Positions 1 through 64,000 of a stretch of DNA of 64,000 bases are shown here, one piece after another (within the stretch, counting starts at the first letter, position 1; each line of letters opens with the position of its first letter). Source of the DNA: Marinilabilia salmonicolor JCM 21150 (lineage in GTDB: Bacteria > Bacteroidota > Bacteroidia > Bacteroidales > Marinilabiliaceae). Location of the stretch: positions 62,001-126,000 of the forward strand of contig NZ_AJKI01000002.1 in NCBI RefSeq assembly GCF_000259075.1, read 5' to 3'. The notes beneath the pieces are model-generated. The model saw nothing but the letters and a program-made list of their open reading frames with translations. It had not been told where the DNA came from and ran no database searches. A program made the translations under genes and the position numbers.

Positions 1-63
1 CAGCCTCACAGGGCAATTTCTCACTAAATTGCAAGAAAAATTCATTTTTTTGTTACAAAATGC

Positions 64-93
64 TTGATGGTATTGTCAAAATATATACATTTG
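64..93 (+). promoter_or_regulatory. Candidate ilv operon promoter
   Basis: TTG at 64-66, a 19-bp spacer and TACATTTG at 86-93 match the known Bacteroidetes primary-sigma pattern (TTG near -33, TAnnTTTG near -7). Transcription would begin near 98-101, about 23 nt before the leader peptide ATG at 123. That is the expected layout for an attenuated operon. The assignment is motif-based; no start site has been measured. Confidence 0.6.
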
Positions 94-122
94 CAAAGAA
101 CAAATGAATTTGAACTTTGGAT

Positions 123-203
123 ATGAACCTTTTTCTATCACTCATTCTCGTCAATATTATTATTCTCGTGGGACAACCAGGCAGAAGTGAGAATGGTGTA
201 TAG
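123..203 (+). CDS. Leader peptide of ilv/leu operon (attenuator)
   Basis: A 26-codon ORF starts ATG AAC CTT and ends TAG at 201-203. Eleven of its residues are Leu, Ile or Val: L3, L5, L7, I8, L9, V10, I12, I13, I14, L15, V16. It lies between a candidate promoter and a U-tailed terminator hairpin directly upstream of ilvD, and its 3' part (181-192) is one arm of the antiterminator. Ribosome stalling at codons about 7-15, when charged branched-chain tRNAs are scarce, would leave 181-192 free; a ribosome reaching the stop codon would mask it. Such peptides have no function of their own. It is too short for usual gene callers. Confidence 0.85.
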   Translation: MNLFLSLILVNIIILVGQPGRSENGV

Positions 204-259
204 CTAAATAAAGCAACCGATTTTTAAACCCCTCTCACTTCTGCGTGAGAGGGGTTTTT
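139..259 (+). promoter_or_regulatory. Branched-chain amino acid transcription attenuator (RNA segments 1-4)
   Basis: Three competing pairings can be read directly. 1:2 pause hairpin: CAC(139-141)+CATTCTC(143-149) with GAGAATGGTG(189-198), one bulged base. 2:3 antiterminator: GCAGAAGTGAGA(181-192) with TCTCACTTCTGC(233-244), 12 bp perfect. 3:4 terminator: 226-238 with 245-257, followed by a U-run. Segments 2 and 3 are shared, so the pairings exclude one another. This is the classical enterobacterial ilv/leu/trp layout. Regulation is inferred from sequence only. Confidence 0.85.
226..259 (+). terminator. Attenuator terminator upstream of ilvD
   Basis: AAACCCCTCTCAC (226-238), loop TTCTGC (239-244) and GTGAGAGGGGTTT (245-257) form a perfect 13-bp stem running into a T-tract (255-259). 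It stands 31 nt before the ilvD ATG and downstream of the leader peptide stop, so its role is to stop transcription before the structural genes rather than to end an upstream gene. Confidence 0.9.
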
Positions 260-290
260 AATTTATACAGAAGATTACAGTTTAATTATT

Positions 291-2117
291 ATGAAGCGAC
301 CATTAAGAAGTAATACGACCACACAGGGCCGAAAAATGGCAGGAGCCAGAAGCCTCTGGCGTGCAAACGGAATGAAAGACGAACAAATGGGCAAACCGTT
401 GGTAGCCATTGTCAACTCCTTCACTCAATTTGTTCCGGGGCACGTTCATTTGCATCATATCGGCCAGGAGATAAAACAAATTGTGGAAAAACAAGGTTGC
501 TTTGCTGCCGAATTCAACACCATTGCGGTGGACGACGGTATTGCTATGGGACACGACGGAATGCTGTATTCCCTTCCATCACGCGACCTCATCGCTGACA
601 GTGTAGAATATATGGTAAATGCACACCGCGCCGATGCCATGATTTGCATCAGCAACTGTGACAAAATAACTCCCGGTATGCTCATCGCTTCCATGCGACT
701 GAACATCCCCACCATATTTGTTTCCGGAGGCCCAATGGAAGCCGGGAACAACAATGGAACGGCCCTTGACCTTATTGACGCTATGGTAATGGCTGCCGAT
801 GACAATGTTTCGGATAGCGATGTGCTGGCAGTTGAACAAAATGCCTGTCCCACCTGCGGTTCCTGCAGCGGAATGTTTACCGCCAACTCCATGAACTGCC
901 TCAATGAGGCTCTTGGTCTGGCCCTTCCAGGAAACGGAACCATCGTAGCCACACATGCCAATCGCAAAAAGTTATTTGAAGAGGCCGCCAATAAAATTGT
1001 AGATCTCGCCTATCGCCATTACCGGGACGGGGACGACTCAGTGTTACCCAGATCCATTGCTACAAAACAGGCTTTTATGAATGCAATGACCCTTGACATT
1101 GCCATGGGAGGATCCACCAATACAGTGCTCCACCTGCTGGCAATTGCCCATGAGGCAGGTGTGGATTTTACCATGCAGGATATAGATCAACTGTCAAGAC
1201 ATACACCGGTACTCTCAAAAGTTGCCCCAAACAGTCATTATCATATACAGGATGTGAACCGTGCGGGGGGTATTTTAGGGATACTGGCAGAATTGGCCCG
1301 TCACAATCTTTTGGATACATCGGTTCACCGGATAGATTATCCATCACTGGCTGATGCACTCAATGACTTTGATTTGCTCAGTAAAGAAGTTACCGATAAA
1401 GCCAGGGAAAAGTACAAGAGTGCGCCCGGAGGATTCCGGAACCTGGTACTGGGGTCACAAAATGCCGTTTATGAAGAATTTGATCTGGACCGCAAAAATG
1501 GATGCATCCGGAGTGTGGAAAACGCTTACTCTAAGGATGGTGGTCTGGCGGTGCTTTTTGGCAATATTGCATCCAAAGGGTGCATTGTAAAGACAGCAGG
1601 AGTTGATGAATCCATTCTTCATTTCGAAGGAACTGCCAAAGTCTATGAATCTCAGGACAGTGCCTGTGATGCCATCCTCGAGGGTGATGTAAAATCAGGC
1701 GATGTGGTGTTAATAAAATATGAAGGCCCAAAAGGAGGCCCGGGAATGCAGGAGATGCTTTACCCCACCTCTTACATTAAATCGCGCCACCTGGGTAAAG
1801 AGTGTGCTCTGGTTACCGACGGCCGTTTCTCAGGAGGTACCTCAGGCCTTTCAATAGGGCATGTATCACCCGAAGCTGCTGCCGGCGGAGAAATAGCGCT
1901 GGTAGAAACTGGCGACAAAATTGTCATCGACATACCGGGCAGAAGCATAAATGTAGAAATATCAGAAGCAGAAATGGAAAAACGCAGGCATAAAGAGATG
2001 GCCAAAGGAGAACAGGCTTTCAAGCCCGGCCCCAGAGAGCGACAGGTTTCCAAAGCCCTCAAAGCCTATGCGTCAATGGTATCATCAGCAGATAAAGGAG
2101 CAGTCAGAATAATATAA
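291..2117 (+). CDS. ilvD: Dihydroxy-acid dehydratase
   Basis: Cytoplasmic Fe-S enzyme that dehydrates 2,3-dihydroxyisovalerate and 2,3-dihydroxy-3-methylvalerate to the keto acids preceding valine and isoleucine. The IlvD/Edd family signatures are clear: Cys123 in CDKITPGM and the cysteines at about 186, 189 and 192 in [11 protein letters not shown], followed by [19 protein letters not shown]. Near the C-terminus, [21 protein letters not shown] is the substrate-site region. The 608 residues are a normal length for the long form. The ATG at 291 is 31 nt past the attenuator terminator. First gene of the ilvDBNC-leuACD-leuB cluster. Confidence 0.97.
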
Positions 2118-2251
2118 GGGAGTCGTGAAAGTCAGTCGGTAGCCTGAATTTGTTAAATTTCTTGACAACCGGTAAATTCTGACATAATCTTGTACCCCCA
2201 ATAAAATATGGAGAGCAGGTTTTTTTAATTTAATTTTTCTCAAACGCAACC

Positions 2252-3997
2252 ATGAATGTTATGGAACCACAATCTCAATTACTAATGAAAGAAGAAAAAA
2301 CCAGGGAGACAAAAAGGATGAGCGGATCCGAGGCTGTAATGCAGTCATTGATCAATGAAGGAACAACTATGATCTTCGGATACCCGGGGGGGGCTATCAT
2401 GCCTATTTATGATGCTCTTTATAATTATCACGATCAGGTTCATCACGTCCTCACCCGCCATGAACAGGGTGCCGTCCATGCGGCTCAGGGATATGCCCGT
2501 GTTACGGGAAAAGTTGGAGTTTGCTTTGCAACCTCCGGACCCGGAGCAACCAACACAGTAACAGGACTGGCAGATGCCATGATGGATTCAACTCCGCTGG
2601 TAGTCATAACCGGGCAGGTAATTTCATCACTTCTGGGAACCGATGCTTTTCAGGAAACCGATGTAGTAGGTGTAACCCAGCCGGTAACCAAATGGAACTA
2701 CCAGGTTCGGAAAGCAGAGGACATTCCGGCAGCACTTGCCAGAGCATTCTATATTGCCCGGTCGGGGCGACCGGGACCTGTAGTGGTTGACATAACCAAA
2801 GATGCCCAGGTGAATGAAATGGACTTCAAATATGAGCCGGTAAAAGCCATCCGGAGTTACTCTCCCGAAAGCCCCATCGACTTTCATCAAATCGAAGAAG
2901 CGGCGAAATTGATCAACCTCTCCCGTAAGCCTCTGGCTTTGGTCGGTCAGGGCGTTGTCTTGGGAAATGCCGAAAAAGAATTGCTCGAATTCCTTGAAAA
3001 ATCAGGTATTCCGGCTGCATGGACCCTACTGGGTCTTTCCGCCATGCCTTCTGACCATCTGCTGAATGTGGGGATGCTGGGAATGCACGGAAACTATGGC
3101 CCCAACATCAAAACCAATGAGGCAGACCTTATTATTGCCATCGGAATGCGTTTTGATGACCGTGTAACAGGCGACCTGACAAAATATGCCACCAATGCCA
3201 GGGTTATTCACATGGAAATAGACCCTGCTGAAATCAACAAAAACGTTCATGCAGATGTTCCTCTGTTGGGAAATGTAAAGAAAACACTCCCCCTGCTCAC
3301 AGGTAAAATCACCAAAAATGAACACACCGACTGGGTGGCAGAATTTGAAGCCTGTTTCAGAATTGAATATAAACGAATTATCGAAAAGGAAACAGCTCCC
3401 GATGACAAAGGTCTGAGAATGGGCGAGGTAATCTCTAAAGTTTCTTCAGCTTTCAATGATGATGCTGTAATGGTTACAGATGTAGGACAACATCAAATGA
3501 TGGGCGCCCGCTACTTCCGGTTTAAACAAAGCAGAAGTGTGGTTACCTCCGGAGGATTAGGCACAATGGGCTTTGGACTTCCGGCTGCAATGGGAGCCAA
3601 ACTGGGGGCTCCCGAGCGTCCGGTATGTGTCTTCGTTGGTGATGGCGGTTTTCAGATGACCATCCAGGAACTGGGAACAATTTTTCAAACAAATATTCCT
3701 GTGAAGATTGTTTTGCTGAACAACAACTTTCTGGGAATGGTTCGTCAGTGGCAGGAACTCTTTTTCGATAAGAGATATGCTTCCACCGAGTTGATCAACC
3801 CTGATTTTCAGACCATAGCCAAAGGATACCACGTGCCCGCCATAAAAGTTACAGAGCGCGAAAATCTGGATGACGCCATCAAACAAATGGCCGAAACAGA
3901 GGGCCCTTTCCTGATGGAAGTTTTGGTTGAAAAAGAAGGAAATGTATTCCCGATGGTTCCGGCAGGTGCATCAGTATCTGACATCCGCCTGGAGTAA
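2252..3997 (+). CDS. ilvB: Acetolactate synthase, large (catalytic) subunit
   Basis: Thiamine-diphosphate and FAD enzyme that condenses pyruvate with pyruvate or 2-oxobutyrate, the first common step to valine, leucine and isoleucine. The N-terminal TPP-binding region has FGYPGGAIMPIYDAL and the catalytic glutamate in TRHEQGAVHAAQGYAR. The C-terminal TPP motif runs from GDGGFQMT (about residue 464) to LLNNNFLG (about 489). The 581 residues are usual. About 27 N-terminal residues precede the conserved start (SGSEAVMQSL), and internal ATGs could serve instead. 134 bp separate it from ilvD; a hairpin separates it from ilvN. Confidence 0.96.
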   Translation: MNVMEPQSQLLMKEEKTRETKRMSGSEAVMQSLINEGTTMIFGYPGGAIMPIYDALYNYHDQVHHVLTRHEQGAVHAAQGYARVTGKVGVCFATSGPGATNTVTGLADAMMDSTPLVVITGQVISSLLGTDAFQETDVVGVTQPVTKWNYQVRKAEDIPAALARAFYIARSGRPGPVVVDITKDAQVNEMDFKYEPVKAIRSYSPESPIDFHQIEEAAKLINLSRKPLALVGQGVVLGNAEKELLEFLEKSGIPAAWTLLGLSAMPSDHLLNVGMLGMHGNYGPNIKTNEADLIIAIGMRFDDRVTGDLTKYATNARVIHMEIDPAEINKNVHADVPLLGNVKKTLPLLTGKITKNEHTDWVAEFEACFRIEYKRIIEKETAPDDKGLRMGEVISKVSSAFNDDAVMVTDVGQHQMMGARYFRFKQSRSVVTSGGLGTMGFGLPAAMGAKLGAPERPVCVFVGDGGFQMTIQELGTIFQTNIPVKIVLLNNNFLGMVRQWQELFFDKRYASTELINPDFQTIAKGYHVPAIKVTERENLDDAIKQMAETEGPFLMEVLVEKEGNVFPMVPAGASVSDIRLE

Positions 3998-4003
3998 AAA
4001 AAC

Positions 4004-4044
4004 AAGGGAACACTGGGGAAGCCTAATCAGAAGTTCCCTTTTTG
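4004..4044 (+). terminator. Terminator-like hairpin between ilvB and ilvN
   Basis: AAGGGAAC (4004-4011) pairs with GTTCCCTT (4033-4040), an 8-bp stem with a 21-nt loop, followed by TTTGTTTG. It sits in the 80-bp gap between two subunits of one enzyme, where full termination would be harmful. It could be a partial terminator or a 3' stabiliser that sets the subunit ratio. Strength is uncertain. Confidence 0.5.
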
Positions 4045-4077
4045 TTTGTGGAAAAACCAACATAAAAGATCAAGAAA

Positions 4078-4632
4078 ATGAAGACACCAGATAAAGAAGA
4101 GTTTACACTCTCTGTATATTCCGAAAACCATGTGGGACTGCTCAATCAGATTACGACAGTTTTTACCCGCAGGCATATCAATATCGAAAGCTTAACCACT
4201 TCCGAGTCGGCCATCACCGGCATCCACAAATTCACCATTGTGGTATTTGCTACTGCCGATAACATTGAGAAACTGGCCAAACAAATTGAAAAGCGCATTG
4301 ACGTATTAAAAGTGTTTGTATTCAGAGCGGATGAGATTATCCATCAGGAGATAGCGCTTTACAAGGTATCAACCAGTTCGCTGCTCGGTGGCAATGAAAT
4401 AGAAAAGCTGGTTCGTCAATACGGAGCACGAATTTTGGAAATCACACCGGAATATACCGTTATTGAAAAAACCGGACACAAGGAAGAAACCCAGGAGTTG
4501 TTTGAAAAGCTTGACCCTTACGGAGTTTCGCAATTTGTCCGGTCCGGACGAATCGCAATCACCAAAACCAAAAAAGAACTTTTGGAGAATTATCTTAAGA
4601 AACTGGAAACAGATCAAACTCAATTAAACTAA
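4078..4632 (+). CDS. ilvN: Acetolactate synthase, small (regulatory) subunit
   Basis: Regulatory partner of IlvB that in this family activates the catalytic subunit and confers feedback control by valine or other branched-chain amino acids. Residues about 8-80 form an ACT domain (TLSVYSENHVGLLNQITTVF, then RRHINIESLTTSES). The remainder is the ALS small-subunit C-terminal domain. The 184 residues fit the IlvN/IlvH class. It lies between ilvB and ilvC in the same orientation, 23 bp upstream of ilvC. Confidence 0.94.
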   Translation: MKTPDKEEFTLSVYSENHVGLLNQITTVFTRRHINIESLTTSESAITGIHKFTIVVFATADNIEKLAKQIEKRIDVLKVFVFRADEIIHQEIALYKVSTSSLLGGNEIEKLVRQYGARILEITPEYTVIEKTGHKEETQELFEKLDPYGVSQFVRSGRIAITKTKKELLENYLKKLETDQTQLN

Positions 4633-4655
4633 TAACAGTTAACAACAGATTAATC

Positions 4656-5708
4656 ATGGCAAAAATTAACTTTGGAGGAACCGAAGAAAATGTGGTAACC
4701 CGCGAAGAGTTCCCATTGGCAAAAGCACAGGAAGTATTGAAAGACGAAACCATTGCCGTTATCGGTTATGGCGTACAGGGACCCGGACAGGCCCTCAATC
4801 TCAAGGACAATGGCTTTAACGTTATTATTGGCCAGCGCAAAGACTCAAAAACATGGGACAAAGCCGTTGCTGATGGCTGGGAGCCAGGAAAAACGCTGTT
4901 CCCTATTGAGGAAGCTCTCGACAAAGGAACCATCATTCAGTATCTTCTTTCTGATGCCGGACAGATTGCTGTATGGCCTACCGTAGAGAAGTATCTGAAA
5001 CCCGGTAAGGCGCTTTATTTCTCACACGGATTTGGCGTGACTTACAAAGAGCGTACAGGTATTATACCTCCCAAAGATGTTGACGTGATTCTGGTTGCCC
5101 CAAAAGGTTCAGGCACCAGTCTTCGTCGTATGTTCCTTGAAGGACGAGGACTGAACTCCAGCTACGCAATCTTCCAGGACGCCACAGGCAAAGCATTTGA
5201 TCGCGTGGTGGCCCTGGGTATTGGCGTAGGTAGTGGATATCTTTTCGAAACCACTTTCCAGAAGGAAGTTTACAGTGACCTCACAGGAGAACGGGGTACA
5301 CTGATGGGAGCCATCCAGGGAATTTTTGCAGCTCAGTACGAAGTATTGCGTTCTAATGGACACTCTCCCTCAGAAGCCTTTAACGAAACTGTTGAGGAGC
5401 TGACTCAGAGTTTGATGCCGCTGGTTGCTGAGAACGGGATGGATTGGATGTATGCCAACTGTTCCACCACAGCCCAAAGAGGGGCACTCGATTGGTGGAA
5501 GAAATTCCGCGATGCTTCCATGCCTGTATTCAAAGAACTTTACAGCGAGGTGGCAAAAGGAAACGAGGCTCAACGTTCCATCGATGCCAACAGCCAAAGC
5601 GACTATCGGGTAAAACTTGAGGAAGAACTTAAAGAGCTGCGTGAGTCTGAAATGTGGAATGCAGGGGCTGCAGTTCGTCAGCTTCGTCCTGAAAATCAGA
5701 AAAAATAG
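4656..5708 (+). CDS. ilvC: Ketol-acid reductoisomerase
   Basis: NAD(P)H- and Mg-dependent enzyme that isomerises and reduces acetolactate or acetohydroxybutyrate to the dihydroxy acids used by IlvD. The Rossmann motif is AVIGYGVQGPGQA (from about residue 33). GQRKDSKTW follows beta-2; its Arg and Ser are the kind of residues that favour NADPH. The knotted helical domain has metal and substrate glutamates in KEVYSDLTGERG and SEAFNETVEELTQSL. The 350 residues are near class I length with the Bacteroidetes-style C-terminus. The next gene, leuA, starts 152 bp on, after a strong hairpin. Confidence 0.96.
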   Translation: MAKINFGGTEENVVTREEFPLAKAQEVLKDETIAVIGYGVQGPGQALNLKDNGFNVIIGQRKDSKTWDKAVADGWEPGKTLFPIEEALDKGTIIQYLLSDAGQIAVWPTVEKYLKPGKALYFSHGFGVTYKERTGIIPPKDVDVILVAPKGSGTSLRRMFLEGRGLNSSYAIFQDATGKAFDRVVALGIGVGSGYLFETTFQKEVYSDLTGERGTLMGAIQGIFAAQYEVLRSNGHSPSEAFNETVEELTQSLMPLVAENGMDWMYANCSTTAQRGALDWWKKFRDASMPVFKELYSEVAKGNEAQRSIDANSQSDYRVKLEEELKELRESEMWNAGAAVRQLRPENQKK

Positions 5709-5779
5709 TGCAACAAATGTACGAATGAACCCAATCCCGGGTTTATTCACCATTGCTGCCAACTCAACATTAATCATTT

Positions 5780-5819
5780 ATGGTTCCGGAAGCCGGAGAA
5801 GCCGGTTTTCGGAACCATT
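5780..5819 (+). other. Strong stem-loop between ilvC and leuA
   Basis: ATGGTTCCG (5780-5788) and CGGAACCAT (5811-5819) are perfect 9-bp arms. Inside them, AAGCCGG and CCGGTT add a second stem capped by AGAAG. No T-run follows, so this is not a standard intrinsic terminator. A processing or mRNA-stability site between the ilv and leu halves is plausible. Coordinates are approximate by a base or two. Confidence 0.55.
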
Positions 5820-5860
5820 CATAAACCGGGAAATCACCGGACTGAAAAAAACAATCAACC

Positions 5861-7357
5861 ATGAGCAATAAAGTCTATATTTTCGACACCACATTGCGGG
5901 ATGGCGAACAGGTCCCGGGTTGCCAGTTGAATACCATCGAGAAAATCGAAGTGGCCAAGCAACTGGAAAAACTCGGCGTGGACATTATCGAAGCCGGATT
6001 TCCGGTCTCCAGTCCGGGAGACTTCAACTCCGTCGTAGAAATATCCAAAGCCGTCAGCAATCCAACCATTTGTGCTTTGACCCGCGCAGTGAAAAAGGAC
6101 ATTGAAGTGGCTGCCGATGCACTGAAATTCGCCAAAAAAGGACGAATCCATACAGGTATTGGAACCTCTTTTTATCATATCAACTACAAACTAAAATCCA
6201 ATCCTGAAGAAATTATAAAACGAGCGGTTGAGGCAGTTAAATATGCCAGAAACTTCATTGATGATGTGGAGTTTTATGCCGAAGATGCCGGTCGTACCGA
6301 CAACGAGTATCTGGCCCGCGTGGTGGAAGCTGTAATTGCAGCAGGAGCTACAGTGGTCAACATTCCGGATACAACCGGATACTGTCTTCCACATGAATAC
6401 GGTGAAAAAATTGCCTTTCTGATGAACAACGTACCCAATGTGGACAAAGCCATCCTTTCCACGCATTGCCACAACGACCTGGGAATGGCAACCGCCAATT
6501 CTATGTCCGGGATTCTTAACGGGGCGCGTCAGGTAGAAGTAACCATTAACGGAATAGGTGAAAGGGCCGGAAACACCTCTCTTGAAGAAGTGGCCATGGC
6601 CATAAAAAGTCATAAAGATTTAGATCTGGAGACGGGCATCAACAGCAAAGAAATTATCAAAAGCAGTCGTCTGGTTTCCACCCTCATGCGTATGCCTGTG
6701 CAGCCCAACAAGGCGATTGTAGGCCGCAATGCTTTTGCGCATTCATCCGGAATACATCAGGATGGTGTACTGAAAAACCGGGAAAACTATGAAATTATTG
6801 ACCCTGCAGAAGTGGGCGTCAAAGAGTCATCCATTGTGCTGACCGCCCGCAGCGGCCGCGCTGCACTTAAACATCGTCTTCAGGTACTGGGATATGACTT
6901 TGAACCCACAGAACTCGACGAAGTTTATCAGAGGTTTCTGGAACTTGCCGACAAGAAAAAAGACATCACAGATGAAGATCTGCAGATCCTTGCAGGACGC
7001 GAACAGGACAAATCCAACAAGCCGTTGCAGCTGGAACTGCTTCAGGTTGTTTGTGGAAAATCAACAGTCCCCACAGCCACCGTCCGCATCAACTTCAACG
7101 GTGATGTATTTACAGAAACGGCAGCCGGAAACGGACCTATCGATGCAGCATTTACCGCGGTTAAAGCACTGATTAAAAGAAGAGTTCGCCTGGAAGAGTT
7201 CCTGATTCAGGCCATTACCCGCGGAAGCGACGATTTGGGTAAAGTACACGTTCAGGTAGAGCACAAAGGTCAAACCTATTACGGATTTGCAGCTCATACC
7301 GACATCATAACAGCATCGGTGGAAGCGTTCCTGGATGCCGTCGGAAAAATTGCCTGA
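5861..7357 (+). CDS. leuA: 2-isopropylmalate synthase
   Basis: Commits 2-oxoisovalerate to leucine by condensation with acetyl-CoA. The N-terminal TIM barrel begins with the signature [15 protein letters not shown]. The metal ligands are in [15 protein letters not shown] and the second family signature is [20 protein letters not shown]. From about residue 390 there is a LeuA C-terminal regulatory domain ([20 protein letters not shown]), which binds leucine for feedback inhibition in characterised members. At 498 residues it is the long, regulated form. A second paralogue lies at 9690-11234. Confidence 0.95.
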
Positions 7358-7361
7358 TTTA

Positions 7362-7524
7362 AGAAACTGTTTAAGTTTTATCCTTTGGAATGTTTTCGAA
7401 TCTTGAACGCTTATACGTCGTCAAAATTCCCTTAAATAGCGCTGCTATTCTCGTCAATTTTGACTTGTCTAAAGAGCTCAATCCGTTAAAAGCACCTACC
7501 AAAAACAAAATTTAAACAGTTTCT
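7362..7524. repeat. 163-bp palindromic element in leuA-leuC gap (MITE candidate)
   Basis: Terminal inverted repeats of 18 nt (7362-7379 AGAAACTGTTTAAGTTTT; 7507-7524 its complement with one G.U-type mismatch) bound a sequence with no coding potential. It holds an internal pair TCAAAATT/AATTTTGA around an AGCGCT palindrome. It fills almost the whole 206-bp gap inside an otherwise tight operon. No clear target-site duplication is visible. A non-autonomous mobile element or a structured intercistronic RNA are both possible. Confidence 0.5.
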
Positions 7525-7563
7525 AAGATTAAATGATTTTGTAACCATTAAAACAATAATACC

Positions 7564-8964
7564 TTGGCAGGAAAAACATTATTCGAAAAGATATGGGACA
7601 AGCACGTGGTAACCAAAGTTGATGGTGGCCCCAGTGTTTTATACATCGACCGTCATTTTGTACATGAAGTGACCAGTCCCCAGGCCTTTGCAGGCCTCAG
7701 AGACCGTGGCATACAGGTAAGAAGACCTGAAAAAACAGTTGCAACGGCAGACCACAACATTCCTACGTTAAACCAGGACCAACCCATCCAGGATGAGCTC
7801 AGCCGATTCCAGGTAAATAAACTGGCGCTGAACTGTGAAGAGTTTGGGGTGCCTCTTTACGGGCTGAACCACAAATGGAACGGAATTGTCCATGTAATAG
7901 GACCCGAATTGGGAATTACCAAACCCGAAATGACCATCGTATGCGGAGACAGTCACACCTCCACCCACGGAGCTTTTGGAAGCATCGCATTCGGTATCGG
8001 AACCAGCGAAGTTGAGATGACACTGGCGACTCAGACTTTGCTCCAGAACAAACCCAAAACCATGCGGATAAACATCGATGGAGAATTGGGTAAAGGAGTG
8101 GTATCCAAAGATATTGTACTCTACATCATCTCTCTGATTGGCACAGGTGGTGCCACTGGATATTTTGTGGAATTCGCAGGTTCGGCAATCCGCAACCTCT
8201 CCATGGAAGCAAGGATGACCATCTGTAACATGAGTATCGAGATGGGCGCCCGCGGAGGCATGATTGCTCCTGACGAAACCACTTTTGAATATGTAAAAGG
8301 TCGAGAGTTTGCCCCCAAAGGTGCAGAGTGGGACAAAGCAGTTGAAGAGTGGCGCCAGCTGCCCTCTGACACAGATGCAGAGTTCGACAAGGAACTTACG
8401 TACAAAGCATCAGATATTGAGCCCATGATTACTTATGGTACCAACCCGGGAATGGGCATCGGCATCAGTAAGTCAATTCCGACCCTCGAAGAAATTGAAA
8501 AATCGACCCAGGCCACTTTCAAAAAATCCATGCAATACATGGACTTCCAACCAGGCGACGCCATGATTGGTAAAAAAGTGGACTATGTTTTCATCGGTAG
8601 CTGTACCAATGGTCGGATAGAAGACCTTCGTGCTTTTGCAGCTTTCGTTAAAGGAAAGAAAAAAGCGGATAATGTTACTGCATGGATTGTGCCCGGTAGT
8701 CACCAGGTGGAAGCTCAAGCCGAGGAAGAAGGTATCCGTCAGATTTTGGAAGAATCCGGATTTGAAATGCGTCAGCCCGGTTGTTCAGCCTGTCTGGCCA
8801 TGAACGATGACAAGATTCCGGAAGGAAACTACGCTGTTTCCACATCGAACCGGAACTTTGAAGGTCGTCAGGGCCCCGGAGCCCGTACCATGCTTGCCAG
8901 TCCGCTGACAGCTGCAGCCACCGCTATTACAGGAAAGATAACCGATCCCCGTGATTTTTTGTAA
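7564..8964 (+). CDS. leuC: 3-isopropylmalate dehydratase, large subunit
   Basis: With LeuD it isomerises 2-isopropylmalate to 3-isopropylmalate, and in the pyruvate route citramalate to erythro-methylmalate. Aconitase-family [4Fe-4S] ligands are Cys347 (GSCTNGR) and Cys407/Cys410 (PGCSACLAM), the spacing expected of a 466-residue Leu[14 protein letters not shown] is the aconitase signature near residue 130. The start is TTG at 7564 ([14 protein letters not shown]); no in-frame ATG lies upstream. Confidence 0.96.
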
Positions 8965-9027
8965 TTACAAGAAACACTGGAACAGATCTGATGTAATTGA
9001 TTGATAACATTTTTAAGAGAACAAATT

Positions 9028-9621
9028 ATGCCAATAGATAAATTTGTAAAACTGGAATCGACTTGTGTTCCTGTACCCATCGAAAACGTGGATACGGACC
9101 AAATTATACCTGCCCGATTCCTGAAAGCCACGACCCGCGACGGATTCGGCGACAATCTGTTTGCCGACTGGCGGTATGATAAGTCCGGTAATCCCAAAGA
9201 GGATTTCGTACTGAACGATCCTACCTACTCGGGCAAAATACTCGTGGCCAGCCAGAACTTTGGTAGCGGATCCAGTCGCGAACACGCTGCATGGGCTATT
9301 GCAGGCTATGGTTTTAAAGCTGTTGTTTCAAGCTTTTTTGCCGACATCTTTAAAAACAACTCGCTCAACAACGGATTGCTGCCGGTTCAGGTTTCGAAAG
9401 AATTTCTGGAAGAGTTGTTTCAGGCTATTGAAAAAGACCCTGCAACGAAAGTGGAAATTGATCTGGAGAACCAGAAAATTACCCTTCAGCCAAACGGCTC
9501 CAGTGAGTCATTTGAAATCAATCCTTATAAAAAGAAATGTATGCTCAATGGCTTCGATGACATTGATTACCTGCTAAACATCAGCAATGAAATCGCAACC
9601 TGGGAAAAAGCAAACAGCTAA
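9028..9621 (+). CDS. leuD: 3-isopropylmalate dehydratase, small subunit
   Basis: The swivel-domain subunit that completes the LeuCD active site. The conserved [15 protein letters not shown] near residue 20 and the active-site loop [13 protein letters not shown] are both present. ATG at 9028 is chosen over the in-frame TTG at 9001 because homologues begin close to PIDKF-like sequence; this gives 197 residues, typical for LeuD. It lies 63 bp after leuC and is followed by a hairpin before the next gene. Confidence 0.95.
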
Positions 9622-9641
9622 AAAGTAAGAATACAAACCTT

Positions 9642-9673
9642 CCCCAACCATTGATTTTTTTCGGTGGTTGGGG
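9642..9673 (+). other. Perfect 9-bp stem-loop after leuD
   Basis: CCCCAACCA (9642-9650) and TGGTTGGGG (9665-9673) are exact complements. The T-rich run lies in the loop (9651-9664) rather than after the stem, so this is not a canonical terminator. It overlaps the TTG at 9651 and supports choosing the downstream ATG at 9690 as the start of the next gene. Confidence 0.6.
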
Positions 9674-9689
9674 TTACCAACAAAAGCCG

Positions 9690-11234
9690 ATGAGAACCAT
9701 AGAAGTGATGGATACCACCCTCAGGGATGGGGAGCAAACAACGGGGGTGTCATTCAACGATGCTGAGAAACTGGCCATTGCCAGATTGTTGCTGGAGGAG
9801 GTAAAGGTTGACCGCATTGAAGTTGCCTCTGCCAGGGTTTCCGACGGTGAGTTAAAGGCTGTCAAACGTCTTACCAAATGGGCTGAATCGCACAATTGCC
9901 TGGAGCGCATAGAAGTACTGGGTTTTGTGGACAACAATATTTCTCTGGCCTGGATTCAGGAAGCCGGAGGAAAAGTGTTGAATCTGCTCACCAAAGGATC
10001 CTTAAAGCACCTGACCGGGCAACTTCGAAAAACCAAAGAACAGCATCTCGAAGATATTGAAAAAGTCATTATTGAAGCTGGAAAAAGGGGAATTACTGTC
10101 AATGTGTATCTCGAGGACTGGTCCAACGGCATGTTGAATTCGCCGGAATATGTGGAGTATATGGTCAATGGTTTGTCCAGAACCAGTGTTGGCCGGATCA
10201 TGTTGCCCGATACCCTGGGAATTCTTAATCCCGACCAGACTTATGCATTTTGTAAGTCCATGACCGACAAATTTCCGGATGTTCATTTCGACTACCACTC
10301 CCATAACGACTACGATCTGGCTGTGGCAAATGTCTATTACGCAATCAAAGCAGGCGTAAAGGGCATCCACACAACAGTTAACGGTCTGGGAGAAAGAGCT
10401 GGGAATGCACCGCTGGCAAGTATTATCGGGGTGATGAATGATCACCTGAAAGTAAAAACTCAAATTGAAGAAAGTAAACTCACGAAAATATCCTCAATGG
10501 TGGAGACGTTTTCGGGGGTACGGATTCCTGCCAACAAACCGCTTACCGGCGAGAATGTATTCACTCAATGCAGCGGTGTTCATGCAGATGGAGACAATAA
10601 AGATAATCTCTACTTCAACAACCTTCTTCCGGAACGCTTTGGACGGGTGCGTCGTTATGCGCTGGGGAAGACTTCGGGAAAAGCCAATATCAAGAAGAAT
10701 CTGGAAGATTTGGGAATTGAACTCGGTCCTGAAGACATGAAAAAGGTAACAAAACGTGTTATTGAACTGGGTGACAAAAAAGAAAATGTAACTCCGGAAG
10801 ATTTACCCTATATCATTTCCGATGTTTTGAAAACCGAACAGGTGGTAAAACGCATCAAGCTGAAAAACTACCATCTGTCTTTAGTTCAGGGGTTGAAACC
10901 GGTTGCCACCGTCAGTCTCCAGATAAACAAAGAAACCTACAACGAAACCTCGGTAGGAGACGGACAGTACGACGCATTCATGAAAGCATTGTGGCTTATT
11001 TATGAAAAACTTGGCAAAGAACACCCTGTGCTTTCTGATTATGAAGTTTCCATCCCTCCGGGAGGAAAAACAGATGCTTTGGTAGAAACCGTAATTACCT
11101 GGGAATACAAAAGCCAGGAATTTAAGACCAGAGGGTTGGATGCCGACCAGACAGAGGCGGCCATCAAGGCTACCCTCAGAATGCTCAACATCATAGAAAA
11201 TAAAGAACACGGAATGGTTATCAATGGAAAATAA
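9690..11234 (+). CDS. LeuA-like acyltransferase, probable (R)-citramalate synthase
   Basis: A second HMGL-family condensing enzyme in the same cluster: [15 protein letters not shown] at the N-terminus, metal-binding FDYHSHNDYDLAVAN and TTVNGLGERAGNAPL. A LeuA-type dimer domain closes the C-terminus (about residues 385-500). Sequence around the barrel differs clearly from the LeuA at 5861. A paralogue placed beside leuCD and leuB is best explained as citramalate synthase, which condenses pyruvate with acetyl-CoA for a threonine-independent isoleucine route using LeuCD and LeuB. Homocitrate or a second isopropylmalate synthase cannot be excluded. ATG at 9690 gives 514 residues; the upstream TTG lies in a hairpin. 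Confidence 0.75.
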   Translation: MRTIEVMDTTLRDGEQTTGVSFNDAEKLAIARLLLEEVKVDRIEVASARVSDGELKAVKRLTKWAESHNCLERIEVLGFVDNNISLAWIQEAGGKVLNLLTKGSLKHLTGQLRKTKEQHLEDIEKVIIEAGKRGITVNVYLEDWSNGMLNSPEYVEYMVNGLSRTSVGRIMLPDTLGILNPDQTYAFCKSMTDKFPDVHFDYHSHNDYDLAVANVYYAIKAGVKGIHTTVNGLGERAGNAPLASIIGVMNDHLKVKTQIEESKLTKISSMVETFSGVRIPANKPLTGENVFTQCSGVHADGDNKDNLYFNNLLPERFGRVRRYALGKTSGKANIKKNLEDLGIELGPEDMKKVTKRVIELGDKKENVTPEDLPYIISDVLKTEQVVKRIKLKNYHLSLVQGLKPVATVSLQINKETYNETSVGDGQYDAFMKALWLIYEKLGKEHPVLSDYEVSIPPGGKTDALVETVITWEYKSQEFKTRGLDADQTEAAIKATLRMLNIIENKEHGMVINGK

Positions 11235-11316
11235 CCTGCCGAAGTTACGACAGAACAAAATTCACTTTTTAATCACACCTCTCAGTCTTGGCTGAGAATG
11301 TATAACAACACACCAA

Positions 11317-12384
11317 ATGAAGTTAAACATTGCTGTATTGCCCGGAGACGGAATCGGGCCGGAAATTGTGGAACAGGCAAAAAAAGCCCTGAATGCCGTA
11401 TTTACAAAAAAAGGACATGAAGCCGTATATACCGAAGGGCTTGTTGGTGCTACGGCCATCGATAAAACCGGAAACCCTTATCCGGATGAGACACATGAAC
11501 TTTGTATGAAATCAGATGCCGTTCTGTTTGGCGCCATTGGTGACCCCAAGTACGACAATGACCCCAAGGCAAAAGTGCGCCCCGAACAGGGACTGCTTGC
11601 CATGCGTAAAAAGCTTGGTTTATATGCCAACATTCGGCCCGTAGCCACGTTTCCGTCACTGCTTCACAAATCCCCATTGCGGGCCGATTTGGTCGAAGGA
11701 GCAGATTTTGTAGCTATACGTGAGCTTACAGGCGGCATCTACTTCGGACGTCCGCAAGGTCGCTCTGAAGACGGAAAAACAGCCTACGACACCAGTGTTT
11801 ATACCACCGAGGAAATTGATCGTATTACACGACTTGCCTTCGACTTTGCCATGAAACGTCTTAAAAAACTGACAGTCGTAGATAAAGCCAATGTATTGGC
11901 GACTTCACGTCTGTGGCGCGAAACCGTTCAGGCCATTGCCCCCGATTACCCGGAAGTTGAAGTGGAGTACATGTTTGTGGACAATGCTGCCATGCAACTT
12001 ATTCAGTGGCCTAAGCGCTTCGATGTAATGGTAACCGAGAATATGTTCGGAGACATCCTCACTGATGAAGCAAGTGTTATCACCGGGTCTTTAGGACTGC
12101 TCCCCTCGGCTTCCATCGGATTGCATACTTCGGTATTTGAGCCCATACACGGATCCTACCCGCAGGCAGCAGGCAAAAACATTGCCAACCCGCTGGCAAC
12201 AATCCTTTCAGGAGCATTGATGCTCGAATCGGCATTTGACCTGAAGGAAGAAGCCCAGATGATCCGGAAAGCCGTAGATGCATCTCTGGAACAGGGAAAA
12301 GTTACCGAAGATCTGGATAAGGAAAACGCAATTTCCACTTCAGACGTAGGCGACTGGATTGCAGAATACATCAAGAAAATGTAA
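11317..12384 (+). CDS. leuB: 3-isopropylmalate dehydrogenase
   Basis: NAD-dependent oxidative decarboxylase that makes the leucine keto acid, and probably 2-oxobutyrate from methylmalate. The N-terminus has [14 protein letters not shown]. The decarboxylating-dehydrogenase signature is [19 protein letters not shown], with the Mg-binding aspartates. [19 protein letters not shown] binds the adenosine of NAD. The 355 residues are standard. A small TCTCAG/CTGAGA hairpin (11280-11297) precedes it and a strong terminator follows, closing the operon. Confidence 0.96.
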
Positions 12385-12413
12385 ATCAGAGCCCAAAAAC
12401 CAAACGCAATGAT

Positions 12414-12446
12414 AAAAACCGGTGTCGTACAGATACCGGTTTTTTT
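12414..12446 (+). terminator. Rho-independent terminator of the ilv-leu operon
   Basis: AAAAACCGGTGTC pairs with GATACCGGTTTTT around loop GTACA. The core is nine base pairs with one G.U pair, followed by a T-run (12440-12446). It lies 30 bp after leuB. Confidence 0.9.
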
Positions 12447-12469
12447 ATGTCAAAATAAAAAAATAGCTT

Positions 12470-12477
12470 TATCTTTG
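12470..12477 (+). promoter_or_regulatory. Candidate -7 element upstream of the lipoprotein gene
   Basis: TATCTTTG matches TAnnTTTG. The implied transcription start (about 12484) lies only 9 nt before the ATG at 12493, which slightly favours the second ATG at 12514 as the real start. No clear -33 element is visible. Confidence 0.4.
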
Positions 12478-12513
12478 ATTCCCTTAATTTAAATGAAGTT
12501 TACAATAGAGCCA

Positions 12514-13683
12514 ATGAGACCTTTTATCAACATTCTTTCAATAGCTTTTTTCATCCTGACGCTTTCGGGCTGTTACAGCGACAACTACCGAATAAAGGGA
12601 ACCATCGCCAACGGCAATGACCGAACTCTGGTGCTGGAAAAAATGCAACTCGACAGAGATCTGGCCATTGACAGTGTTTCCCTGGATGAGGACGGAAGCT
12701 TTTCCTTTCATGGCGAAAAATTGGCTATCCCCACTTTTTTCAAGCTCAAATTGTCAGATAATAATTTTATTACTCTTCTGTTGGATTCCACAGAACATGT
12801 AACAGTTACAGCCGATGCCAGGAATCTTGAAAATTCCTACCGGTTGGAAGGGTCCATTGAATCAAAAAAAGTACAAATACTCAATGAAAGGTTGAAAACA
12901 CTTAGAGGCAATGTGGATAGTCTTCTTGAAGTTTACGACTCATTACCTGACCAGGGAAGCACCCAACGAAAAAATGAAATTGGCCAACAGCTCCTGATTG
13001 CTTTGGATGAGCATAAAAACTTCATAGGCTCGTTTGTCATGGACAATCCCCGCTCATTTGCCAGTTATTATGCGCTTTTCCAAAGATTGAGCGACAATAC
13101 CATGGTGCTGAATGTAATGGACAAGAAAGAACAGGTCTATTTCGCCACCATTGCGACCAGCCTTAATCTCATGTATCCCGAGTCGCCAAGAGTTAAACAA
13201 CTTTACAATTATGTGCTAAGTGCCAAAGCTCAGGAACGGAGACAAAGAATCACACAGGAACTTCAGGAAAATGCTGAAGAAACCATTCCTGAAATCAAAG
13301 AAAAGAATATACATGGAGATGAAATTGCTCTATCCTCACTAAAAGGAAAAGTTGTTCTTCTGTCATTCTGGGCCTCTTGGGACGAAGCCTCACGACGTGC
13401 CAACGATCACATGAAGAAGGTATATCAACAATATAAAGATCAGGGTTTTGAGATTTATCAGGTTTCCCTTGACAGAAGTAAAATACTGTGGGAAAACGCT
13501 GTTGTCAAAGACGAATTGCCCTGGATCAACGTGAGTGATTTACGCTATACCGACTCTTTTCCTGCACGTATTTACAACATTAACCAATTGCCCGCCAACT
13601 ACCTCATCAGCAGAGAGGGTGACATCATTGGTAAAAATCTATTCGGGCACTTACTGGAGGAAAAGATTAAAGAAGCACTATAG
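12514..13683 (+). CDS. Lipoprotein with DUF4369-like and thioredoxin-fold domains, CXXC lost
   Basis: A signal peptide (RPFINILSIAFFILTLSGC) ends in a lipobox whose Cys would be lipidated. Residues about 25-110 look like the DUF4369 beta domain (YRIKGTIANGNDRTLVLEKM). The C-terminal 140 residues have the TlpA/AhpC-TSA fold (GKVVLLSFWASWDEASRR ... QGFEIYQVSLD). Where redox-active members read WCxPC, this one has WDEASRR, with no cysteine. It therefore cannot act as a standard thiol oxidoreductase and may be structural or ligand-binding. ATG at 12493 is an alternative start seven codons upstream. Monocistronic between terminator and a remnant-bearing gap. Confidence 0.8.
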   Translation: MRPFINILSIAFFILTLSGCYSDNYRIKGTIANGNDRTLVLEKMQLDRDLAIDSVSLDEDGSFSFHGEKLAIPTFFKLKLSDNNFITLLLDSTEHVTVTADARNLENSYRLEGSIESKKVQILNERLKTLRGNVDSLLEVYDSLPDQGSTQRKNEIGQQLLIALDEHKNFIGSFVMDNPRSFASYYALFQRLSDNTMVLNVMDKKEQVYFATIATSLNLMYPESPRVKQLYNYVLSAKAQERRQRITQELQENAEETIPEIKEKNIHGDEIALSSLKGKVVLLSFWASWDEASRRANDHMKKVYQQYKDQGFEIYQVSLDRSKILWENAVVKDELPWINVSDLRYTDSFPARIYNINQLPANYLISREGDIIGKNLFGHLLEEKIKEAL

Positions 13684-13784
13684 TTCTTATTGCAATTTGT
13701 TTCTAATAGGCTTGTCCTAAATCTGACACCGATGGTCTGACGACCCCCGTTACAGAACTCAACTTTCTATCAAGAAGTGTGTAA

Positions 13785-14033
13785 ACTCTGCTAGTAACGT
13801 CGAATAAAAAAATTAAGCAGATTGGGCCCCTACTTACCAAGCCATATAATGCATTTGATGCAAATTTCAGACGGTATTATGACCATCGGGGATTCTTCGC
13901 CATCGGGAAATTGTTGGTCCAACAAGCCGGGAAAGCGGATTTGAGAAAAAAAGCATCACTGTTCAAGCGCTTTCTCCAGTGTTCGCCTTTTCGACCAAAT
14001 TATTCCGCTAATCCACAAGCAACCGGATCTTAG
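13785..14033 (+). pseudogene. Open frame without a start codon, possible gene remnant
   Basis: In the 420-bp gap between the lipoprotein and lpxH, one frame stays open for 82 codons from after TAA (13782) to TAG (14031-14033). It has plausible protein-like composition (QIGPLLTKPYNAFDANFRRY, then RKKASLFKRFLQC) but no ATG, GTG or TTG near its beginning. I do not recognise it. The preceding stretch (13711-13738, GGCTTGTCCTAAATCTGACAC) resembles the ends of some insertion sequences. A decayed mobile-element gene is a guess. Confidence 0.25.
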
Positions 14034-14039
14034 CATTTT

Positions 14040-14072
14040 TTTGGTGAATCAAATTAAAAACAGATATCTTTG
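14040..14072 (+). promoter_or_regulatory. Candidate promoter of lpxH-like gene
   Basis: TTTG (14040-14043), a 21-bp spacer and TATCTTTG (14065-14072) fit the Bacteroidetes -33/-7 pattern. The start of transcription would be about 25 nt before the TTG start codon at 14104. Confidence 0.55.
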
Positions 14073-14103
14073 TCCACTGAAATAAAAAACGGAAATTCCG
14101 GTT

Positions 14104-14859
14104 TTGGAGCAGAAAAAGAAAATATACTTTGCCTCGGATGCCCATTTGGGTGCCCCCACCATCAGCAATCATCGTGAACATGAAATGCGATTTGTGGCAT
14201 GGCTTGACCAAATCAAAGCTGATGCCCGCGAGGTTTATCTCATGGGTGATATCTTTGATTTCTGGTTTGAGTACAAACACGTGGTACCACAAGGGCACAC
14301 CCGATTCCTGGGAAAGCTGTGTGAATTGACAGACAGCGGGATTCCTGTCCACTTTTTTACCGGCAACCACGACATTTGGATATTCGATTATCTGCCCCGC
14401 GAGACAGGAGTCATCGTACACAAGGAGCCCTATTTACCGCTTATTGACGGGAAGAAATTCTTTCTGGCTCATGGCGACGGTCTCACTCCGGATGAGAAAG
14501 CATACAAAAGATTAAAAGCACTGTTCACCAACCGGATTGCCCAAAAACTTTTCAGTTGGCTGCATCCGGATCTGGGTGTCGGCATCGCCAACTTCTGGAG
14601 TCGCAAAAGCAGAGAAAACAATCAGGAATCTGAAACGGCAAAATTTCAGGGTGAAGAAAACGAATGGCTCATAAAATTTGCCAAAAACATCCTAAAAGAA
14701 AATCACTTCGACTATTTTATCTTCGGTCACCGTCATGTGGCCATCAACCTAAAAATTGCAGAAAACAGCAGAGTATGCTATCTGGGCGACTGGGTGCACC
14801 ACTTTTCGTACGCTCAATGGGACGGTGAAACGCTGGAACTGAAATACTATCAAGGATAA
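14104..14859 (+). CDS. lpxH: UDP-2,3-diacylglucosamine diphosphatase (LpxH-like)
   Basis: Calcineurin-like metallophosphatase. Metal-binding motifs appear in order: SDAHLG (about residue 11), GDIFDFWFE (about 48), GNHDIW (about 82), AHGDGL (about 122) and FGHRHVAI (about 208). The GDIFDFW motif and 251-residue length fit the Bacteroidetes relatives of LpxH, which cleave UDP-2,3-diacylglucosamine in lipid A synthesis at the inner membrane. GNHD replaces the GNRD of the enterobacterial enzyme. The start is TTG at 14104, with no in-frame ATG close by. Next to a FabH-like gene in the same orientation. Confidence 0.8.
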   Translation: MEQKKKIYFASDAHLGAPTISNHREHEMRFVAWLDQIKADAREVYLMGDIFDFWFEYKHVVPQGHTRFLGKLCELTDSGIPVHFFTGNHDIWIFDYLPRETGVIVHKEPYLPLIDGKKFFLAHGDGLTPDEKAYKRLKALFTNRIAQKLFSWLHPDLGVGIANFWSRKSRENNQESETAKFQGEENEWLIKFAKNILKENHFDYFIFGHRHVAINLKIAENSRVCYLGDWVHHFSYAQWDGETLELKYYQG

Positions 14860-14879
14860 TCAACCAATTACAAAACATC

Positions 14880-15965
14880 ATGAATACCAAAAATCTATAT
14901 TCGGTCATCACCGGATCGGGAAGCTATCTGCCCCCGGTGGTTGTTCCAAACAAAAAATTTGTGGCTCAATCGTTTTACAATGAAGACGGTACCAGAATAG
15001 AAACCCCCGGTGAGGAAATAGCAGAAAAATTTGAACAAATCACCGATATCTCTGAACGGCGAATTGCAGAAGAAAAATATACCACTTCTGATATCGCTGC
15101 CATTGCTGCAGAAAAGGCACTCGAAGATGCCGGTTTCGACCGGGAGAAACTGGATTACATCATCATCGCCCACAACCTGGGAGATATGAAAAGTGGCAGT
15201 CTCTACCCCGACATCATGCCCACACTGGCATCACGTGTCAAGAAAAAACTGGGCATAAAAAGTCATAAAGCTGTAGCCTACGATATGACTTTCGGCTGCC
15301 CGGGGTGGACACAGGCAATGATTCAGGCAAACTATTATCTCAAATCAGGAGATGCAAAAAGCGCTCTTGTCATAGGGGCCGACACCCTCAGCCGTGCCAT
15401 GGATCCACATGACCGTGATTCGATGATTTTTGCTGATGGTGCCGGTGCGGTAATACTGGAAGCTGTGGAAAGCGATGAACCTGTCGGGATGCTGAAGCAC
15501 GTTACCCGTACAGATACCGAAGAACATCTGGATCTTTTAATGATGGGAGATTCCTACAATCAGGAGTTGAGACACGATCAAAAATACGTAAAGATGCTGG
15601 GACGGAAAGTTTACAATTACGGGTTGACATACGTTCCTCTGGTTGCACAGGAATGTCTTGAGATAAACAATCTTACCCTTAAGGATGTCAGCAAAGTACT
15701 CATTCACCAGGCCAATGCAAAGATGGATGAGGCGATTCTTAAACGCATCTTCAGATTGTACGGCGAAAAGGAGGCTGATTTCAGCACCATGCCCATGACA
15801 ATACGCACCCTCGGGAACAGCAGTGTCGCCACGGTTCCGACCCTTTACGATCTGGTAACAAAAAACCAGATGGAAGGACATTCACTCAAGTCAGGAGACT
15901 ATGTAATAATGACCTCTGTAGGGGCGGGGATGAACATCAATGCTTTTATGTATAAGATGCCCTGA
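14880..15965 (+). CDS. 3-oxoacyl-ACP synthase III-like (FabH family)
   Basis: Thiolase-fold ketosynthase. The expected catalytic triad can be placed: Cys140 in TFGCPGWTQ, His276 in LIHQANAKM and Asn313 in TLGNSSVAT. The Cys context (FGCPG) and the 361-residue length differ from housekeeping FabH (about 320-335), so it could start fatty acid synthesis or make a special lipid. It follows lpxH by 20 bp, which suggests an envelope-lipid role. The exact substrate cannot be read from sequence. Confidence 0.8.
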   Translation: MNTKNLYSVITGSGSYLPPVVVPNKKFVAQSFYNEDGTRIETPGEEIAEKFEQITDISERRIAEEKYTTSDIAAIAAEKALEDAGFDREKLDYIIIAHNLGDMKSGSLYPDIMPTLASRVKKKLGIKSHKAVAYDMTFGCPGWTQAMIQANYYLKSGDAKSALVIGADTLSRAMDPHDRDSMIFADGAGAVILEAVESDEPVGMLKHVTRTDTEEHLDLLMMGDSYNQELRHDQKYVKMLGRKVYNYGLTYVPLVAQECLEINNLTLKDVSKVLIHQANAKMDEAILKRIFRLYGEKEADFSTMPMTIRTLGNSSVATVPTLYDLVTKNQMEGHSLKSGDYVIMTSVGAGMNINAFMYKMP

Positions 15966-16023
15966 GAAAATAGTCAGTAGTTTTTAGAAAGTAGTCAACA
16001 GTTAAAATTGTAATTAGCTTATA

Positions 16024-16070
16024 ATTTCTGAATAGCAGGCAGAGAGCTTCTCTATCTGCCTTTCAGAAAT
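16024..16070. terminator. Bidirectional stem-loop between convergent genes
   Basis: ATTTCTGAA (16024-16032) pairs with TTCAGAAAT (16062-16070), and inside it AGGCAGA (16037-16043) pairs with TCTGCCT (16055-16061). It lies between the FabH-like gene and ispD and includes the last ispD codons and stop (16052-16054). T-runs are short. Confidence 0.5.
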
Positions 16071-16720
16071 GCTTCAGCCACCACCAGATCGAACGGTGTG
16101 GTAATTTTCACATTCTCCCGGTTTCCCTCAACCAATGTAATTTCATAGCCGGCAGCCTCCACTACGGAAGCATCATCAGTAAAATCAGGGCTAAAAGGCA
16201 ATTCGTATGCTTTCTTCAAAACAGAGGTCCGGAAGACCTGAGGTGTCTGAATACTTCTGTAGGCATATCTGGGACGCATTTCACTATTGTTTCCATCCAC
16301 TTTACGAATAGAATCAACCAACTCCACCACCGGAATGACGGCGCCGTATTTTTGTGCCGTATGAAAACAGCGTTCAATAGTTTCAGGAGTAACAAACGGG
16401 CGCACCCCATCATGCACAGCAACCATTTGTCCGGAAACAGCATCCAATCCGTTCTTTACACTGTGGTAACGGGTTTCGCCTCCGCGTATAAGTTGATGAC
16501 GCACTTGAAAATCATATTTACGACAAAGCGCTTTCCAATAGGAAAACTGATCTTCGGGCAAGACTAAAATTATCTCCATTGATTCATTATAGCCGTAAAA
16601 CTGTTCCATCGTATGCATCAACACCGGCCGTCCTCCAACAGGAATAAACTGTTTTGGAATATCCTGCCCCATACGAAGGCCTCTACCTCCAGCTACTATG
16701 ATTACCGACCTCTCTAACAT
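16052..16720 (-). CDS. ispD: 2-C-methyl-D-erythritol 4-phosphate cytidylyltransferase
   Basis: Third step of the MEP isoprenoid pathway, making CDP-methylerythritol from CTP. The nucleotidyltransferase motif AGGRGLRMGQDIPKQF covers about residues 10-25. MVAVHDGVRPFVTPETIERCF is the family core, and FTDDASVVEAAGYEITLVEG contains the TDDA motif near the C-terminus. The 222 residues are standard. On the minus strand a TATATTTG element (16743-16750) lies just upstream. IspH of the same pathway is encoded at 55.8 kb. Confidence 0.95.
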   Translation of the reverse strand: MLERSVIIVAGGRGLRMGQDIPKQFIPVGGRPVLMHTMEQFYGYNESMEIILVLPEDQFSYWKALCRKYDFQVRHQLIRGGETRYHSVKNGLDAVSGQMVAVHDGVRPFVTPETIERCFHTAQKYGAVIPVVELVDSIRKVDGNNSEMRPRYAYRSIQTPQVFRTSVLKKAYELPFSPDFTDDASVVEAAGYEITLVEGNRENVKITTPFDLVVAEAFLKGR

Positions 16721-16742
16721 ATCAACTTTTTAACAATAAGAA

Positions 16743-16750
16743 CAAATATA
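16743..16750 (-). promoter_or_regulatory. Candidate -7 element of ispD
   Basis: CAAATATA on the plus strand reads TATATTTG on the minus strand, matching TAnnTTTG, 22 bp before the ispD start codon. No convincing -33 element was seen. Confidence 0.4.
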
Positions 16751-16914
16751 ACCAATCCCTGGGAAATTCCCTTATTTAATCGGCACTTCAGACAACCCAA
16801 CTCTTTGATTTATTGTGATAAAAAACAACAAAAACTTAAAAAAGAAAAAAGAATCAAACCCTAAAAAGGAAATATCGTAAGCGTTTCTGTACAATTTTTT
16901 GAACATGGGTTATT

Positions 16915-18759
16915 ATGGGTTTAAATTTTACTTCACTCAATCGCTTTAAGCGATTAAGAGACCAGTTATTGGTTTCATTCGGAATCCTGATTGCAGCGAT
17001 CATTATCATCCAATCAGTCATCAGTTACTCCACAGTCAAAAGCACGTTGCTGGAAGATGTCCGAGAAAAACAGCTTACGGCATTTGTTCAGGCGGCACAA
17101 AGCGACCTAAGAACGCAACTGGAAAAGGGCATGGAAACCTCCATGGCTCTGGCCGATGACCCGCTGCTTATCAAGTGGTTTCAGTCATCTGAAGAAGATA
17201 CAACACTCGGGCAGTTGGCATTAAGCAAAATTGATATGTTTGCCGAAAAAATGGGATATCCATCTTCATTTGCTGTCAACAAATTTACCGGCAACTATTA
17301 CACAGAAAACTTCAAATTAATCGACACCGTTGATCCCGGTGATGAGGACGATTCCTGGTTTTTTCATTCTCTGGAATCAGGACAGAAGAGTGCCCTGAGT
17401 TACGATTACAACGCAGAATTGAATCAGACTCTGTTTTTTTACAATGTTCTGATGGGTAACCCCGAAAATCCGGTAGGTATTGCAGGTGTCGGAGTTAATC
17501 CCACGGCCATTGTAGATGTTTTCAACAGCAAAAAAATCACCGAAAACAGTCTGATGTGGATGGTGGATCCAAACGGGAAAATCCTTATTTCAGGAGATGA
17601 AGGGGAGATAAACAGCAACATCTCTGCAATCCTGACACCTGAACTGACAAATCAATTGATTGGAAAAGAGGAGTCCGTTATGTCCACTGGTCATGAATTC
17701 AATGGAGAAACCTACGAGATGGTATCCATGCCGGTTGGAAACACCGGATTAACCACCATATTGGTGGCTCCCACCACAGAATTGCTGGCCATCATTCAAC
17801 CCATTAAAACCACCAGCATCATTCTGAGTATTATATTTCTTACCATCACCATATTTGTGGTTTTGTGGCTTGCCGGAAATATTACTGCACCTTTGGTGGA
17901 GATTTCTTCACTGGCAAGACAGTTTGCCGACGGGAACCTGACAGGAACCATCCGAGGCTCCTTTGCAGCACGTAAAGACGAGTTGGGGCAGTTGGCCAAT
18001 GCATTTGGTGCCATGAAAGATGAGATATCAAAGATGATTCATCAGGCCATGAATGCAGCAGAGACTGTGCATGTGGGTAGTGAAGAGATGAACAATTCAG
18101 CGGCTTCACTCTCGGAAAGCGCCACCGAACAAGCCAGTTCCACTGAGGAGTTATCCGCATCCATGCAACAGATGAGTTCTAACATCAGTCAGAATGCAGA
18201 CAATGCACGACAAACGGAAAGACTGGTTTCGGAAGCTGCCGGAGATGCCCAGAACGGAGAAAAGATCCTCAGGGAAGCCGTGAAAGCAATCGAGAACATT
18301 TACGAAAGCGTTGTTCTCATCGAAGATGTAGCCCGTCAGACAAATATCCTTTCACTTAACGCAGCCATTGAAGCAGCCAGAGCAGGAGAGCAGGGACGTG
18401 GATTTGCAGTGGTAGCTGCAGAGGTGAGAAAGCTTGCAGAACGAAGCCGGGTAAATGCTTCCAAGATCAATCAGTTGTCAACCAACAGTGTAGATAACGC
18501 CCGGAATGCCATGCAGATATTTGTCGATTTGTTACCTAAAATCAACAAATCCAACGAACTTGTGCTCGAAATAGCATCTGCATCTAAAGAGCAGGATGCA
18601 GGCGCCACACAAATCAATAATGCCCTGATGGAACTGGATAAGGTTTCGCAAATGAACGCACAAACATCCGAAAACATCAATGGAATGGCTCATGAGTTTT
18701 CAGAAGAAATTGAAAATCTTCGAAAAGCCATTAGTTATTTCAGCATTGACCAGAAGTAA
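16915..18759 (+). CDS. Methyl-accepting chemotaxis protein (orphan)
   Basis: Transmembrane chemoreceptor. One membrane segment lies near residues 17-40, a periplasmic Cache-like sensor spans about 40-295, and a second membrane segment spans about 297-320. A HAMP domain follows ([20 protein letters not shown]). The cytoplasmic coiled coil carries the CheA/CheW-interacting hairpin with [20 protein letters not shown]. It ends SYFSIDQK without a CheR/CheB-tethering pentapeptide. The 614 residues are typical. No che or flagellar gene is within the window. The ATG at 16915 follows a 195-bp gap; a strong terminator follows the stop. Confidence 0.92.
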
Positions 18760-18772
18760 AACAAAACTGATA

Positions 18773-18813
18773 ACAACAAAAAAAGCCGCTTTTTGCGGCT
18801 TTTTTTTGTTGTT
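18773..18813. terminator. Bidirectional terminator between the chemoreceptor gene and ppa
   Basis: AACAACAAAAAAAGCCGC pairs with GCGGCTTTTTTTTGTTGTT around a T5 loop. A and T tracts on both sides allow it to act in both directions. Its 3' end touches the ppa stop codon at 18812. Confidence 0.9.
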
Positions 18814-19513
18814 AATAATTACTCAAAGCATTTCTCAGATTCTCAAACCGTGCTTCATAATCAATGCCGGCCAGCTTAATAATCTTTCTTGCTTCTTCGG
18901 CATTGTAAATATGGGTAATTTCTGACTCCCGGTTCATGCCTGGCATGTCCTTGTAAGTCAGAAAGTAGTGTTTAAGTCGCCGGATAACCAACTCGGGAAG
19001 ATCCGAAATATCGGTGAAATCTCCATAAACAACATCTCCTTTCAAAACAGAGATAATTTTGTCATCCGCCTTATTTCCGTCAATCATTCTTAGCCCCCCG
19101 ATCGGAATCACTTCGGCAATAATATCTCCGTGCGTGATATCTTTCTCTGTCAGCACACAAATATCCAAAGGATCGCCGTCCCCGTTAATATCCTTCTTCC
19201 CGGTTTTTTCGCTACAAAAATTACCTACATTTTTTCCACAATAAGTCTGAGGAATAAATCCATACAAAGTAGGACTAACATTAGAATATTTCTGCGGCCT
19301 GTCAATACGCAGATATCCGCTTACTTTATCAATTTCGTATTTGATGGTATCCGTAGGAACCACCTCAATAAAACAATTCAAAATATCGGGAGCTTTATCC
19401 CCGATGTCAATCCCATGCCAGGGGTGCGATTTATATCTAAGTCCCATAAGCCTTCCGATAGGATCCATTAAGCTGTTAGCTGACATAATGCGATCTTTTT
19501 TCTTTTTAGTCAT
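18812..19513 (-). CDS. ppa: Inorganic pyrophosphatase, soluble family I
   Basis: Hydrolyses pyrophosphate in the cytoplasm. The family I signature DGDPLDICVL, with its metal-binding aspartates, lies near residue 110. Flanking substrate residues fit, for example KYEIDKVSGYLRIDR and YGFIPQTYCG. At 233 residues it is longer than the about 175-residue bacterial form, with N- and C-terminal extensions. An internal Met at residue 10 could be the real start. It is 71 bp downstream of yifB on the same strand. A membrane-bound pyrophosphatase gene also occurs at the right end of the window. Confidence 0.92.
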   Translation of the reverse strand: MTKKKKDRIMSANSLMDPIGRLMGLRYKSHPWHGIDIGDKAPDILNCFIEVVPTDTIKYEIDKVSGYLRIDRPQKYSNVSPTLYGFIPQTYCGKNVGNFCSEKTGKKDINGDGDPLDICVLTEKDITHGDIIAEVIPIGGLRMIDGNKADDKIISVLKGDVVYGDFTDISDLPELVIRRLKHYFLTYKDMPGMNRESEITHIYNAEEARKIIKLAGIDYEARFENLRNALSNY

Positions 19514-19584
19514 AAATTAGTTCATTCCTAAACAAGTAACCAATAATCCTTTTCATTTGTTGCAAAGAAAAGCATTATTTCCGA

Positions 19585-21123
19585 TTAACCGGCCCATCCG
19601 GCGCGGTCAAGATTACGATATTGCACCGCCTCAGCTACATGATATGCTTCAACTTTCTCAGTTCCTTCCAGATCGGCGATGGTCCTCGCCACTTTAAGAA
19701 TTCGGTCATAAGCACGTGCTGAGAAATCCAGTTTTTCCATGGCGTTTTTCAAAATACCCCGCCCTCCCTCATCGGGTGCAGCAAACCGTGCCAGGAGTTT
19801 GGTATTCATCTGGGCATTGCAATGTACATCAGGGAATTTCTTAAAACGCTCAGACTGTATTCTACGCGCTTTTATTACCCGTTGGCGAACCAATTCACTA
19901 CTCTCGGCAGGTTTTTGTCCGTCCAGCTTTTCAAACGGAACTGGTACTACCTCTATATGGATATCGATGCGATCGAGCAAAGGTCCGGAGATACGGCTGA
20001 GATACTTCTGCACCACTCCTCCGGCACAAACACATTGTTTCTCCGGATGATTATAAAACCCACAGGGGCAGGGATTCATACTGGCCACCATCATAAAACT
20101 GGCGGGATAATCAACCGTAAAACGGGCCCGTGAGATGGAAATGGTCCGGTCTTCAAGTGGCTGACGCATCACTTCCAGCACCGACCTTTTAAACTCAGGC
20201 AATTCATCCAGAAAAAGAACCCCGTTGTGCGACAACGAAATCTCACCCGGCTGAGGGTAAGAACCCCCGCCAACAAGTGCTATATCTGAGATTGAATGAT
20301 GCGGACTGCGAAAAGGACGACGGGTAAGCAAAGAGGTATTTCCGCTGAGTTTTCCGGCCACAGAATGAATCTTGGTGGTTTCAAGAGCTTCATCCAGTGA
20401 TAAAGGAGGCAAAATAGTCGGTATTCGTTTGGCCAGCATAGATTTTCCGGAACCCGGACTACCAACCATTATTATGTTATGCCCGCCCGCAGCAGCGACT
20501 TCAAGAGCTCTTTTTACACTTTCCTGTCCTTTTACATCTGCAAAATCAATCTCACTTCGTGACTGTTCCTTCAAAAATTCGGCTTCCGTATCCACCACTT
20601 CTGGCTTTAGGTCCAAACGTCCGGTAAGAAAATCCACCACTTCATTGAAGGATTCCACTCCGTAAACATCTAATCCCTTCACAACGGCAGCCTCTCTGGC
20701 ATTCTTTTTGGGAACAATAAACCCTTTAAACCCATCCGACCGGGCTTTAAGAGCAATGGGTAAAGCTCCTTTTATGGGATGCACCGAACCATCCAGCGAC
20801 AATTCGCCCATCAGCATAAAATCGGAAATACGATTGCCAATAATCTGCTCATCAGCAGCCAGTACTCCAACCGCAATGGGGAGATCATATGCAGAGCCCT
20901 CCTTGCGGGTGTCAGCCGGAGCCATATTCACGACAATTCGTTTGCCGGGCCATTTATGTCCAAGCTCTTTAAAAACTGATTCGATACGTTGCTGGCTCTC
21001 TTTTACAGCATTGTCGGGAAGTCCTACAAGAAAGAAACGGATACCTCGGGTGACATTCACTTCGATGGTAATGGTAATGGCATCAATGCCGGTAACGGCG
21101 GCACCAAAAGTTTTAACTAACAT
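19585..21123 (-). CDS. YifB/ComM-type Mg-chelatase-like AAA+ ATPase
   Basis: The N-terminal ChlI-like Lon-fold domain (about residues 20-140) is followed by an AAA+ module: Walker A GSPGSGKSMLAKRIP (near 221) and Walker B GVLFLDELPEF (near 305). A YifB C-terminal domain closes the protein. Cysteine-rich NPCPCGFYNHPEKQCVC near 358 is a family hallmark. Characterised ComM is a helicase for branch migration in natural transformation; YifB members are widespread and mostly unstudied. The 512 residues are standard. Confidence 0.93.
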   Translation of the reverse strand: MLVKTFGAAVTGIDAITITIEVNVTRGIRFFLVGLPDNAVKESQQRIESVFKELGHKWPGKRIVVNMAPADTRKEGSAYDLPIAVGVLAADEQIIGNRISDFMLMGELSLDGSVHPIKGALPIALKARSDGFKGFIVPKKNAREAAVVKGLDVYGVESFNEVVDFLTGRLDLKPEVVDTEAEFLKEQSRSEIDFADVKGQESVKRALEVAAAGGHNIIMVGSPGSGKSMLAKRIPTILPPLSLDEALETTKIHSVAGKLSGNTSLLTRRPFRSPHHSISDIALVGGGSYPQPGEISLSHNGVLFLDELPEFKRSVLEVMRQPLEDRTISISRARFTVDYPASFMMVASMNPCPCGFYNHPEKQCVCAGGVVQKYLSRISGPLLDRIDIHIEVVPVPFEKLDGQKPAESSELVRQRVIKARRIQSERFKKFPDVHCNAQMNTKLLARFAAPDEGGRGILKNAMEKLDFSARAYDRILKVARTIADLEGTEKVEAYHVAEAVQYRNLDRAGWAG

Positions 21124-21282
21124 AATTTCGGGTTTGGTTCAGAACCCCAATTTAAACAAAAAATCTAAACAAGTAAAGTACTCACAGCGTTTACCTTACA
21201 AAACAAAAGAAGAATTAAACAGCTTACAAAAGAGAACCGTAAGAGAATAAGACAAAAAAGCTGAAAGAAACGGGGGATTTAT

Positions 21283-21290
21283 TACTTTTG
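21283..21290 (+). promoter_or_regulatory. Candidate -7 element for the mutL operon
   Basis: TACTTTTG matches TAnnTTTG, 20 bp before the ATG at 21310. The start would lie in the divergent gap facing yifB. Confidence 0.45.
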
Positions 21291-21309
21291 TATATCTAAA
21301 TGGAGGATT

Positions 21310-21639
21310 ATGAGAATTACCTTTTTTAAAATACCGCAACACCGGAAGTTTCAGTACGATCCCATATACTACAACCCGGAAAAGGAGGAAAGGGAAGAGC
21401 GGTTGCGACGGATCAAACAGGAAATGGGCGTAGAGGTGGAAGAGCAAAGTGATGAGCGTGCCTACAAAGAGAGGATCAGAGGAGGAATGCGCAGACGCAT
21501 CAAATCTCATTTTGAAGTGGGCCGCAGTGAGCGAAAGAAATCCAACATCCGACTGATCATTATCCTCGTATTACTCATGATAATATTCTATTACCTTCTG
21601 AATGCAGCCTCGGAATGGTACAGCCAGTTTATGATGTAA
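21310..21639 (+). CDS. Small tail-anchored-like membrane protein, unknown function
   Basis: A 109-residue protein. The N-terminal about 75 residues are highly charged and rich in Arg/Lys/Glu (EKEEREERLRRIKQEMG). A single hydrophobic helix near residues 80-98 (IRLIIILVLLMIIFYYLL) and a short tail follow. That suggests a cytoplasmic charged domain anchored near the C-terminus. Small genes of this type beside mutL recur in Bacteroidetes as far as I recall, but I know no function. It is 45 bp upstream of mutL and probably co-transcribed. Codon use and the preceding promoter element support it as real. Confidence 0.7.
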   Translation: MRITFFKIPQHRKFQYDPIYYNPEKEEREERLRRIKQEMGVEVEEQSDERAYKERIRGGMRRRIKSHFEVGRSERKKSNIRLIIILVLLMIIFYYLLNAASEWYSQFMM

Positions 21640-21684
21640 ACCACTGAACCAAAACTGAATCAAGAAAGAAGAAGCGAAAGGCCA

Positions 21685-23562
21685 ATGTCAGATATCATTC
21701 AATTACTCCCCGATTCGGTAGCCAATCAGATAGCTGCCGGAGAGGTAATTCAGCGTCCTGCCTCGATCATTAAAGAGCTGGTTGAAAATGCGGTGGATGC
21801 AGGAAGCAGCGAAATCAAGATTATTGTAAAAGATGCCGGCCGCACCCTGGTACAAATTATCGACAACGGTTGCGGGATGAGTGAAACAGATGCCCGAATG
21901 GCTTTTGAGCGACATGCCACTTCAAAAATCAGGGAAGCCAATGACCTGTTTGCCATCCGCACCATGGGCTTTCGTGGAGAAGCGCTGGCATCTATCGCCG
22001 CTGTTGCACAGGTGGAGCTAAAAACCAGACCTCACGAGCAGGAACTCGGCACCAGAATCCTCATCTCCGGATCGCAGGTGGAGATACAAGAACCTGTGAC
22101 CTGCAGTCCCGGGAGTAATTTCATGATTAAAAATCTCTTTTTTAATGTTCCTGCCCGTCGCAGATTTCTGAAAACAACGGCCACCGAAATGCGTCACATT
22201 GTCAATGAATTTCAGCGCATTGCACTGGCCAATCCCGACGTTGCTTTTTCCCTGACGCACAACGAACAGCTGCTCTTCAGGCTTCCTGCCGGAAAATTAT
22301 TGCAACGCATCAACGATGTCATGGGAAAGCAAAGCAGCGCTCAAATGATACCCGTGGAAACCGAAACCTCACTGGTAAACATTTACGGATTTATCGGAAA
22401 GCCACAAATTGCACGAAAGACAATGGGCGATCAGTTTTTCTTTGTCAACAACCGGTTTATGAAAAGCCCCTACCTGCATAAAGCAGTGACGGTAGCCTAC
22501 GAAAACCTGGTCCAGGCAGAACATTGTCCTCCCTACTTTCTGTTTTTTGAGACCGACCCGTCGCTGATCGATGTGAACATTCATCCTACCAAAACAGAAA
22601 TAAAATTTGAAGACGAACGTTCGGTATGGAAGATAGTCAGCGCCGCAGTGCGCGAATCGCTGGGAAAGTTTAACATGGTGCCATCCATCGACTTTGATCA
22701 GACCGATGAAATATCCATTCCCACCTTCCGGAAAGACGACCCGGTTTCGGTACCTTCGGTGAGCATCAACCCCGACTACAACCCTTTTGACATGGAGAAG
22801 CCACAATCGGCCTCTACACATCGGGCAACTCCCGTCTCATCCAATTGGGAATCACTCTACGAAGGTTTTGAAACTTCCGGAGATGACGACTGGAGAGATG
22901 AGGAACCGGAAACAATCATTCTCCCGTCAAAAGAAAATAATGAAGAAGATCCGGAGCAACAGACAATTCCATCAGACCCCTCATCAGAAAAGAATGGAAC
23001 CGGAGCGCTCTATTTCCAGATAAAGAACAAATACATTATAACCTCTGTGAAGTCGGGCATTATGATTATTGATCAGCGCCGGGCACATGAACGGATACTG
23101 TTCGAAGATTTTCTAAAAAACATTCAGGCAAGAGCATCGGTTTCACAACAATCCCTTTTCCCCGAAGAAATTTCATTTAATGAAGAAGACGCCATTCTGC
23201 TTAGAGACATTCAAGCCGATCTGAGAGTTTTTGGGTTTGAGCTGAAGGAAAAAAGCAACCGTACCTTTGCAGTCACCGGCCAGCCTTCTTTCATCAAAAA
23301 CATGAATGCGCCCCGACTAATTGATGCTATTTTAGAGGCTTTTAAGAGCGGGGAAGTTGAATCTGAGAACGAAATAAAAGAACAACTGGCCACTATTATG
23401 GCTCAAAATGCCTGTATGCGACCGGGAGAATTTTTAACACAGCCGGAAATGGCGGAATTGATAAATAAGTTATTTCTTTGCTCGGCACCCAATTTCACCC
23501 CCGGCGGGAAAACAGTTTTTTCAATTCTGGACAACGAAGAAATGGAAAAACGATTTCGCTAA
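21685..23562 (+). CDS. mutL: DNA mismatch repair protein MutL
   Basis: GHKL ATPase that couples MutS to strand processing. N-terminal motifs: IAAGEVIQRPASIIKELVEN, DNGCGM, RHATSKI and GFRGEALASIAAV. An acidic linker occupies about residues 350-440. The C-terminal dimer domain has ACMRPGEFL and FTPGGKTVF. The endonuclease metal-binding motif, usually DQHxxxER, reads DQRRAHER at about 463-470, so the first His is Arg. The 625 residues are normal. The change could lower or abolish nicking activity. It is followed by the rhomboid pair. Confidence 0.95.
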   Translation: MSDIIQLLPDSVANQIAAGEVIQRPASIIKELVENAVDAGSSEIKIIVKDAGRTLVQIIDNGCGMSETDARMAFERHATSKIREANDLFAIRTMGFRGEALASIAAVAQVELKTRPHEQELGTRILISGSQVEIQEPVTCSPGSNFMIKNLFFNVPARRRFLKTTATEMRHIVNEFQRIALANPDVAFSLTHNEQLLFRLPAGKLLQRINDVMGKQSSAQMIPVETETSLVNIYGFIGKPQIARKTMGDQFFFVNNRFMKSPYLHKAVTVAYENLVQAEHCPPYFLFFETDPSLIDVNIHPTKTEIKFEDERSVWKIVSAAVRESLGKFNMVPSIDFDQTDEISIPTFRKDDPVSVPSVSINPDYNPFDMEKPQSASTHRATPVSSNWESLYEGFETSGDDDWRDEEPETIILPSKENNEEDPEQQTIPSDPSSEKNGTGALYFQIKNKYIITSVKSGIMIIDQRRAHERILFEDFLKNIQARASVSQQSLFPEEISFNEEDAILLRDIQADLRVFGFELKEKSNRTFAVTGQPSFIKNMNAPRLIDAILEAFKSGEVESENEIKEQLATIMAQNACMRPGEFLTQPEMAELINKLFLCSAPNFTPGGKTVFSILDNEEMEKRFR

Positions 23563-23637
23563 AACGACAGGCTGACAGATTTTTATGACTTGCATTGAAT
23601 TTGGAACAGCCATTTACACACTTTTTAAAACAGAAAA

Positions 23638-24471
23638 ATGAGTATAGGAACATCCCCATTTGGTGGGTTAACCCCCGTTGTGAAGAACCTGATCATCATC
23701 AACGTCCTTTTTTATGTGGCGAGTCTGGTTTTGTTCAGCACCTTCGGAATACAAATTGAACGATATCTGGGATTACACCTGCCCACAGCAGAGGCATTTA
23801 ACCCGGCTCAGTTTGTCACCTACATGTTTTTACATGCCTATTACTCCCCAACCACGGGGATCATCTTCGCTCACCTGTTCTTCAATATGTTTGCCCTGTT
23901 TATGTTTGGCCGAATGCTGGAAACGGTCTGGGGACCCAAGCGCTTTCTTCTTTACTACATGGTAACAGGTGTCGGAGCAGCGTTGATTCATATTCTTACA
24001 CAATACATCGAAGTGGCACCTATGCTGGATGCCATTGCACATGACATGAACAATGCCTCTCCTCAGGCGCTCAAATCGTTTTTGAACAAAGCACTCCCTG
24101 CGGCAATAAACAATGAATTTACACGGCTGATCAACGAAAATCCGGAGAACCTGCAGGCCATAGTAAATGAATACATGGTGAAATACCGGGACCTGTATCT
24201 CAACAGTTTTGTTACTGTGGGTGCCTCAGGTTCGGTATTCGGCATATTGCTGGCTTTCGGAATGCTGTTTCCCAATACCCAGCTGATGTTATTATTTCCC
24301 CCGATCCCCATCAAAGCCAAGTATTTTGTCATAATTTACGGAGCCATAGAGCTCTTTATGGGCGTACAGAACTTCAGCATGGACAATGTTGCCCACTGGG
24401 CCCACCTTGGGGGAATGCTTTTCGGCTTCATTCTCATAAAATACTGGAAGAATAAAGGATTTTATTATTAA
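23638..24471 (+). CDS. Rhomboid family intramembrane serine protease
   Basis: Multi-pass membrane protease. Catalytic Ser197 lies in GASGSVFG and His256 in WAHLGGMLFG, in the expected order and separation for the rhomboid dyad. Several hydrophobic helices are visible. Between an early helix and the Ser helix there is an unusual hydrophilic insertion of about 65 residues (MLDAIAHDMNNASPQALKSF ...), which lengthens the protein to 277 residues. It is 75 bp after mutL and 8 bp before a second rhomboid gene. Confidence 0.9.
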   Translation: MSIGTSPFGGLTPVVKNLIIINVLFYVASLVLFSTFGIQIERYLGLHLPTAEAFNPAQFVTYMFLHAYYSPTTGIIFAHLFFNMFALFMFGRMLETVWGPKRFLLYYMVTGVGAALIHILTQYIEVAPMLDAIAHDMNNASPQALKSFLNKALPAAINNEFTRLINENPENLQAIVNEYMVKYRDLYLNSFVTVGASGSVFGILLAFGMLFPNTQLMLLFPPIPIKAKYFVIIYGAIELFMGVQNFSMDNVAHWAHLGGMLFGFILIKYWKNKGFYY

Positions 24472-24479
24472 TTTGCAGT

Positions 24480-25373
24480 ATGAGTATCTGGACAGAAATA
24501 AAAGAATCTTTTCGTCAGGGATCCACGCTGACCAGACTGATATACATCAATACAGGTGTATTTGTAGTCATTAAACTGTTGCAGCTGATATTGTTGCTTA
24601 CAGGTTTGGACATGGCTTATGCAAGCATTATGATTAACTGGCTGTCTGTTCCATCAGACCCCCTGTTGCTGCTTATCAGGCCCTGGTCGCTCTTCACCTA
24701 TATGTTTTTGCATTATGATTTCTTCCATATATTGTTCAACCTACTCTACCTCTGGTGGTTCGGACGATTATTTGCCCAGTTGGTGGATGTACGCAAGCTC
24801 CTGACCATATATATATGGGGAGGACTTTCCGGTGCTGCCCTTTATATCATCTCATTCAATTTCCTCCCGGCCTTCCATCCACAGGGAGGGTCGTCCTCTC
24901 TGTTGGGAGCATCAGCTTCGGTAATGGCCATTCTGTTTGCAGTGGCACGTATCCGCCCAAATTTCAGTGTTTACCTTTTTCTGATCGGCCCTGTTAAGTT
25001 AAAATACCTGGCACTGGGGGCTTTTGTGATTGACCTGATAAGTATTCCCGGCATGGCTAATACAGGAGGTCATCTGGCCCATATTGGAGGTGCCCTCATC
25101 GGACTTTATTACGGATGGAAACTGTCGGAAGGCAGAATTACCGGAAACTTCTTCGATAAAATGGCAACCCAATCAGGAAACCTGTTTAAGCGCAAATCAA
25201 ATCTTCGGGTTACCCACAGCCGTCCGATGAGCGACATGGAGTATAACGCTATGAAACAAAGACGACAAAAAGAACTGGACCGGATTCTGGAAAAAATTAA
25301 AAACAGTGGATACGACAGTCTGAGCAAAGAAGAAAAACAAATGCTTTTCAATGCCAGTCAGGATAAAAATTAA
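24480..25373 (+). CDS. Second rhomboid family intramembrane protease
   Basis: Tandem partner of the preceding gene. The dyad is Ser145 in LLGASASVMA and His201 in HLAHIGGALIG. Six hydrophobic helices fill residues about 20-215. A basic cytoplasmic tail of about 80 residues follows (KRKSNLRVTHSRPMSDMEY ... LDRILEKIKNSGYDSLSKE), ending in a short amphipathic segment. The two copies are clearly diverged, so this is not a recent duplication. Substrates are unknown; the tail may recruit a partner. Confidence 0.9.
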   Translation: MSIWTEIKESFRQGSTLTRLIYINTGVFVVIKLLQLILLLTGLDMAYASIMINWLSVPSDPLLLLIRPWSLFTYMFLHYDFFHILFNLLYLWWFGRLFAQLVDVRKLLTIYIWGGLSGAALYIISFNFLPAFHPQGGSSSLLGASASVMAILFAVARIRPNFSVYLFLIGPVKLKYLALGAFVIDLISIPGMANTGGHLAHIGGALIGLYYGWKLSEGRITGNFFDKMATQSGNLFKRKSNLRVTHSRPMSDMEYNAMKQRRQKELDRILEKIKNSGYDSLSKEEKQMLFNASQDKN

Positions 25374-25385
25374 ATTTTCACTAAA

Positions 25386-26504
25386 TTGAAACGTCTATTC
25401 CGTTCCATATCATTAATTGTCACCCTCATTCTGGCCATTGGCCTAATGACCTCCATGGCTGTTATTTACATCAGTCCTGTCAGAATTCATGTGCTGGCAT
25501 TGCTAGGTTTTCTCTTCCCGGCCCTTTGGCTTATTAACTTATTGGTTCTTATAGTTCACATTGCCCGGAAAAGCCCCCGGCTAATTATTCCCCTGCTTGT
25601 CCTGGCACTGAGCTGGAACCAATGGAACAATGTTTTTCGTTTATCGGGAGAAAAAGCGTCCGGAAACCTAAACACTCCTGTAAAGGTCATGTCGTTCAAC
25701 ACCAGAATGTTCGACTACTATGAATGGTCCGGAATGAAGGAAACACCGGAAAGCATTTATGACTTTATCCGTGAAGAGAACCCTGATATCATATGCTTTC
25801 AGGAATACTTTACCTCCAATAAAAAAGAAGGCTTTCACCCCAATCAAACCAAAGCCCGGTTCAGATCGCTGGGCTACCGCCACATCGAATACCGGTTTGA
25901 CAATGGTCGTGGTACAGGATACGGGATTGCCACATTTTCCAAATTCCCCATCATCAACAAGGGCTCACTTCCTTTTGGGGAAAGCAGAAATATGGCCATA
26001 TTTTCCGACATCAATATGGATGGGAAAGTAATACGGGTTTTCAATAATCATTTGGAATCAATCGGATTTAAAGAGAATGATTTCAACGTCATTGACAGCC
26101 TGAAATTTGAAATGGATGAGGAACAACGTCAGGGCATAAAAGAAATTGTCAATAAAATGTCCAGAGCATTTCTTCAGAGATCTTCACAGGCAGAAATTTT
26201 ATCCCGACATATTAAAAATTCCCCTTATCCGGTGGTTGTCTGCGGAGATTTTAATGACACCCCCATTTCATATGTTTATCGTACTATGCGCGGAAACCTG
26301 AAAGATGCCTTCAGAGAATCGGGGAGAGGTTTTGGAGGAACTTACAACGGAAGGCTCCCATCGCTGCGGATTGATTACATCTTTCACGCACCATCGTTTA
26401 ACTCGTATGGCTTTAAAAGACATAAAACTGATTTTTCAGACCATTATCCAATATCAACGATCATAGAACTTGAAGCCGAAAACCAAACCGCCCGGGAGCC
26501 CTGA
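25386..26504 (+). CDS. Endonuclease/exonuclease/phosphatase-fold membrane protein
   Basis: Two or three N-terminal membrane helices (about residues 8-80) precede an EEP catalytic domain. Its motifs are MSFNTRMFDYY, NPDIICFQEYF (metal-binding Glu), NNHLESI, VVCGDFNDTPISYVYR and SDHYPIST (catalytic Asp-His). Such proteins act on phosphodiesters or phosphomonoesters; substrates range from nucleic acid to lipids and the exact one cannot be told. The start is TTG at 25386, 12 bp after the rhomboid gene, so it is likely in the same transcript. Confidence 0.85.
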   Translation: MKRLFRSISLIVTLILAIGLMTSMAVIYISPVRIHVLALLGFLFPALWLINLLVLIVHIARKSPRLIIPLLVLALSWNQWNNVFRLSGEKASGNLNTPVKVMSFNTRMFDYYEWSGMKETPESIYDFIREENPDIICFQEYFTSNKKEGFHPNQTKARFRSLGYRHIEYRFDNGRGTGYGIATFSKFPIINKGSLPFGESRNMAIFSDINMDGKVIRVFNNHLESIGFKENDFNVIDSLKFEMDEEQRQGIKEIVNKMSRAFLQRSSQAEILSRHIKNSPYPVVVCGDFNDTPISYVYRTMRGNLKDAFRESGRGFGGTYNGRLPSLRIDYIFHAPSFNSYGFKRHKTDFSDHYPISTIIELEAENQTAREP

Positions 26505-26589
26505 CTCCTGAGAACTCAGGAAGCATAAAGCCTGTTTTACCAGGACAAAGCCGGGCCCTTATTTAATTTTGAAAAAACAACGATTAACC

Positions 26590-27384
26590 ATGAGACAATA
26601 CAAAGAATTACTGCAACGGGTGCTTGACGAAGGTGTTAAAAAAGAGGACCGCACAGGAACGGGCACTATCAGCGTTTTCGGACATCAGATGCGATTTGAT
26701 CTGCAGGAAGGATTCCCCCTGCTTACCACCAAAAAGCTTCACCTGAAGTCGATAATACACGAACTCTTATGGTTTATTCAAGGAAGCACCAATGTGAAAT
26801 ATCTTCAGGAAAACGGAGTCAGGATATGGAATGAATGGGCAAAAGAGGATGGAGAACTGGGTCCCATCTACGGTTATCAGTGGCGTTCCTGGCCCGATGC
26901 TCATGGCGGACATATTGATCAACTTGAACAAGTCATTGATTCCATCAAAAAAAATCCGGATTCACGCAGACACATTGTAAGCGCATGGAACGTTGGCCAG
27001 TTGAATGAGATGCAGCTTCCTCCCTGCCATATATTATTTCAGTTTTATGTGGCTGACGGGAAACTGAGCTGCCAGCTATACCAGCGAAGTGCAGACATAT
27101 TCCTTGGAGTACCTTTCAACATTGCCTCGTATGCATTACTCACAAGGATGATGGCTCAGGTCACCAATCTGGAACCCGGCGACTTTGTTCATACATTGGG
27201 CGATGCCCACATTTACCTCAACCACATCGATCAGGTAAAACTGCAGCTTACGCGTTCCCCCAAACATCTGCCCACAATGACCATCAATCCAGAAGTAAAA
27301 GATATTGACGGATTCAAATATGATGATTTTCAGCTGAGCGATTACGATCCGCATCCACACATCAAAGGACAGATTTCAGTTTAA
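26590..27384 (+). CDS. thyA: Thymidylate synthase
   Basis: Methylates dUMP to dTMP with methylenetetrahydrofolate. ATG at 26590 gives 264 residues and places the nucleophile at Cys146 (LPPCHILFQ), matching the classical ThyA numbering. Other conserved parts: [27 protein letters not shown], and [20 protein letters not shown] for the dUMP site. The TTG at 26569 would add seven unneeded residues. It is followed 135 bp later by folA, which regenerates the folate it oxidises. Confidence 0.97.
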
Positions 27385-27519
27385 TGGCCAAAAAATTGTT
27401 CTGTTAAAATAATGCCTAAACGCAAAAACGGAATGACGCAAAGCTTCTATTAGAAGAAGTCTGTGATTCATATCATTGCCCCATAATTTTCGAGAATTTT
27501 GTAAAAAGAAACCCCAAAA

Positions 27520-28011
27520 ATGAAAATATCACTTATTGTAGCGGCTGACGAGAACAACGGGATCGGGATAGACGGAGATCAACCGGCTTTTATCAGTGCT
27601 GATTTAAAACGCTTTAAAGCAATAACCACAGGTAATACCATTGTGATGGGGCGAAAAACCTTTGAAGCACTTCCAAAAGGAGCATTGCCAAACAGGCGCA
27701 ATATCGTAATCTCCCGGAATCCTGACTTTTCAGTTCAGGGGTGTGATGTGATTTCCGATCCACATAATTTAAAAGAAGTGGTCCGTCCGGATGAAAAAGT
27801 ATTTGTGATCGGCGGAGGTGAAATCTACCAGATATTCTTTCCCCTTGCCGACAAGATAATTCTTACCCTTATTCACCACCGGTTTGATGAAATAGATACC
27901 TGGTTCCCGGAAATCAGTTCTGAAAAATGGGGTGTCGAAAGCAAAGAAGGCCCGTTTGAAGACCCCAAAAACGGGCTTCACTATTCATACATCAATTATC
28001 GGAGAAAATAA
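27520..28011 (+). CDS. folA: Dihydrofolate reductase
   Basis: NADPH-dependent reduction of dihydrofolate. Conserved features: IVAADENNGIGIDG at the N-terminus, the substrate-binding acid Asp28 in SADLKRFK, IVMGRKTFEALP, NRRNIVISRN and FVIGGGEIYQ for NADPH. The usual PWxLPxDL reads PAFISADL, so the nearly universal active-site Trp is Ala at residue 23. The 163 residues are standard. It is coupled with thyA and convergent with the next gene, only 5 bp apart. Confidence 0.93.
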   Translation: MKISLIVAADENNGIGIDGDQPAFISADLKRFKAITTGNTIVMGRKTFEALPKGALPNRRNIVISRNPDFSVQGCDVISDPHNLKEVVRPDEKVFVIGGGEIYQIFFPLADKIILTLIHHRFDEIDTWFPEISSEKWGVESKEGPFEDPKNGLHYSYINYRRK

Positions 28012-28016
28012 AAAGA

Positions 28017-28853
28017 CTAATCAAATGGCTCGAAACGGGAAGCCACATGAGCATAACGCACTTTCTCCTCAAAAACACGGGAAAACTCCATAAAAGCAGG
28101 CAACCCGGTACAATGACAAAGTCCGAAATGTTCCACCTGCAGGTCTTTAAAAGCATCTACCGTTTTTGAGATCCTCCCTCTGGAGGCCCCCTTTAGGTGA
28201 GTCCCGCCCAAAACCAGTTGAATATGATTCCGTCCGGTTAGATTCATGGCCGAACGACAAATATTACCTATCCCCCGATGTGCACATCCGGCAAAAACAA
28301 CCAGCTTTTCCGAATGCTCAAAAACCATAAAAAGCTCATCCTCAAAGAGATCGGCACTTAATGTTTTTCCGTGCTTTATGAGCATAGATTGTGACGGTTG
28401 CTCAAATCCATAATAACTCCCAATATCAGGAACAATCTTTAAGCCGGGGGCAACCTCCGTGATTTCATCAACGGTCCGAAAACGACTTCTGTAACGTTCA
28501 GCAACATCAGGATCCAGCCCTATAAAACGAGGCGTACCGGTGCTCTTAGACATTTTTTCATCAAATGCTTTCGACTTCAACCAAACCGGTGCATGATCAT
28601 TTAATTCAAAAAAAGCAGGGAGGCCTCCCGTATGGTCATAATGGCCGTGACTGATGACTACCGCATCAATGGCCGATAAATCCACATTCATTCTCCTGGC
28701 ATTGTGCACCAGCAAATCACTCTGCCCCGTATCAAATAAGATTTGCCTGCCTCCGGTTCGCACAACAAATGAAAGTCCGTGTTCCCCCTTGGTCCCCTGC
28801 TGATAAGCAAGATTTTCGACCAATGTAATGATTTCTATTACTGATGATTCCAT
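28017..28853 (-). CDS. MBL-fold metal-dependent hydrolase (COG1237-like)
   Basis: Metallo-beta-lactamase fold. The metal motif SHGHYDHTGG lies near residue 65. LLFDTGQSD-like ILFDTGQSDLL precedes it, FAGCAHRGIGNI holds a further His ligand, and LVLGGTHL the next. The layout matches COG1237, which includes the methanogen dihydropterin-related synthase, but many members have unknown substrates. The start at residue 16 of the longest frame (ATG at 28853, ESSVIEIITLVEN) fits homologues and gives 278 residues; ATG at 28898 is the alternative. Its end nearly touches folA. Confidence 0.8.
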   Translation of the reverse strand: MESSVIEIITLVENLAYQQGTKGEHGLSFVVRTGGRQILFDTGQSDLLVHNARRMNVDLSAIDAVVISHGHYDHTGGLPAFFELNDHAPVWLKSKAFDEKMSKSTGTPRFIGLDPDVAERYRSRFRTVDEITEVAPGLKIVPDIGSYYGFEQPSQSMLIKHGKTLSADLFEDELFMVFEHSEKLVVFAGCAHRGIGNICRSAMNLTGRNHIQLVLGGTHLKGASRGRISKTVDAFKDLQVEHFGLCHCTGLPAFMEFSRVFEEKVRYAHVASRFEPFD

Positions 28854-29031
28854 AACACATAAAATTTTAAATACAGAAGTATATTGATGACATCCCATAG
28901 CGTGCCATATCCATAAAAAAAGTAAGGTGTAAACAGGCTAAAGAAATAAAAGCAATTTATAAAAGTATCAAAACATGTGTAACCTTTTCTACCTTTAAGG
29001 ATATTTAAACACACAAACCAACAATCAAAAG

Positions 29032-29577
29032 ATGGATTGGCTATCCGATGAAGACATAATGCTGGAAGTAAAACAGGGAAACATCGACGCTCTGAGCCTC
29101 TTATTTAAACGGCATCACAAGCATCTGTTCAACTTCTTTTTGCAGACGGGGGTAGAATATCACCATAGTGAAGACCTTACACAACAGGTGTTCTATCGAA
29201 TCCTAAAGTACAAAGATAGTTACAGAGAAAAAGCAGGTTTTCGAAAATGGATGTTTACCATTGCCCGAAACATTATGCGACGCCACTTTGAAACCAGAAA
29301 ACGACATCCCGAACAGGAGCTACCTGCCATCCTTTTAAATATAAGTGAGCGTCAAACAATAGATTCTGAAGAGGAAGAGAGGATAAAGGCCCTTTACAAA
29401 GCACTTGAAAAAATTCCTCCGCAGGATCGTGAACTAATAAGTCTCAGCCGTTTCCAGGGAATGAAGTATGAAGACATTGCCGAAATCACAGGAACGACAG
29501 TTGGAGCCATAAAAGTAAAGATGCACAGAGCTCTGAAAAAATTAAGAGATCTCTACTTTGAAAAAGCGGATCATTGA
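29032..29577 (+). CDS. ECF-family RNA polymerase sigma factor
   Basis: 181 residues with sigma region 2 (LSLLFKRHHKHLFNFFL, then HHSEDLTQQVFYRILKY) and region 4 with a helix-turn-helix (RFQGMKYEDIAEITGTTVGA followed by IKVKMHRALKKLRDL). It would direct RNA polymerase to a small regulon when released by its anti-sigma. The downstream gene encodes a zinc-finger anti-sigma factor with one membrane helix. TGTAACC at 28978-28984 upstream resembles ECF -35 boxes and could mark autoregulation, but this is weak. Confidence 0.93.
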   Translation: MDWLSDEDIMLEVKQGNIDALSLLFKRHHKHLFNFFLQTGVEYHHSEDLTQQVFYRILKYKDSYREKAGFRKWMFTIARNIMRRHFETRKRHPEQELPAILLNISERQTIDSEEEERIKALYKALEKIPPQDRELISLSRFQGMKYEDIAEITGTTVGAIKVKMHRALKKLRDLYFEKADH

Positions 29578-29596
29578 CTACCAAAAGACAGATACC

Positions 29597-30379
29597 ATGA
29601 AATGCAATAACACCCAAATAAACGCGCTTCTCACTGCCTATCTGGACAATGCACTTACTCCGGAAGAAAGCAAAATGGTAGAAGCACATTTGAATGATTG
29701 CAGTGATTGCCTTGACGAACTCCAGGAAATCAGGACCCTTCATTTACAGATAGAACATACCCCATTGATAGATCCACCGACAGACGCAGAAAGAAGGTTC
29801 CGGCAAATGTTGGAAAAGCAACACAAACCACAAAAACAATCCATTACAATTACCGTGGACTTTTCGTGGAAAAAAATTGCTGCCGCAATTATCATTTTTT
29901 TAGCCGGTGCTGCCACCGTACTGTTGTTCCAAAGCAAGACTGATTCGGACACTTCCTCAATTGCACATCTGGAAAATCAGGTAAGTCAAATGCGGCAGGT
30001 TCTGATGACCGCCCTCATAAAAAATGACTCACCCAGTGACCGTTTGAAAGCAGTACAATATGCCGAACAGATATCCGGACCATCCCCTGAAGTTACCAAC
30101 ATACTTCTGGAAACCCTGAATCACGATCCCAGTGTGAACGTACGTCTTGCAGCAGCTAATGCCTTACATCAATTTGCCGTACACCAGGAGGTACGTACAA
30201 AACTGGCGCAATCTCTCCAACAACAATCCGATCCGATGCTGCAAATTGTCCTGATAAAAATGCTGGTACAGTTCCATGAACGAAGCATGGTACCTACACT
30301 TCAAGACTTTTCGCATGACGAGAAAACTCACGAGATGGTTAAAAAAGAAGCTGAAGAAGCTCTTACAGTCTTACTATAA
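29597..30379 (+). CDS. Membrane anti-sigma factor with zinc finger and HEAT-like repeats
   Basis: The N-terminal putative zinc-finger domain (zf-HC2) has the ligands His and Cys in AHLNDCSDCLDEL. A membrane helix lies at about residues 96-115 (IAAAIIIFLAGAATVLLF). The C-terminal about 130 residues look like HEAT-type helical repeats (NVRLAAANALHQFA, LQIVLIKMLVQF). ATG at 29597 is preferred over the TTG at 29558 inside the sigma gene; it gives 260 residues. The gene is 19 bp after the sigma factor stop, so sigma and anti-sigma are made together. The HEAT part lies on the far side of the membrane and may be the sensor. Confidence 0.85.
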   Translation: MKCNNTQINALLTAYLDNALTPEESKMVEAHLNDCSDCLDELQEIRTLHLQIEHTPLIDPPTDAERRFRQMLEKQHKPQKQSITITVDFSWKKIAAAIIIFLAGAATVLLFQSKTDSDTSSIAHLENQVSQMRQVLMTALIKNDSPSDRLKAVQYAEQISGPSPEVTNILLETLNHDPSVNVRLAAANALHQFAVHQEVRTKLAQSLQQQSDPMLQIVLIKMLVQFHERSMVPTLQDFSHDEKTHEMVKKEAEEALTVLL

Positions 30380-30598
30380 GAAAGCAAAATTTTTCGAGAG
30401 CACAACAAACACAAGGGTTCCCGGCCGGACTCAAACATTAACCTGAAAATTAAACACAATGAAACGAGCATGATATTTTTCAAGCATAATTATCACCAAA
30501 GAATATGTTTAAAAAATATTATGCGAGAGCGAAGCGGTTCCATTCGTTCTCAAAATTTTAATTAGTTTTTTATCAGATAATTACAAAATTTTAAACGG

Positions 30599-31408
30599 AT
30601 GAAACATACAATATTGGTCATCATCATCTTTTGGCTGGCCTGGCAGACAGGACTGTCACAAAATCAGTACGAAACAAAAATTCCGAATATAAGAAAAGTG
30701 CTGATAGAGAAAATTCCGGGTACTCTTCTGATCGAACAGAGTCAGAACAATGTTTTCAAAATAGAAACCGACAAAGAACCGTCAGAAATAGTGGAAGATG
30801 AGCGGACCCGTGGGCTGAAACCTGTCACCTCCAGCTATGACAATACCGGACTGGGACTTTCACTAGTTCAATCGGGTAGCAATGTCACCATTTCAGGCCC
30901 AAACCAATTTGACGCCACCGGGAACTACACCATTTTCCTGCCACCTGAGGTAGAAGTGTCAGTTGATCTAACCAATCCATTTTCCGGTCAATTAGTGGAA
31001 ATCCGGGGACTTAAGAATTCCTTAGAAGTAAAAACGCTCTCAGGGGACATCAAATTTTCCAACATTACCGGCCCCACTGTTTTCCACTCCATTAGCGGTA
31101 ACATAGAAGGCAGTTTTTCTGATCTGAATCAGGAAGCCCCGTCGTCCATCATCAGCATCAGTGGACTGATTGATTTAGCAATGCCTTCCAATACCAAGGC
31201 AGAGGTAAAGCTAATGTCGGTTTCCGGAAAGATTTATTCCGGTTTCGAAATTGAAAAAGAGAAACCAAACAAGAATAAAGATCCCAGAGCGGGAGAGTTG
31301 GCTCAAATTTCAGGGATCGGACAGAAAACCAGCGGAAAAATAAATGGAGGCGGTACCTCTCTAATATTGCAAAGTATCAGCGGAAACATCTACTTTAGAA
31401 ACAAATAA
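30599..31408 (+). CDS. DUF4097-like secreted beta-repeat protein
   Basis: A signal peptide (residues 1-20) is followed by 250 residues of beta-rich sequence. A short motif recurs about every 25-40 residues: TLSGDIKF, SISGNIEG, SISGLIDL, SVSGKIYS and SISGNIYF. This pattern is typical of the DUF4097 adhesin-like or beta-helix family. In Bacteroidetes such genes often follow ECF sigma/anti-sigma pairs and may be regulon members. No catalytic motif is seen. The next gene is a shorter relative 20 bp on. Confidence 0.75.
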   Translation: MKHTILVIIIFWLAWQTGLSQNQYETKIPNIRKVLIEKIPGTLLIEQSQNNVFKIETDKEPSEIVEDERTRGLKPVTSSYDNTGLGLSLVQSGSNVTISGPNQFDATGNYTIFLPPEVEVSVDLTNPFSGQLVEIRGLKNSLEVKTLSGDIKFSNITGPTVFHSISGNIEGSFSDLNQEAPSSIISISGLIDLAMPSNTKAEVKLMSVSGKIYSGFEIEKEKPNKNKDPRAGELAQISGIGQKTSGKINGGGTSLILQSISGNIYFRNK

Positions 31409-31428
31409 TCGTTTAAAACCTAACTATC

Positions 31429-32046
31429 ATGCTAAAAATAATATTCGTTCTTCTCATAATCATTCCATCCATTGCCGGCAAGGGGCAGCGCATAATCAAC
31501 GAAAAAATGGAATGGAATCCGGAACAGGAACTGCATATTGACATGAACATTCTGGATTCAGTGAAAATCGAATCTTGGAACCGAAATGAAATCGTCCTCG
31601 AAATAAGTGTCAACATCGATGACAACAAAAACAATGACAAGTACGAACTGGAAATAAGTAAAACCAAACATCGAATTGAGGTAAGAAGCTCAATCCTGAT
31701 TAAGAAAAACATCAATGCAGATATTTATGGGGTGCTCCGTTTACCTGCCAAATGCCCGCTTACATTTGAAACAATAAACGGAAATGTAGAAATCACCCGA
31801 CATGAAGCCGCCCTCAGGATCCGATCAATCAGTGGTTTTATTGACCTAAGTATCAACCCTGAAAGATCATTGAAGTTTTACCTCAAATCCATTTCCGGCG
31901 AAGTGTTTACGGACTTACCTCTAAATCAGGAAAAACCCAACACACCCATTGTGGGAATAGATATGGAAGCTTCTCTTAACGGCGGAAAAGATAACATCGA
32001 ACTCGAAACCATAAGTGGAAACATTTACATTCGGGAAGGGAGCTGA
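31429..32046 (+). CDS. DUF4097-like secreted protein, second copy
   Basis: 205 residues with a signal peptide (LKIIFVLLIIIPSIAGKGQ). A single-strand beta pattern with the same repeating motif follows: TINGNVEI, SISGFIDL, SISGEVFT and TISGNIYI. It ends the same way as its neighbour (GNIYIREGS versus GNIYFRNK), which argues for duplication followed by divergence. Probably co-transcribed with 30599-31408 and possibly controlled by the upstream ECF sigma. Function unknown. Confidence 0.75.
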   Translation: MLKIIFVLLIIIPSIAGKGQRIINEKMEWNPEQELHIDMNILDSVKIESWNRNEIVLEISVNIDDNKNNDKYELEISKTKHRIEVRSSILIKKNINADIYGVLRLPAKCPLTFETINGNVEITRHEAALRIRSISGFIDLSINPERSLKFYLKSISGEVFTDLPLNQEKPNTPIVGIDMEASLNGGKDNIELETISGNIYIREGS

Positions 32047-32075
32047 CTGCAACACCTACAATAAACTCTTTACAC

Positions 32076-32118
32076 AAAAAGGGTGGTTTTTACCGATTAT
32101 GCGTAAAAACCACCCTTT
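32076..32118. terminator. Bidirectional terminator between DUF4097 gene and acyl-CoA synthetase
   Basis: AAAAAGGGTGGTTTTTAC pairs with GTAAAAACCACCCTTTT over 17 bp around a short loop (CGATTATGC). It serves the convergent genes on both sides. Confidence 0.9.
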
Positions 32119-32169
32119 TATATCAGACCCTATAAACCAGGTTAATGGATTGTAACCTTCAGAACGATA

Positions 32170-33819
32170 TTACGACATATATTTATATCGCTTAATACTC
32201 TTTTTGGGTGTTTTCTCAAACTCTTCGGGGAAGAGCACAATTTTTGAGATGTTCATAAAGGCAGGAAGCTCCTGATTCACTTCCTTTTTTATATTCTGCA
32301 AAATATTTTCAATGTCATCGTCTCCAAGATTCTGAGCATCCACAGCTTCATAATCCGGATAAACCAAAGCCTCAATTTTACCATCATCATCCCTCACAAG
32401 ACATTCCTGAACATACTCCTTGTTATTAATCACGGCCTCAATCTCTTCAGGATAAATATTCTGACCCGATGCCCCAAGAATCATGTTCTTACTACGTCCT
32501 TTGATAAAAATGAAGTTATCATTATCTATCACGCCAAGGTCGCCGGTATGAAGCCATCCGTCGGCATCAATCATTTCATCGGTGGCTTGTTTGTTTTTAT
32601 AGTAACCGACCATATTATTATCCCCTTTGACCATAATCTCACCCACCTTGTTGCAAGGGTCGTCAGAATCAATTTTAACCTCCATTCGGTTAACAATCCG
32701 GCCGGCCGAGTGAGCTTTGGTACCATTCCATGGAGCATAACTAATAAGGGGTCCGCACTCTGTCATCCCGTAACCGATGGTAAGTGGGAAACCGATTTTT
32801 CTTAAGAACAATTCGACGTCCTTATTTAGGGCAGCCCCACCAACAATCATCTCGCGAAATTCACCACCAAACACCTCCACTAGTCGCTCTTTAATTTTCC
32901 CATATACCACCTTGTTCAAAATCGGCACCTTCAGCAAAGCTTTCATGGATCCCTTCTCCAATTTGGGAAGAATCTGTTTCTTAAAAATCTTCTCAAGAAT
33001 TAACGGTACCGACAGAATCAAATGGGGCTTAACTTTTCGAAAAGCTTCAGTGATAATGGCAGGAGAGGGAGTGCGGGATAAAAAGGTAATATGACATCCC
33101 TCTGTAAATGGCCATAAAAATTCAAACAAACAACCATAGGCATGTGCCAGTGGCAGAAAAGAAACAAACCGCTCTCCGGGAACCACATCAAAGGTTTCAC
33201 GCGCATATTGGACATTGGACCAAATGCTCCGGTGAGGCAACAACACACCTTTAGAAAATCCGGAAGTTCCTGAAGTGTATGACAAAACCATCAGGTCTTC
33301 AGATTTTGGTTCAAAGAATTTAATTTTACTCACATTGAATTTGTCACCAAGATCATTAACATCCTGACGGGCTTTTTCCACCGCTTTTTGTACTTTCCCA
33401 TGGTTATCCACCAGTACAGAGAAGTCATTTACCGATACAATACCCTTTAAACCGGGCATTTTGGTCTCATCAATCTTCTCAAATATATTATCTGTGGTAA
33501 ACAACAACACAGATCCCGAATGATTCACTATATGGTTAATATCCGAAGGACTAAAATCCGGAAGAATAGGAACTACCACTGTTCCATAAGTCACAGCACC
33601 CAGATATGAAAGCGCCCAATTGGTGGAATTCCGTCCAATCAAGGCTACTTTATCACCTTCTTTAATGCCAAGAGCTTTATAAACTCTGTGGCAACGATAA
33701 AGGTACTTCCCAACTTCACGGAAGGTGATGGTATCACCTTTAAAGTCACTAAAGGCCGGCAATTCAGAGTAATTCTCCAAAGCGGACTTCACTAACCCTA
33801 TGTAACCGTTTTGTTCCAT
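32170..33819 (-). CDS. AMP-forming acyl-CoA synthetase-like ligase
   Basis: ANL superfamily adenylating enzyme. The phosphate-binding loop is LSYTSGTSGFSKGVLLPH (about residues 192-210). TIGYGMTECGPLISY is the adenine-site motif, WLHTGDLGVID the hinge region, and KGRSKNMILGASGQNIYPEE the A8 region. The catalytic lysine lies near the end in TPKKSIKRY. The 549 residues fit long-chain fatty acid:CoA ligases of the FadD/FAA1 type in Bacteroidetes. Substrate chain length cannot be inferred. Monocistronic. Confidence 0.88.
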   Translation of the reverse strand: MEQNGYIGLVKSALENYSELPAFSDFKGDTITFREVGKYLYRCHRVYKALGIKEGDKVALIGRNSTNWALSYLGAVTYGTVVVPILPDFSPSDINHIVNHSGSVLLFTTDNIFEKIDETKMPGLKGIVSVNDFSVLVDNHGKVQKAVEKARQDVNDLGDKFNVSKIKFFEPKSEDLMVLSYTSGTSGFSKGVLLPHRSIWSNVQYARETFDVVPGERFVSFLPLAHAYGCLFEFLWPFTEGCHITFLSRTPSPAIITEAFRKVKPHLILSVPLILEKIFKKQILPKLEKGSMKALLKVPILNKVVYGKIKERLVEVFGGEFREMIVGGAALNKDVELFLRKIGFPLTIGYGMTECGPLISYAPWNGTKAHSAGRIVNRMEVKIDSDDPCNKVGEIMVKGDNNMVGYYKNKQATDEMIDADGWLHTGDLGVIDNDNFIFIKGRSKNMILGASGQNIYPEEIEAVINNKEYVQECLVRDDDGKIEALVYPDYEAVDAQNLGDDDIENILQNIKKEVNQELPAFMNISKIVLFPEEFEKTPKKSIKRYKYMS

Positions 33820-34107
33820 TTTTTGATTGTTTTGGTTATGCCTGATAAAATCAGGCGAAAGTTTGTTTACGGGACAGGGAGGATTTTGTATTGGCTATTT
33901 ACTGCCATAAAATGTCGTAAAAACAAAAAAGCAAAAGTTCAACTTTTTTTTAAATCTGCCAAACCCGACATTTATATTTCACTAACCTACTCAGAAGTAA
34001 AAACATACGAATCATCATTCTGTTCACTTTATACTCCTCTCCCCTCCTCTGTGGCTGTGCATAATTTTTACTAAATTGCACATTACTAACCATGCAAAAG
34101 ATATGGC
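33820..34107. other. Divergent intergenic region, acyl-CoA synthetase / larE
   Basis: 288 bp, AT-rich, containing the promoters of the minus-strand ligase and of larEBC. A frame open at 33811-34074 overlaps the ligase start, has no homologue I recognise and unlikely composition, and is judged non-coding. No riboswitch or nickel-responsive operator dyad was recognised. Confidence 0.5.
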
Positions 34108-34887
34108 ATGAAAGACCTGTTAATCAACCATCTGAAAAAAAACAACCGTTTCTACCTGATGTTTTCGGGTGGATTTGACAGCAGTGCCATTTTGGGATGT
34201 GCAATGAAAGCAGGGCTGGATGTAGTTCCGGTATGGATTGACAATGGATTCAACAGAGTAACAGAAAAAGATATCAGGCAACAAGCTGCCAATCTGGGAT
34301 GTCAAAATCTGGAAATTATTCAGATGAAACCACATAAAAATATACTTAAAAATCCGGTTGACCGGTGTTACCATTGCAAGGGGCAAATCATCCATCCCGT
34401 TATTACCCGCAAAGATGCACCCGTTTTTGATGGAACCAATGCATCAGACAGCAACAACTACCGTCCGGGAGTAAAAGCTCTTCGCAAGGGTGGGGTAAAA
34501 TCACCCCTGGCAGAACTTCATATCACTAAAGAACAAGCCCGGGAACTGGCCATTACCCTTGGTGCTGATCCGGTAATTGCCAACATGGAGGGTTGTCTGG
34601 CCACAAGATTTAACTATCATGTAGAAATTACTGCTGAGAAACTCGAGGTTCTCCGGAAAATAGAACAGGACATACTCAAAACCACCGGTGACCACCACCT
34701 GCGCTGTCGTCTGGATGATGAAGAACACTTACGCATAGAATGCCGGAATCAGGCAACATTTTTACAACTAATTGAACCCAAATTCCGGGAAAAAATCGTG
34801 AAAACCGGAAAACAGATTTCAACCTTTGTTACTCTTGATCTGGAAGGGGCTCGAAAAAATGCATTTGATAAAAAACTTGGTTTATGA
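34108..34887 (+). CDS. larE: LarE, ATP-dependent sacrificial sulfur transferase
   Basis: Nickel-pincer cofactor maturation enzyme that adenylates pyridinium biscarboxylate mononucleotide and donates sulfur. The PP-loop ATP motif is MFSGGFDSSA (residues 18-27). A cysteine in EGCLATRFNYH occupies the position of the sulfur-donating Cys of characterised LarE. An extra CYHC pair (DRCYHCKGQ) is upstream, as in the family. The 259 residues are standard. The stop overlaps the larB start (ATGA at 34884), so translation is coupled. Confidence 0.9.
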   Translation: MKDLLINHLKKNNRFYLMFSGGFDSSAILGCAMKAGLDVVPVWIDNGFNRVTEKDIRQQAANLGCQNLEIIQMKPHKNILKNPVDRCYHCKGQIIHPVITRKDAPVFDGTNASDSNNYRPGVKALRKGGVKSPLAELHITKEQARELAITLGADPVIANMEGCLATRFNYHVEITAEKLEVLRKIEQDILKTTGDHHLRCRLDDEEHLRIECRNQATFLQLIEPKFREKIVKTGKQISTFVTLDLEGARKNAFDKKLGL

Positions 34888-35618
34888 CATTTGACGAATT
34901 ATACGATCAGATATCCAAAGGCGAAATGTCGCGCGATGAAGCACGAAAACATTTTTCACTGGAGTGGATGGAGACTGCCCGGAATTATATTGCCGATGTT
35001 AACCGCGGAGCACGTATTAACATCCCTGAAATAATCTATGGTGAATACAAAACGGAAGAACAAACCATTGAAATGGCGGAAGCTTTTCTTTCAGAGCATT
35101 CCCGGATACTCATTTCCCGAAGCCCGCACCACAAAGTCCTCTCTGAGCACTTCAAAGATCGTTTTCACATTCGGGAAACCCCATTACTTTTGGCCATTGG
35201 CGACCTGCCTGATCAGCGCGGCAATATCCTGGTTATCAGCGCAGGGGCGGCAGACCATCCGGTGACTGCCGAATGTGCTCTGGCTCTGGAAGCGCTGGGT
35301 GTAACCCCCCTTGTATTTGAAGACAGAGGCATTGCTCATCCTACCAGAGTATTGGATGCAGTCATGGAAGGGATGAAAAACAATGTCTCGGCCGTGGTAG
35401 TTGTGGCCGGAATGGAAGGAGCTCTTGCTCCGTTTGTCTCCTCTTTGGTTCCGCTGCCGGTAATCGGGGTGCCCACATCAGTAGGATATGGCTTCAGGGC
35501 TAAAGAGGCAGCACTGACATCAATGCTGGCATCATGTGCTCCAAATCTCACAGTAGTAAATATAGACGGAGGCATCAGAGCTGCTGTTGTCTCCGGTTTA
35601 ATCGCAAAAAACAAATAA
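34884..35618 (+). CDS. larB: LarB, nicotinic acid adenine dinucleotide carboxylase/hydrolase
   Basis: First enzyme of the nickel-pincer cofactor pathway; it carboxylates and hydrolyses NaAD. The C-terminal half is a PurE-like (AIR carboxylase) domain with SAGAADHPVTAECALAL and VVAGMEGALAPFVSSLV. The N-terminal about 100 residues carry the LarB-specific part (NYIADVNRGARINIPEIIYG). The 244 residues are typical. It lies between larE and larC with a 4-bp overlap and a 3-bp gap. Confidence 0.9.
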   Translation: MTFDELYDQISKGEMSRDEARKHFSLEWMETARNYIADVNRGARINIPEIIYGEYKTEEQTIEMAEAFLSEHSRILISRSPHHKVLSEHFKDRFHIRETPLLLAIGDLPDQRGNILVISAGAADHPVTAECALALEALGVTPLVFEDRGIAHPTRVLDAVMEGMKNNVSAVVVVAGMEGALAPFVSSLVPLPVIGVPTSVGYGFRAKEAALTSMLASCAPNLTVVNIDGGIRAAVVSGLIAKNK

Positions 35619-35621
35619 ATT

Positions 35622-36425
35622 ATGCAACTTTATATATCTCCCGAAGGCGGAATTGCCGGCGACATGTTTGCCGCAGCACTCATTGATGCAGGTGCAGATG
35701 CAGAAAAAGTAACCACAGCGATGCAAGCTGCCGCTGAAAAACTGGGAAGAGCTTTTGTAGGGCATCGGAAAACCAGTGACGGTTCAAGCAGACTGTTTAT
35801 AGAAGTTGAGCATCACCACGGGCATCTGTCCAGTCACCGGGCCATACACCTGCTGGAGCACCTCTTTGAAGATTTTGGAGTTCTTCCGACCTATCGTGAG
35901 TTTGGATTTCGAATGCTGAACCACCTCATTAAAGCAGAAAAAGAGGCGCATGAGACTTTCGAATTTGATATGGAGGACCATCATCACGGGCACCACCACA
36001 CACACGGTTCAGATCATCACCATCATCATGACCATGAAGAGCCCGAAGCCTGGTTGCACGAAGCTCAGGACATTTTAATTGATGTAATGGGAGCAGTGAT
36101 GGGCTTACAGGATCTTCAGGCACCTGTAAAAGCAATACTCTCAGCTCCGGTAAGTTGGGGTGGCGGGTCCATTAGTTTTTCGCATGGCACACTAAAAGTT
36201 CCGGCCCCTGCAACAACTGTAATGATCAAAAACAACAAAATACCGGCTCAGGAGGGGCCTATTGAGACAGAGCTCTTCACACCAACGGGAGCTGCAGTAT
36301 TATCTGCTTTGGAAGCGACAGAAATCAAACCTTTACCGGTAATATCAGAAACAACCAGGCAGGGTTTTTCCAGAGGTACAAAAGACCTACCTATTCCTCC
36401 TCTGAAAATTACTTTGTTTGAATAG
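35622..36425 (+). CDS. larC: LarC, N-terminal domain only (nickel insertion protein, truncated)
   Basis: LarC inserts nickel into the pincer cofactor as a CTP-dependent cyclometallase. The N-terminus (SPEGGIAGDMFAAALIDAGA) and a histidine-rich stretch at about residues 120-144 (HHHGHHHTHGS, HHHHHDHEE) are typical. The protein ends at residue 267 after QGFSRGTKDLPIPPLKITLF, which is where the second domain (LarC2, CTP-binding) should begin. Reading frames +1 and -1 past the stop hit stops within about seven codons, so no programmed frameshift extension exists as in Lactiplantibacillus. A transposon remnant follows, so deletion is plausible. Probably impaired unless LarC2 is encoded elsewhere. 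Confidence 0.85.
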   Translation: MQLYISPEGGIAGDMFAAALIDAGADAEKVTTAMQAAAEKLGRAFVGHRKTSDGSSRLFIEVEHHHGHLSSHRAIHLLEHLFEDFGVLPTYREFGFRMLNHLIKAEKEAHETFEFDMEDHHHGHHHTHGSDHHHHHDHEEPEAWLHEAQDILIDVMGAVMGLQDLQAPVKAILSAPVSWGGGSISFSHGTLKVPAPATTVMIKNNKIPAQEGPIETELFTPTGAAVLSALEATEIKPLPVISETTRQGFSRGTKDLPIPPLKITLFE

Positions 36426-36568
36426 TGTCTGTCCATAACGTACCACATGCTTCGTTACGCCTGCTGCCAAAATACTCATCCCGAAGAATCGGGACTCCGT
36501 TTTGGCAGCTTCGCAAGTTCTTGAAAAATTACAATATTGACTATGATGAGCAGCATATTTGGGATTAG
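36425..36568 (+). pseudogene. Probable IS200/RAYT (Y1) transposase C-terminal remnant
   Basis: Downstream of larC a frame ends FLKNYNIDYDEQHIWD followed by TAG (36566-36568). That is the closing pattern I know from Bacteroidetes IS200-like (REP-associated tyrosine) transposases. The upstream part of the frame back to GTG at 36425 is not recognisable and no HUH catalytic motif remains. Recognition is from memory; a protein search would decide. Confidence 0.45.
36463..36509. repeat. Nested palindrome (REP-like)
   Basis: GCTGCCAAAA (36463-36472) and TTTTGGCAGC (36500-36509) are perfect 10-bp arms. Inside them TCCCGA (36479-36484) and TCGGGA (36489-36494) form a second 6-bp hairpin. It lies inside the transposase-like remnant. 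It could also act as the 3' structure of the lar transcript. Confidence 0.65.
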
Positions 36569-36592
36569 GGTGCTTATGCCACTTCAAGACGG

Positions 36593-36770
36593 ATACCATA
36601 CCCCGTTACAAAACTACGTTTCATCTCGGACTGAGATTTATGAAGTAAAAAAATGCATTTCCCTTATGGTTGTTAAACCTTTTGGGGGATAAAACATGTC
36701 CACTCTGAAACCATATTCCAACAGGCCAAAGGCCTGGAAGCAATAGCCTGGGGCAACGCCCCAGGGAAAA
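36593..36770. repeat. Interspersed non-coding repeat with REP-like hairpins
   Basis: Contains ATACCATACCCCGTTACA (36593-36610; 16 of 18 identical to 62179-62196). Also present are the hairpins CAGGCC-AAA-GGCCTG (36722-36736) and CCTGGGGC-AAC-GCCCCAGG (36747-36765). The part 36720-36753 is a near reverse complement of 53018-53050, and GGGGCAACGCCC recurs inverted at 62138-62149. No gene is seen in this gap. Confidence 0.65.
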
Positions 36771-37478
36771 TTACACATAAACATTGCCAATCTTAATAAG
36801 TTTGGGGATGTTCAACAATTTAATTTTTCGTCCGTTCAGCTCAATAAGATTATCGGCTTTAAATTCAGATAAGAGCCTGATGACAGACTCAGTGGCCGTT
36901 CCAACCATATTGGCCAGCTCTTCCCGGGTTAGTGAAATTTTAAGGGTATGCTCTTCATCCAGATCAAAGGTATCCATGAGGAGTAAAAGCACTTCAGCCA
37001 GGCGCTCACGAACGGTTTTTTGAGCAATATCGGTGAGGAATTTATTCGATTCCCCCAGTTCCCGACAGGTCAGCCGCATCAGAGCCATGGCAAATTCAGG
37101 ATTTCCTTTGATAAAACTGGTAATGGTATCACCGGGAACATAGCACAAAACAGCATCCTGAATCACTCGTGCGGTAGTGCAGGCCAATTCATCACTTACA
37201 ATGGAGCGAAATCCGATTAAATCCCCACCTTTGGCAAAACGAATGATTTGTTCTTTTCCATCGAAACCGGTTTTATAAATTTTCAATACACCTCCGGCCA
37301 CTATATAGGAGCCATTAATCCTGCTGCCCTCATCATATATAATAGATCCTCGCTTGTGACTCGTACAAACAAGACTCTGACTGAGTGATTCTATTTCGGC
37401 ATCTGTGAGGCCATTAAATATACCAAAGGATTTCAGATCAATTTCTTCAACGTTAACTTGTTCCTGGGATCTTTTCAT
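36771..37478 (-). CDS. Crp/Fnr-family transcriptional regulator
   Basis: An N-terminal cyclic-nucleotide-binding-type beta roll (about residues 15-125: FNGLTDAEIESLSQSL, GSIIYDEGSRINGSYIVAGG) is followed by a C-terminal winged helix: LTREELANMVGTATESVIRLLSEFK. No N-terminal cysteine cluster is visible, so it is not a canonical Fe-S FNR. ATG at 37478 (KRSQEQVNVEE) is preferred over the longest frame (37607) and gives 235 residues. It is divergent from the OsmC gene, with promoters in the shared gap; it may regulate that gene. Confidence 0.88.
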   Translation of the reverse strand: MKRSQEQVNVEEIDLKSFGIFNGLTDAEIESLSQSLVCTSHKRGSIIYDEGSRINGSYIVAGGVLKIYKTGFDGKEQIIRFAKGGDLIGFRSIVSDELACTTARVIQDAVLCYVPGDTITSFIKGNPEFAMALMRLTCRELGESNKFLTDIAQKTVRERLAEVLLLLMDTFDLDEEHTLKISLTREELANMVGTATESVIRLLSEFKADNLIELNGRKIKLLNIPKLIKIGNVYV

Positions 37479-37714
37479 TTCTCGTGGATTTTTTTGTGTA
37501 ACCAATTTGGTGGTGCTGTTTATAAGGGATATTATATCAATTCTAACCTCCGATAACTCCGAAACATAAAACACTTCATACCTGAAGCAAACAATAACAA
37601 CAAGCAATCCGTCTGCATCTCAACAGGACATAAACACGTTCACCACAACCAATTAGCCCATTTCCCAAAAGAACACATCCCGTTGTCAACAGTGACATCT
37701 GTCATTACCCAATA

Positions 37715-37741
37715 CAAATATAAAAAGAAAGATTATATTTG
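37715..37741. promoter_or_regulatory. Face-to-face divergent -7 elements for crp-like and osmC-like genes
   Basis: CAAATATA (37715-37722; TATATTTG on the minus strand) and TATATTTG (37734-37741) are exact inverted copies separated by 11 bp. Each matches TAnnTTTG. The two promoters therefore overlap closely, and a protein bound at the centre would affect both. No -33 elements were confirmed. Confidence 0.5.
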
Positions 37742-37745
37742 CACT

Positions 37746-37816
37746 AAAATCGTAAAATGTAGATATGTTTATACGTAAACATAAAAACATTTCCTTTGTT
37801 TTACTGATACGATTTT
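37746..37816 (+). promoter_or_regulatory. Nested inverted repeats in osmC 5' region
   Basis: AAAATCGTA (37746-37754) pairs with TACGATTTT (37808-37816). Inside, TATGTTTA (37764-37771) and TAAACATA (37776-37783) flank TACG. They start just after the candidate osmC promoter, so they would be in the 5' leader of its mRNA, or serve as DNA operators. A role is inferred from symmetry only. Apart from these elements the 400-bp crp-osmC gap holds nothing I recognise. Confidence 0.45.
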
Positions 37817-37879
37817 CTTGAAATTGGTCAACTTTATCACTAATATAAACAATCCATTGAAAACTTAAAAACAGATAAT

Positions 37880-38296
37880 ATGAAGACATCATTAGACCTG
37901 AACTGGACCGGAAATATGTCGTTCGAAACAGAAATGAACGGCCACAAGGTTGTATTGGATGCTGACCCTTCTGTAGGAGGCGAAAATAAAGGAATTCGTC
38001 CTAAACCGCTAATGTTGCTCGCCCTCGCCGGGTGTACGGGAATGGATGTTGTTTCGATTCTGAAAAAAATGCGTGTACAATTGGAGGATTTTAATGTAAC
38101 AGTAGAATCCAACATGACTGAAGAACATCCGAAGCATTACGACAAAATGCATGTAATCTATACATTCAAAGGGAAAGATCTCCCCAAAGACAAAATTGAA
38201 AAAGCGGTAAGTTTATCAGAAGAGAAATACTGCGGTGTATCGGAAGTTTACAAAAAGGCAATGGAATTAACCACTGAGATACGAATTGAAGATTAA
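37880..38296 (+). CDS. OsmC/Ohr-family peroxidase-like protein
   Basis: 138 residues with the two family cysteines: Cys52 in LALAGCTGMD and Cys118 in EEKYCGVSE. In characterised OsmC/Ohr proteins these reduce organic hydroperoxides. The subgroup with CTGMDVVSIL is the YhfA/OsmC-like group whose substrates are less clear. Cytoplasmic and monocistronic, with a strong terminator after it. Divergent from a Crp/Fnr regulator. Confidence 0.9.
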   Translation: MKTSLDLNWTGNMSFETEMNGHKVVLDADPSVGGENKGIRPKPLMLLALAGCTGMDVVSILKKMRVQLEDFNVTVESNMTEEHPKHYDKMHVIYTFKGKDLPKDKIEKAVSLSEEKYCGVSEVYKKAMELTTEIRIED

Positions 38297-38315
38297 CAAT
38301 CAGAGTGAAGAAAAC

Positions 38316-38351
38316 AAAACCGGTGTGAGGCCTGCTCACACCGGTTTTTTA
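38316..38351. terminator. Bidirectional terminator between osmC-like and clpX
   Basis: AAAACCGGTGTGAG pairs with CTCACACCGGTTTT around a GCCTG loop, a 14-bp perfect stem with a T-run on the plus side and an A-run before it. Confidence 0.9.
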
Positions 38352-38376
38352 TTTTCCATGTTAAACAACATTCCGC

Positions 38377-39591
38377 TCAACTGGCTTTCAGTCGTCCCAT
38401 ATTCACCCGTTCAATGCGTTCCATGGCAAAGTCGAGTTTAATGGTAAGTTTTTTAGTCTTTTTGGATGGTGTATGAAACATATGATCGATCATAATGGTT
38501 TCGCAAATAGATCTCAATCCACGTGCCCCGAGTTTAAACTCAACAGCTTTGTCCACAATATAATCCAACACATCCTCTTCGAACTCCAGCTCAATTCCGT
38601 CAATCTCAAAAAGTTTTTTGTACTGTTTGATGATAGAATTTTTAGGATCAACCAAAATTCTGCGCAAAGTTCCTCTGTCCAATGGATTGAGGTAAGTCAA
38701 CACCGGAAGACGTCCAATTATCTCAGGAATCAATCCAAATGATTTCAAGTCCTGGGGAGCAATGTATTGCAGCAGGTTGCTTTCATCAATATTCTCCTTG
38801 TCACGACTGGCTGAGTAACCAACCACTTTAGTATTCAGTCGCTGGGCAATTTTCCGGTCAATCCCGTCAAATGCTCCACCACAAATAAAGAGGATATTCT
38901 TGGTATCCACAGGAATCATTTTCTGGTCGGGATGCTTGCGCCCCCCCTGAGGTGGTACATTGACAACCGATCCTTCCAGCAACTTCAGCAAACCCTGCTG
39001 AACACCCTCGCCCGACACATCGCGGGTTATGGAGGGGTTGTCACTTTTGCGGGCAATTTTGTCTATCTCATCAATGAAAACGATTCCCTTTTCAGCGGCC
39101 TGAGTATTGTAATCGGCAGCCTGAAGCAAACGGCTGAGAATGCTCTCAATATCCTCTCCCACATATCCGGCCTCAGTAAGAACTGTAGCATCTACAATGG
39201 TAAAAGGAACATGCAACATCCGGGCAATGGTCCGGGCCAACAAAGTCTTTCCGGTACCGGTTTCACCTACAAGGATAATATTGGATTTCTCAATCTCTAC
39301 CTCGTCACCATCGTCCTTTTGCAACAATCGTTTATAGTGATTGTAAACAGCAACGGACAGGTACTTCTTTGCTTCGTCCTGACCAATCACGTATTGATTC
39401 AGAAAAGAATTAATTTCAGCCGGCTTTAACAACTTAAGTTCTCCCACATCGAAAGAACTCTTCTTTTTCATTTCCTCTTCCAAGATAGAATGCGCCTGTT
39501 CTATACAACTGTCGCAGATATGTCCGGAAATTCCGGCTACCAGCAAATTTGTATCTTTCCTGCTTCTCCCGCAAAATGAACACTTATCCAT
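38377..39591 (-). CDS. clpX: ATP-dependent Clp protease ATP-binding subunit ClpX
   Basis: AAA+ unfoldase that feeds substrates to ClpP. The N-terminal C4 zinc-binding domain has CSFCGRSR and CDSCIEQAH. Then come Walker [15 protein letters not shown], Walker [13 protein letters not shown] and the substrate pore loop GYVGED. RKH-type [15 protein letters not shown] follows, with the sensor region [12 protein letters not shown] at 39591 (DKCSFCG) is chosen over the longest frame (39645) and gives 404 residues. Third in the conserved order tig-clpP-clpX. Confidence 0.97.
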
Positions 39592-39719
39592 AAAACTATT
39601 TCCTCTACTTCCTTTATTACACAGCCCCTGAAAAAACAGGTTCAACCTGAATTATCCACAAAAAATCAAATGCAACATTCAAAAATTCATGGACGATTCA
39701 AGCTTAAGCCATTTAAAAA

Positions 39720-40403
39720 TTACTTTTTGTCTTTGGTACGTTTCAGAACTTCATCAATCATCCCGTACTTCTGAGCCTCTTCAGCAGTCATCCAGTAGTC
39801 ACGGTCTGAGTCTTTCTCAACCTTCTTCACTGTATTTCCTGAATGCTCGGCAATAATCTCATACAACTCTTTCTTCAGCTTTAAAATCTCACGGGCGGTA
39901 ATCTCAATGTCAGAAGCTTGTCCCTGAGCTCCTCCCATGGGCTGATGAATCATTATGCGCGAATGAGTTAACGCAGAACGTTTCCCTTTGGCACCGGCTG
40001 TCAGAAGCACAGCACCCATACTTGCAGCCATTCCAGTACAAATGGTTTGTACATCCGAAGAGATAAACTGCATGGTATCGTAAATCCCCAGTCCTGAATG
40101 CACCGAACCTCCGGGAGTATTAAAATAAATACTGATGTCTTTGGTGGAATCCACTGAATCGAGATACAGCAGCTGAGCCTGAATAATATTGGCTACATAA
40201 TCGTCAATGGGTACACCCAGAAAGATTATCCGGTCCATCATCAAGCGTGAAAACACATCCATACTGGCCACATTTAACTGGCGCTCCTCAATAATGGTAG
40301 GTGAGATGTAGCTACTGGTAATTGCCGTGTATTTATCCAACACCAAACTATTAATACCCATATGTTTGGTAGCATATTTCTGAAAATCTTTTGGATCAAT
40401 CAT
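39720..40403 (-). CDS. clpP: ATP-dependent Clp protease proteolytic subunit
   Basis: Serine peptidase forming the barrel partner of ClpX. Catalytic Ser128 lies in [11 protein letters not shown], His153 in [10 protein letters not shown] and Asp202 in [13 protein letters not shown]. The 227 residues include an N-terminal segment of about 28 residues before the usual mature start ([15 protein letters not shown]), consistent with a processed propeptide. It sits between tig and clpX on the minus strand. Confidence 0.97.
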
Positions 40404-40649
40404 ATTTTCTGTTTTGAGTTTAACAACTTGCTAAATTAGAAATAATTTGGTTCACTCAAACAAACCTTACGGGGATTGTTCCGAAATATTTTGAGACATC
40501 GTAAATACCTCATCTGTCCCCCCGAAAAAATTTTAACCTGAAAACATAACCATCGAAAAAACTAAAAGTTTCCGGCGACAGAAATATTTCCAGGTTAAAA
40601 CAATCAGCTCTCAGCCATACTCAGGTGAGTAACGGAGAGTCTGTTATTA

Positions 40650-42026
40650 CTATTTCTTTTGACTTTTTTCAAACAGTTTGTTGAATTCGTCTCTTGAAAC
40701 TTCTTTCTCTTCCACCTTAACGGCTTCTTTCACAAAGTCCATCACTTTATCGTTGATGGCACCTTCGGCCATGCTTCGTTGCTGATCTTCATTTTTCAGC
40801 ATATCCATGGCATAGCTTTCGATGTGCTCATCGGGAACATTGTTAAGGCCGTATTGCATAAACTGCAGCTTAGCAGATTTCTTGGCAAAATCAATTACGT
40901 CCTGTTGCTCAACCTTCAACTCATTCTCTTTAATTAGCTGATTACGAACAATCTGCCACTTAAGATCCTCGAGGAAACGAGGCATTTCCTGATCGATTTG
41001 CTCATCAGTAAAATCCTGCTCTTCTTTATTCTGATTTGTTGCCTTAATCCAACGCTTCAGGAAGTCTTCAGGAAGCTTCATATCCACTTTACCCATCAAC
41101 TTTTCTTTGGCATCGAGCGTAAATTTATACTCAGATTCCATTTTCAGCGTATTCTCCAGATCTTCTTTCACCTGAGCAGTAAACGCCTCTTCATTGGTTA
41201 CTTTTCCGGGACCAAAAATCTTATCAAAAAGCTCCTGGTTCAACTCAGGATCAACATATTCGGTAATTTCCTTAACCGTAAACCTGAATTTTCCGGCAAG
41301 CTCTGCAGCTTCTTCTTTGGAAATTTTAAGCAAATAAGAAATTTCTGTATCGTTGGGGAACGCCTTCTTTGGTTCGAAAACGATCTCATCACCCACTTTG
41401 GCACCAACAATCTTCTTTTTCTCTTTCTCTGTTTTTATAATAGCCGTGGACATCACAGCATCTTCAGCCTTGATACCATCTTCCATGGGTTCTCCCTTCT
41501 GATCGAGCTGCACAAAGTCTCCCTTCAGCATACTTTTCTCGCCGGCTTCTTCACGTGGCTCTGTAGTACCAAAGCGACTGGTCACATTTTTCTTCTGACC
41601 ATCCAGCATATCATCAGTCACCTCAATATTGTAGAAAGGCAGTTTTTCTCGCTTGGTAAGTTTCACCTCCACCTCGGGAGTCAAGCCAAGGTCGAATGAA
41701 AACTTAAACTGCTCATCATTATCAAAGTCGATGGTTTGTTGCTTCTCTGAAGGCAACGGTTCACCAAGAATGTCAAGTTTATTCTCTGTAATATAAGAGG
41801 AAAGATTTTCAGAAACCAGTTTATTGATTTCATCAACCAAAACGGCCTTACCATACATCTTTTTCACCAGACTGGCAGGAACCTTTCCGGGACGAAATCC
41901 GGGCATATTCACTTTCTTTCTGTAATCTTTCAGGACATTTTCTACCCGTGGTTCATAATCGTCCTTCTCAAGGGTGATATGCACAACGGCATTCAAATCA
42001 TCAATTTGTTCTTTCTCAATGTTCAT
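40650..42026 (-). CDS. tig: Trigger factor (ribosome-associated chaperone)
   Basis: The N-terminal ribosome-binding domain contains the signature near residues 43-50 (MPGFRPGKVPASLVKKMYG). A reduced PPIase-like domain (about 150-230) and the C-terminal helical chaperone arms follow. The sequence is rich in Lys/Glu, typical of Bacteroidetes trigger factors. The 458 residues are normal. A long antisense open frame across this gene (40998-41699) is a by-product of its codon composition. First gene of tig-clpP-clpX. Confidence 0.94.
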   Translation of the reverse strand: MNIEKEQIDDLNAVVHITLEKDDYEPRVENVLKDYRKKVNMPGFRPGKVPASLVKKMYGKAVLVDEINKLVSENLSSYITENKLDILGEPLPSEKQQTIDFDNDEQFKFSFDLGLTPEVEVKLTKREKLPFYNIEVTDDMLDGQKKNVTSRFGTTEPREEAGEKSMLKGDFVQLDQKGEPMEDGIKAEDAVMSTAIIKTEKEKKKIVGAKVGDEIVFEPKKAFPNDTEISYLLKISKEEAAELAGKFRFTVKEITEYVDPELNQELFDKIFGPGKVTNEEAFTAQVKEDLENTLKMESEYKFTLDAKEKLMGKVDMKLPEDFLKRWIKATNQNKEEQDFTDEQIDQEMPRFLEDLKWQIVRNQLIKENELKVEQQDVIDFAKKSAKLQFMQYGLNNVPDEHIESYAMDMLKNEDQQRSMAEGAINDKVMDFVKEAVKVEEKEVSRDEFNKLFEKSQKK

Positions 42027-42274
42027 GTGAAAACAATTTTCAATTTTTAGCCAACATTAAACCAACCACCGTTATCAAAAAGAAAACCTACAGTTGATCG
42101 GTTTCGAAAAACTACTAATAAGGCCGTAATGTCAAAAAAACGGGAACACAAAAGCTCTCGGGTCAGACAAAAACGAGTGCAAAGATAATGAAGCATTTAC
42201 AAGTTGCCAAACCAGAAAACTCCGACCGGACAATTTTTCATTATTTTAACCTGTTTTTCGGGAAACCATACCAT

Positions 42275-42317
42275 TAAAAAAACCGCCTTTTGCGACCAAC
42301 GGTCACCCAAGGCGGTT
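42275..42317 (-). terminator. Terminator of tRNA-Leu
   Basis: On the minus strand AACCGCCTT (42309-42317) pairs with AAGGCGGTT (42281-42289). An internal GACC/GGTC stem and a T-run (A-run 42275-42280 on the plus strand) follow. It begins 16 bp after the tRNA 3' end. The rest of the 306-bp gap up to tig shows nothing further. Confidence 0.85.
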
Positions 42318-42332
42318 ATATTTCCTTACTTG

Positions 42333-42414
42333 TGCGGACGGAGGGACTCGAACCCACACGCCTCTCGGCACTAGATCCTAAATCTAGCGCGGCTACCAAT
42401 TACGCCACGTCCGC
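42333..42414 (-). tRNA. tRNA-Leu (anticodon UAG)
   Basis: Reading the minus strand: acceptor GCGGACG/CGTCCGC with discriminator A, D-arm containing GGTAG, and anticodon stem CTAGA/TCTAG with loop TTTAGGA, so the anticodon is TAG (plus-strand 42378-42380). A class II variable arm has GCC-GAGA-GGC, and the T-loop is TTCGAGT. The T-stem has one T-T mismatch (GTGGG/CCCTC). CCA is not encoded. 82 nt. Confidence 0.95.
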
Positions 42415-42457
42415 CTGATTTTGCGGTTGCAAAGTACGGTTATTTTATTTCAATTTC

Positions 42458-42480
42458 CAAGAAAAAAATCATTTTTCTTG
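42458..42480 (-). terminator. AT-rich hairpin after lptB
   Basis: CAAGAAAAA and TTTTTCTTG (9 bp) lie 10 bp past the lptB stop on the minus strand, between lptB and the tRNA gene. The stem is AT-rich, so efficiency is doubtful. Confidence 0.4.
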
Positions 42481-42489
42481 CAATCCGGA

Positions 42490-43257
42490 TCAGGAGTTCT
42501 TTGCATGATCAAAGTTCCGGCGTTTTAACTCAAAGTCATCGCCAAGATAAACTCTTCTTACATCGGGATCTTCGGCAAGTTCCTCTGCTGAACCAGCTTT
42601 AAGAATATCTCCTTCAAACAGCAAATAGGCACGATCAGTGATTGACAACGTTTCGTGAACATTGTGGTCGGTTATCAGTATTCCGATATTTTTATATTTC
42701 AGACGTGCAACAATTTCCTGAATGTCCCGCACCGCAATGGGGTCGACACCGGCAAAGGGCTCATCCAGTAAAATAAAACTGGGATTGATGGCAAGGGCCC
42801 TTGCGATTTCAGTTCTTCTCCGTTCACCTCCGGACAACTGGATTCCCAGGCTTTTTCGAATGTGTCCAAGTCCAAACTCACTGATTAGCTCTTCCAGACG
42901 TTGCTTCTGATACTCTTTGGAGTAACTGGTCATTTCCAGAACTGCCCTGATATTATCTTCCACGCTAAGCTTTCGAAAAACACTGGCTTCCTGGGCCAGG
43001 TAGCCAATACCCTTCTGGGCACGGCGATAAACAGGTTCATTGGTAATTTCCTCCTGGTCCAGAAAAATCTTACCATCGTTAGGGGTAATCAACCCCACGA
43101 TCATATAGAAGGTAGTTGTTTTACCGGCTCCATTAGGCCCCAGCAAACCCACGATTTCTCCCTGATTCACCTCTACCGACACCCCTTTAACCACTGTTCG
43201 GTTGCGATACCTCTTAACGAGCGTATCCGTATGTAATTTCATCTTGTGCTCTTCCAT
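42490..43257 (-). CDS. lptB: Lipopolysaccharide export ABC transporter ATP-binding protein
   Basis: ATPase of the LptBFG complex that extracts LPS from the inner membrane. Walker A is [15 protein letters not shown] (residues about 38-50), the Q-loop region [15 protein letters not shown], the signature [15 protein letters not shown] and Walker [16 protein letters not shown]. The GVDP and the length of 255 are diagnostic of LptB rather than generic importers. It lies 12 bp downstream of tatC on the minus strand. The start at residue 1 (MEEHKMKLH) may shift to Met6. Confidence 0.93.
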
Positions 43258-43269
43258 AAAATAACTGTT

Positions 43270-44091
43270 TTAACCCTGACGGGCCAGTTCTTTTTGTTTT
43301 TTCTTCTCCACACCCCTTGCAATCATTATGCCTGCTTCATAAAGCAAAATCAATGGCAGACATACCAGTATCTGACTAATCACGTCAGGCGGAGTAATAA
43401 TCGCTGCCAACGCCAAAGTCACGACAATGGAATGTCTCCGATACTTCTTCAATGTATCGGCAGTTACCAACCCAACCTTGCTCATAAAATAGATAAACAT
43501 GGGTAGTTCAAACAAAATACCACTGGCCAGAATAATAGAAGAAACGGTACCAATGTACGACCCCAGATTCACAATATTTTCCACCTTCTCGCTTACCTGA
43601 TAGTTCCCCAAAAAATGAACAGACAAAGGGCTAATCACATAATAAGCAAAAAGAATGCCGATGCTGAAAAGGATAGAGGCAAAGAAAATGGCACCCCTGC
43701 TGTGCTGAACTTCCTCTTTATACAGAGCCGGCTTAATAAACCGCCAGAACTCCCAGAAAATCAACGGAAAAGCAACGATAACTCCTGCAAGAAAGGATAT
43801 CCATAAGTGAGTCGTAAACTGCCCTGTCATATTGATATTCTGCAAAGAAAGTTGCTCCTTATTTATACAAAGCATCGGAAGGTTGAAATCTGCAGCAAGT
43901 CCGCAAAGCAATTGGTTGGTGAAAAAATCTGGATTTCCGGGCCCCAGCAAAATAACATCGAAAACAATATTCTTGAAAACAAACGCCAGAATCGCAAAAA
44001 CAAAGATGTATAAAAAAGATCGCACCAAATGCCATCTGAGCTCTTCAAGATGCTCCAAAAAGGACATTTCTTCCCGGTCAGTTTTTCCCAT
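43270..44091 (-). CDS. tatC: Sec-independent protein translocase TatC
   Basis: Six-helix membrane receptor for twin-arginine signal peptides. The conserved N-terminal EEMSFLEHLEELRWHL precedes helix 1, and ISFLAGVIVAFPLIFWEFWRF holds the conserved glutamate region. The helices near 200-240 (SKVGLVTADTLKKYRR) match TatC. It has a longer periplasmic loop than E. coli TatC, as usual in Bacteroidetes, and 273 residues. Divergent from recQ across a 288-bp gap. A TatA partner is not in the window. Confidence 0.93.
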   Translation of the reverse strand: MGKTDREEMSFLEHLEELRWHLVRSFLYIFVFAILAFVFKNIVFDVILLGPGNPDFFTNQLLCGLAADFNLPMLCINKEQLSLQNINMTGQFTTHLWISFLAGVIVAFPLIFWEFWRFIKPALYKEEVQHSRGAIFFASILFSIGILFAYYVISPLSVHFLGNYQVSEKVENIVNLGSYIGTVSSIILASGILFELPMFIYFMSKVGLVTADTLKKYRRHSIVVTLALAAIITPPDVISQILVCLPLILLYEAGIMIARGVEKKKQKELARQG

Positions 44092-44288
44092 TTTTATCTG
44101 TTCTCTGATCAGTTAAACTTGATTGCGAAGATAAAAACACTTTCTAAATAATTTGTTTTTACTGAGGTTATTTTATACCTTCAATAAGAATTAACTCTGA
44201 AAAGGGCAAAGAGAATATACCTAACCTATAAAAAAGTAAAAAAGACTATAAAAATCAGTTGAACCTATCGAATTTCTAAATAATCCAT

Positions 44289-44296
44289 TAAATTTG
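44289..44296 (+). promoter_or_regulatory. Candidate -7 element upstream of recQ
   Basis: TAAATTTG matches TAnnTTTG 84 bp before the recQ start, inside the 288-bp divergent tatC-recQ gap. No well-spaced -33 element was found, so this is weak. The rest of the gap shows no other feature. Confidence 0.3.
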
Positions 44297-44379
44297 TTTG
44301 CTTTGTGGGTCAAAAAAGGAAAAAGGAGCATTAACAGACTGATTTTGTGTTGAAAAATTATGAATAGTTCGAATTTGTT

Positions 44380-46560
44380 ATGACTAAGCAAGTTGACCTT
44401 AGCAGTTATTTAAAACGCCATTTTGGTTTCGACACATTTAAAGGAAACCAGGAAGCGATCATTCAAAACGTTCTGGACGGGAACGACACTTTTGTGCTGA
44501 TGCCCACAGGGGGTGGTAAATCTTTATGTTACCAGCTTCCGGCACTTATTCTGGACGGAACGGCCATCATCATATCTCCCCTGATTGCCCTGATGAAAAA
44601 TCAGGTGGACGCCATGCGCAATTTCAGCGAAGATGACGGAATAGCTCATTTTCTGAACTCATCATTGACCAAGTCAGCCATCCAGCAAGTTAAAGATGAT
44701 GTTATTTCCGGAAAAACACGTCTATTATATGTTGCTCCGGAATCTCTGACCAAAGAGGACAATATCCAGTTTCTGAAGCAGGTAAAAATATCCTTCTACG
44801 CAGTGGATGAAGCCCACTGTATTTCGGAGTGGGGACATGATTTTCGCCCGGAATACCGCCGCATACGTCCCATCATCAGCGAAATAGGAGATGCACCGGT
44901 AATTGCTCTGACAGCAACTGCAACCCCCAAAGTTCAGCACGACATACAGAAAAACCTGGGTATGTTAAATGCCCACGTTTATAAATCTTCTTTCAACAGA
45001 GCAAATCTGTTCTATGAGGTTAGACCAAAAGTCAATGCCACCCGTGAAATCATTAAAATACTGAAAGAAAATACCGGTAAATCAGCCATTATCTATTGTC
45101 TGAGCCGGAAAAAGGTGGAAGAACTGGCGGAAACACTGGTGGTAAACGGCATAAAGGCCCTCCCTTACCATGCAGGGATGGATGCAGCCACCCGCTCAGG
45201 CAATCAGGATAAATTCCTGATGGAAGAGATTGACGTAATAGTGGCCACCATTGCTTTCGGAATGGGAATTGATAAACCGGATGTACGCATTGTAATTCAC
45301 TACGACATTCCCAAAAGTCTGGAAGGATATTACCAGGAAACGGGGCGTGCCGGTCGTGATGGAGGAGAAGGCCGTTGCATCGCTTTTTACAGCTACAAGG
45401 ACATTCAGAAACTGGAAAAATTTATGCAGGGGAAGCCACTGGCAGAGCAGGAGATTGGAAAACAGTTACTGTTGGAGACCGTTGCATACGCTGAATCATC
45501 TGTATGCCGCCGCAAAATGCTGCTCCACTATTTTGGAGAGACCTATACCGAGGAGAATTGCAGCACCTGCGACAACTGCGTCCATCCCAAGGAACAATTC
45601 GAAGGGAAAGACCACATCGTTAAGCTGTTGAAAGTTGTCAATGAGCTTAAAGAGCGATTTAAAACAGAACACATCATTCAGGTAATGATAGGAAAGGTTA
45701 CCAGCATTATAAAATCCTACCATCACCACGAGCTGGACATCTTCGGATGTGGCGGTGAAGAAGATGAGAAGTTTTGGCATGCGGTTACCCGCCAGGCACT
45801 GGTAGCGGGACTCATTACCAAAGACATTGAAAGCTACGGACTTCTGAAGTTGACCGAGAAAGGGCTTCAGTATATTGAAAAGCCCTACAGCATAATGATT
45901 GCCCGCGACCACGATTACGATGAAATGGAAGAAGAAACGCGGTCAGGCGGAGGAACTGCTGCAGTGGATACCGTTTTATTTTCCATGCTAAAAGATTTGC
46001 GCAAAAAGATTTCGAAGAAGAAGAACCTTCCTCCCTTTGTGATTTTTCAGGATCCCTCACTGGAGGCCATGTCCACTTATTATCCCGTGACCTTGGACGA
46101 GCTCCAGAATATGCCTGGAGTGGGAGCCGGAAAAGCCAGGCGGTTCGGAAAAGATTTTGTGGATCTTATCCAACGACATGTGGATGAAAATGAGATAGAA
46201 CGCCCCATGGACCTTGTTGTCAAAACCGTGGCCAACAAAAGCAAATCAAAAGTCAGCATTATTCAAAACATCGACCGTCAGGTATCCCTGGAAGACATTG
46301 CAAACTCCAGGGGGATTGAACTTATTGAACTTCTTCAGGAAATTGAATCCATTGTATATTCCGGAACCCGTGTAAACATCGATTATTACATCGATCAGGT
46401 GATGGATGAGGAACATCGGGATGACATTTTCTATTATTTCAAGGAAGATGCAGAGACAGATGACATTGGGGCTGCCCTTGATGAGCTGGGTGAGGATGAA
46501 TACTCAGAAGAAGAGGTGCGGATGGTTCGCATCAAATTTATTTCGGAAGTGGGCAATTAA
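44380..46560 (+). CDS. recQ: ATP-dependent DNA helicase RecQ
   Basis: 3'-5' superfamily 2 helicase. Motif I PTGGGKSLCYQLPA, motif II DEAHCISEWGHDFRPEYRR, motif III ALTATATPKVQHDI and motif VI QETGRAGRDGGEG are all present. The RecQ zinc-binding cysteines (SSVCRRKMLLHYFGE ... CSTCDNC) precede a winged-helix RQC domain. An HRDC domain follows (TLDELQNMPGVGAGKARRFG), then an acidic C-terminal extension of about 110 residues. The 726 residues are typical of Bacteroidetes RecQ. Its stop codon is the start of a dispersed repeat. Confidence 0.96.
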   Translation: MTKQVDLSSYLKRHFGFDTFKGNQEAIIQNVLDGNDTFVLMPTGGGKSLCYQLPALILDGTAIIISPLIALMKNQVDAMRNFSEDDGIAHFLNSSLTKSAIQQVKDDVISGKTRLLYVAPESLTKEDNIQFLKQVKISFYAVDEAHCISEWGHDFRPEYRRIRPIISEIGDAPVIALTATATPKVQHDIQKNLGMLNAHVYKSSFNRANLFYEVRPKVNATREIIKILKENTGKSAIIYCLSRKKVEELAETLVVNGIKALPYHAGMDAATRSGNQDKFLMEEIDVIVATIAFGMGIDKPDVRIVIHYDIPKSLEGYYQETGRAGRDGGEGRCIAFYSYKDIQKLEKFMQGKPLAEQEIGKQLLLETVAYAESSVCRRKMLLHYFGETYTEENCSTCDNCVHPKEQFEGKDHIVKLLKVVNELKERFKTEHIIQVMIGKVTSIIKSYHHHELDIFGCGGEEDEKFWHAVTRQALVAGLITKDIESYGLLKLTEKGLQYIEKPYSIMIARDHDYDEMEEETRSGGGTAAVDTVLFSMLKDLRKKISKKKNLPPFVIFQDPSLEAMSTYYPVTLDELQNMPGVGAGKARRFGKDFVDLIQRHVDENEIERPMDLVVKTVANKSKSKVSIIQNIDRQVSLEDIANSRGIELIELLQEIESIVYSGTRVNIDYYIDQVMDEEHRDDIFYYFKEDAETDDIGAALDELGEDEYSEEEVRMVRIKFISEVGN

Positions 46561-46729
46561 CCTGATTTATTCACAAATAATCTATTCCGATGCTCAACTA
46601 CCTGCGAACTGCACTCGTACTCAATAAAAATGATTTGAAAATAATTCATTATTCATTTTATCTGCGGTTGATTGTATTTCTTGCTATTTGAACATCTCAT
46701 TACGAATATTCATGAATTAATCAGACTAA
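46559..46729. repeat. Dispersed non-coding repeat, copy A
   Basis: The left block 46559-46592 differs at 3 of 34 positions from 52021-52054, and the right block 46672-46729 aligns without gaps to 52142-52199 (about 80% identical by eye). The middle is more diverged but collinear (TGATTTGAAAATA versus TGATTTAAAAATA). It begins in the recQ stop codon and ends in the stop codon of the convergent gene at 46726, so it fills the whole gap. Possibly a non-autonomous mobile element or structured 3' element. Confidence 0.7.
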
Positions 46730-48753
46730 AATTTTATCCGAACCTGAAAAGTCAGATCAGTCTTACGGCTGGAAGCCACCTGTTGGTTCCCGGAACCAAT
46801 TACATCCCGGTCGTTATATTTCCACCGGGCAACCCGGAACCATAGATGCAAATTAGGAATAACCTTGAAATTTCCCATCAGCAAATACCGGCTTCCTCTT
46901 CCGGAATAAGCAGGTACCGAAAACATATACAAAACATGGGGTTCATAAGAATACAACCGTGCCTCATAACCTGTTGTTGAAAAAAAAGCCAACCTGCCGG
47001 TCAGGGCTATGGTCTGTTTCTCATTGCTCCATTTCAGATCTTGAGCAACCATCTGACCTTCCTGGTTTTCTTCAGTACCATTTACAAAATGCCACTGCAT
47101 CTGAGAGGTAAACTGCCATCCGGGGTTTATCTTTTTTCTGTATTGAACTTTCAGATGGTTATATTTTTGATGTGCAATGCCATTTGCAGATAACCCCACA
47201 TCCCGGTTCACAGGTTTTTCCCTGTACCGGTATTTTAACTGAAGTCTGCCATCCCGTCCAAAATCTTTTTCCACATTTCCCAGCCAGTCAAAACCGGAAG
47301 AAGGAGCATCAACACGAAACCGAAGCCACCCGAACCGGTAATAATCAAAATAGGAAGCAAACACCAACTGCCATGGCAACTCCCACCGGATTCCACAATA
47401 AAACCCGCTCTCTCCCTGAAAACTACAGCTTTCTGCCATTGGCCCAGCCAATGGAGCCTTGTAATACATTGATATCTGTCTGTGACTCAAAGAGAGCGAA
47501 AAACCGGGAGCAGCTCCCCACACCAGTCCGTTGTAAAGTGCGATATTCTCCATTTCATTGACCGCGACCTCTCCAAAAACCAACAGATTTTTCCTGCTGA
47601 TTACATACCCCAGCCAACCGTTGTCTGTCTGCTTCCCTCTAAAATAAAACTTATTATACGGAAGAATGTCAGACTTCAGAGGCCTGTCGAGCCGATATTT
47701 TAACCAGCCTGCCTCCAGATTCAACCAACGACCTGACCAGGAAACCTTTCCTCCTGCAATCTGCTCAGTCACATTGTGACGCTGCATGATCTCTGTTGCG
47801 GTACGATGAAAACCATCTTCCCGAAGACTTGTGAGATCCCCTGCCTCATCCACACGTCCATCCCGATACTTTGAAGAAAAAAACGGAGTAACCTCAAATG
47901 ATTTGTACCCCAGCACAGCGTACCCTCCTTCCAAACCAAAGGCCTCTGAGGCGGACAGTGAAGGTCTGAAGTCGGCACGCCTGTTTCGAATACTGGTGGT
48001 CAGACTGCTTTTTCGCATCGGCATCCCCGACTGAAGTACCAGCCCCTGACCAACACTGGCTGAATATCTTCCTGCCAGAACTTCTCTCAAAATACCCTTT
48101 TCATGTTTGTAATGAACATATCCCGACATTAGGTCAAAGCCCTCTATCCCTCGTCCAAACATGGGCTCCCCGACGTCTTTTTCCAGAATCATTCCGGCTG
48201 AGAAGTAGCGATTGGTTTGTAACTGAGTTCTTTCATACAAGCTAAACCTGTCTCCCAGGTACAGCTTATCTCCGGAGTTATTTTCCTCAAATCCTTTTGC
48301 CTTCTCCGGTTGGTATCCGGTTCTCATAAAGGAATCGCCCCAAATCCTAAATTTTCCCGGTTCCGTATCCCGAATACCAAAAACTAATAACGGCTCCATC
48401 TTCTGAATAACATCCACCGGCAATCCTTCCACAGCCTGAAGTTCATAAATGGTAAGAAAAGGTCCGTTCACATATCTCTTAAAAAGAATATTCTCGACCT
48501 GAATATCGGTCAGAAAAAAAATCTGCTCCAATTCTTCACGTCCGGCAATATTAATATTGATGGGATTGCCGGCAAGTCTGATCAGTTGCTCTATAAAAAA
48601 AGAGAGATCTTCTTTCTCTGTTTCCTCTGCATAAACCGAAGCCACCTCTTCAGCCCATTCCTGCAGCCCTTCATTAATTTGTGAAAATGCACCCTCCGCA
48701 TCAATCAAAAACACCATGATACACAAGAGTGCTTTCAAATGCCCCTTAATCAC
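46726..48753 (-). CDS. Helix-hairpin-helix plus beta-barrel outer-membrane-type protein
   Basis: A signal peptide (LKALLCIMVFLIDAEGAFS) precedes a ComEA-like helix-hairpin-helix segment (about residues 55-125: GNPININIAGREELEQIFFL, LTIYELQAVEGLPVD). About 540 residues with alternating aromatic beta-strands follow and end in a terminal strand with Phe (TFQVRIKF), as outer-membrane barrels do. This combination recurs in Bacteroidetes as proteins of unknown function. The gene overlaps the end of the upstream gene by 4 bp (ATGA), so both are translated together. Role unknown. Confidence 0.75.
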   Translation of the reverse strand: MIKGHLKALLCIMVFLIDAEGAFSQINEGLQEWAEEVASVYAEETEKEDLSFFIEQLIRLAGNPININIAGREELEQIFFLTDIQVENILFKRYVNGPFLTIYELQAVEGLPVDVIQKMEPLLVFGIRDTEPGKFRIWGDSFMRTGYQPEKAKGFEENNSGDKLYLGDRFSLYERTQLQTNRYFSAGMILEKDVGEPMFGRGIEGFDLMSGYVHYKHEKGILREVLAGRYSASVGQGLVLQSGMPMRKSSLTTSIRNRRADFRPSLSASEAFGLEGGYAVLGYKSFEVTPFFSSKYRDGRVDEAGDLTSLREDGFHRTATEIMQRHNVTEQIAGGKVSWSGRWLNLEAGWLKYRLDRPLKSDILPYNKFYFRGKQTDNGWLGYVISRKNLLVFGEVAVNEMENIALYNGLVWGAAPGFSLSLSHRQISMYYKAPLAGPMAESCSFQGESGFYCGIRWELPWQLVFASYFDYYRFGWLRFRVDAPSSGFDWLGNVEKDFGRDGRLQLKYRYREKPVNRDVGLSANGIAHQKYNHLKVQYRKKINPGWQFTSQMQWHFVNGTEENQEGQMVAQDLKWSNEKQTIALTGRLAFFSTTGYEARLYSYEPHVLYMFSVPAYSGRGSRYLLMGNFKVIPNLHLWFRVARWKYNDRDVIGSGNQQVASSRKTDLTFQVRIKF

Positions 48754-49589
48754 TTTCCACCTCCCCTCTTACCGGGAAGATACCAGACAATTCCTGCAGT
48801 GGATGATAACCCCAAACGGTCATGGTGGCTGGCCGCCAATGTAAGCTCAAACCCTTCCCACCAGACCGACACTCCAAGACCTAACCGGATTGGTTTTGCT
48901 GATATGGCACTTCGCAACTCAACCAGAGAATGAACACGCGCTGACATTATGACCCCGTAAACCTGACGAGACAAATCGTTTCGATGAGAATATTCTACAG
49001 CAACACCAAATACCGGAGATAACTTCACATTACACGCAAAAGCCAGAAACGATGGCAATGGCTGTTCCGAAAAATCATCTTTTAGTGATTGTCCGGCAGG
49101 ATTTCGACCGTAAACTGCAAACATCGTTTTTTCTGACACATATAAAGAAAGTCCGGCATCAAAAGTAAAAGTGTCTGAATTATCGGCGCCCCGGATAGTG
49201 CGAATCAAATAACGAAACCGTACCCCCATTTTTAAATAAGGAGCGATTTCCCGAGCCATTGAAAAAGAAAAATGCTGATGATTGAAAAGTTCATTTCCAA
49301 ACCGGGAATAATCTATTCCTCCATGAAAAAAAGACATGGGAACCACAACAAAAGCAGCTTGTGAAGACAATGCATCAACGAGAAATGAATTATGATAGCC
49401 ACATCCCACTGCAATGTGATTGACATTACAAATGCCGGAAGGATTAGCAAACAATGACCAGACAGTAGTGTCGGAAGCACCCGACAAGACGGGAGAATAA
49501 GAAACGGGGGACGGGAAATCATATTGCTGGGCTCTGACATAGAAAACGCCAAGGAAGAAAAGCCCTGCCAGGAACAGCTTTCTTTTCAT
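48750..49589 (-). CDS. PorV/PorQ-like outer-membrane barrel protein, unknown role
   Basis: 279 residues with a signal peptide (KRKLFLAGLFFLGVFYVRAQ). A beta-rich body follows that begins with a PorQ/PorV-like pattern of small-residue and Asn-Pro turns (SLFANPSGICNVNHIAVGCG, RFGNELFNHQHFSFSMA). The C-terminus is GIVWYLPGKRGGGK. It is coupled to the helix-hairpin-helix barrel gene by an ATGA overlap. A link to secretion or outer-membrane assembly is a guess. Confidence 0.65.
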   Translation of the reverse strand: MKRKLFLAGLFFLGVFYVRAQQYDFPSPVSYSPVLSGASDTTVWSLFANPSGICNVNHIAVGCGYHNSFLVDALSSQAAFVVVPMSFFHGGIDYSRFGNELFNHQHFSFSMAREIAPYLKMGVRFRYLIRTIRGADNSDTFTFDAGLSLYVSEKTMFAVYGRNPAGQSLKDDFSEQPLPSFLAFACNVKLSPVFGVAVEYSHRNDLSRQVYGVIMSARVHSLVELRSAISAKPIRLGLGVSVWWEGFELTLAASHHDRLGLSSTAGIVWYLPGKRGGGK

Positions 49590-49675
49590 GAATGGTTAGA
49601 ATTACAGGTTTGTTGGTGATTATCTGCAAGTTAATCATTTCACAAATACAACGCAACCATCCGAAAAAAGAAAAA

Positions 49676-50287
49676 TCAGCCCAAAACCACTCCTGCGAAT
49701 ACAATAACAAAACCTGTGATGTACCCAACATATACCTGCGATGAAGAATGAGCATTCAGACAAAGCCGGGCCATTGCAACAAGTCCTGAAATCAGCACCA
49801 TCAAAGAGACGAGTAAAAGCAGATCCACCCCGTATTTAATCATCATTGCTGCCAAAACAGCGGTTACCCCTCCTACGGCAATGGCATGCAAACTTATTTT
49901 CCAGAAGAAGGATATCCCTGCCGCCAATAGAACAGCGACCAATATGGAAAGCATATAATTCTCAATCAACGGAGAAACATTCAACCGACGCAAAAGAAAA
50001 TACCCCAGAAAATAAAAAACACCTGTCACCAATACCGGATAGATCCGTTCCCGCGCTGTTTCCATCTTAAAACTTTTGATGACCTTCATTTGAAGAAAAA
50101 GCGGAAGCAATGAAACAGGCAGCAGAGACGAAGAAATGAAAACAATCAGATAAACTAACCTTTTTATCTCAAAAGGCATATATGAAAGATGCAGCCCGGC
50201 ATTAAAAATAAGGAACAACCCAAATGTTGGCATCAACATAGGGTGAAAAACAATGGAGAGAATTTTGCTGAAAAGCTTCATGCACAA
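49676..50287 (-). CDS. PAP2-like multi-pass membrane protein
   Basis: 203 residues with about six hydrophobic helices. The end, ARLCLNAHSSSQVYVGYITG, resembles the last PAP2 (acid phosphatase-like) motif with its His. The earlier phosphatase motifs (KxxxxxxRP and PSGH) are absent, so activity is doubtful. Similar proteins are found downstream of rpoN or near envelope genes in Bacteroidetes. It lies 33 bp downstream of rpoN. Confidence 0.65.
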   Translation of the reverse strand: MCMKLFSKILSIVFHPMLMPTFGLFLIFNAGLHLSYMPFEIKRLVYLIVFISSSLLPVSLLPLFLQMKVIKSFKMETARERIYPVLVTGVFYFLGYFLLRRLNVSPLIENYMLSILVAVLLAAGISFFWKISLHAIAVGGVTAVLAAMMIKYGVDLLLLVSLMVLISGLVAMARLCLNAHSSSQVYVGYITGFVIVFAGVVLG

Positions 50288-50320
50288 GTGTATAAAAAAG
50301 TTTGTCCGTCCCTTCGGAGT

Positions 50321-51766
50321 TTACCACTCTTTCCGCAGCCGTGCCACAGGGATATTGAGTTGTTCACGGTATTTAGCCACTGTCCGCCGTGCAATATTGT
50401 ATGATTTTTCCTGAAGGATTTTGGCCAGTCTATCGTCAGTCAACGGCTTTCGTTTATCTTCGTTCTCAATACAGTCCTGCAAAATACTTTTTATCTCACG
50501 GGTTGAAACCTCCTCCCCCGAATCTGTTTGTAAACCTTCAGAAAAGAAATACTTCAACGGAAAAATTCCAAAATGCGTTTGAATATATTTACTGTTTGAA
50601 ACACGGGAAACCGTGGAAATGTCCAAATCAGTGCGCTCCGCAATATCCTTAAGAATCATAGGACGCAACCTGGTCTCATCCCCTTCCAAAAAGTAATCGT
50701 ACTGATAGTCCAGAATCGACTGCATCACGGTCATCAGGGTGTTTTGTCGTTGTTTGATGGCATCGATAAACCATTTGGCAGAATCGAGCTTCTGCTTCAC
50801 GAACATCAGGGCCTCCTTCTTATCTTTGCTCTGATTCTTTTTATTGGCCTGATAATCTTCAAACATTTCAGCATAAGTATGACTAATGCGCAATTCGGGC
50901 ACATTACGATTGTTTAAAGAAAGGCGTGGCTGGCCGTCCTCGATATCCAGAATAAAATCCGGAATAATATGCTGAACAGTTTTGGTTACCGGATTGCTGT
51001 ATGAACTTCCGGGTTTTGGATTGAGATGCAAAATCTCTTCAAGAATCTCCTTCAGCTCCCCCTCTTCGAGGTGCATCCGTTTCTCAATCTTATCGTAATG
51101 TTTCCGGGTGAACTCATCAAAATGATGCTTTATCAGATGATGAGCTTTCTCCACCAAAGGATCTTCATTTTCTTTGCGATCGAGCTGCAGCAACAGACAT
51201 TCCCGAAGATCGCGGGCACCAACCCCGGGAGGGTCAAAATCCTGAACCATCTTCAGAACTTCCAAAGCTTCTTTTTCATCAACTTCCACATTCTGTGCGA
51301 AGGCTAAATCATCGATAACCTCATCAACCTCACGACGCAGATAACCGTCTTCATCAATGTTACCGATAATGTATTCGGCAATCAGGGACTGACGCTCGTC
51401 CATGATGCGCAGCCCCATCTGACTTACCAGATGCTCATGAAAAGTCGTTCCTGATGAAAAGGGAACGTCTTCCTGCTTATCGTCTTTGGAAAAATTTCTG
51501 GAACTTAATTTATAGGCCGGAATATCTTCATTCTGAATATAGGCATCGATGGACATCTCATCTTTCTCATTGTCCGTTTCAGTGCTGGTATCTTCTTCAT
51601 CAGGATCACGGGAATCACGCTCAAGTTCGAGCACAGGGTTCTCCTCCAACTCCTCTTTAATCCGCTGTTCCAGCTGAGTCGTCGGAATTTCTAAAAGCTT
51701 AATCACCTGAATCTGCAGTGGTGAAAGCTTTTGCAGCAATTTTTGTTGTAAACTCTGTTTTAACAT
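50321..51766 (-). CDS. rpoN: RNA polymerase sigma-54 factor
   Basis: The N-terminal glutamine/leucine-rich region (KQSLQQKLLQKLSPLQIQVI) binds activators. An acidic linker follows (about residues 45-100), then the core-binding domain (about 120-290). The C-terminal DNA-binding part has the helix-turn-helix (DISTVSRVSNSKYIQTHFG) and the diagnostic RpoN box IARRTVAKYREQLNIP, which recognises the -24 element. The 481 residues are normal. It requires an activator ATPase not found in this window. Probably cotranscribed with the PAP2-like gene. Confidence 0.96.
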   Translation of the reverse strand: MLKQSLQQKLLQKLSPLQIQVIKLLEIPTTQLEQRIKEELEENPVLELERDSRDPDEEDTSTETDNEKDEMSIDAYIQNEDIPAYKLSSRNFSKDDKQEDVPFSSGTTFHEHLVSQMGLRIMDERQSLIAEYIIGNIDEDGYLRREVDEVIDDLAFAQNVEVDEKEALEVLKMVQDFDPPGVGARDLRECLLLQLDRKENEDPLVEKAHHLIKHHFDEFTRKHYDKIEKRMHLEEGELKEILEEILHLNPKPGSSYSNPVTKTVQHIIPDFILDIEDGQPRLSLNNRNVPELRISHTYAEMFEDYQANKKNQSKDKKEALMFVKQKLDSAKWFIDAIKQRQNTLMTVMQSILDYQYDYFLEGDETRLRPMILKDIAERTDLDISTVSRVSNSKYIQTHFGIFPLKYFFSEGLQTDSGEEVSTREIKSILQDCIENEDKRKPLTDDRLAKILQEKSYNIARRTVAKYREQLNIPVARLRKEW

Positions 51767-52020
51767 TCCCTGAATCTGTTTAAAAAGACGAAGCTACTCA
51801 TGACAAATATCGGGCCCGTCTTTCACAAAATTACAGTAAATTCGGGAAATCAGGAAACATTAAGAGGTTGTAATGAAATAAATTGACAGATTTAACGAAG
51901 TTATTTTGTTCTTTACCGACTTGAAAATAATGCGAATAGCCAGCTATTTAATGGATTTTCAAGGAAGTGAAAGGGCAAAAAGACAAGTTTAACGCGAAAA
52001 GTTTTTTCGGCACAATCCCT
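51767..52020. other. Upstream region of rpoN, no gene seen
   Basis: AT-rich gap holding the rpoN promoter on the minus strand. It contains no open frame with recognisable product and no clear hairpin. The remainder of the gap up to 52207 is repeat copy B. Confidence 0.4.
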
Positions 52021-52199
52021 AACCTGCATTATTCACAAATTATCTATTCCGATGTCCAACTATCGGCAAAATACCAGCGGCCTCGCCAAATTTGATTTAA
52101 AAATAGTTCCCTATTTACTGCACCAAACTTGCCGGGGTTGTTTGTATTTCTTGATATTTGAACATCTCATAACGAAAACTTATGAACAAAGCAGACTAA
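52021..52199. repeat. Dispersed non-coding repeat, copy B
   Basis: Second copy of the element at 46559-46729 in the same orientation, 179 nt. It ends 9 bp before the stop codon of the minus-strand gene at 52208, as copy A ends at its own convergent gene. Its left end carries the AACCTGNATTATTCAC motif also seen near 39.6 and 62.0 kb. Confidence 0.7.
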
Positions 52200-52207
52200 G
52201 TGTTATT

Positions 52208-52729
52208 TTATGCCTTTAAAGAGCGTCGGATCATCTCTTCAAATGCCTGATCCAACTTCGTCACAGCTTTAGTTCCACGTCTGGTGTAGCCGGGAACCGA
52301 ATAGTAATAAACATCCATTTTGCCGTGGATTTCATCAAATTTCAGAAATGCACAGGCCAGGGCATTCCGGAAAGAAAACTTTGTTCTCAATTTCAATGAA
52401 TGTTCCCCCTCGCGGGTCATTACATTTTGCTCTTCGATTAGTTTCAGGAAGTACCCATAATCAAAACGATCAGTATCAACCCCGAACACTCTGTGACGCA
52501 CATCTTTAAATTCGGGTGGTGTCAGGGCTGCTGAATCAGGATATTTTAATCTTCGTAAATGAAATAAAGGAAACACAAAACCCACAACTGCTATGACAAT
52601 AAGTACATTATAGATGGAATCAGTTGCTTCCTCCCAACCATATGAAATCCACAATAACACCATGAAAAAAGTTAAACCAAAAAGCAATCCGGCAAAAGCA
52701 GACAATAAATAAGTTCTGTAAGTTCGCAT
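52208..52729 (-). CDS. Conserved small membrane protein, unknown function
   Basis: 173 residues with two hydrophobic helices near the N-terminus (about residues 8-30, LLSAFAGLLFGLTFFMVLLW, and 40-55, YNVLIVIAVVGFVFPLFHL). A soluble C-terminal domain of about 110 residues follows (VMTREGEHSLKLRTKFSFRN). No recognised domain. Monocistronic on the minus strand. I cannot assign a role. Confidence 0.65.
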   Translation of the reverse strand: MRTYRTYLLSAFAGLLFGLTFFMVLLWISYGWEEATDSIYNVLIVIAVVGFVFPLFHLRRLKYPDSAALTPPEFKDVRHRVFGVDTDRFDYGYFLKLIEEQNVMTREGEHSLKLRTKFSFRNALACAFLKFDEIHGKMDVYYYSVPGYTRRGTKAVTKLDQAFEEMIRRSLKA

Positions 52730-52908
52730 AAAATCAGGTTAGAATGGTAAATAATCAAGAGTAAGGTAAAAGAATCAGTTTACTTTTCAAATAATCTTTC
52801 AATCTTTGCGGTTACAAAATCTGTTTAAACATCGTATTATCGCAGAATTCCTTGCCCATACTTCCGATTCTGAAAGACAAAAAGGTTTATTAAAAGACAG
52901 AAAGTCTT

Positions 52909-53050
52909 TGAGCAGTCGCCCAGGGAATTTATATTCTTCCCTTTATCCTCCTTTTGGGGTTGCGAAGCGACCAAAAAAGGCGGGGGAATAGATATTACAA
53001 ATTCGCTGAGTAGTTGTCCCAGTCTATTGCTTTCAGGCCAACAGCCTGTT
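52909..53050. repeat. REP-like repeat region in the gap before the YkgJ-type gene
   Basis: The 406-bp gap holds no gene. TGAGCAGTCGCCCAG (52909-52923) recurs imperfectly as TGAGTAGTTGTCCCAG (53007-53022). Between them is the hairpin GGTTGC-GAA-GCGACC. The part 53018-53050 is a near reverse complement of 36720-36753, so this belongs to the interspersed family also present at 36.6 and 62.1 kb. Confidence 0.6.
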
Positions 53051-53135
53051 TACGCACTACCTGTTCTATGGCAAGGCAGGGTAAATACCCAACAGAGTAT
53101 TAAAGTCAACAAACGAAATTGATTATATAAGAAAC

Positions 53136-53618
53136 ATGGATTTAGAAAAATTCAGGGAAGAGTCGCAAAACCGCTCCAAAGGAAACAAAGCTTTTCTAGA
53201 GAAACTCCGGCGTCGGAAACCCAAAAATCTGGATAATATTGTTCATCAACTGCACCACAACGCCTTCAATCACATCGACTGTCTCGAATGCGCTAATTGT
53301 TGCAAAACCACCAGCCCCATTGTCATCGACCGCGACATCGACCGCATCGCAAAGCATCTGAAGATGAAACCTTCCCGGATGATAGAGCAATACCTGCAAC
53401 TGGATGAAGAGGGAGATTATGTCTTTCGCGAAACGCCCTGCCCTTTTCTGATGCCTGATAATTACTGCATGATTTATGAGGTGAGGCCACGTGCCTGTCG
53501 TGAATACCCGCACACCGACCGGGCACGTTTCCATCAAATATTGAAACTAACCTGGCGAAATACGCTGGTATGCCCCGCAGTTCTGGAGATTGTGGAAGAA
53601 CTTAAGAAAGATTATTAA
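53136..53618 (+). CDS. YkgJ-family cysteine cluster protein
   Basis: 160 residues carrying the CxxCxxCC-type cluster (CLECANCCKTTSP, from about residue 48) and further cysteines in TPCPFLMPDNYCMIYEVRP and ACREYPH. This is the layout of the UPF0153/YkgJ zinc- or iron-binding family. The biochemical role is not established. Cytoplasmic, monocistronic. Confidence 0.85.
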   Translation: MDLEKFREESQNRSKGNKAFLEKLRRRKPKNLDNIVHQLHHNAFNHIDCLECANCCKTTSPIVIDRDIDRIAKHLKMKPSRMIEQYLQLDEEGDYVFRETPCPFLMPDNYCMIYEVRPRACREYPHTDRARFHQILKLTWRNTLVCPAVLEIVEELKKDY

Positions 53619-53836
53619 CAACTTTGTAATGCAATAATTGAACCCGAATGATACTCTCAGGCCAACAAGCCCCGAGAATCAGGAACCCATTGATGGCCGG
53701 CAAAAAGATACAGATTGCTCCGAATCGGCCACAATAACGAAATCTGGCCGTTTTCGAAGACAAAAGTGATAAGAAATAAAGATTATTCCATTCTGGAAAA
53801 TTGCATTAACAGAAAATTTTCAAACCGAGCTCTTTC

Positions 53837-53869
53837 TTTGCTCCTTTTCATGGTTTTATACTAATTTTG
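53837..53869 (+). promoter_or_regulatory. Candidate promoter of porQ-cmk-ispH
   Basis: TTTG (53837-53840), a 21-bp spacer and TAATTTTG (53862-53869) match the Bacteroidetes pattern, 61 bp before the porQ ATG. The other 220 bp of this gap (53619-53836) show no gene or clear structure. Confidence 0.55.
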
Positions 53870-53930
53870 CTGACAATAAACCAATTGTTAATGCCGTTTG
53901 TTTTTTAGATCATACCATACAGGTCAGCCA

Positions 53931-54959
53931 ATGGGACAAAAAATAATTTCCTTTGTAGTAACACTTTTACTGTTATCGTTCTCCACAGCAGCCCAGCAAG
54001 GAGGGGAATCAACATTCGGTATTTTACATCTGACCCCCTCGGCACGAATGACTGCTCTGGGTGGACATCAGGTAGCACTCACGGACAATGACCCTTCTCT
54101 GGCTTTATTCAATCCTGCTCTTGCCGATTCCTCTCTCCACAAAAATGTTTCACTCGGTTACTCCCCCTATATTGCCGACATCAACTACGGCTACGGTAGT
54201 TTTGCCTACAATCTGCCGGGCACAGGAACTTTCTTTGCCGGTATAAACCACCTGGGCTATGGTGATATGATTATGGCCGACGAGAATGGTGAGATACAGG
54301 GAAATTTCAGTGCTTCAGAGACCGTTGTTTTCCTGGGCTATTCCAAAAAATTATCCCCCCGGTTTACTGGAGGTCTGACTTTCAAGCCTGTTTTCAGCAC
54401 CATTGAGACCTATAATTCATGGGGGATTGCTTTCGATGCAGGCGTTACTTACCACCATGCCAATGGCCGGTTTCATGCCGGAGCCCTGCTAAGAAACGGA
54501 GGTCGCCAAATCAGCCGCTACGGAGAAACATCAGCCGCTTCGCTGCCACCCGACCTGCAAATAGGATTTTCCACTCAGTTGGCACACGCCCCGTTCCGAT
54601 TTTCGGTTACAGCACGTGACTTACTTTCCGGATCACTGGATTATGAAATTCCCGAAAATGATTACGGAATAAGTGTTCCCCAACCCGAGAGTGCCAATGC
54701 AGGTTTTGGAGATCAATTGTTGCGACATCTTATTTTTGGCGTAGAGTTTCTCCCCTCAAAGAATTTTTATGTGGCCGCCGGCCTGAATCCCCGTCGACGT
54801 CAGGAACTCAGAGTCGATTCTAAAGTATCGACAGTGGGGTATTCATGGGGCTTTGGATTCCGGGTTTACAAATTTCATTTCGCCTACAGCTCGGCCCGCT
54901 ACCATTTAGCTTCGTCCTCTAATCATTTCTCGATAACCACCAATATTTCGGAGTTTTGA
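53931..54959 (+). CDS. porQ: Type IX secretion system protein PorQ
   Basis: Outer-membrane barrel required in T9SS for the attachment step with PorU/PorV/PorZ. It has a signal peptide (GQKIISFVVTLLLLSFSTAA) followed by the family pattern GILHLTPSARMTALGGHQVA and DNDPSLALFNPALADSS. The C-terminus is beta-rich (WGFGFRVYKFHFAYSSARYH). ATG at 53931 gives 342 residues; the TTG at 53898 would spoil the signal peptide. Other Por genes are not in the window. Followed by cmk and ispH, an arrangement I recall from other T9SS-bearing Bacteroidetes. Confidence 0.85.
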   Translation: MGQKIISFVVTLLLLSFSTAAQQGGESTFGILHLTPSARMTALGGHQVALTDNDPSLALFNPALADSSLHKNVSLGYSPYIADINYGYGSFAYNLPGTGTFFAGINHLGYGDMIMADENGEIQGNFSASETVVFLGYSKKLSPRFTGGLTFKPVFSTIETYNSWGIAFDAGVTYHHANGRFHAGALLRNGGRQISRYGETSAASLPPDLQIGFSTQLAHAPFRFSVTARDLLSGSLDYEIPENDYGISVPQPESANAGFGDQLLRHLIFGVEFLPSKNFYVAAGLNPRRRQELRVDSKVSTVGYSWGFGFRVYKFHFAYSSARYHLASSSNHFSITTNISEF

Positions 54960-55047
54960 GTTCTGGGGTTGGGGTTCTGAGTTTGGCGTTCCGGGTTTGG
55001 AGATTTTGAGGCAGAATCTAAATTTCTTCTCATTATCACTATCTTTG
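54960..55047 (+). promoter_or_regulatory. porQ-cmk gap with G-rich degenerate repeats and a -7 element
   Basis: A stretch of GTTCTGGGG/GTTTGG-like short degenerate repeats (54960-55002) precedes TATCTTTG (55040-55047), a TAnnTTTG element 24 bp before the cmk ATG. No good -33 box is visible. Whether cmk has its own promoter is open. Confidence 0.4.
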
Positions 55048-55070
55048 TAAGGCATTCCTAAAAAAAGATT

Positions 55071-55784
55071 ATGACAAAAAATATTCACTCCCTGATTATT
55101 GCGATTGACGGGCACTCATCGTGTGGTAAAAGCACAGTAGCCAAAGACCTGGCGCAGCTTCTAAAGATTGCTTACATCGACACAGGAGCAATGTACAGGG
55201 CTGTTACACTATACGCACTTCGCAACCATCTAATTGCAAACGGGAAAATCGAAGAGGAAGGGCTCAGATCATCTCTGGAGGACATTGACATCCGGTTTCG
55301 CACCAATCTTAGCAAAGGGACCAATGACACCTGGCTAAACGGTGAAAATGTGGAAGAAGAAATCAGAGACCTGAAAGTAAGCAACAATGTAAGCCCGATA
55401 AGTGCCCTTGGTTTTGTCAGAAAAAGACTGGTGGAACTTCAGCAACTGATGGGCAAAAAAGGGGGAGTGGTCCTGGACGGCAGAGACATCGGTACGGTGG
55501 TTTTCCCCAAAGCAGACCTTAAAATATTCATGACCGCAGCACCTGAAATAAGAGCTCGACGGCGTTTCGATGAAATGAAAGCCAAAGGACAAAATCCTGC
55601 ATTCGAAGAGGTTCTCAAAAACGTTAAAGACCGGGACTTAATGGACAGCACCCGAAAGGAAAGTCCACTAAAGCAGGCCGAAGATGCGGTGGTACTGGAC
55701 AACAGCCACCTGTCCCCTAAGGAACAGCTGGATTGGATTCTTGACAAGTTGACCGAAATGGGAGTAAGTATTTCTAACGAGTAG
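55071..55784 (+). CDS. cmk: Cytidylate kinase
   Basis: Phosphorylates CMP and dCMP. The P-loop IAIDGHSSCGKSTVAKDLA spans about residues 10-28; IDTGAMYRAVTLYAL and VVLDGRDIGTVVFPKADLKI are the nucleotide-binding signatures of the family. The lid with arginines is RARRRFDEMKAKG. The 237 residues are near normal. It lies between porQ and ispH in one direction, 34 bp upstream of ispH. Confidence 0.96.
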   Translation: MTKNIHSLIIAIDGHSSCGKSTVAKDLAQLLKIAYIDTGAMYRAVTLYALRNHLIANGKIEEEGLRSSLEDIDIRFRTNLSKGTNDTWLNGENVEEEIRDLKVSNNVSPISALGFVRKRLVELQQLMGKKGGVVLDGRDIGTVVFPKADLKIFMTAAPEIRARRRFDEMKAKGQNPAFEEVLKNVKDRDLMDSTRKESPLKQAEDAVVLDNSHLSPKEQLDWILDKLTEMGVSISNE

Positions 55785-55818
55785 TTTCAAAACTCTATCA
55801 GACCAATAAAGTATAACA

Positions 55819-56709
55819 ATGGATTCTTCTGTAAACAACAAACAGTCCCTATATGTGGAGATAGACGATAAGTCGGGGTTTTGCTTTGGCGTAGTACGTG
55901 CCATAAGTAAAGCAGAAGAAGAAATTGGCAACAACGGAACCATTTACTCCCTGGGCGACATCGTTCACAACGATCTGGAGGTGGAACGGCTCAACAACAA
56001 AGGAATGCAAACCATCGACCACCGTGACCTGGAGAACATGAAAGAAGGAACTGTCTTTTTCAGGGCACACGGCGAACCGCCCGAATCATATCAGAAAATC
56101 AAAGAAAAAGGATTGAAGCTTATAGATGCCACATGCCCTGTAGTCCTAAAGCTGCAACAAAGGGTGCGAGTCGCCTATGAAGAAATGAAAGATAAAAAAG
56201 GGCAAATTGCCATATACGGAAAGATTGGTCACGCAGAAGTAAAAGGCTTGTCCGGTCAAACCAACCATGAAGCTATAATACTTGAGAAGGAAGAAGATGT
56301 CAGACTGATTGATCCGGGCAGGCCGGTTGTTCTATTTTCACAAACCACTAAAAGTCCGGAAGTTTTTAAAAATATTGCCGCAGCTCTTCGCAGAAGAGCC
56401 ATCAACAATGTTGAAGTCCAAATAAATGACACCATTTGCCGTCAGGTATCCAACCGGGCACCTCATCTTCAAAGGTTTGCCCGGAAACATGACGTGGTCA
56501 TCTTTGTGGGAGGTGCCAAAAGCAGCAATGCACAGTCCCTCTACAAGTCCTGTCTGGATGTCAACCCGCAGACCCACTTTATCAGCAGCCCTGAGGATCT
56601 TCAGTCCCTTTGGTTTGCCTCCAGACCCCAAAGCACAGGTGTTTGCGGTGCAACCTCCACTCCCGCCTGGTTGATGAAAATTGTCGCAGAAAAGATCAGG
56701 ACATTTTAA
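55819..56709 (+). CDS. ispH: 4-hydroxy-3-methylbut-2-enyl diphosphate reductase
   Basis: Last step of the MEP pathway, giving IPP and DMAPP. The three [4Fe-4S] ligands are Cys22 (GFCFGV), Cys106 (DATCPVV) and Cys207 (DTICRQVSNR). Other hallmarks are FFRAHGEPP, SLGDIVHN, FVGGAKSSNAQSLY and GATSTPAWLM. The 296 residues are standard. With ispD in the same window it shows that the organism makes isoprenoids by the MEP route. Confidence 0.96.
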   Translation: MDSSVNNKQSLYVEIDDKSGFCFGVVRAISKAEEEIGNNGTIYSLGDIVHNDLEVERLNNKGMQTIDHRDLENMKEGTVFFRAHGEPPESYQKIKEKGLKLIDATCPVVLKLQQRVRVAYEEMKDKKGQIAIYGKIGHAEVKGLSGQTNHEAIILEKEEDVRLIDPGRPVVLFSQTTKSPEVFKNIAAALRRRAINNVEVQINDTICRQVSNRAPHLQRFARKHDVVIFVGGAKSSNAQSLYKSCLDVNPQTHFISSPEDLQSLWFASRPQSTGVCGATSTPAWLMKIVAEKIRTF

Positions 56710-56841
56710 CCGGCAATTTAGAGCTTCTTCAAGAGCGACTGTTCTTTTAAGACCTGTATCAGTAAAATATCAAAAGCCCGTTTATTCTACCTCCCTCCAA
56801 ACATCAATGACTGGTTCTCTGATAAAACAAAACCTTTTTGT

Positions 56842-56849
56842 TATATTTG
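56842..56849 (+). promoter_or_regulatory. Candidate -7 element of pfkA
   Basis: TATATTTG matches TAnnTTTG 31 bp before the pfkA ATG at 56880; this also argues against the TTG at 56838 being the start. No -33 box is convincing. Confidence 0.45.
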
Positions 56850-56879
56850 AGAGAATCAAACATTGAAAACAGAGAGTTT

Positions 56880-57860
56880 ATGACCTCCATAAAAAGCATT
56901 GCTGTACTGACATCGGGTGGAGATGCTCCCGGAATGAATGCAGCCATTCGGGCTGTAGTGCGTGCCAGTATCTATAACAATTTAAAAATTTACGGAATCA
57001 AACGTGGCTATCAGGGCATGATTGATGATGATATGGAAGAGTTACAATCCAACTCAGTCAGCAACATCATACAATCGGGGGGGACTTTCCTAAAATCGGC
57101 CCGTAGCATGGATTTCAGAACAGAGGAGGGAAGAAAAAAAGCCATTACAAACCTGAAAAAACGAGGAATCGATGCCCTTGTAGTGATAGGTGGAGATGGC
57201 ACCTTTAACGGGGCCCGGATTTTTGGTGAGGAATACGATTTTCCGATAGTGGGAATTCCCGGAACCATTGACAACGACTTGTACGGAACCGATTATACCA
57301 TTGGATACGATACTGCTCTGAACACCGTAGTCGAGGCAGTTGACAAAATCAGAGATACAGCCACGGCCCACAGCCGTTTATTTTTCATCGAAGTTATGGG
57401 GCGCGACGCAGGGTTTCTGGCACTTCGCAGCGGAATTGCCTCGGGTGCTGAAGCCATATTGGTTCCTGAAGTAAAAACAGATTTTGATCAACTGGAACAT
57501 TTTCTGCAAACGGGATTTAGCAAAAAGAAAACAAGCAGCATTGTGCTGGTATCTGAAGGTGACGAAATAGGTGGTGCTCTGAAAATTGCCGAACAGGTAG
57601 GAAAGGATCATCCCGAATACGATGTGCGGGTAACAATTCTGGGCCATATTCAGCGGGGCGGTTCCCCATCGGCCTTCGACAGGGTTATTGCGAGCCGAAT
57701 GGGTATTTCTGCGGTGGAAGCTATACGTAACAATCATAAAGATGTAATGGTGGGAATGACCAACAACCAGATTGTATTTACTCCCTTTTCAGAAGCTCTG
57801 AAAAACAAAAAACCATTAAACCCCCAACTGCTGGAAATTACAAAAATTCTATCCATATAG
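56880..57860 (+). CDS. pfkA: ATP-dependent 6-phosphofructokinase
   Basis: Commits fructose 6-phosphate to glycolysis. Conserved motifs: [15 protein letters not shown] (ATP site), [19 protein letters not shown] with the GGDGT ATP-type signature, the catalytic [16 protein letters not shown], and [16 protein letters not shown] rather than GGDDS points to ATP rather than pyrophosphate as donor. ATG at 56880 gives 326 residues; the upstream TTG (56838) overlaps the promoter element. Family members are usually allosteric. Confidence 0.96.
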
Positions 57861-57953
57861 TCAGAACAAAGGTCACTCTTAGTGCGTTCGTAAAATATTG
57901 TATTTCCCTGAATTCTGTAAAAACAAAACAGAGCCAGATACTGTTGATGATGT

Positions 57954-58574
57954 ATGAACTATCTTGCACATTTATACTTGTCGAATAATGATCCTTTGGT
58001 AATGGTTGGCAATTTTATCGGTGACCACGTCAAAGGGAGAAGATTTTTGCGTTACCCCGACAGCGTACAAACAGGTATTCTTTTGCACAGACATATTGAT
58101 ACTTTCACCGATGCACATCCTGTGTTTAGGGAAAGTTCCGGATATTTCAGAGATGGATATCGCCGTTATGCCGGGGTGGTAGGAGATATTATTTATGATC
58201 ATCTGCTGGCAGCTAAATGGAACAATTATTCCGATGAATCTCTGAAAAGCTTTGTCAACAAATCCCACAGAATTCTGATGCGGCACTATTTCACCTTACC
58301 CCCAAGAGTCAAGCAGTTCTTACCATTTCTGATAAAAAGTCGTCGTTTGGAAAACTATCAGACATTTGAAGGGGTGGAGCGAACCCTCCGCATTATGTCT
58401 GCCAACTCATCACTTCCCGACCATACCGACTTTGCTTTAGAGCAGCTGGAAAAACATTATATAACTCTAACCGGGCAATTCAACCGGTTTATGACAGATA
58501 TAATTGCCTCATCCAAAGTATTTTTAGAAAATACTGAGAGGCCCCAAAGCTTTGAGCATACGGAAGTTTCCTGA
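57954..58574 (+). CDS. ACP phosphodiesterase-like protein (AcpH family)
   Basis: HD-like DUF479 protein. The N-terminus NYLAHLYLSNNDPLVMVGNF and GDHVKGR fit AcpH. HRHIDTFTDAHPVF and GVVGDIIYDHLLAAKW carry the conserved His/Asp residues thought to bind metal. AcpH removes the phosphopantetheine arm from acyl carrier protein in E. coli; other members are untested. The 206 residues are normal. Its last 51 bp overlap the 3' end of prmC on the other strand. Confidence 0.82.
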   Translation: MNYLAHLYLSNNDPLVMVGNFIGDHVKGRRFLRYPDSVQTGILLHRHIDTFTDAHPVFRESSGYFRDGYRRYAGVVGDIIYDHLLAAKWNNYSDESLKSFVNKSHRILMRHYFTLPPRVKQFLPFLIKSRRLENYQTFEGVERTLRIMSANSSLPDHTDFALEQLEKHYITLTGQFNRFMTDIIASSKVFLENTERPQSFEHTEVS

Positions 58575-59393
58575 CAAATCTTTTCGCAGTTCGGTTTCAC
58601 GAAATCCGTTATCAGCCAGCAACTCCATTGTTTCCCGGCCCATGTCACGATTGATTTCAAAGAATAAAAGACCATCAGGAAGCAAACTTTCGGTAGCCAA
58701 CCGGGTAATGTGTCTGTAAAAGACCAGCGGATCATGATCTTCCACAAAAAGAGCCAGCTGAGGCTCATGGTTCAGCACGTTTTCCTTCATCATGTCCTTT
58801 TCCAATTCCCGAACATAAGGGGGATTGCTAACAATAATATCATATTGCTCCATTTCATCAGGAGTAATCTTTAATACATCTTTCTGCACAAAAGAAACAA
58901 CAGCCTTGTTTTTTCGGGCATTATTTTCCGCAACCATCAAAGCATCGGATGAAACATCCCAGGCCGTGACAGTGGCACCGGGCAAATGCCTGGCCAAAGA
59001 TACAGCTATGCACCCGCTGCCTGTGCCAATATCCAGAATTCGTAATGACTTGTCCGCCGTTACACTTTCCAGAATCCACTCCACCAGTTCCTCCGTTTCG
59101 GGGCGGGGTATCAGAACTGACGGATTCACGTCAAAGGAAAGTCCAAAAAACTCGGTTTCGCCAATAATATATTGGATAGGTTCATGGTTTTTTAATCTTT
59201 CCAGTACATTTTGAACAAATAAATGGTCGGAATCGGTTAATTTTGTATCCTCACGAAGCAACATATCGGTTTTTGTCCAGCCGTGAAGGTGGTCAAAAAT
59301 GAGCCAGACAAACTGAAAGGCTTCATGCACATTGTAAAATTGCGAAAGTTCTTCTCTGAATTGACGGATAATCTCTTTTACTGTTAATTGCAT
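58524..59393 (-). CDS. prmC: Peptide chain release factor N5-glutamine methyltransferase
   Basis: Methylates the GGQ glutamine of release factors RF1 and RF2. Rossmann motif LDIGTGSGCIAVSLARH (about residue 120) and catalytic IIVSNPPYVRELEKDMM with the NPPY motif (about 185). The N-terminal helical bundle binds the release factor. ATG at 59393 (QLTVKEIIRQF) is preferred and gives 289 residues; the longest frame starts at 59435 and would overlap ribD. Divergent from ribD by 32 bp, convergent and overlapping with the AcpH-like gene. Confidence 0.93.
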   Translation of the reverse strand: MQLTVKEIIRQFREELSQFYNVHEAFQFVWLIFDHLHGWTKTDMLLREDTKLTDSDHLFVQNVLERLKNHEPIQYIIGETEFFGLSFDVNPSVLIPRPETEELVEWILESVTADKSLRILDIGTGSGCIAVSLARHLPGATVTAWDVSSDALMVAENNARKNKAVVSFVQKDVLKITPDEMEQYDIIVSNPPYVRELEKDMMKENVLNHEPQLALFVEDHDPLVFYRHITRLATESLLPDGLLFFEINRDMGRETMELLADNGFRETELRKDLSGNFRMLKALGPLSIF

Positions 59394-59425
59394 GATGGCT
59401 GGTTTGAAAATGTAAAAATAGAAAC

Positions 59426-60487
59426 ATGGAAGCACAACGCCAAGACAAATTATACATGCAACGATGCATTGACCTGGCTAAAAAAGCTGAAGGCAACACT
59501 TATCCCAACCCCATGGTTGGGAGTGTCATTGTGCACAACGGAAAAATCATAGGGGAAGGATATCACCGAAAAGCAGGAGAACCCCATGCCGAAGTAAATG
59601 CAATCAACTCGGTTAAAGATGAGTCCAGGCTTCGTGAGGCCACATTGTATGTCAACCTTGAGCCATGCGCCCACTATGGGAAAACCCCACCTTGCTCCCT
59701 GCTTATCCGCCAGAAAAAAATTCCCCGCGTGGTGGTTGGCTGTACTGATACCTTCTCAAAGGTAGCCGGTCGCGGCATTGAGATGTTGCGTTCAGCAGGC
59801 GTGGTTGTCACTGTAGGTATTTTAGAGAAGGAGAGTAGAGAACTCAACCGACGTTTCTTCACATTTCACGAACAAAAGCGGCCCTATATCCTGCTAAAAT
59901 GGGCACAAACAAGAGACGGCTATCTGGACATTGACCGAACCTTGCTGGATGAAGCACGCCCCACCTGGATTACTGACGATTGGGCCCGGCGGATGGTACA
60001 TAAATGGAGGCGAACGGAACCATCTATTCTGGTTGGAACAGTTACCGCACTGAAAGATAACCCCTCACTGACCGTTCGTGACTGGTCAGGGCCCAATCCT
60101 CTGCGCCTGGTGCTTGATCGATTTGGTAAATTACCACATACACTCACCTTATTTAACGGGAAAACCCCAACACTCGTATTCTCTGAAGAGGGCACACCGA
60201 TTTCGGAAAATGTGGAGACCGTTTATCTGACAAACACAGAAAATCCGCTTCTTGCAGTTCTGGAGGAACTTTACCGAAGAGACATTCAGTCTGTGATGGT
60301 CGAAGGCGGAGGCATACTGCTCAATGCTTTTACAGATGCAGGATTATGGGATGAAGCACGAGTCTTTATCGGAGAAAAATGGTTTGTTTCGGGGGTTGAG
60401 GCACCCAAAATCAGACAAAAACCCGAAGCCTGGGAGAAATTTGGCAACAGCCGCTTGTTCATTTATCGAAACAAATCGTTATATTAG
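59426..60487 (+). CDS. ribD: Bifunctional riboflavin deaminase-reductase
   Basis: The N-terminal deaminase (about residues 1-145) carries zinc motifs GEPHAEVNAIN and EPCAHYGKTPPCSLLI. The C-terminal reductase (about 150-353) carries LKWAQTRDGYLDI, RRTEPSILVGTVTALKDNPSLT and MVEGGGILLNAF. Together they convert the product of RibA to 5-amino-6-ribitylaminouracil phosphate. The 353 residues are standard. No other rib gene is nearby. Confidence 0.95.
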   Translation: MEAQRQDKLYMQRCIDLAKKAEGNTYPNPMVGSVIVHNGKIIGEGYHRKAGEPHAEVNAINSVKDESRLREATLYVNLEPCAHYGKTPPCSLLIRQKKIPRVVVGCTDTFSKVAGRGIEMLRSAGVVVTVGILEKESRELNRRFFTFHEQKRPYILLKWAQTRDGYLDIDRTLLDEARPTWITDDWARRMVHKWRRTEPSILVGTVTALKDNPSLTVRDWSGPNPLRLVLDRFGKLPHTLTLFNGKTPTLVFSEEGTPISENVETVYLTNTENPLLAVLEELYRRDIQSVMVEGGGILLNAFTDAGLWDEARVFIGEKWFVSGVEAPKIRQKPEAWEKFGNSRLFIYRNKSLY

Positions 60488-60544
60488 AAACAGTTTCGTT
60501 TTAGCCTGATTGATTCATACATCCGGTTCTGTTTTTAAAAGAAA

Positions 60545-62017
60545 ATGATAAATCTGTTGAATCCTGTTTTTACCAACAACATTTTGCCATTTATTCTCGC
60601 AGGATATGCGATTAGTATCCTGGTAGTGGTTATTATGATTGTACTTGAAAACCGGAGCCCGTTAAAAACCATCTCATGGGTGCTGGTGCTTCTGCTATTG
60701 CCCGGACTTGGATTTATTTTCTATATTTTTTTCGGACAGAATTTCAGGAAAGAAAAAATCATCGCCCGCAAAGGGTTGCGAAATCACCACCGCATCAATT
60801 ACCTTGCTCACTCACAAATCACACAGCTTGCAGACGGAATTCTAAGCAAAAATGATATTGCCCGTGAACCCACGGGAATTGTCCGTTTGTTGCTCAATAA
60901 CAGCAGCTCGGTGGTCACCACCGGAAATGATGTTACATTCCTGAATAATGGCACGGACAAGTTTGAGGCTCTCATCAGGGAGCTGAAAAAAGCCGAGCAA
61001 TTCATTCATCTTCAATATTATATTTTTGCCGAAGATAACATTGGAAATCAAGTCAGGGAAATCCTCAAAGACAAAGCCCGCAGGGGCATAGAGGTCAGAC
61101 TTATTGTAGATGATGTGGGCAGTTGGGAGTTAAAAAGCTCCTTTTTCGAAGAAATGCGTGATGCCGGAATTGAAGTTTACAGCTTTTTGCAGGTACACTT
61201 CCCGTTACTTACCAGCAAAGTCAATTACCGGAATCACCGAAAGATAGTTGTCATTGATGGACATATTGGGTTCATTGGAGGTTACAACATAGCCGACCGT
61301 TACAAAGATGGAGATGTAAATTCTTATGGAATCTGGCGCGACACACACATCATGATCAAAGGCGATGCGGTAAATTCGCTGCAGAGCATTTTTCTTATTG
61401 ACTGGTATTTTGTGAGCCAGACCGAATTGTCAGATCTAAAATATTTCCCACAGAGTGAAGCGGTGGGTGATAAAACAATGCAGATTGTTGCCAGCGGGCC
61501 CGACTCCGACTGGCCGGCCATTATGATGGGTATCTTCCAGGCGATTGTGACTGCCCGGGATTACGTCTATATCGCCACCCCCTATTTTATGCCCAGCGAA
61601 AGTGTATTGCTTGCCCTGAAAACGGCAGCTCTCAGTGGTGTGGATGTGCGTATCATCATCCCGGAGAAAAGTGATGCCTTCATTACGCTGCTTTGCTCCC
61701 GCTCTTATATCCGGGAGATCCTGGAAGCAGGGGTTCAGGTCTATTTTTATCAAAAAGGCTTTTTGCACTCCAAAACGTTGGTGGCCGACGACCGAATCTG
61801 CATCGTGGGTTCGGCAAACATGGATTTCCGAAGTTTTGAACAGAATTTTGAAGCAACCGCTTTCATCTATGACAAAGAAACCGGCAGGCAGATGAAAGAA
61901 ACATTTCTTCAGGATCAGGCAGACAGTGAAATCATTCTGCTTCCTGAATGGATTGACAGACCTTTCCTGGAAAAAGTCAAAGAATCCTTTGCCCGACTGT
62001 TCAGTCCGCTTCTATAG
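60545..62017 (+). CDS. cls: Cardiolipin synthase
   Basis: Phospholipase D superfamily enzyme that makes cardiolipin in the inner membrane. Two N-terminal membrane helices lie at about residues 15-35 and 45-65. Two HKD motifs follow: NHRKIVVIDGHIGFIGGYN (about 235) and LHSKTLVADDRICIVGSANM (about 408), each with downstream Gly/Ser-Asn features. The 490 residues are typical of ClsA. The ATG at 60545 is 57 bp after ribD. Confidence 0.95.
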   Translation: MINLLNPVFTNNILPFILAGYAISILVVVIMIVLENRSPLKTISWVLVLLLLPGLGFIFYIFFGQNFRKEKIIARKGLRNHHRINYLAHSQITQLADGILSKNDIAREPTGIVRLLLNNSSSVVTTGNDVTFLNNGTDKFEALIRELKKAEQFIHLQYYIFAEDNIGNQVREILKDKARRGIEVRLIVDDVGSWELKSSFFEEMRDAGIEVYSFLQVHFPLLTSKVNYRNHRKIVVIDGHIGFIGGYNIADRYKDGDVNSYGIWRDTHIMIKGDAVNSLQSIFLIDWYFVSQTELSDLKYFPQSEAVGDKTMQIVASGPDSDWPAIMMGIFQAIVTARDYVYIATPYFMPSESVLLALKTAALSGVDVRIIIPEKSDAFITLLCSRSYIREILEAGVQVYFYQKGFLHSKTLVADDRICIVGSANMDFRSFEQNFEATAFIYDKETGRQMKETFLQDQADSEIILLPEWIDRPFLEKVKESFARLFSPLL

Positions 62018-62039
62018 TTTACCGCACCAATGCAATCCT

Positions 62040-62196
62040 AACCTGGATTATTGACTTCGTTGAGCTTCATTTCATAAATTATCTTCAGGTGCTTTCGCCC
62101 CTTCGGGGCTCTATCCCACACCACTACTAAATCCAAAGGGCGTTGCCCCATGCTGGTACTTGTGCCCCTTCAGAGCGCATACCATGCCCCATTACA
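62040..62196. repeat. Interspersed repeat between cls and the dehydratase gene
   Basis: Starts with AACCTGGATTATTGAC-like sequence (62040-62055) and includes the hairpin GCCCC-TTCG-GGGC (62096-62108) and GGGCGTTGCCCC (62138-62149). ATACCATGCCCCATTACA (62179-62196) ends in the stop codon of the minus-strand gene. Shares segments with 36593-36770 and 52909-53050. No gene is seen. Confidence 0.6.
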
Positions 62197-63145
62197 CCCC
62201 TTTCGTAAGCTTATAAAACAGTGTTTCAGAAATATTCCCTCCACTGATAATAATTCCAATCTTTTTGCCTCTGAAAAAGTCCCGGTTTTCGGTAATCGCA
62301 GCCAACGGCACAGCAGAAGAAGGTTCTGCCATTATTCCCGCCTGTTTGCGCAGCAACACCATAGCAGCCCTGATAGAATGCTCCCTCGCGGTAAGAATCT
62401 CATCCACATATTCTGAAATAATTTCAAAATTCAGTGTTCCCAAAGAGGTTTTTAATCCGTCGGCAATGGTCTTAGGATTATCAGAAGGGATAATTTTACC
62501 GGCCTTCAGCGACCGGCAGGCATCATCCGCCTCCAGAGGTTCGCCTGCAACTACGAGAGTCCTTGGATTCAGATTTTTGGCAGCAACAGCACTTCCACTA
62601 AGCAGCCCCCCTCCTCCGACGGGAGTCATCAGAATATCAAAGGGTCCTGCTTCTTCTATAAGCTCAATAGCCGCTGTTCCCTGACCGCAAATAACATCGT
62701 AGCAATCATAAGGAGGTATAAAAAGTGCTCCTGTTTTTGCGGTCACCTCCAGTAAAGTATCCTCTCTGGCCTGCAGAGTCGGTTTACAAAAAGTGATCTG
62801 ACCTCCGAATTTGCGAACATTCTCCACTTTAATCTCAGGAGCATTTTCCGGCATTACAATATAAGCCGGAATTCCCCTGTTTTTTGCAGCCAGGGCAAGT
62901 GCCGCGGCATGGTTCCCGGAAGAATGGGTCGCCACCCCTCTTTTGGCATCCTCTTCCCTGAGATTCTGTACCGCATTGGTAGCTCCCCTGAACTTAAAAG
63001 CTCCGGCCTTCTGCTGATTTTCAAGCTTAAACCAGATTTCTGCATCCAACATCCGATTTAACGACTGACTGGAAATTACCGGTGTACGCTCAACGTATGG
63101 AGCAATTCGTTCCCGCGCTTTGAGAATATCCTGGAAATAGTTCAT
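62192..63145 (-). CDS. Threonine/serine dehydratase (PLP-dependent)
   Basis: Fold-type II PLP enzyme. The PLP lysine lies in KAGAFKFRGATNAV (about residue 52); SSGNHAAALALAAK binds the substrate and GGGGLLSGSAVA binds the phosphate. It ends at residue 317 without the regulatory ACT-like domain of biosynthetic IlvA. So it is closer to catabolic dehydratases or serine racemase-type enzymes. ATG at 63145 (NYFQDILKARERI) is preferred over the frame start at 63169, which would lie inside the hppA terminator. It could supply 2-oxobutyrate for isoleucine. Confidence 0.85.
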   Translation of the reverse strand: MNYFQDILKARERIAPYVERTPVISSQSLNRMLDAEIWFKLENQQKAGAFKFRGATNAVQNLREEDAKRGVATHSSGNHAAALALAAKNRGIPAYIVMPENAPEIKVENVRKFGGQITFCKPTLQAREDTLLEVTAKTGALFIPPYDCYDVICGQGTAAIELIEEAGPFDILMTPVGGGGLLSGSAVAAKNLNPRTLVVAGEPLEADDACRSLKAGKIIPSDNPKTIADGLKTSLGTLNFEIISEYVDEILTAREHSIRAAMVLLRKQAGIMAEPSSAVPLAAITENRDFFRGKKIGIIISGGNISETLFYKLTKGV

Positions 63146-63156
63146 CTGCAACAAGT

Positions 63157-63187
63157 AAAAAAGGTACACCCAAAGATGTACCTTTTT
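63157..63187 (-). terminator. Terminator of hppA
   Basis: AAAAAAGGTACA (63157-63168) pairs with TGTACCTTTTT (63177-63187) around CCCAAAGA. For the minus-strand hppA transcript it ends in a T-run. It lies 25 bp after the hppA stop codon and just before the next gene. Confidence 0.85.
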
Positions 63188-63211
63188 ATTGATAATTAGA
63201 AGAAATAACTA

Positions 63212-64000
63212 TTAGAAAATAGAGAAAGCCACCGTAAGTCCGGCCATTACCACTGACACCATAGTCATCAGTTTGATAAGGATATTCAGCGATGGTCCGG
63301 ATGTATCCTTAAAGGGATCACCCACAGTATCACCAACCACACCGGCGTGGTGTGCTTCACTGTTTTTACCACCAAAATTACCTTTCTCAATATATTTTTT
63401 AGCATTATCCCAGGCACCACCCGCGTTATTGAGCATCACAGCAAGCGTAAAACCGGCAGTAAGACCACCTGCCAGCAAACCTACCACTCCGGGGACGCCA
63501 AAAATAATACCAACAACTACCGGCACAGCAATTGCCAACAATGAAGGCAGAATCATCTCACGCTGAGCTCCTTTTGTGGAAATCTCCACACAACGGGCAT
63601 AATCAGGTTTACTCTTACGCTCCATGATACCGGGAATTTCTTTGAACTGGCGACGAACCTCATCCACCATTTTACCTGCGGCACGTCCTACAGCTTTCAT
63701 GGTCATTGAGCTAAACACAAAAGCCATCATTGCCCCGATAAAAAGACCGGCCAGCACCATTGGGTTAAAAAGAGACAAATCGTATGCCGAAGAAAAATCA
63801 CGAATACTTGCTTCTGATATCTCAACAGCTTTCTGACCCTTCTCTACCAATGGCTCCGGATTATCTTTCAAATAGAAAATATAATCGCCCACCTGTTGAA
63901 TACCATCGGCAGAAGCTTTGGCCAGTTTCCCGAGCCACAGACGAACTTCTTCGATATAAGCTGCCAGCAAGGCCATTGCTGTCAAAGCTGCAGAGCCAAT
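63212..64000 (-). CDS. hppA: Membrane-bound proton/sodium-translocating pyrophosphatase, 3' part
   Basis: The frame is open to the window edge (codons ATT GGC TCT GCA GCT precede the first possible TTG), so this is the C-terminal about 263 residues of a protein usually 700-750 residues long. Motifs: [67 protein letters not shown]. The last is the conserved pyrophosphate/metal-binding helix. Such pumps use pyrophosphate to move H+ or Na+ out. The cation and K+ dependence cannot be read from this fragment. Confidence 0.95.

Follow-up and report, generated by a model that had tools for sequence, protein, structure and literature searches.

Comparative evidence for a ribosome-mediated attenuator upstream of the ilvD-leuB gene run of Marinilabilia salmonicolor and for related leaders in Bacteroidales

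Introduction

What is the role of the short, Leu/Ile/Val-rich open reading frame and the overlapping inverted repeats that lie just upstream of ilvD in Marinilabilia salmonicolor JCM 21150? The locus is at the beginning of the window, by which we mean the whole stretch of 64,000 nucleotides that was analysed (contig NZ_AJKI01000002.1, positions 62,001 to 126,000). The ilv, leu and trp operons of enterobacteria are controlled by leader-peptide attenuators, and the initial annotation of this DNA interpreted the region as an attenuator of the same kind. That interpretation draws support from the anatomy of the region, its conservation, the covariation of its helices and its promoter motif. Judged from sequence comparison, we consider that the element is most probably a classical ribosome-mediated transcription attenuator of a Leu/Ile/Val operon, and we put the probability of this reading at a little over nine in ten.

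Results

Anatomy of the region upstream of ilvD

Direct reading of the window recovered the 26-codon ORF of the initial annotation, with its 11 Leu, Ile or Val residues, as well as the three mutually exclusive pairings and the promoter-like TTG-N19 motif, each where it had been placed (Table 1). The Leu, Ile and Val codons occupy codons 3, 5, 7-10 and 12-16, so that control codons 3-16 call for all three products of the downstream operon. An overlapping ORF in another frame that starts with the ATG at 104 was rejected because this ATG is absent in genomes G003, G053, G002 and G038.

The arms of the 1:2 helix were first noted as 139-149 (CACTCATTCTC) with 189-198 (GAGAATGGTG), including one bulge, and the computed fold extends them to 135-149 with 189-203. 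When the three stretches were compared with shuffled versions of themselves, none of 200 shuffles folded as well as or better than the 3:4 stretch (z -7.9) or the 2:3 stretch (z -5.6), and 8 of 200 did so for the 1:2 stretch (z -2.4), which is moderate support. The T-run that follows the 3:4 hairpin is short (TTAATTT), and the hairpin is the first listed among 21 terminator-like sites in positions 1-12700 of the window. In 55 of 57 family loci and 47 of 56 order loci, the 110 nt before the leader start contain TAnnTTTG, which we take to be the Bacteroidota -7 element; shuffled sequences give a mean of 6.2 and a maximum of 9 for each set.

Table 1. Positions of the predicted regulatory features and downstream genes in the window
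Feature	Position	Strand	Remarks
Promoter-like TTG-N19-TACATTTG, Bacteroidota type	64-93	+	TTG 64-66, TACATTTG 86-93
Leader ORF, peptide MNLFLSLILVNIIILVGQPGRSENGV	123-203	+	26 codons; ATG 123, stop 201-203
Segment 1, within control codons	135-149	+	Partner 189-203 in the computed fold
Segment 2, in last leader codons	181-192	+	GCAGAAGTGAGA; exact reverse complement of 233-244 (12 bp)
Segment 3, antiterminator arm	233-244	+	Overlaps left arm and loop of terminator
3:4 intrinsic terminator	226-263	+	Arms 226-238 (AAACCCCTCTCAC) and 245-257, 13 bp, exact reverse complements; then T-run
ilvD, dihydroxy-acid dehydratase	291-2117	+	Protein-family search
ilvB, acetolactate synthase large subunit	2252-3997	+	Protein-family search
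ilvN, acetolactate synthase small subunit	4078-4632	+	Protein-family search
ilvC, ketol-acid reductoisomerase	4656-5708	+	Protein-family search
leuA, 2-isopropylmalate synthase	5861-7357	+	Protein-family search
leuC	7564-8964	+	Protein-family search
leuD	9001-9621	+	Protein-family search
Citramalate/isopropylmalate synthase-like gene	9651-11234	+	Best match is a CimA model, below its cut-off
leuB	11317-12384	+	Protein-family search

Eight branched-chain genes follow ilvD, one fewer than the nine genes counted in the initial annotation. The ninth downstream frame, a 396-aa ORF at 12493-13683 directly after leuB, had no NCBIfam match at E 1e-20. A single transcript is predicted for the whole run from ilvD to leuB.

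The arrangement is the one expected of an attenuator. A leader rich in the amino acids of the operon is followed by a terminator that stands between it and the first gene, a 2:3 antiterminator excludes the terminator, and a 1:2 hairpin, weaker than the other two helices, overlaps the control codons, which lie over segment 1; the stop codon coincides with segment 2 or is close to it. The exact position of the stop varies. In the clade that includes M. salmonicolor, the leader frame passes through segment 2 (tail GQPGRSENGV) and the stop lies about 10 bases past its end. In many relatives the UGA is itself within segment 2 (GUGAGAA) or just before it, and at most of the loci listed a few bases at most separate it from the start of segment 2.

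From these features we infer leader translation, ribosome stalling and a regulatory response. A ribosome would start the leader peptide at 123 while RNA polymerase moves on. With ample charged Leu-, Ile- and Val-tRNA it would reach the stop at 201-203 and cover segment 2, so that segment 3 would pair with segment 4 and transcription would end near 257-262. If any one of the three charged tRNAs were scarce, the ribosome would stall at codons 3-16 and mask segment 1, which would free segment 2 for pairing with segment 3, block the terminator and allow transcription of ilvD-ilvBNC-leuACD-(cimA-like)-leuB. Were the leader to go untranslated, 1:2 would form, followed by 3:4, and transcription would again end.

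Conservation of the leader and its codons

Comparison with seven close relatives revealed 0-1 nucleotide differences in the 81-nt leader, with nucleotides kept outside the paired arms as well, and only 28-62% identity at the fourfold sites of ilvD in the same genomes. Such a near-invariant leader next to diverged ilvD sites indicates that the RNA or the codons, beyond the peptide alone, are under selection. Pairwise comparison of the leaders of the close relatives counts 7 codon differences that are synonymous and 13 others, too small a number for testing whether the frame is coding. Codon choice was compared between 57 family leaders and the nine genes of the operon. CTG, the most used Leu codon of the operon, is avoided in the leaders (1% versus 37%), and CTC (52% versus 17%), CTA (12% versus 1%) and the Val codon GTC (40% versus 11%) are enriched there. 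This choice is as expected for the sensing of less-used codons, and constraints from pairing may contribute to it.

The gene ilvD was found in 67 of 71 family genomes, including that of the window. The upstream region of each of the 67 was read; contig ends truncate a few of these regions. For the order, 83 of 198 genomes carry the long IlvD type at E 1e-100; three belong to the family set and the other 80 supplied 81 loci. An extrapolated gene start other than ATG at 19 of these 81 loci makes the leader-gene distances there approximate. A leader ORF with at least 9 Leu/Ile/Val per 12 codons was present at 64 of 67 family loci and 54 of 81 order loci. Leader, terminator and 2:3 helix (score of at least 15 required) were all called automatically at 54 of 67 family loci and 56 of the 81 further order loci. 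Dinucleotide shuffles, three for each of the 148 family and order regions, gave this full call in 2 of 444 cases and a leader with at least 9/12 Leu/Ile/Val in 4 of 444. The peptide sequence and its tail vary across the order, and the Leu/Ile/Val content is kept.

The 13 family loci that failed the full call are of several kinds. Eight show the expected parts: at seven (G036, G004, G031, G059, G061, G062 and G063) the leader and hairpin are visible by eye and were missed by the caller, the T-run being wholly paired or the loops long or imperfect, and at G050 the architecture was parsed under a different rule. The 2:3 helix is weak at three loci (G020, G045 and G051), and at two (G054 and G057) ilvD is kept and reading of the upstream region found no leader. 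In the order set, 25 of 81 loci failed the full call. Of 80 named loci, 63 were read, and the full call was obtained in 24 of 47 titled Bacteroidota and in none of the 16 others. Among the 24 are records of Saccharicrinis, Bacteroides, Phocaeicola, Paludibacter, Odoribacter, Alistipes, Azobacteroides, Porphyromonas sp., Labilibaculum and Salinivirgaceae, and no such call was made at any of the 7 loci titled Prevotella, Prevotellaceae or Marseilla. Some of the 23 named Bacteroidota misses have less than 250 nt upstream (L071, L106 and L121). The initial annotation had looked to related ilvD upstream regions for similar leaders and compensatory changes in the arms, and most related genomes with this ilvD do keep the leader and arms with such changes, apart from the two family genomes and 25 order loci just described.

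Across the class, the long IlvD type gave matches at E 1e-100 in only 5 of 149 Bacteroidia genomes. Other orders presumably carry another IlvD type, and locus L266 has an IlvD of the short type.

Covariation of the three helices

Covariation was examined in an alignment of 54 rows, which consisted of the window and those 53 of the 81 order loci at which the caller succeeded and the leader held at least 8/12 Leu/Ile/Val. The 53 rows had been preselected for a terminator and a 2:3 score of at least 15, so the paired percentages of 3:4 (89.4% of cells) and 2:3 (78.5%) are inflated; the 1:2 helix (67.4%) lay outside the selection. Cells changed on both sides numbered 91 for 3:4, 62 for 2:3 and 58 for 1:2, compared with means of 29.4, 28.6 and 41.5 in shuffles that ignore relatedness. 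The covariation scores were 0.435 for 3:4 (slid versions at most 0.171), 0.303 for 2:3 (at most 0.178) and 0.263 for 1:2 (at most 0.143). The number of pairs with changes on each side and the number of pair types were not above shuffles for 1:2 (240 and 70 of 500 shuffles reach them) or for 2:3 (197 and 60 of 500). In an exchange test, a genome's own upstream region fitted its own segment 3 better than the regions of other genomes (mid-rank 0.88, n=56), and for 1:2 the own leader had a mid-rank of 0.74. Within single family genomes 1:2 is weak, with 10 of 54 reaching 5% versus shuffled leaders. Taken across the alignment, all three helices covary.

Discussion

Alternative explanations for the leader

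One alternative is a T-box or riboswitch, with direct binding of uncharged tRNA or an amino acid by the leader RNA; the short ORF would then be incidental. T-boxes and riboswitches share antiterminator and terminator hairpins with the element described here. No Rfam family reached its gathering score in the leader, however, and a permissive scan of positions 90-300 gave a best match of 25.3 bits versus a gathering score of 44, with Phe_leader at 15.8 versus 55. An incidental ORF also sits poorly with a Leu/Ile/Val content that is kept throughout the order despite varied peptides and codons, and we regard direct binding as extremely unlikely.

The same pattern of conservation bears on explanations in which the peptide matters for other reasons. 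The terminator may be constitutive and merely lower expression of the operon, with the peptide, which is hydrophobic and kept, having a function of its own. This would leave without a role the conserved 2:3 and 1:2 helices, which compete with each other and with the terminator, and what is kept of the peptide is its composition, whereas its sequence and tail vary and its stop is often inside segment 2; we therefore consider a constitutive terminator very unlikely. Another possibility is that the nascent chain arrests the ribosome on sensing a free amino acid, or that the leader controls downstream translation. Close relatives retain leader nucleotides beyond the paired arms, which would fit such a route, but across the order only the Leu/Ile/Val content, and not the peptide sequence, is kept, and the competing element is a terminator upstream of ilvD rather than the start of ilvD, which makes this route highly improbable as well. 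Ribosome-mediated attenuation remains our preferred reading.

Relation to known attenuators

Like the enterobacterial ilv, leu and trp attenuators, the ilvD leader combines a short ORF of control codons, 1:2, 2:3 and 3:4 helices and a terminator ahead of an operon for the same amino acids. Unlike them, it is found in another phylum, has a promoter motif of the Bacteroidota type and precedes, as one leader, a large combined ilv-leu gene run, and the likeness described here is one of architecture. A comparative survey of the attenuators of amino-acid operons by Vitreschak et al. in 2004 reportedly names Bacteroidetes/Chlorobi in its abstract.

The initial annotation regarded attenuators of this kind as less familiar outside the Proteobacteria. 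This is only partly right: earlier papers contain precedents in the Bacteroidota (PMC9723704, PMC2864571). A 2021 study of Flavobacterium psychrophilum describes "strong clues" that amino-acid operons are controlled by attenuation at an upstream leader peptide (PMC9723704), and these candidates share with the ilvD leader the phylum, the proposed mechanism and the kind of operon. Long 5' UTRs of Bacteroides thetaiotaomicron contain short ORFs reminiscent of leader peptides (PMC7366714). A 2010 table lists Bacteroid-trp (RF01692) among the probable cis-regulatory RNAs of Bacteroidetes (PMC2864571), a description that would also fit the ilvD leader; the Bacteroid-trp covariance model gave no match in the M. 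salmonicolor genome at E 0.001 and none in the window at the gathering score. The window's one Rfam match at the gathering score is a tRNA gene at 42333-42414 on the minus strand.

No description of the ilvD leader family in Bacteroidales was found in the literature searched, with most subscription papers outside reach. The ilvD leader is a well-supported example of a mechanism that is known and has precedents in Bacteroidota. Classical ribosome-dependent attenuation of branched-chain synthesis is supported by covariation for much of the Bacteroidales. If attenuation operates in these bacteria, it would require sufficiently close coupling of transcription and translation. The 26-codon leader would probably escape a gene caller, and as no Rfam family matches it at threshold, there is room for better annotation of gut and environmental Bacteroidota.

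Attenuator-like leaders elsewhere in Bacteroidia

The alignment of ilvD leaders also yielded a model with which further candidate leaders were detected. A covariance model built from 54 leaders (R1) was run on the M. salmonicolor genome and 396 class genomes, with E-values that are rough. At E 0.01, matches were obtained in 230 of the 396 class genomes, a tally that is unusable as a count of attenuators since four matches in the M. salmonicolor genome with 35-43 bits (L245, L247, L250 and L251) were read by eye as plain terminators. From 29 new class loci we read 20, the other 9 being Bacteroidales. Short ORFs rich in the matching amino acid preceded ilvE-like (10), ilvB-like (4), ilvD (2), thrA-like (2), hisG (1) and leuA (1) genes; 9 of the 20 downstream genes were checked by family search, two ilvE-like genes among them falling below the cut-offs, and the rest were named by eye.

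Leaders rich in Met and Cys before sulfite-reduction genes in the M. salmonicolor genome were an unexpected result of this search with a branched-chain model. The first (L244:1501-1637; C21:132725-132861), with the leader MMMKMTYTMMCMCHHYILQKGKYHN and 53.2 bits, precedes siroheme-synthase-like and cysJ-like genes. Leaders of this type have the peptide MMMKMTYTMMCMCHH...LQKGK, a terminator and a competing 2:3 helix (L282-L288, L317 and L318). We read 30 loci with a relative of the downstream gene; the leader, terminator and 2:3 helix occur at 7 of these, M. salmonicolor included, all 7 being close orthologues (at least 74% identity), and the leader is absent from the other 23. The second (L252:1501-1647; C11:74406-74552) has the leader MTTINSLQKSFSMCMCMPTGRHNGRLMYI (MCMCM) and precedes a nitrite/sulfite reductase-like gene, and it occurs in all three of the 71 family genomes that have this gene at E 1e-40 (L312-L314). 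At the third of these loci the automatic call gave no terminator, and a hairpin was visible on separate reading. A candidate Trp/Phe-rich leader, MNISVANIWWWRHFFFPQRD, lies with a terminator before a trpE-like gene (L248:1501-1642; C11:191570-191711). The scores of this trp leader (37.1 bits) and of the second Met/Cys leader (33.0 bits) are in the range of plain terminators, and their assignment is based on the peptides and, for the latter, also on the relatives.

A second covariance model (R2), built from ten Met/Cys leaders and run on 392 order genomes, matched 10 of the 392 at E 1e-4. These were M. salmonicolor, two genomes of another family (G782 and G825) in which Met/Cys leaders precede genes that by eye are cysJ-like and siroheme-synthase-like, and seven others whose matches, on reading, are not Met/Cys leaders. 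No paper on a Met/Cys-sensing leader specificity was found in a limited literature search. We lean slightly towards the view that the ilvD leader belongs to an old group of ribosome-sensing attenuators that spans the class Bacteroidia, with types for branched-chain amino acids, His, Thr and Trp/Phe, and that one branch of this group senses Met and Cys through the Met/Cys-rich leaders before sulfite-reduction genes.

A search for a His-codon pattern in the M. salmonicolor genome gave 71 places versus 10 for the control, a number too large for individual reading. At L269, L278 and L279, in other Bacteroidia, a His-rich leader (MKFIQLHHHHFHTCSQARS) lies before hisG and Thr/Ile-rich leaders lie before aspartate kinase/homoserine dehydrogenase-like genes (L279 by eye).
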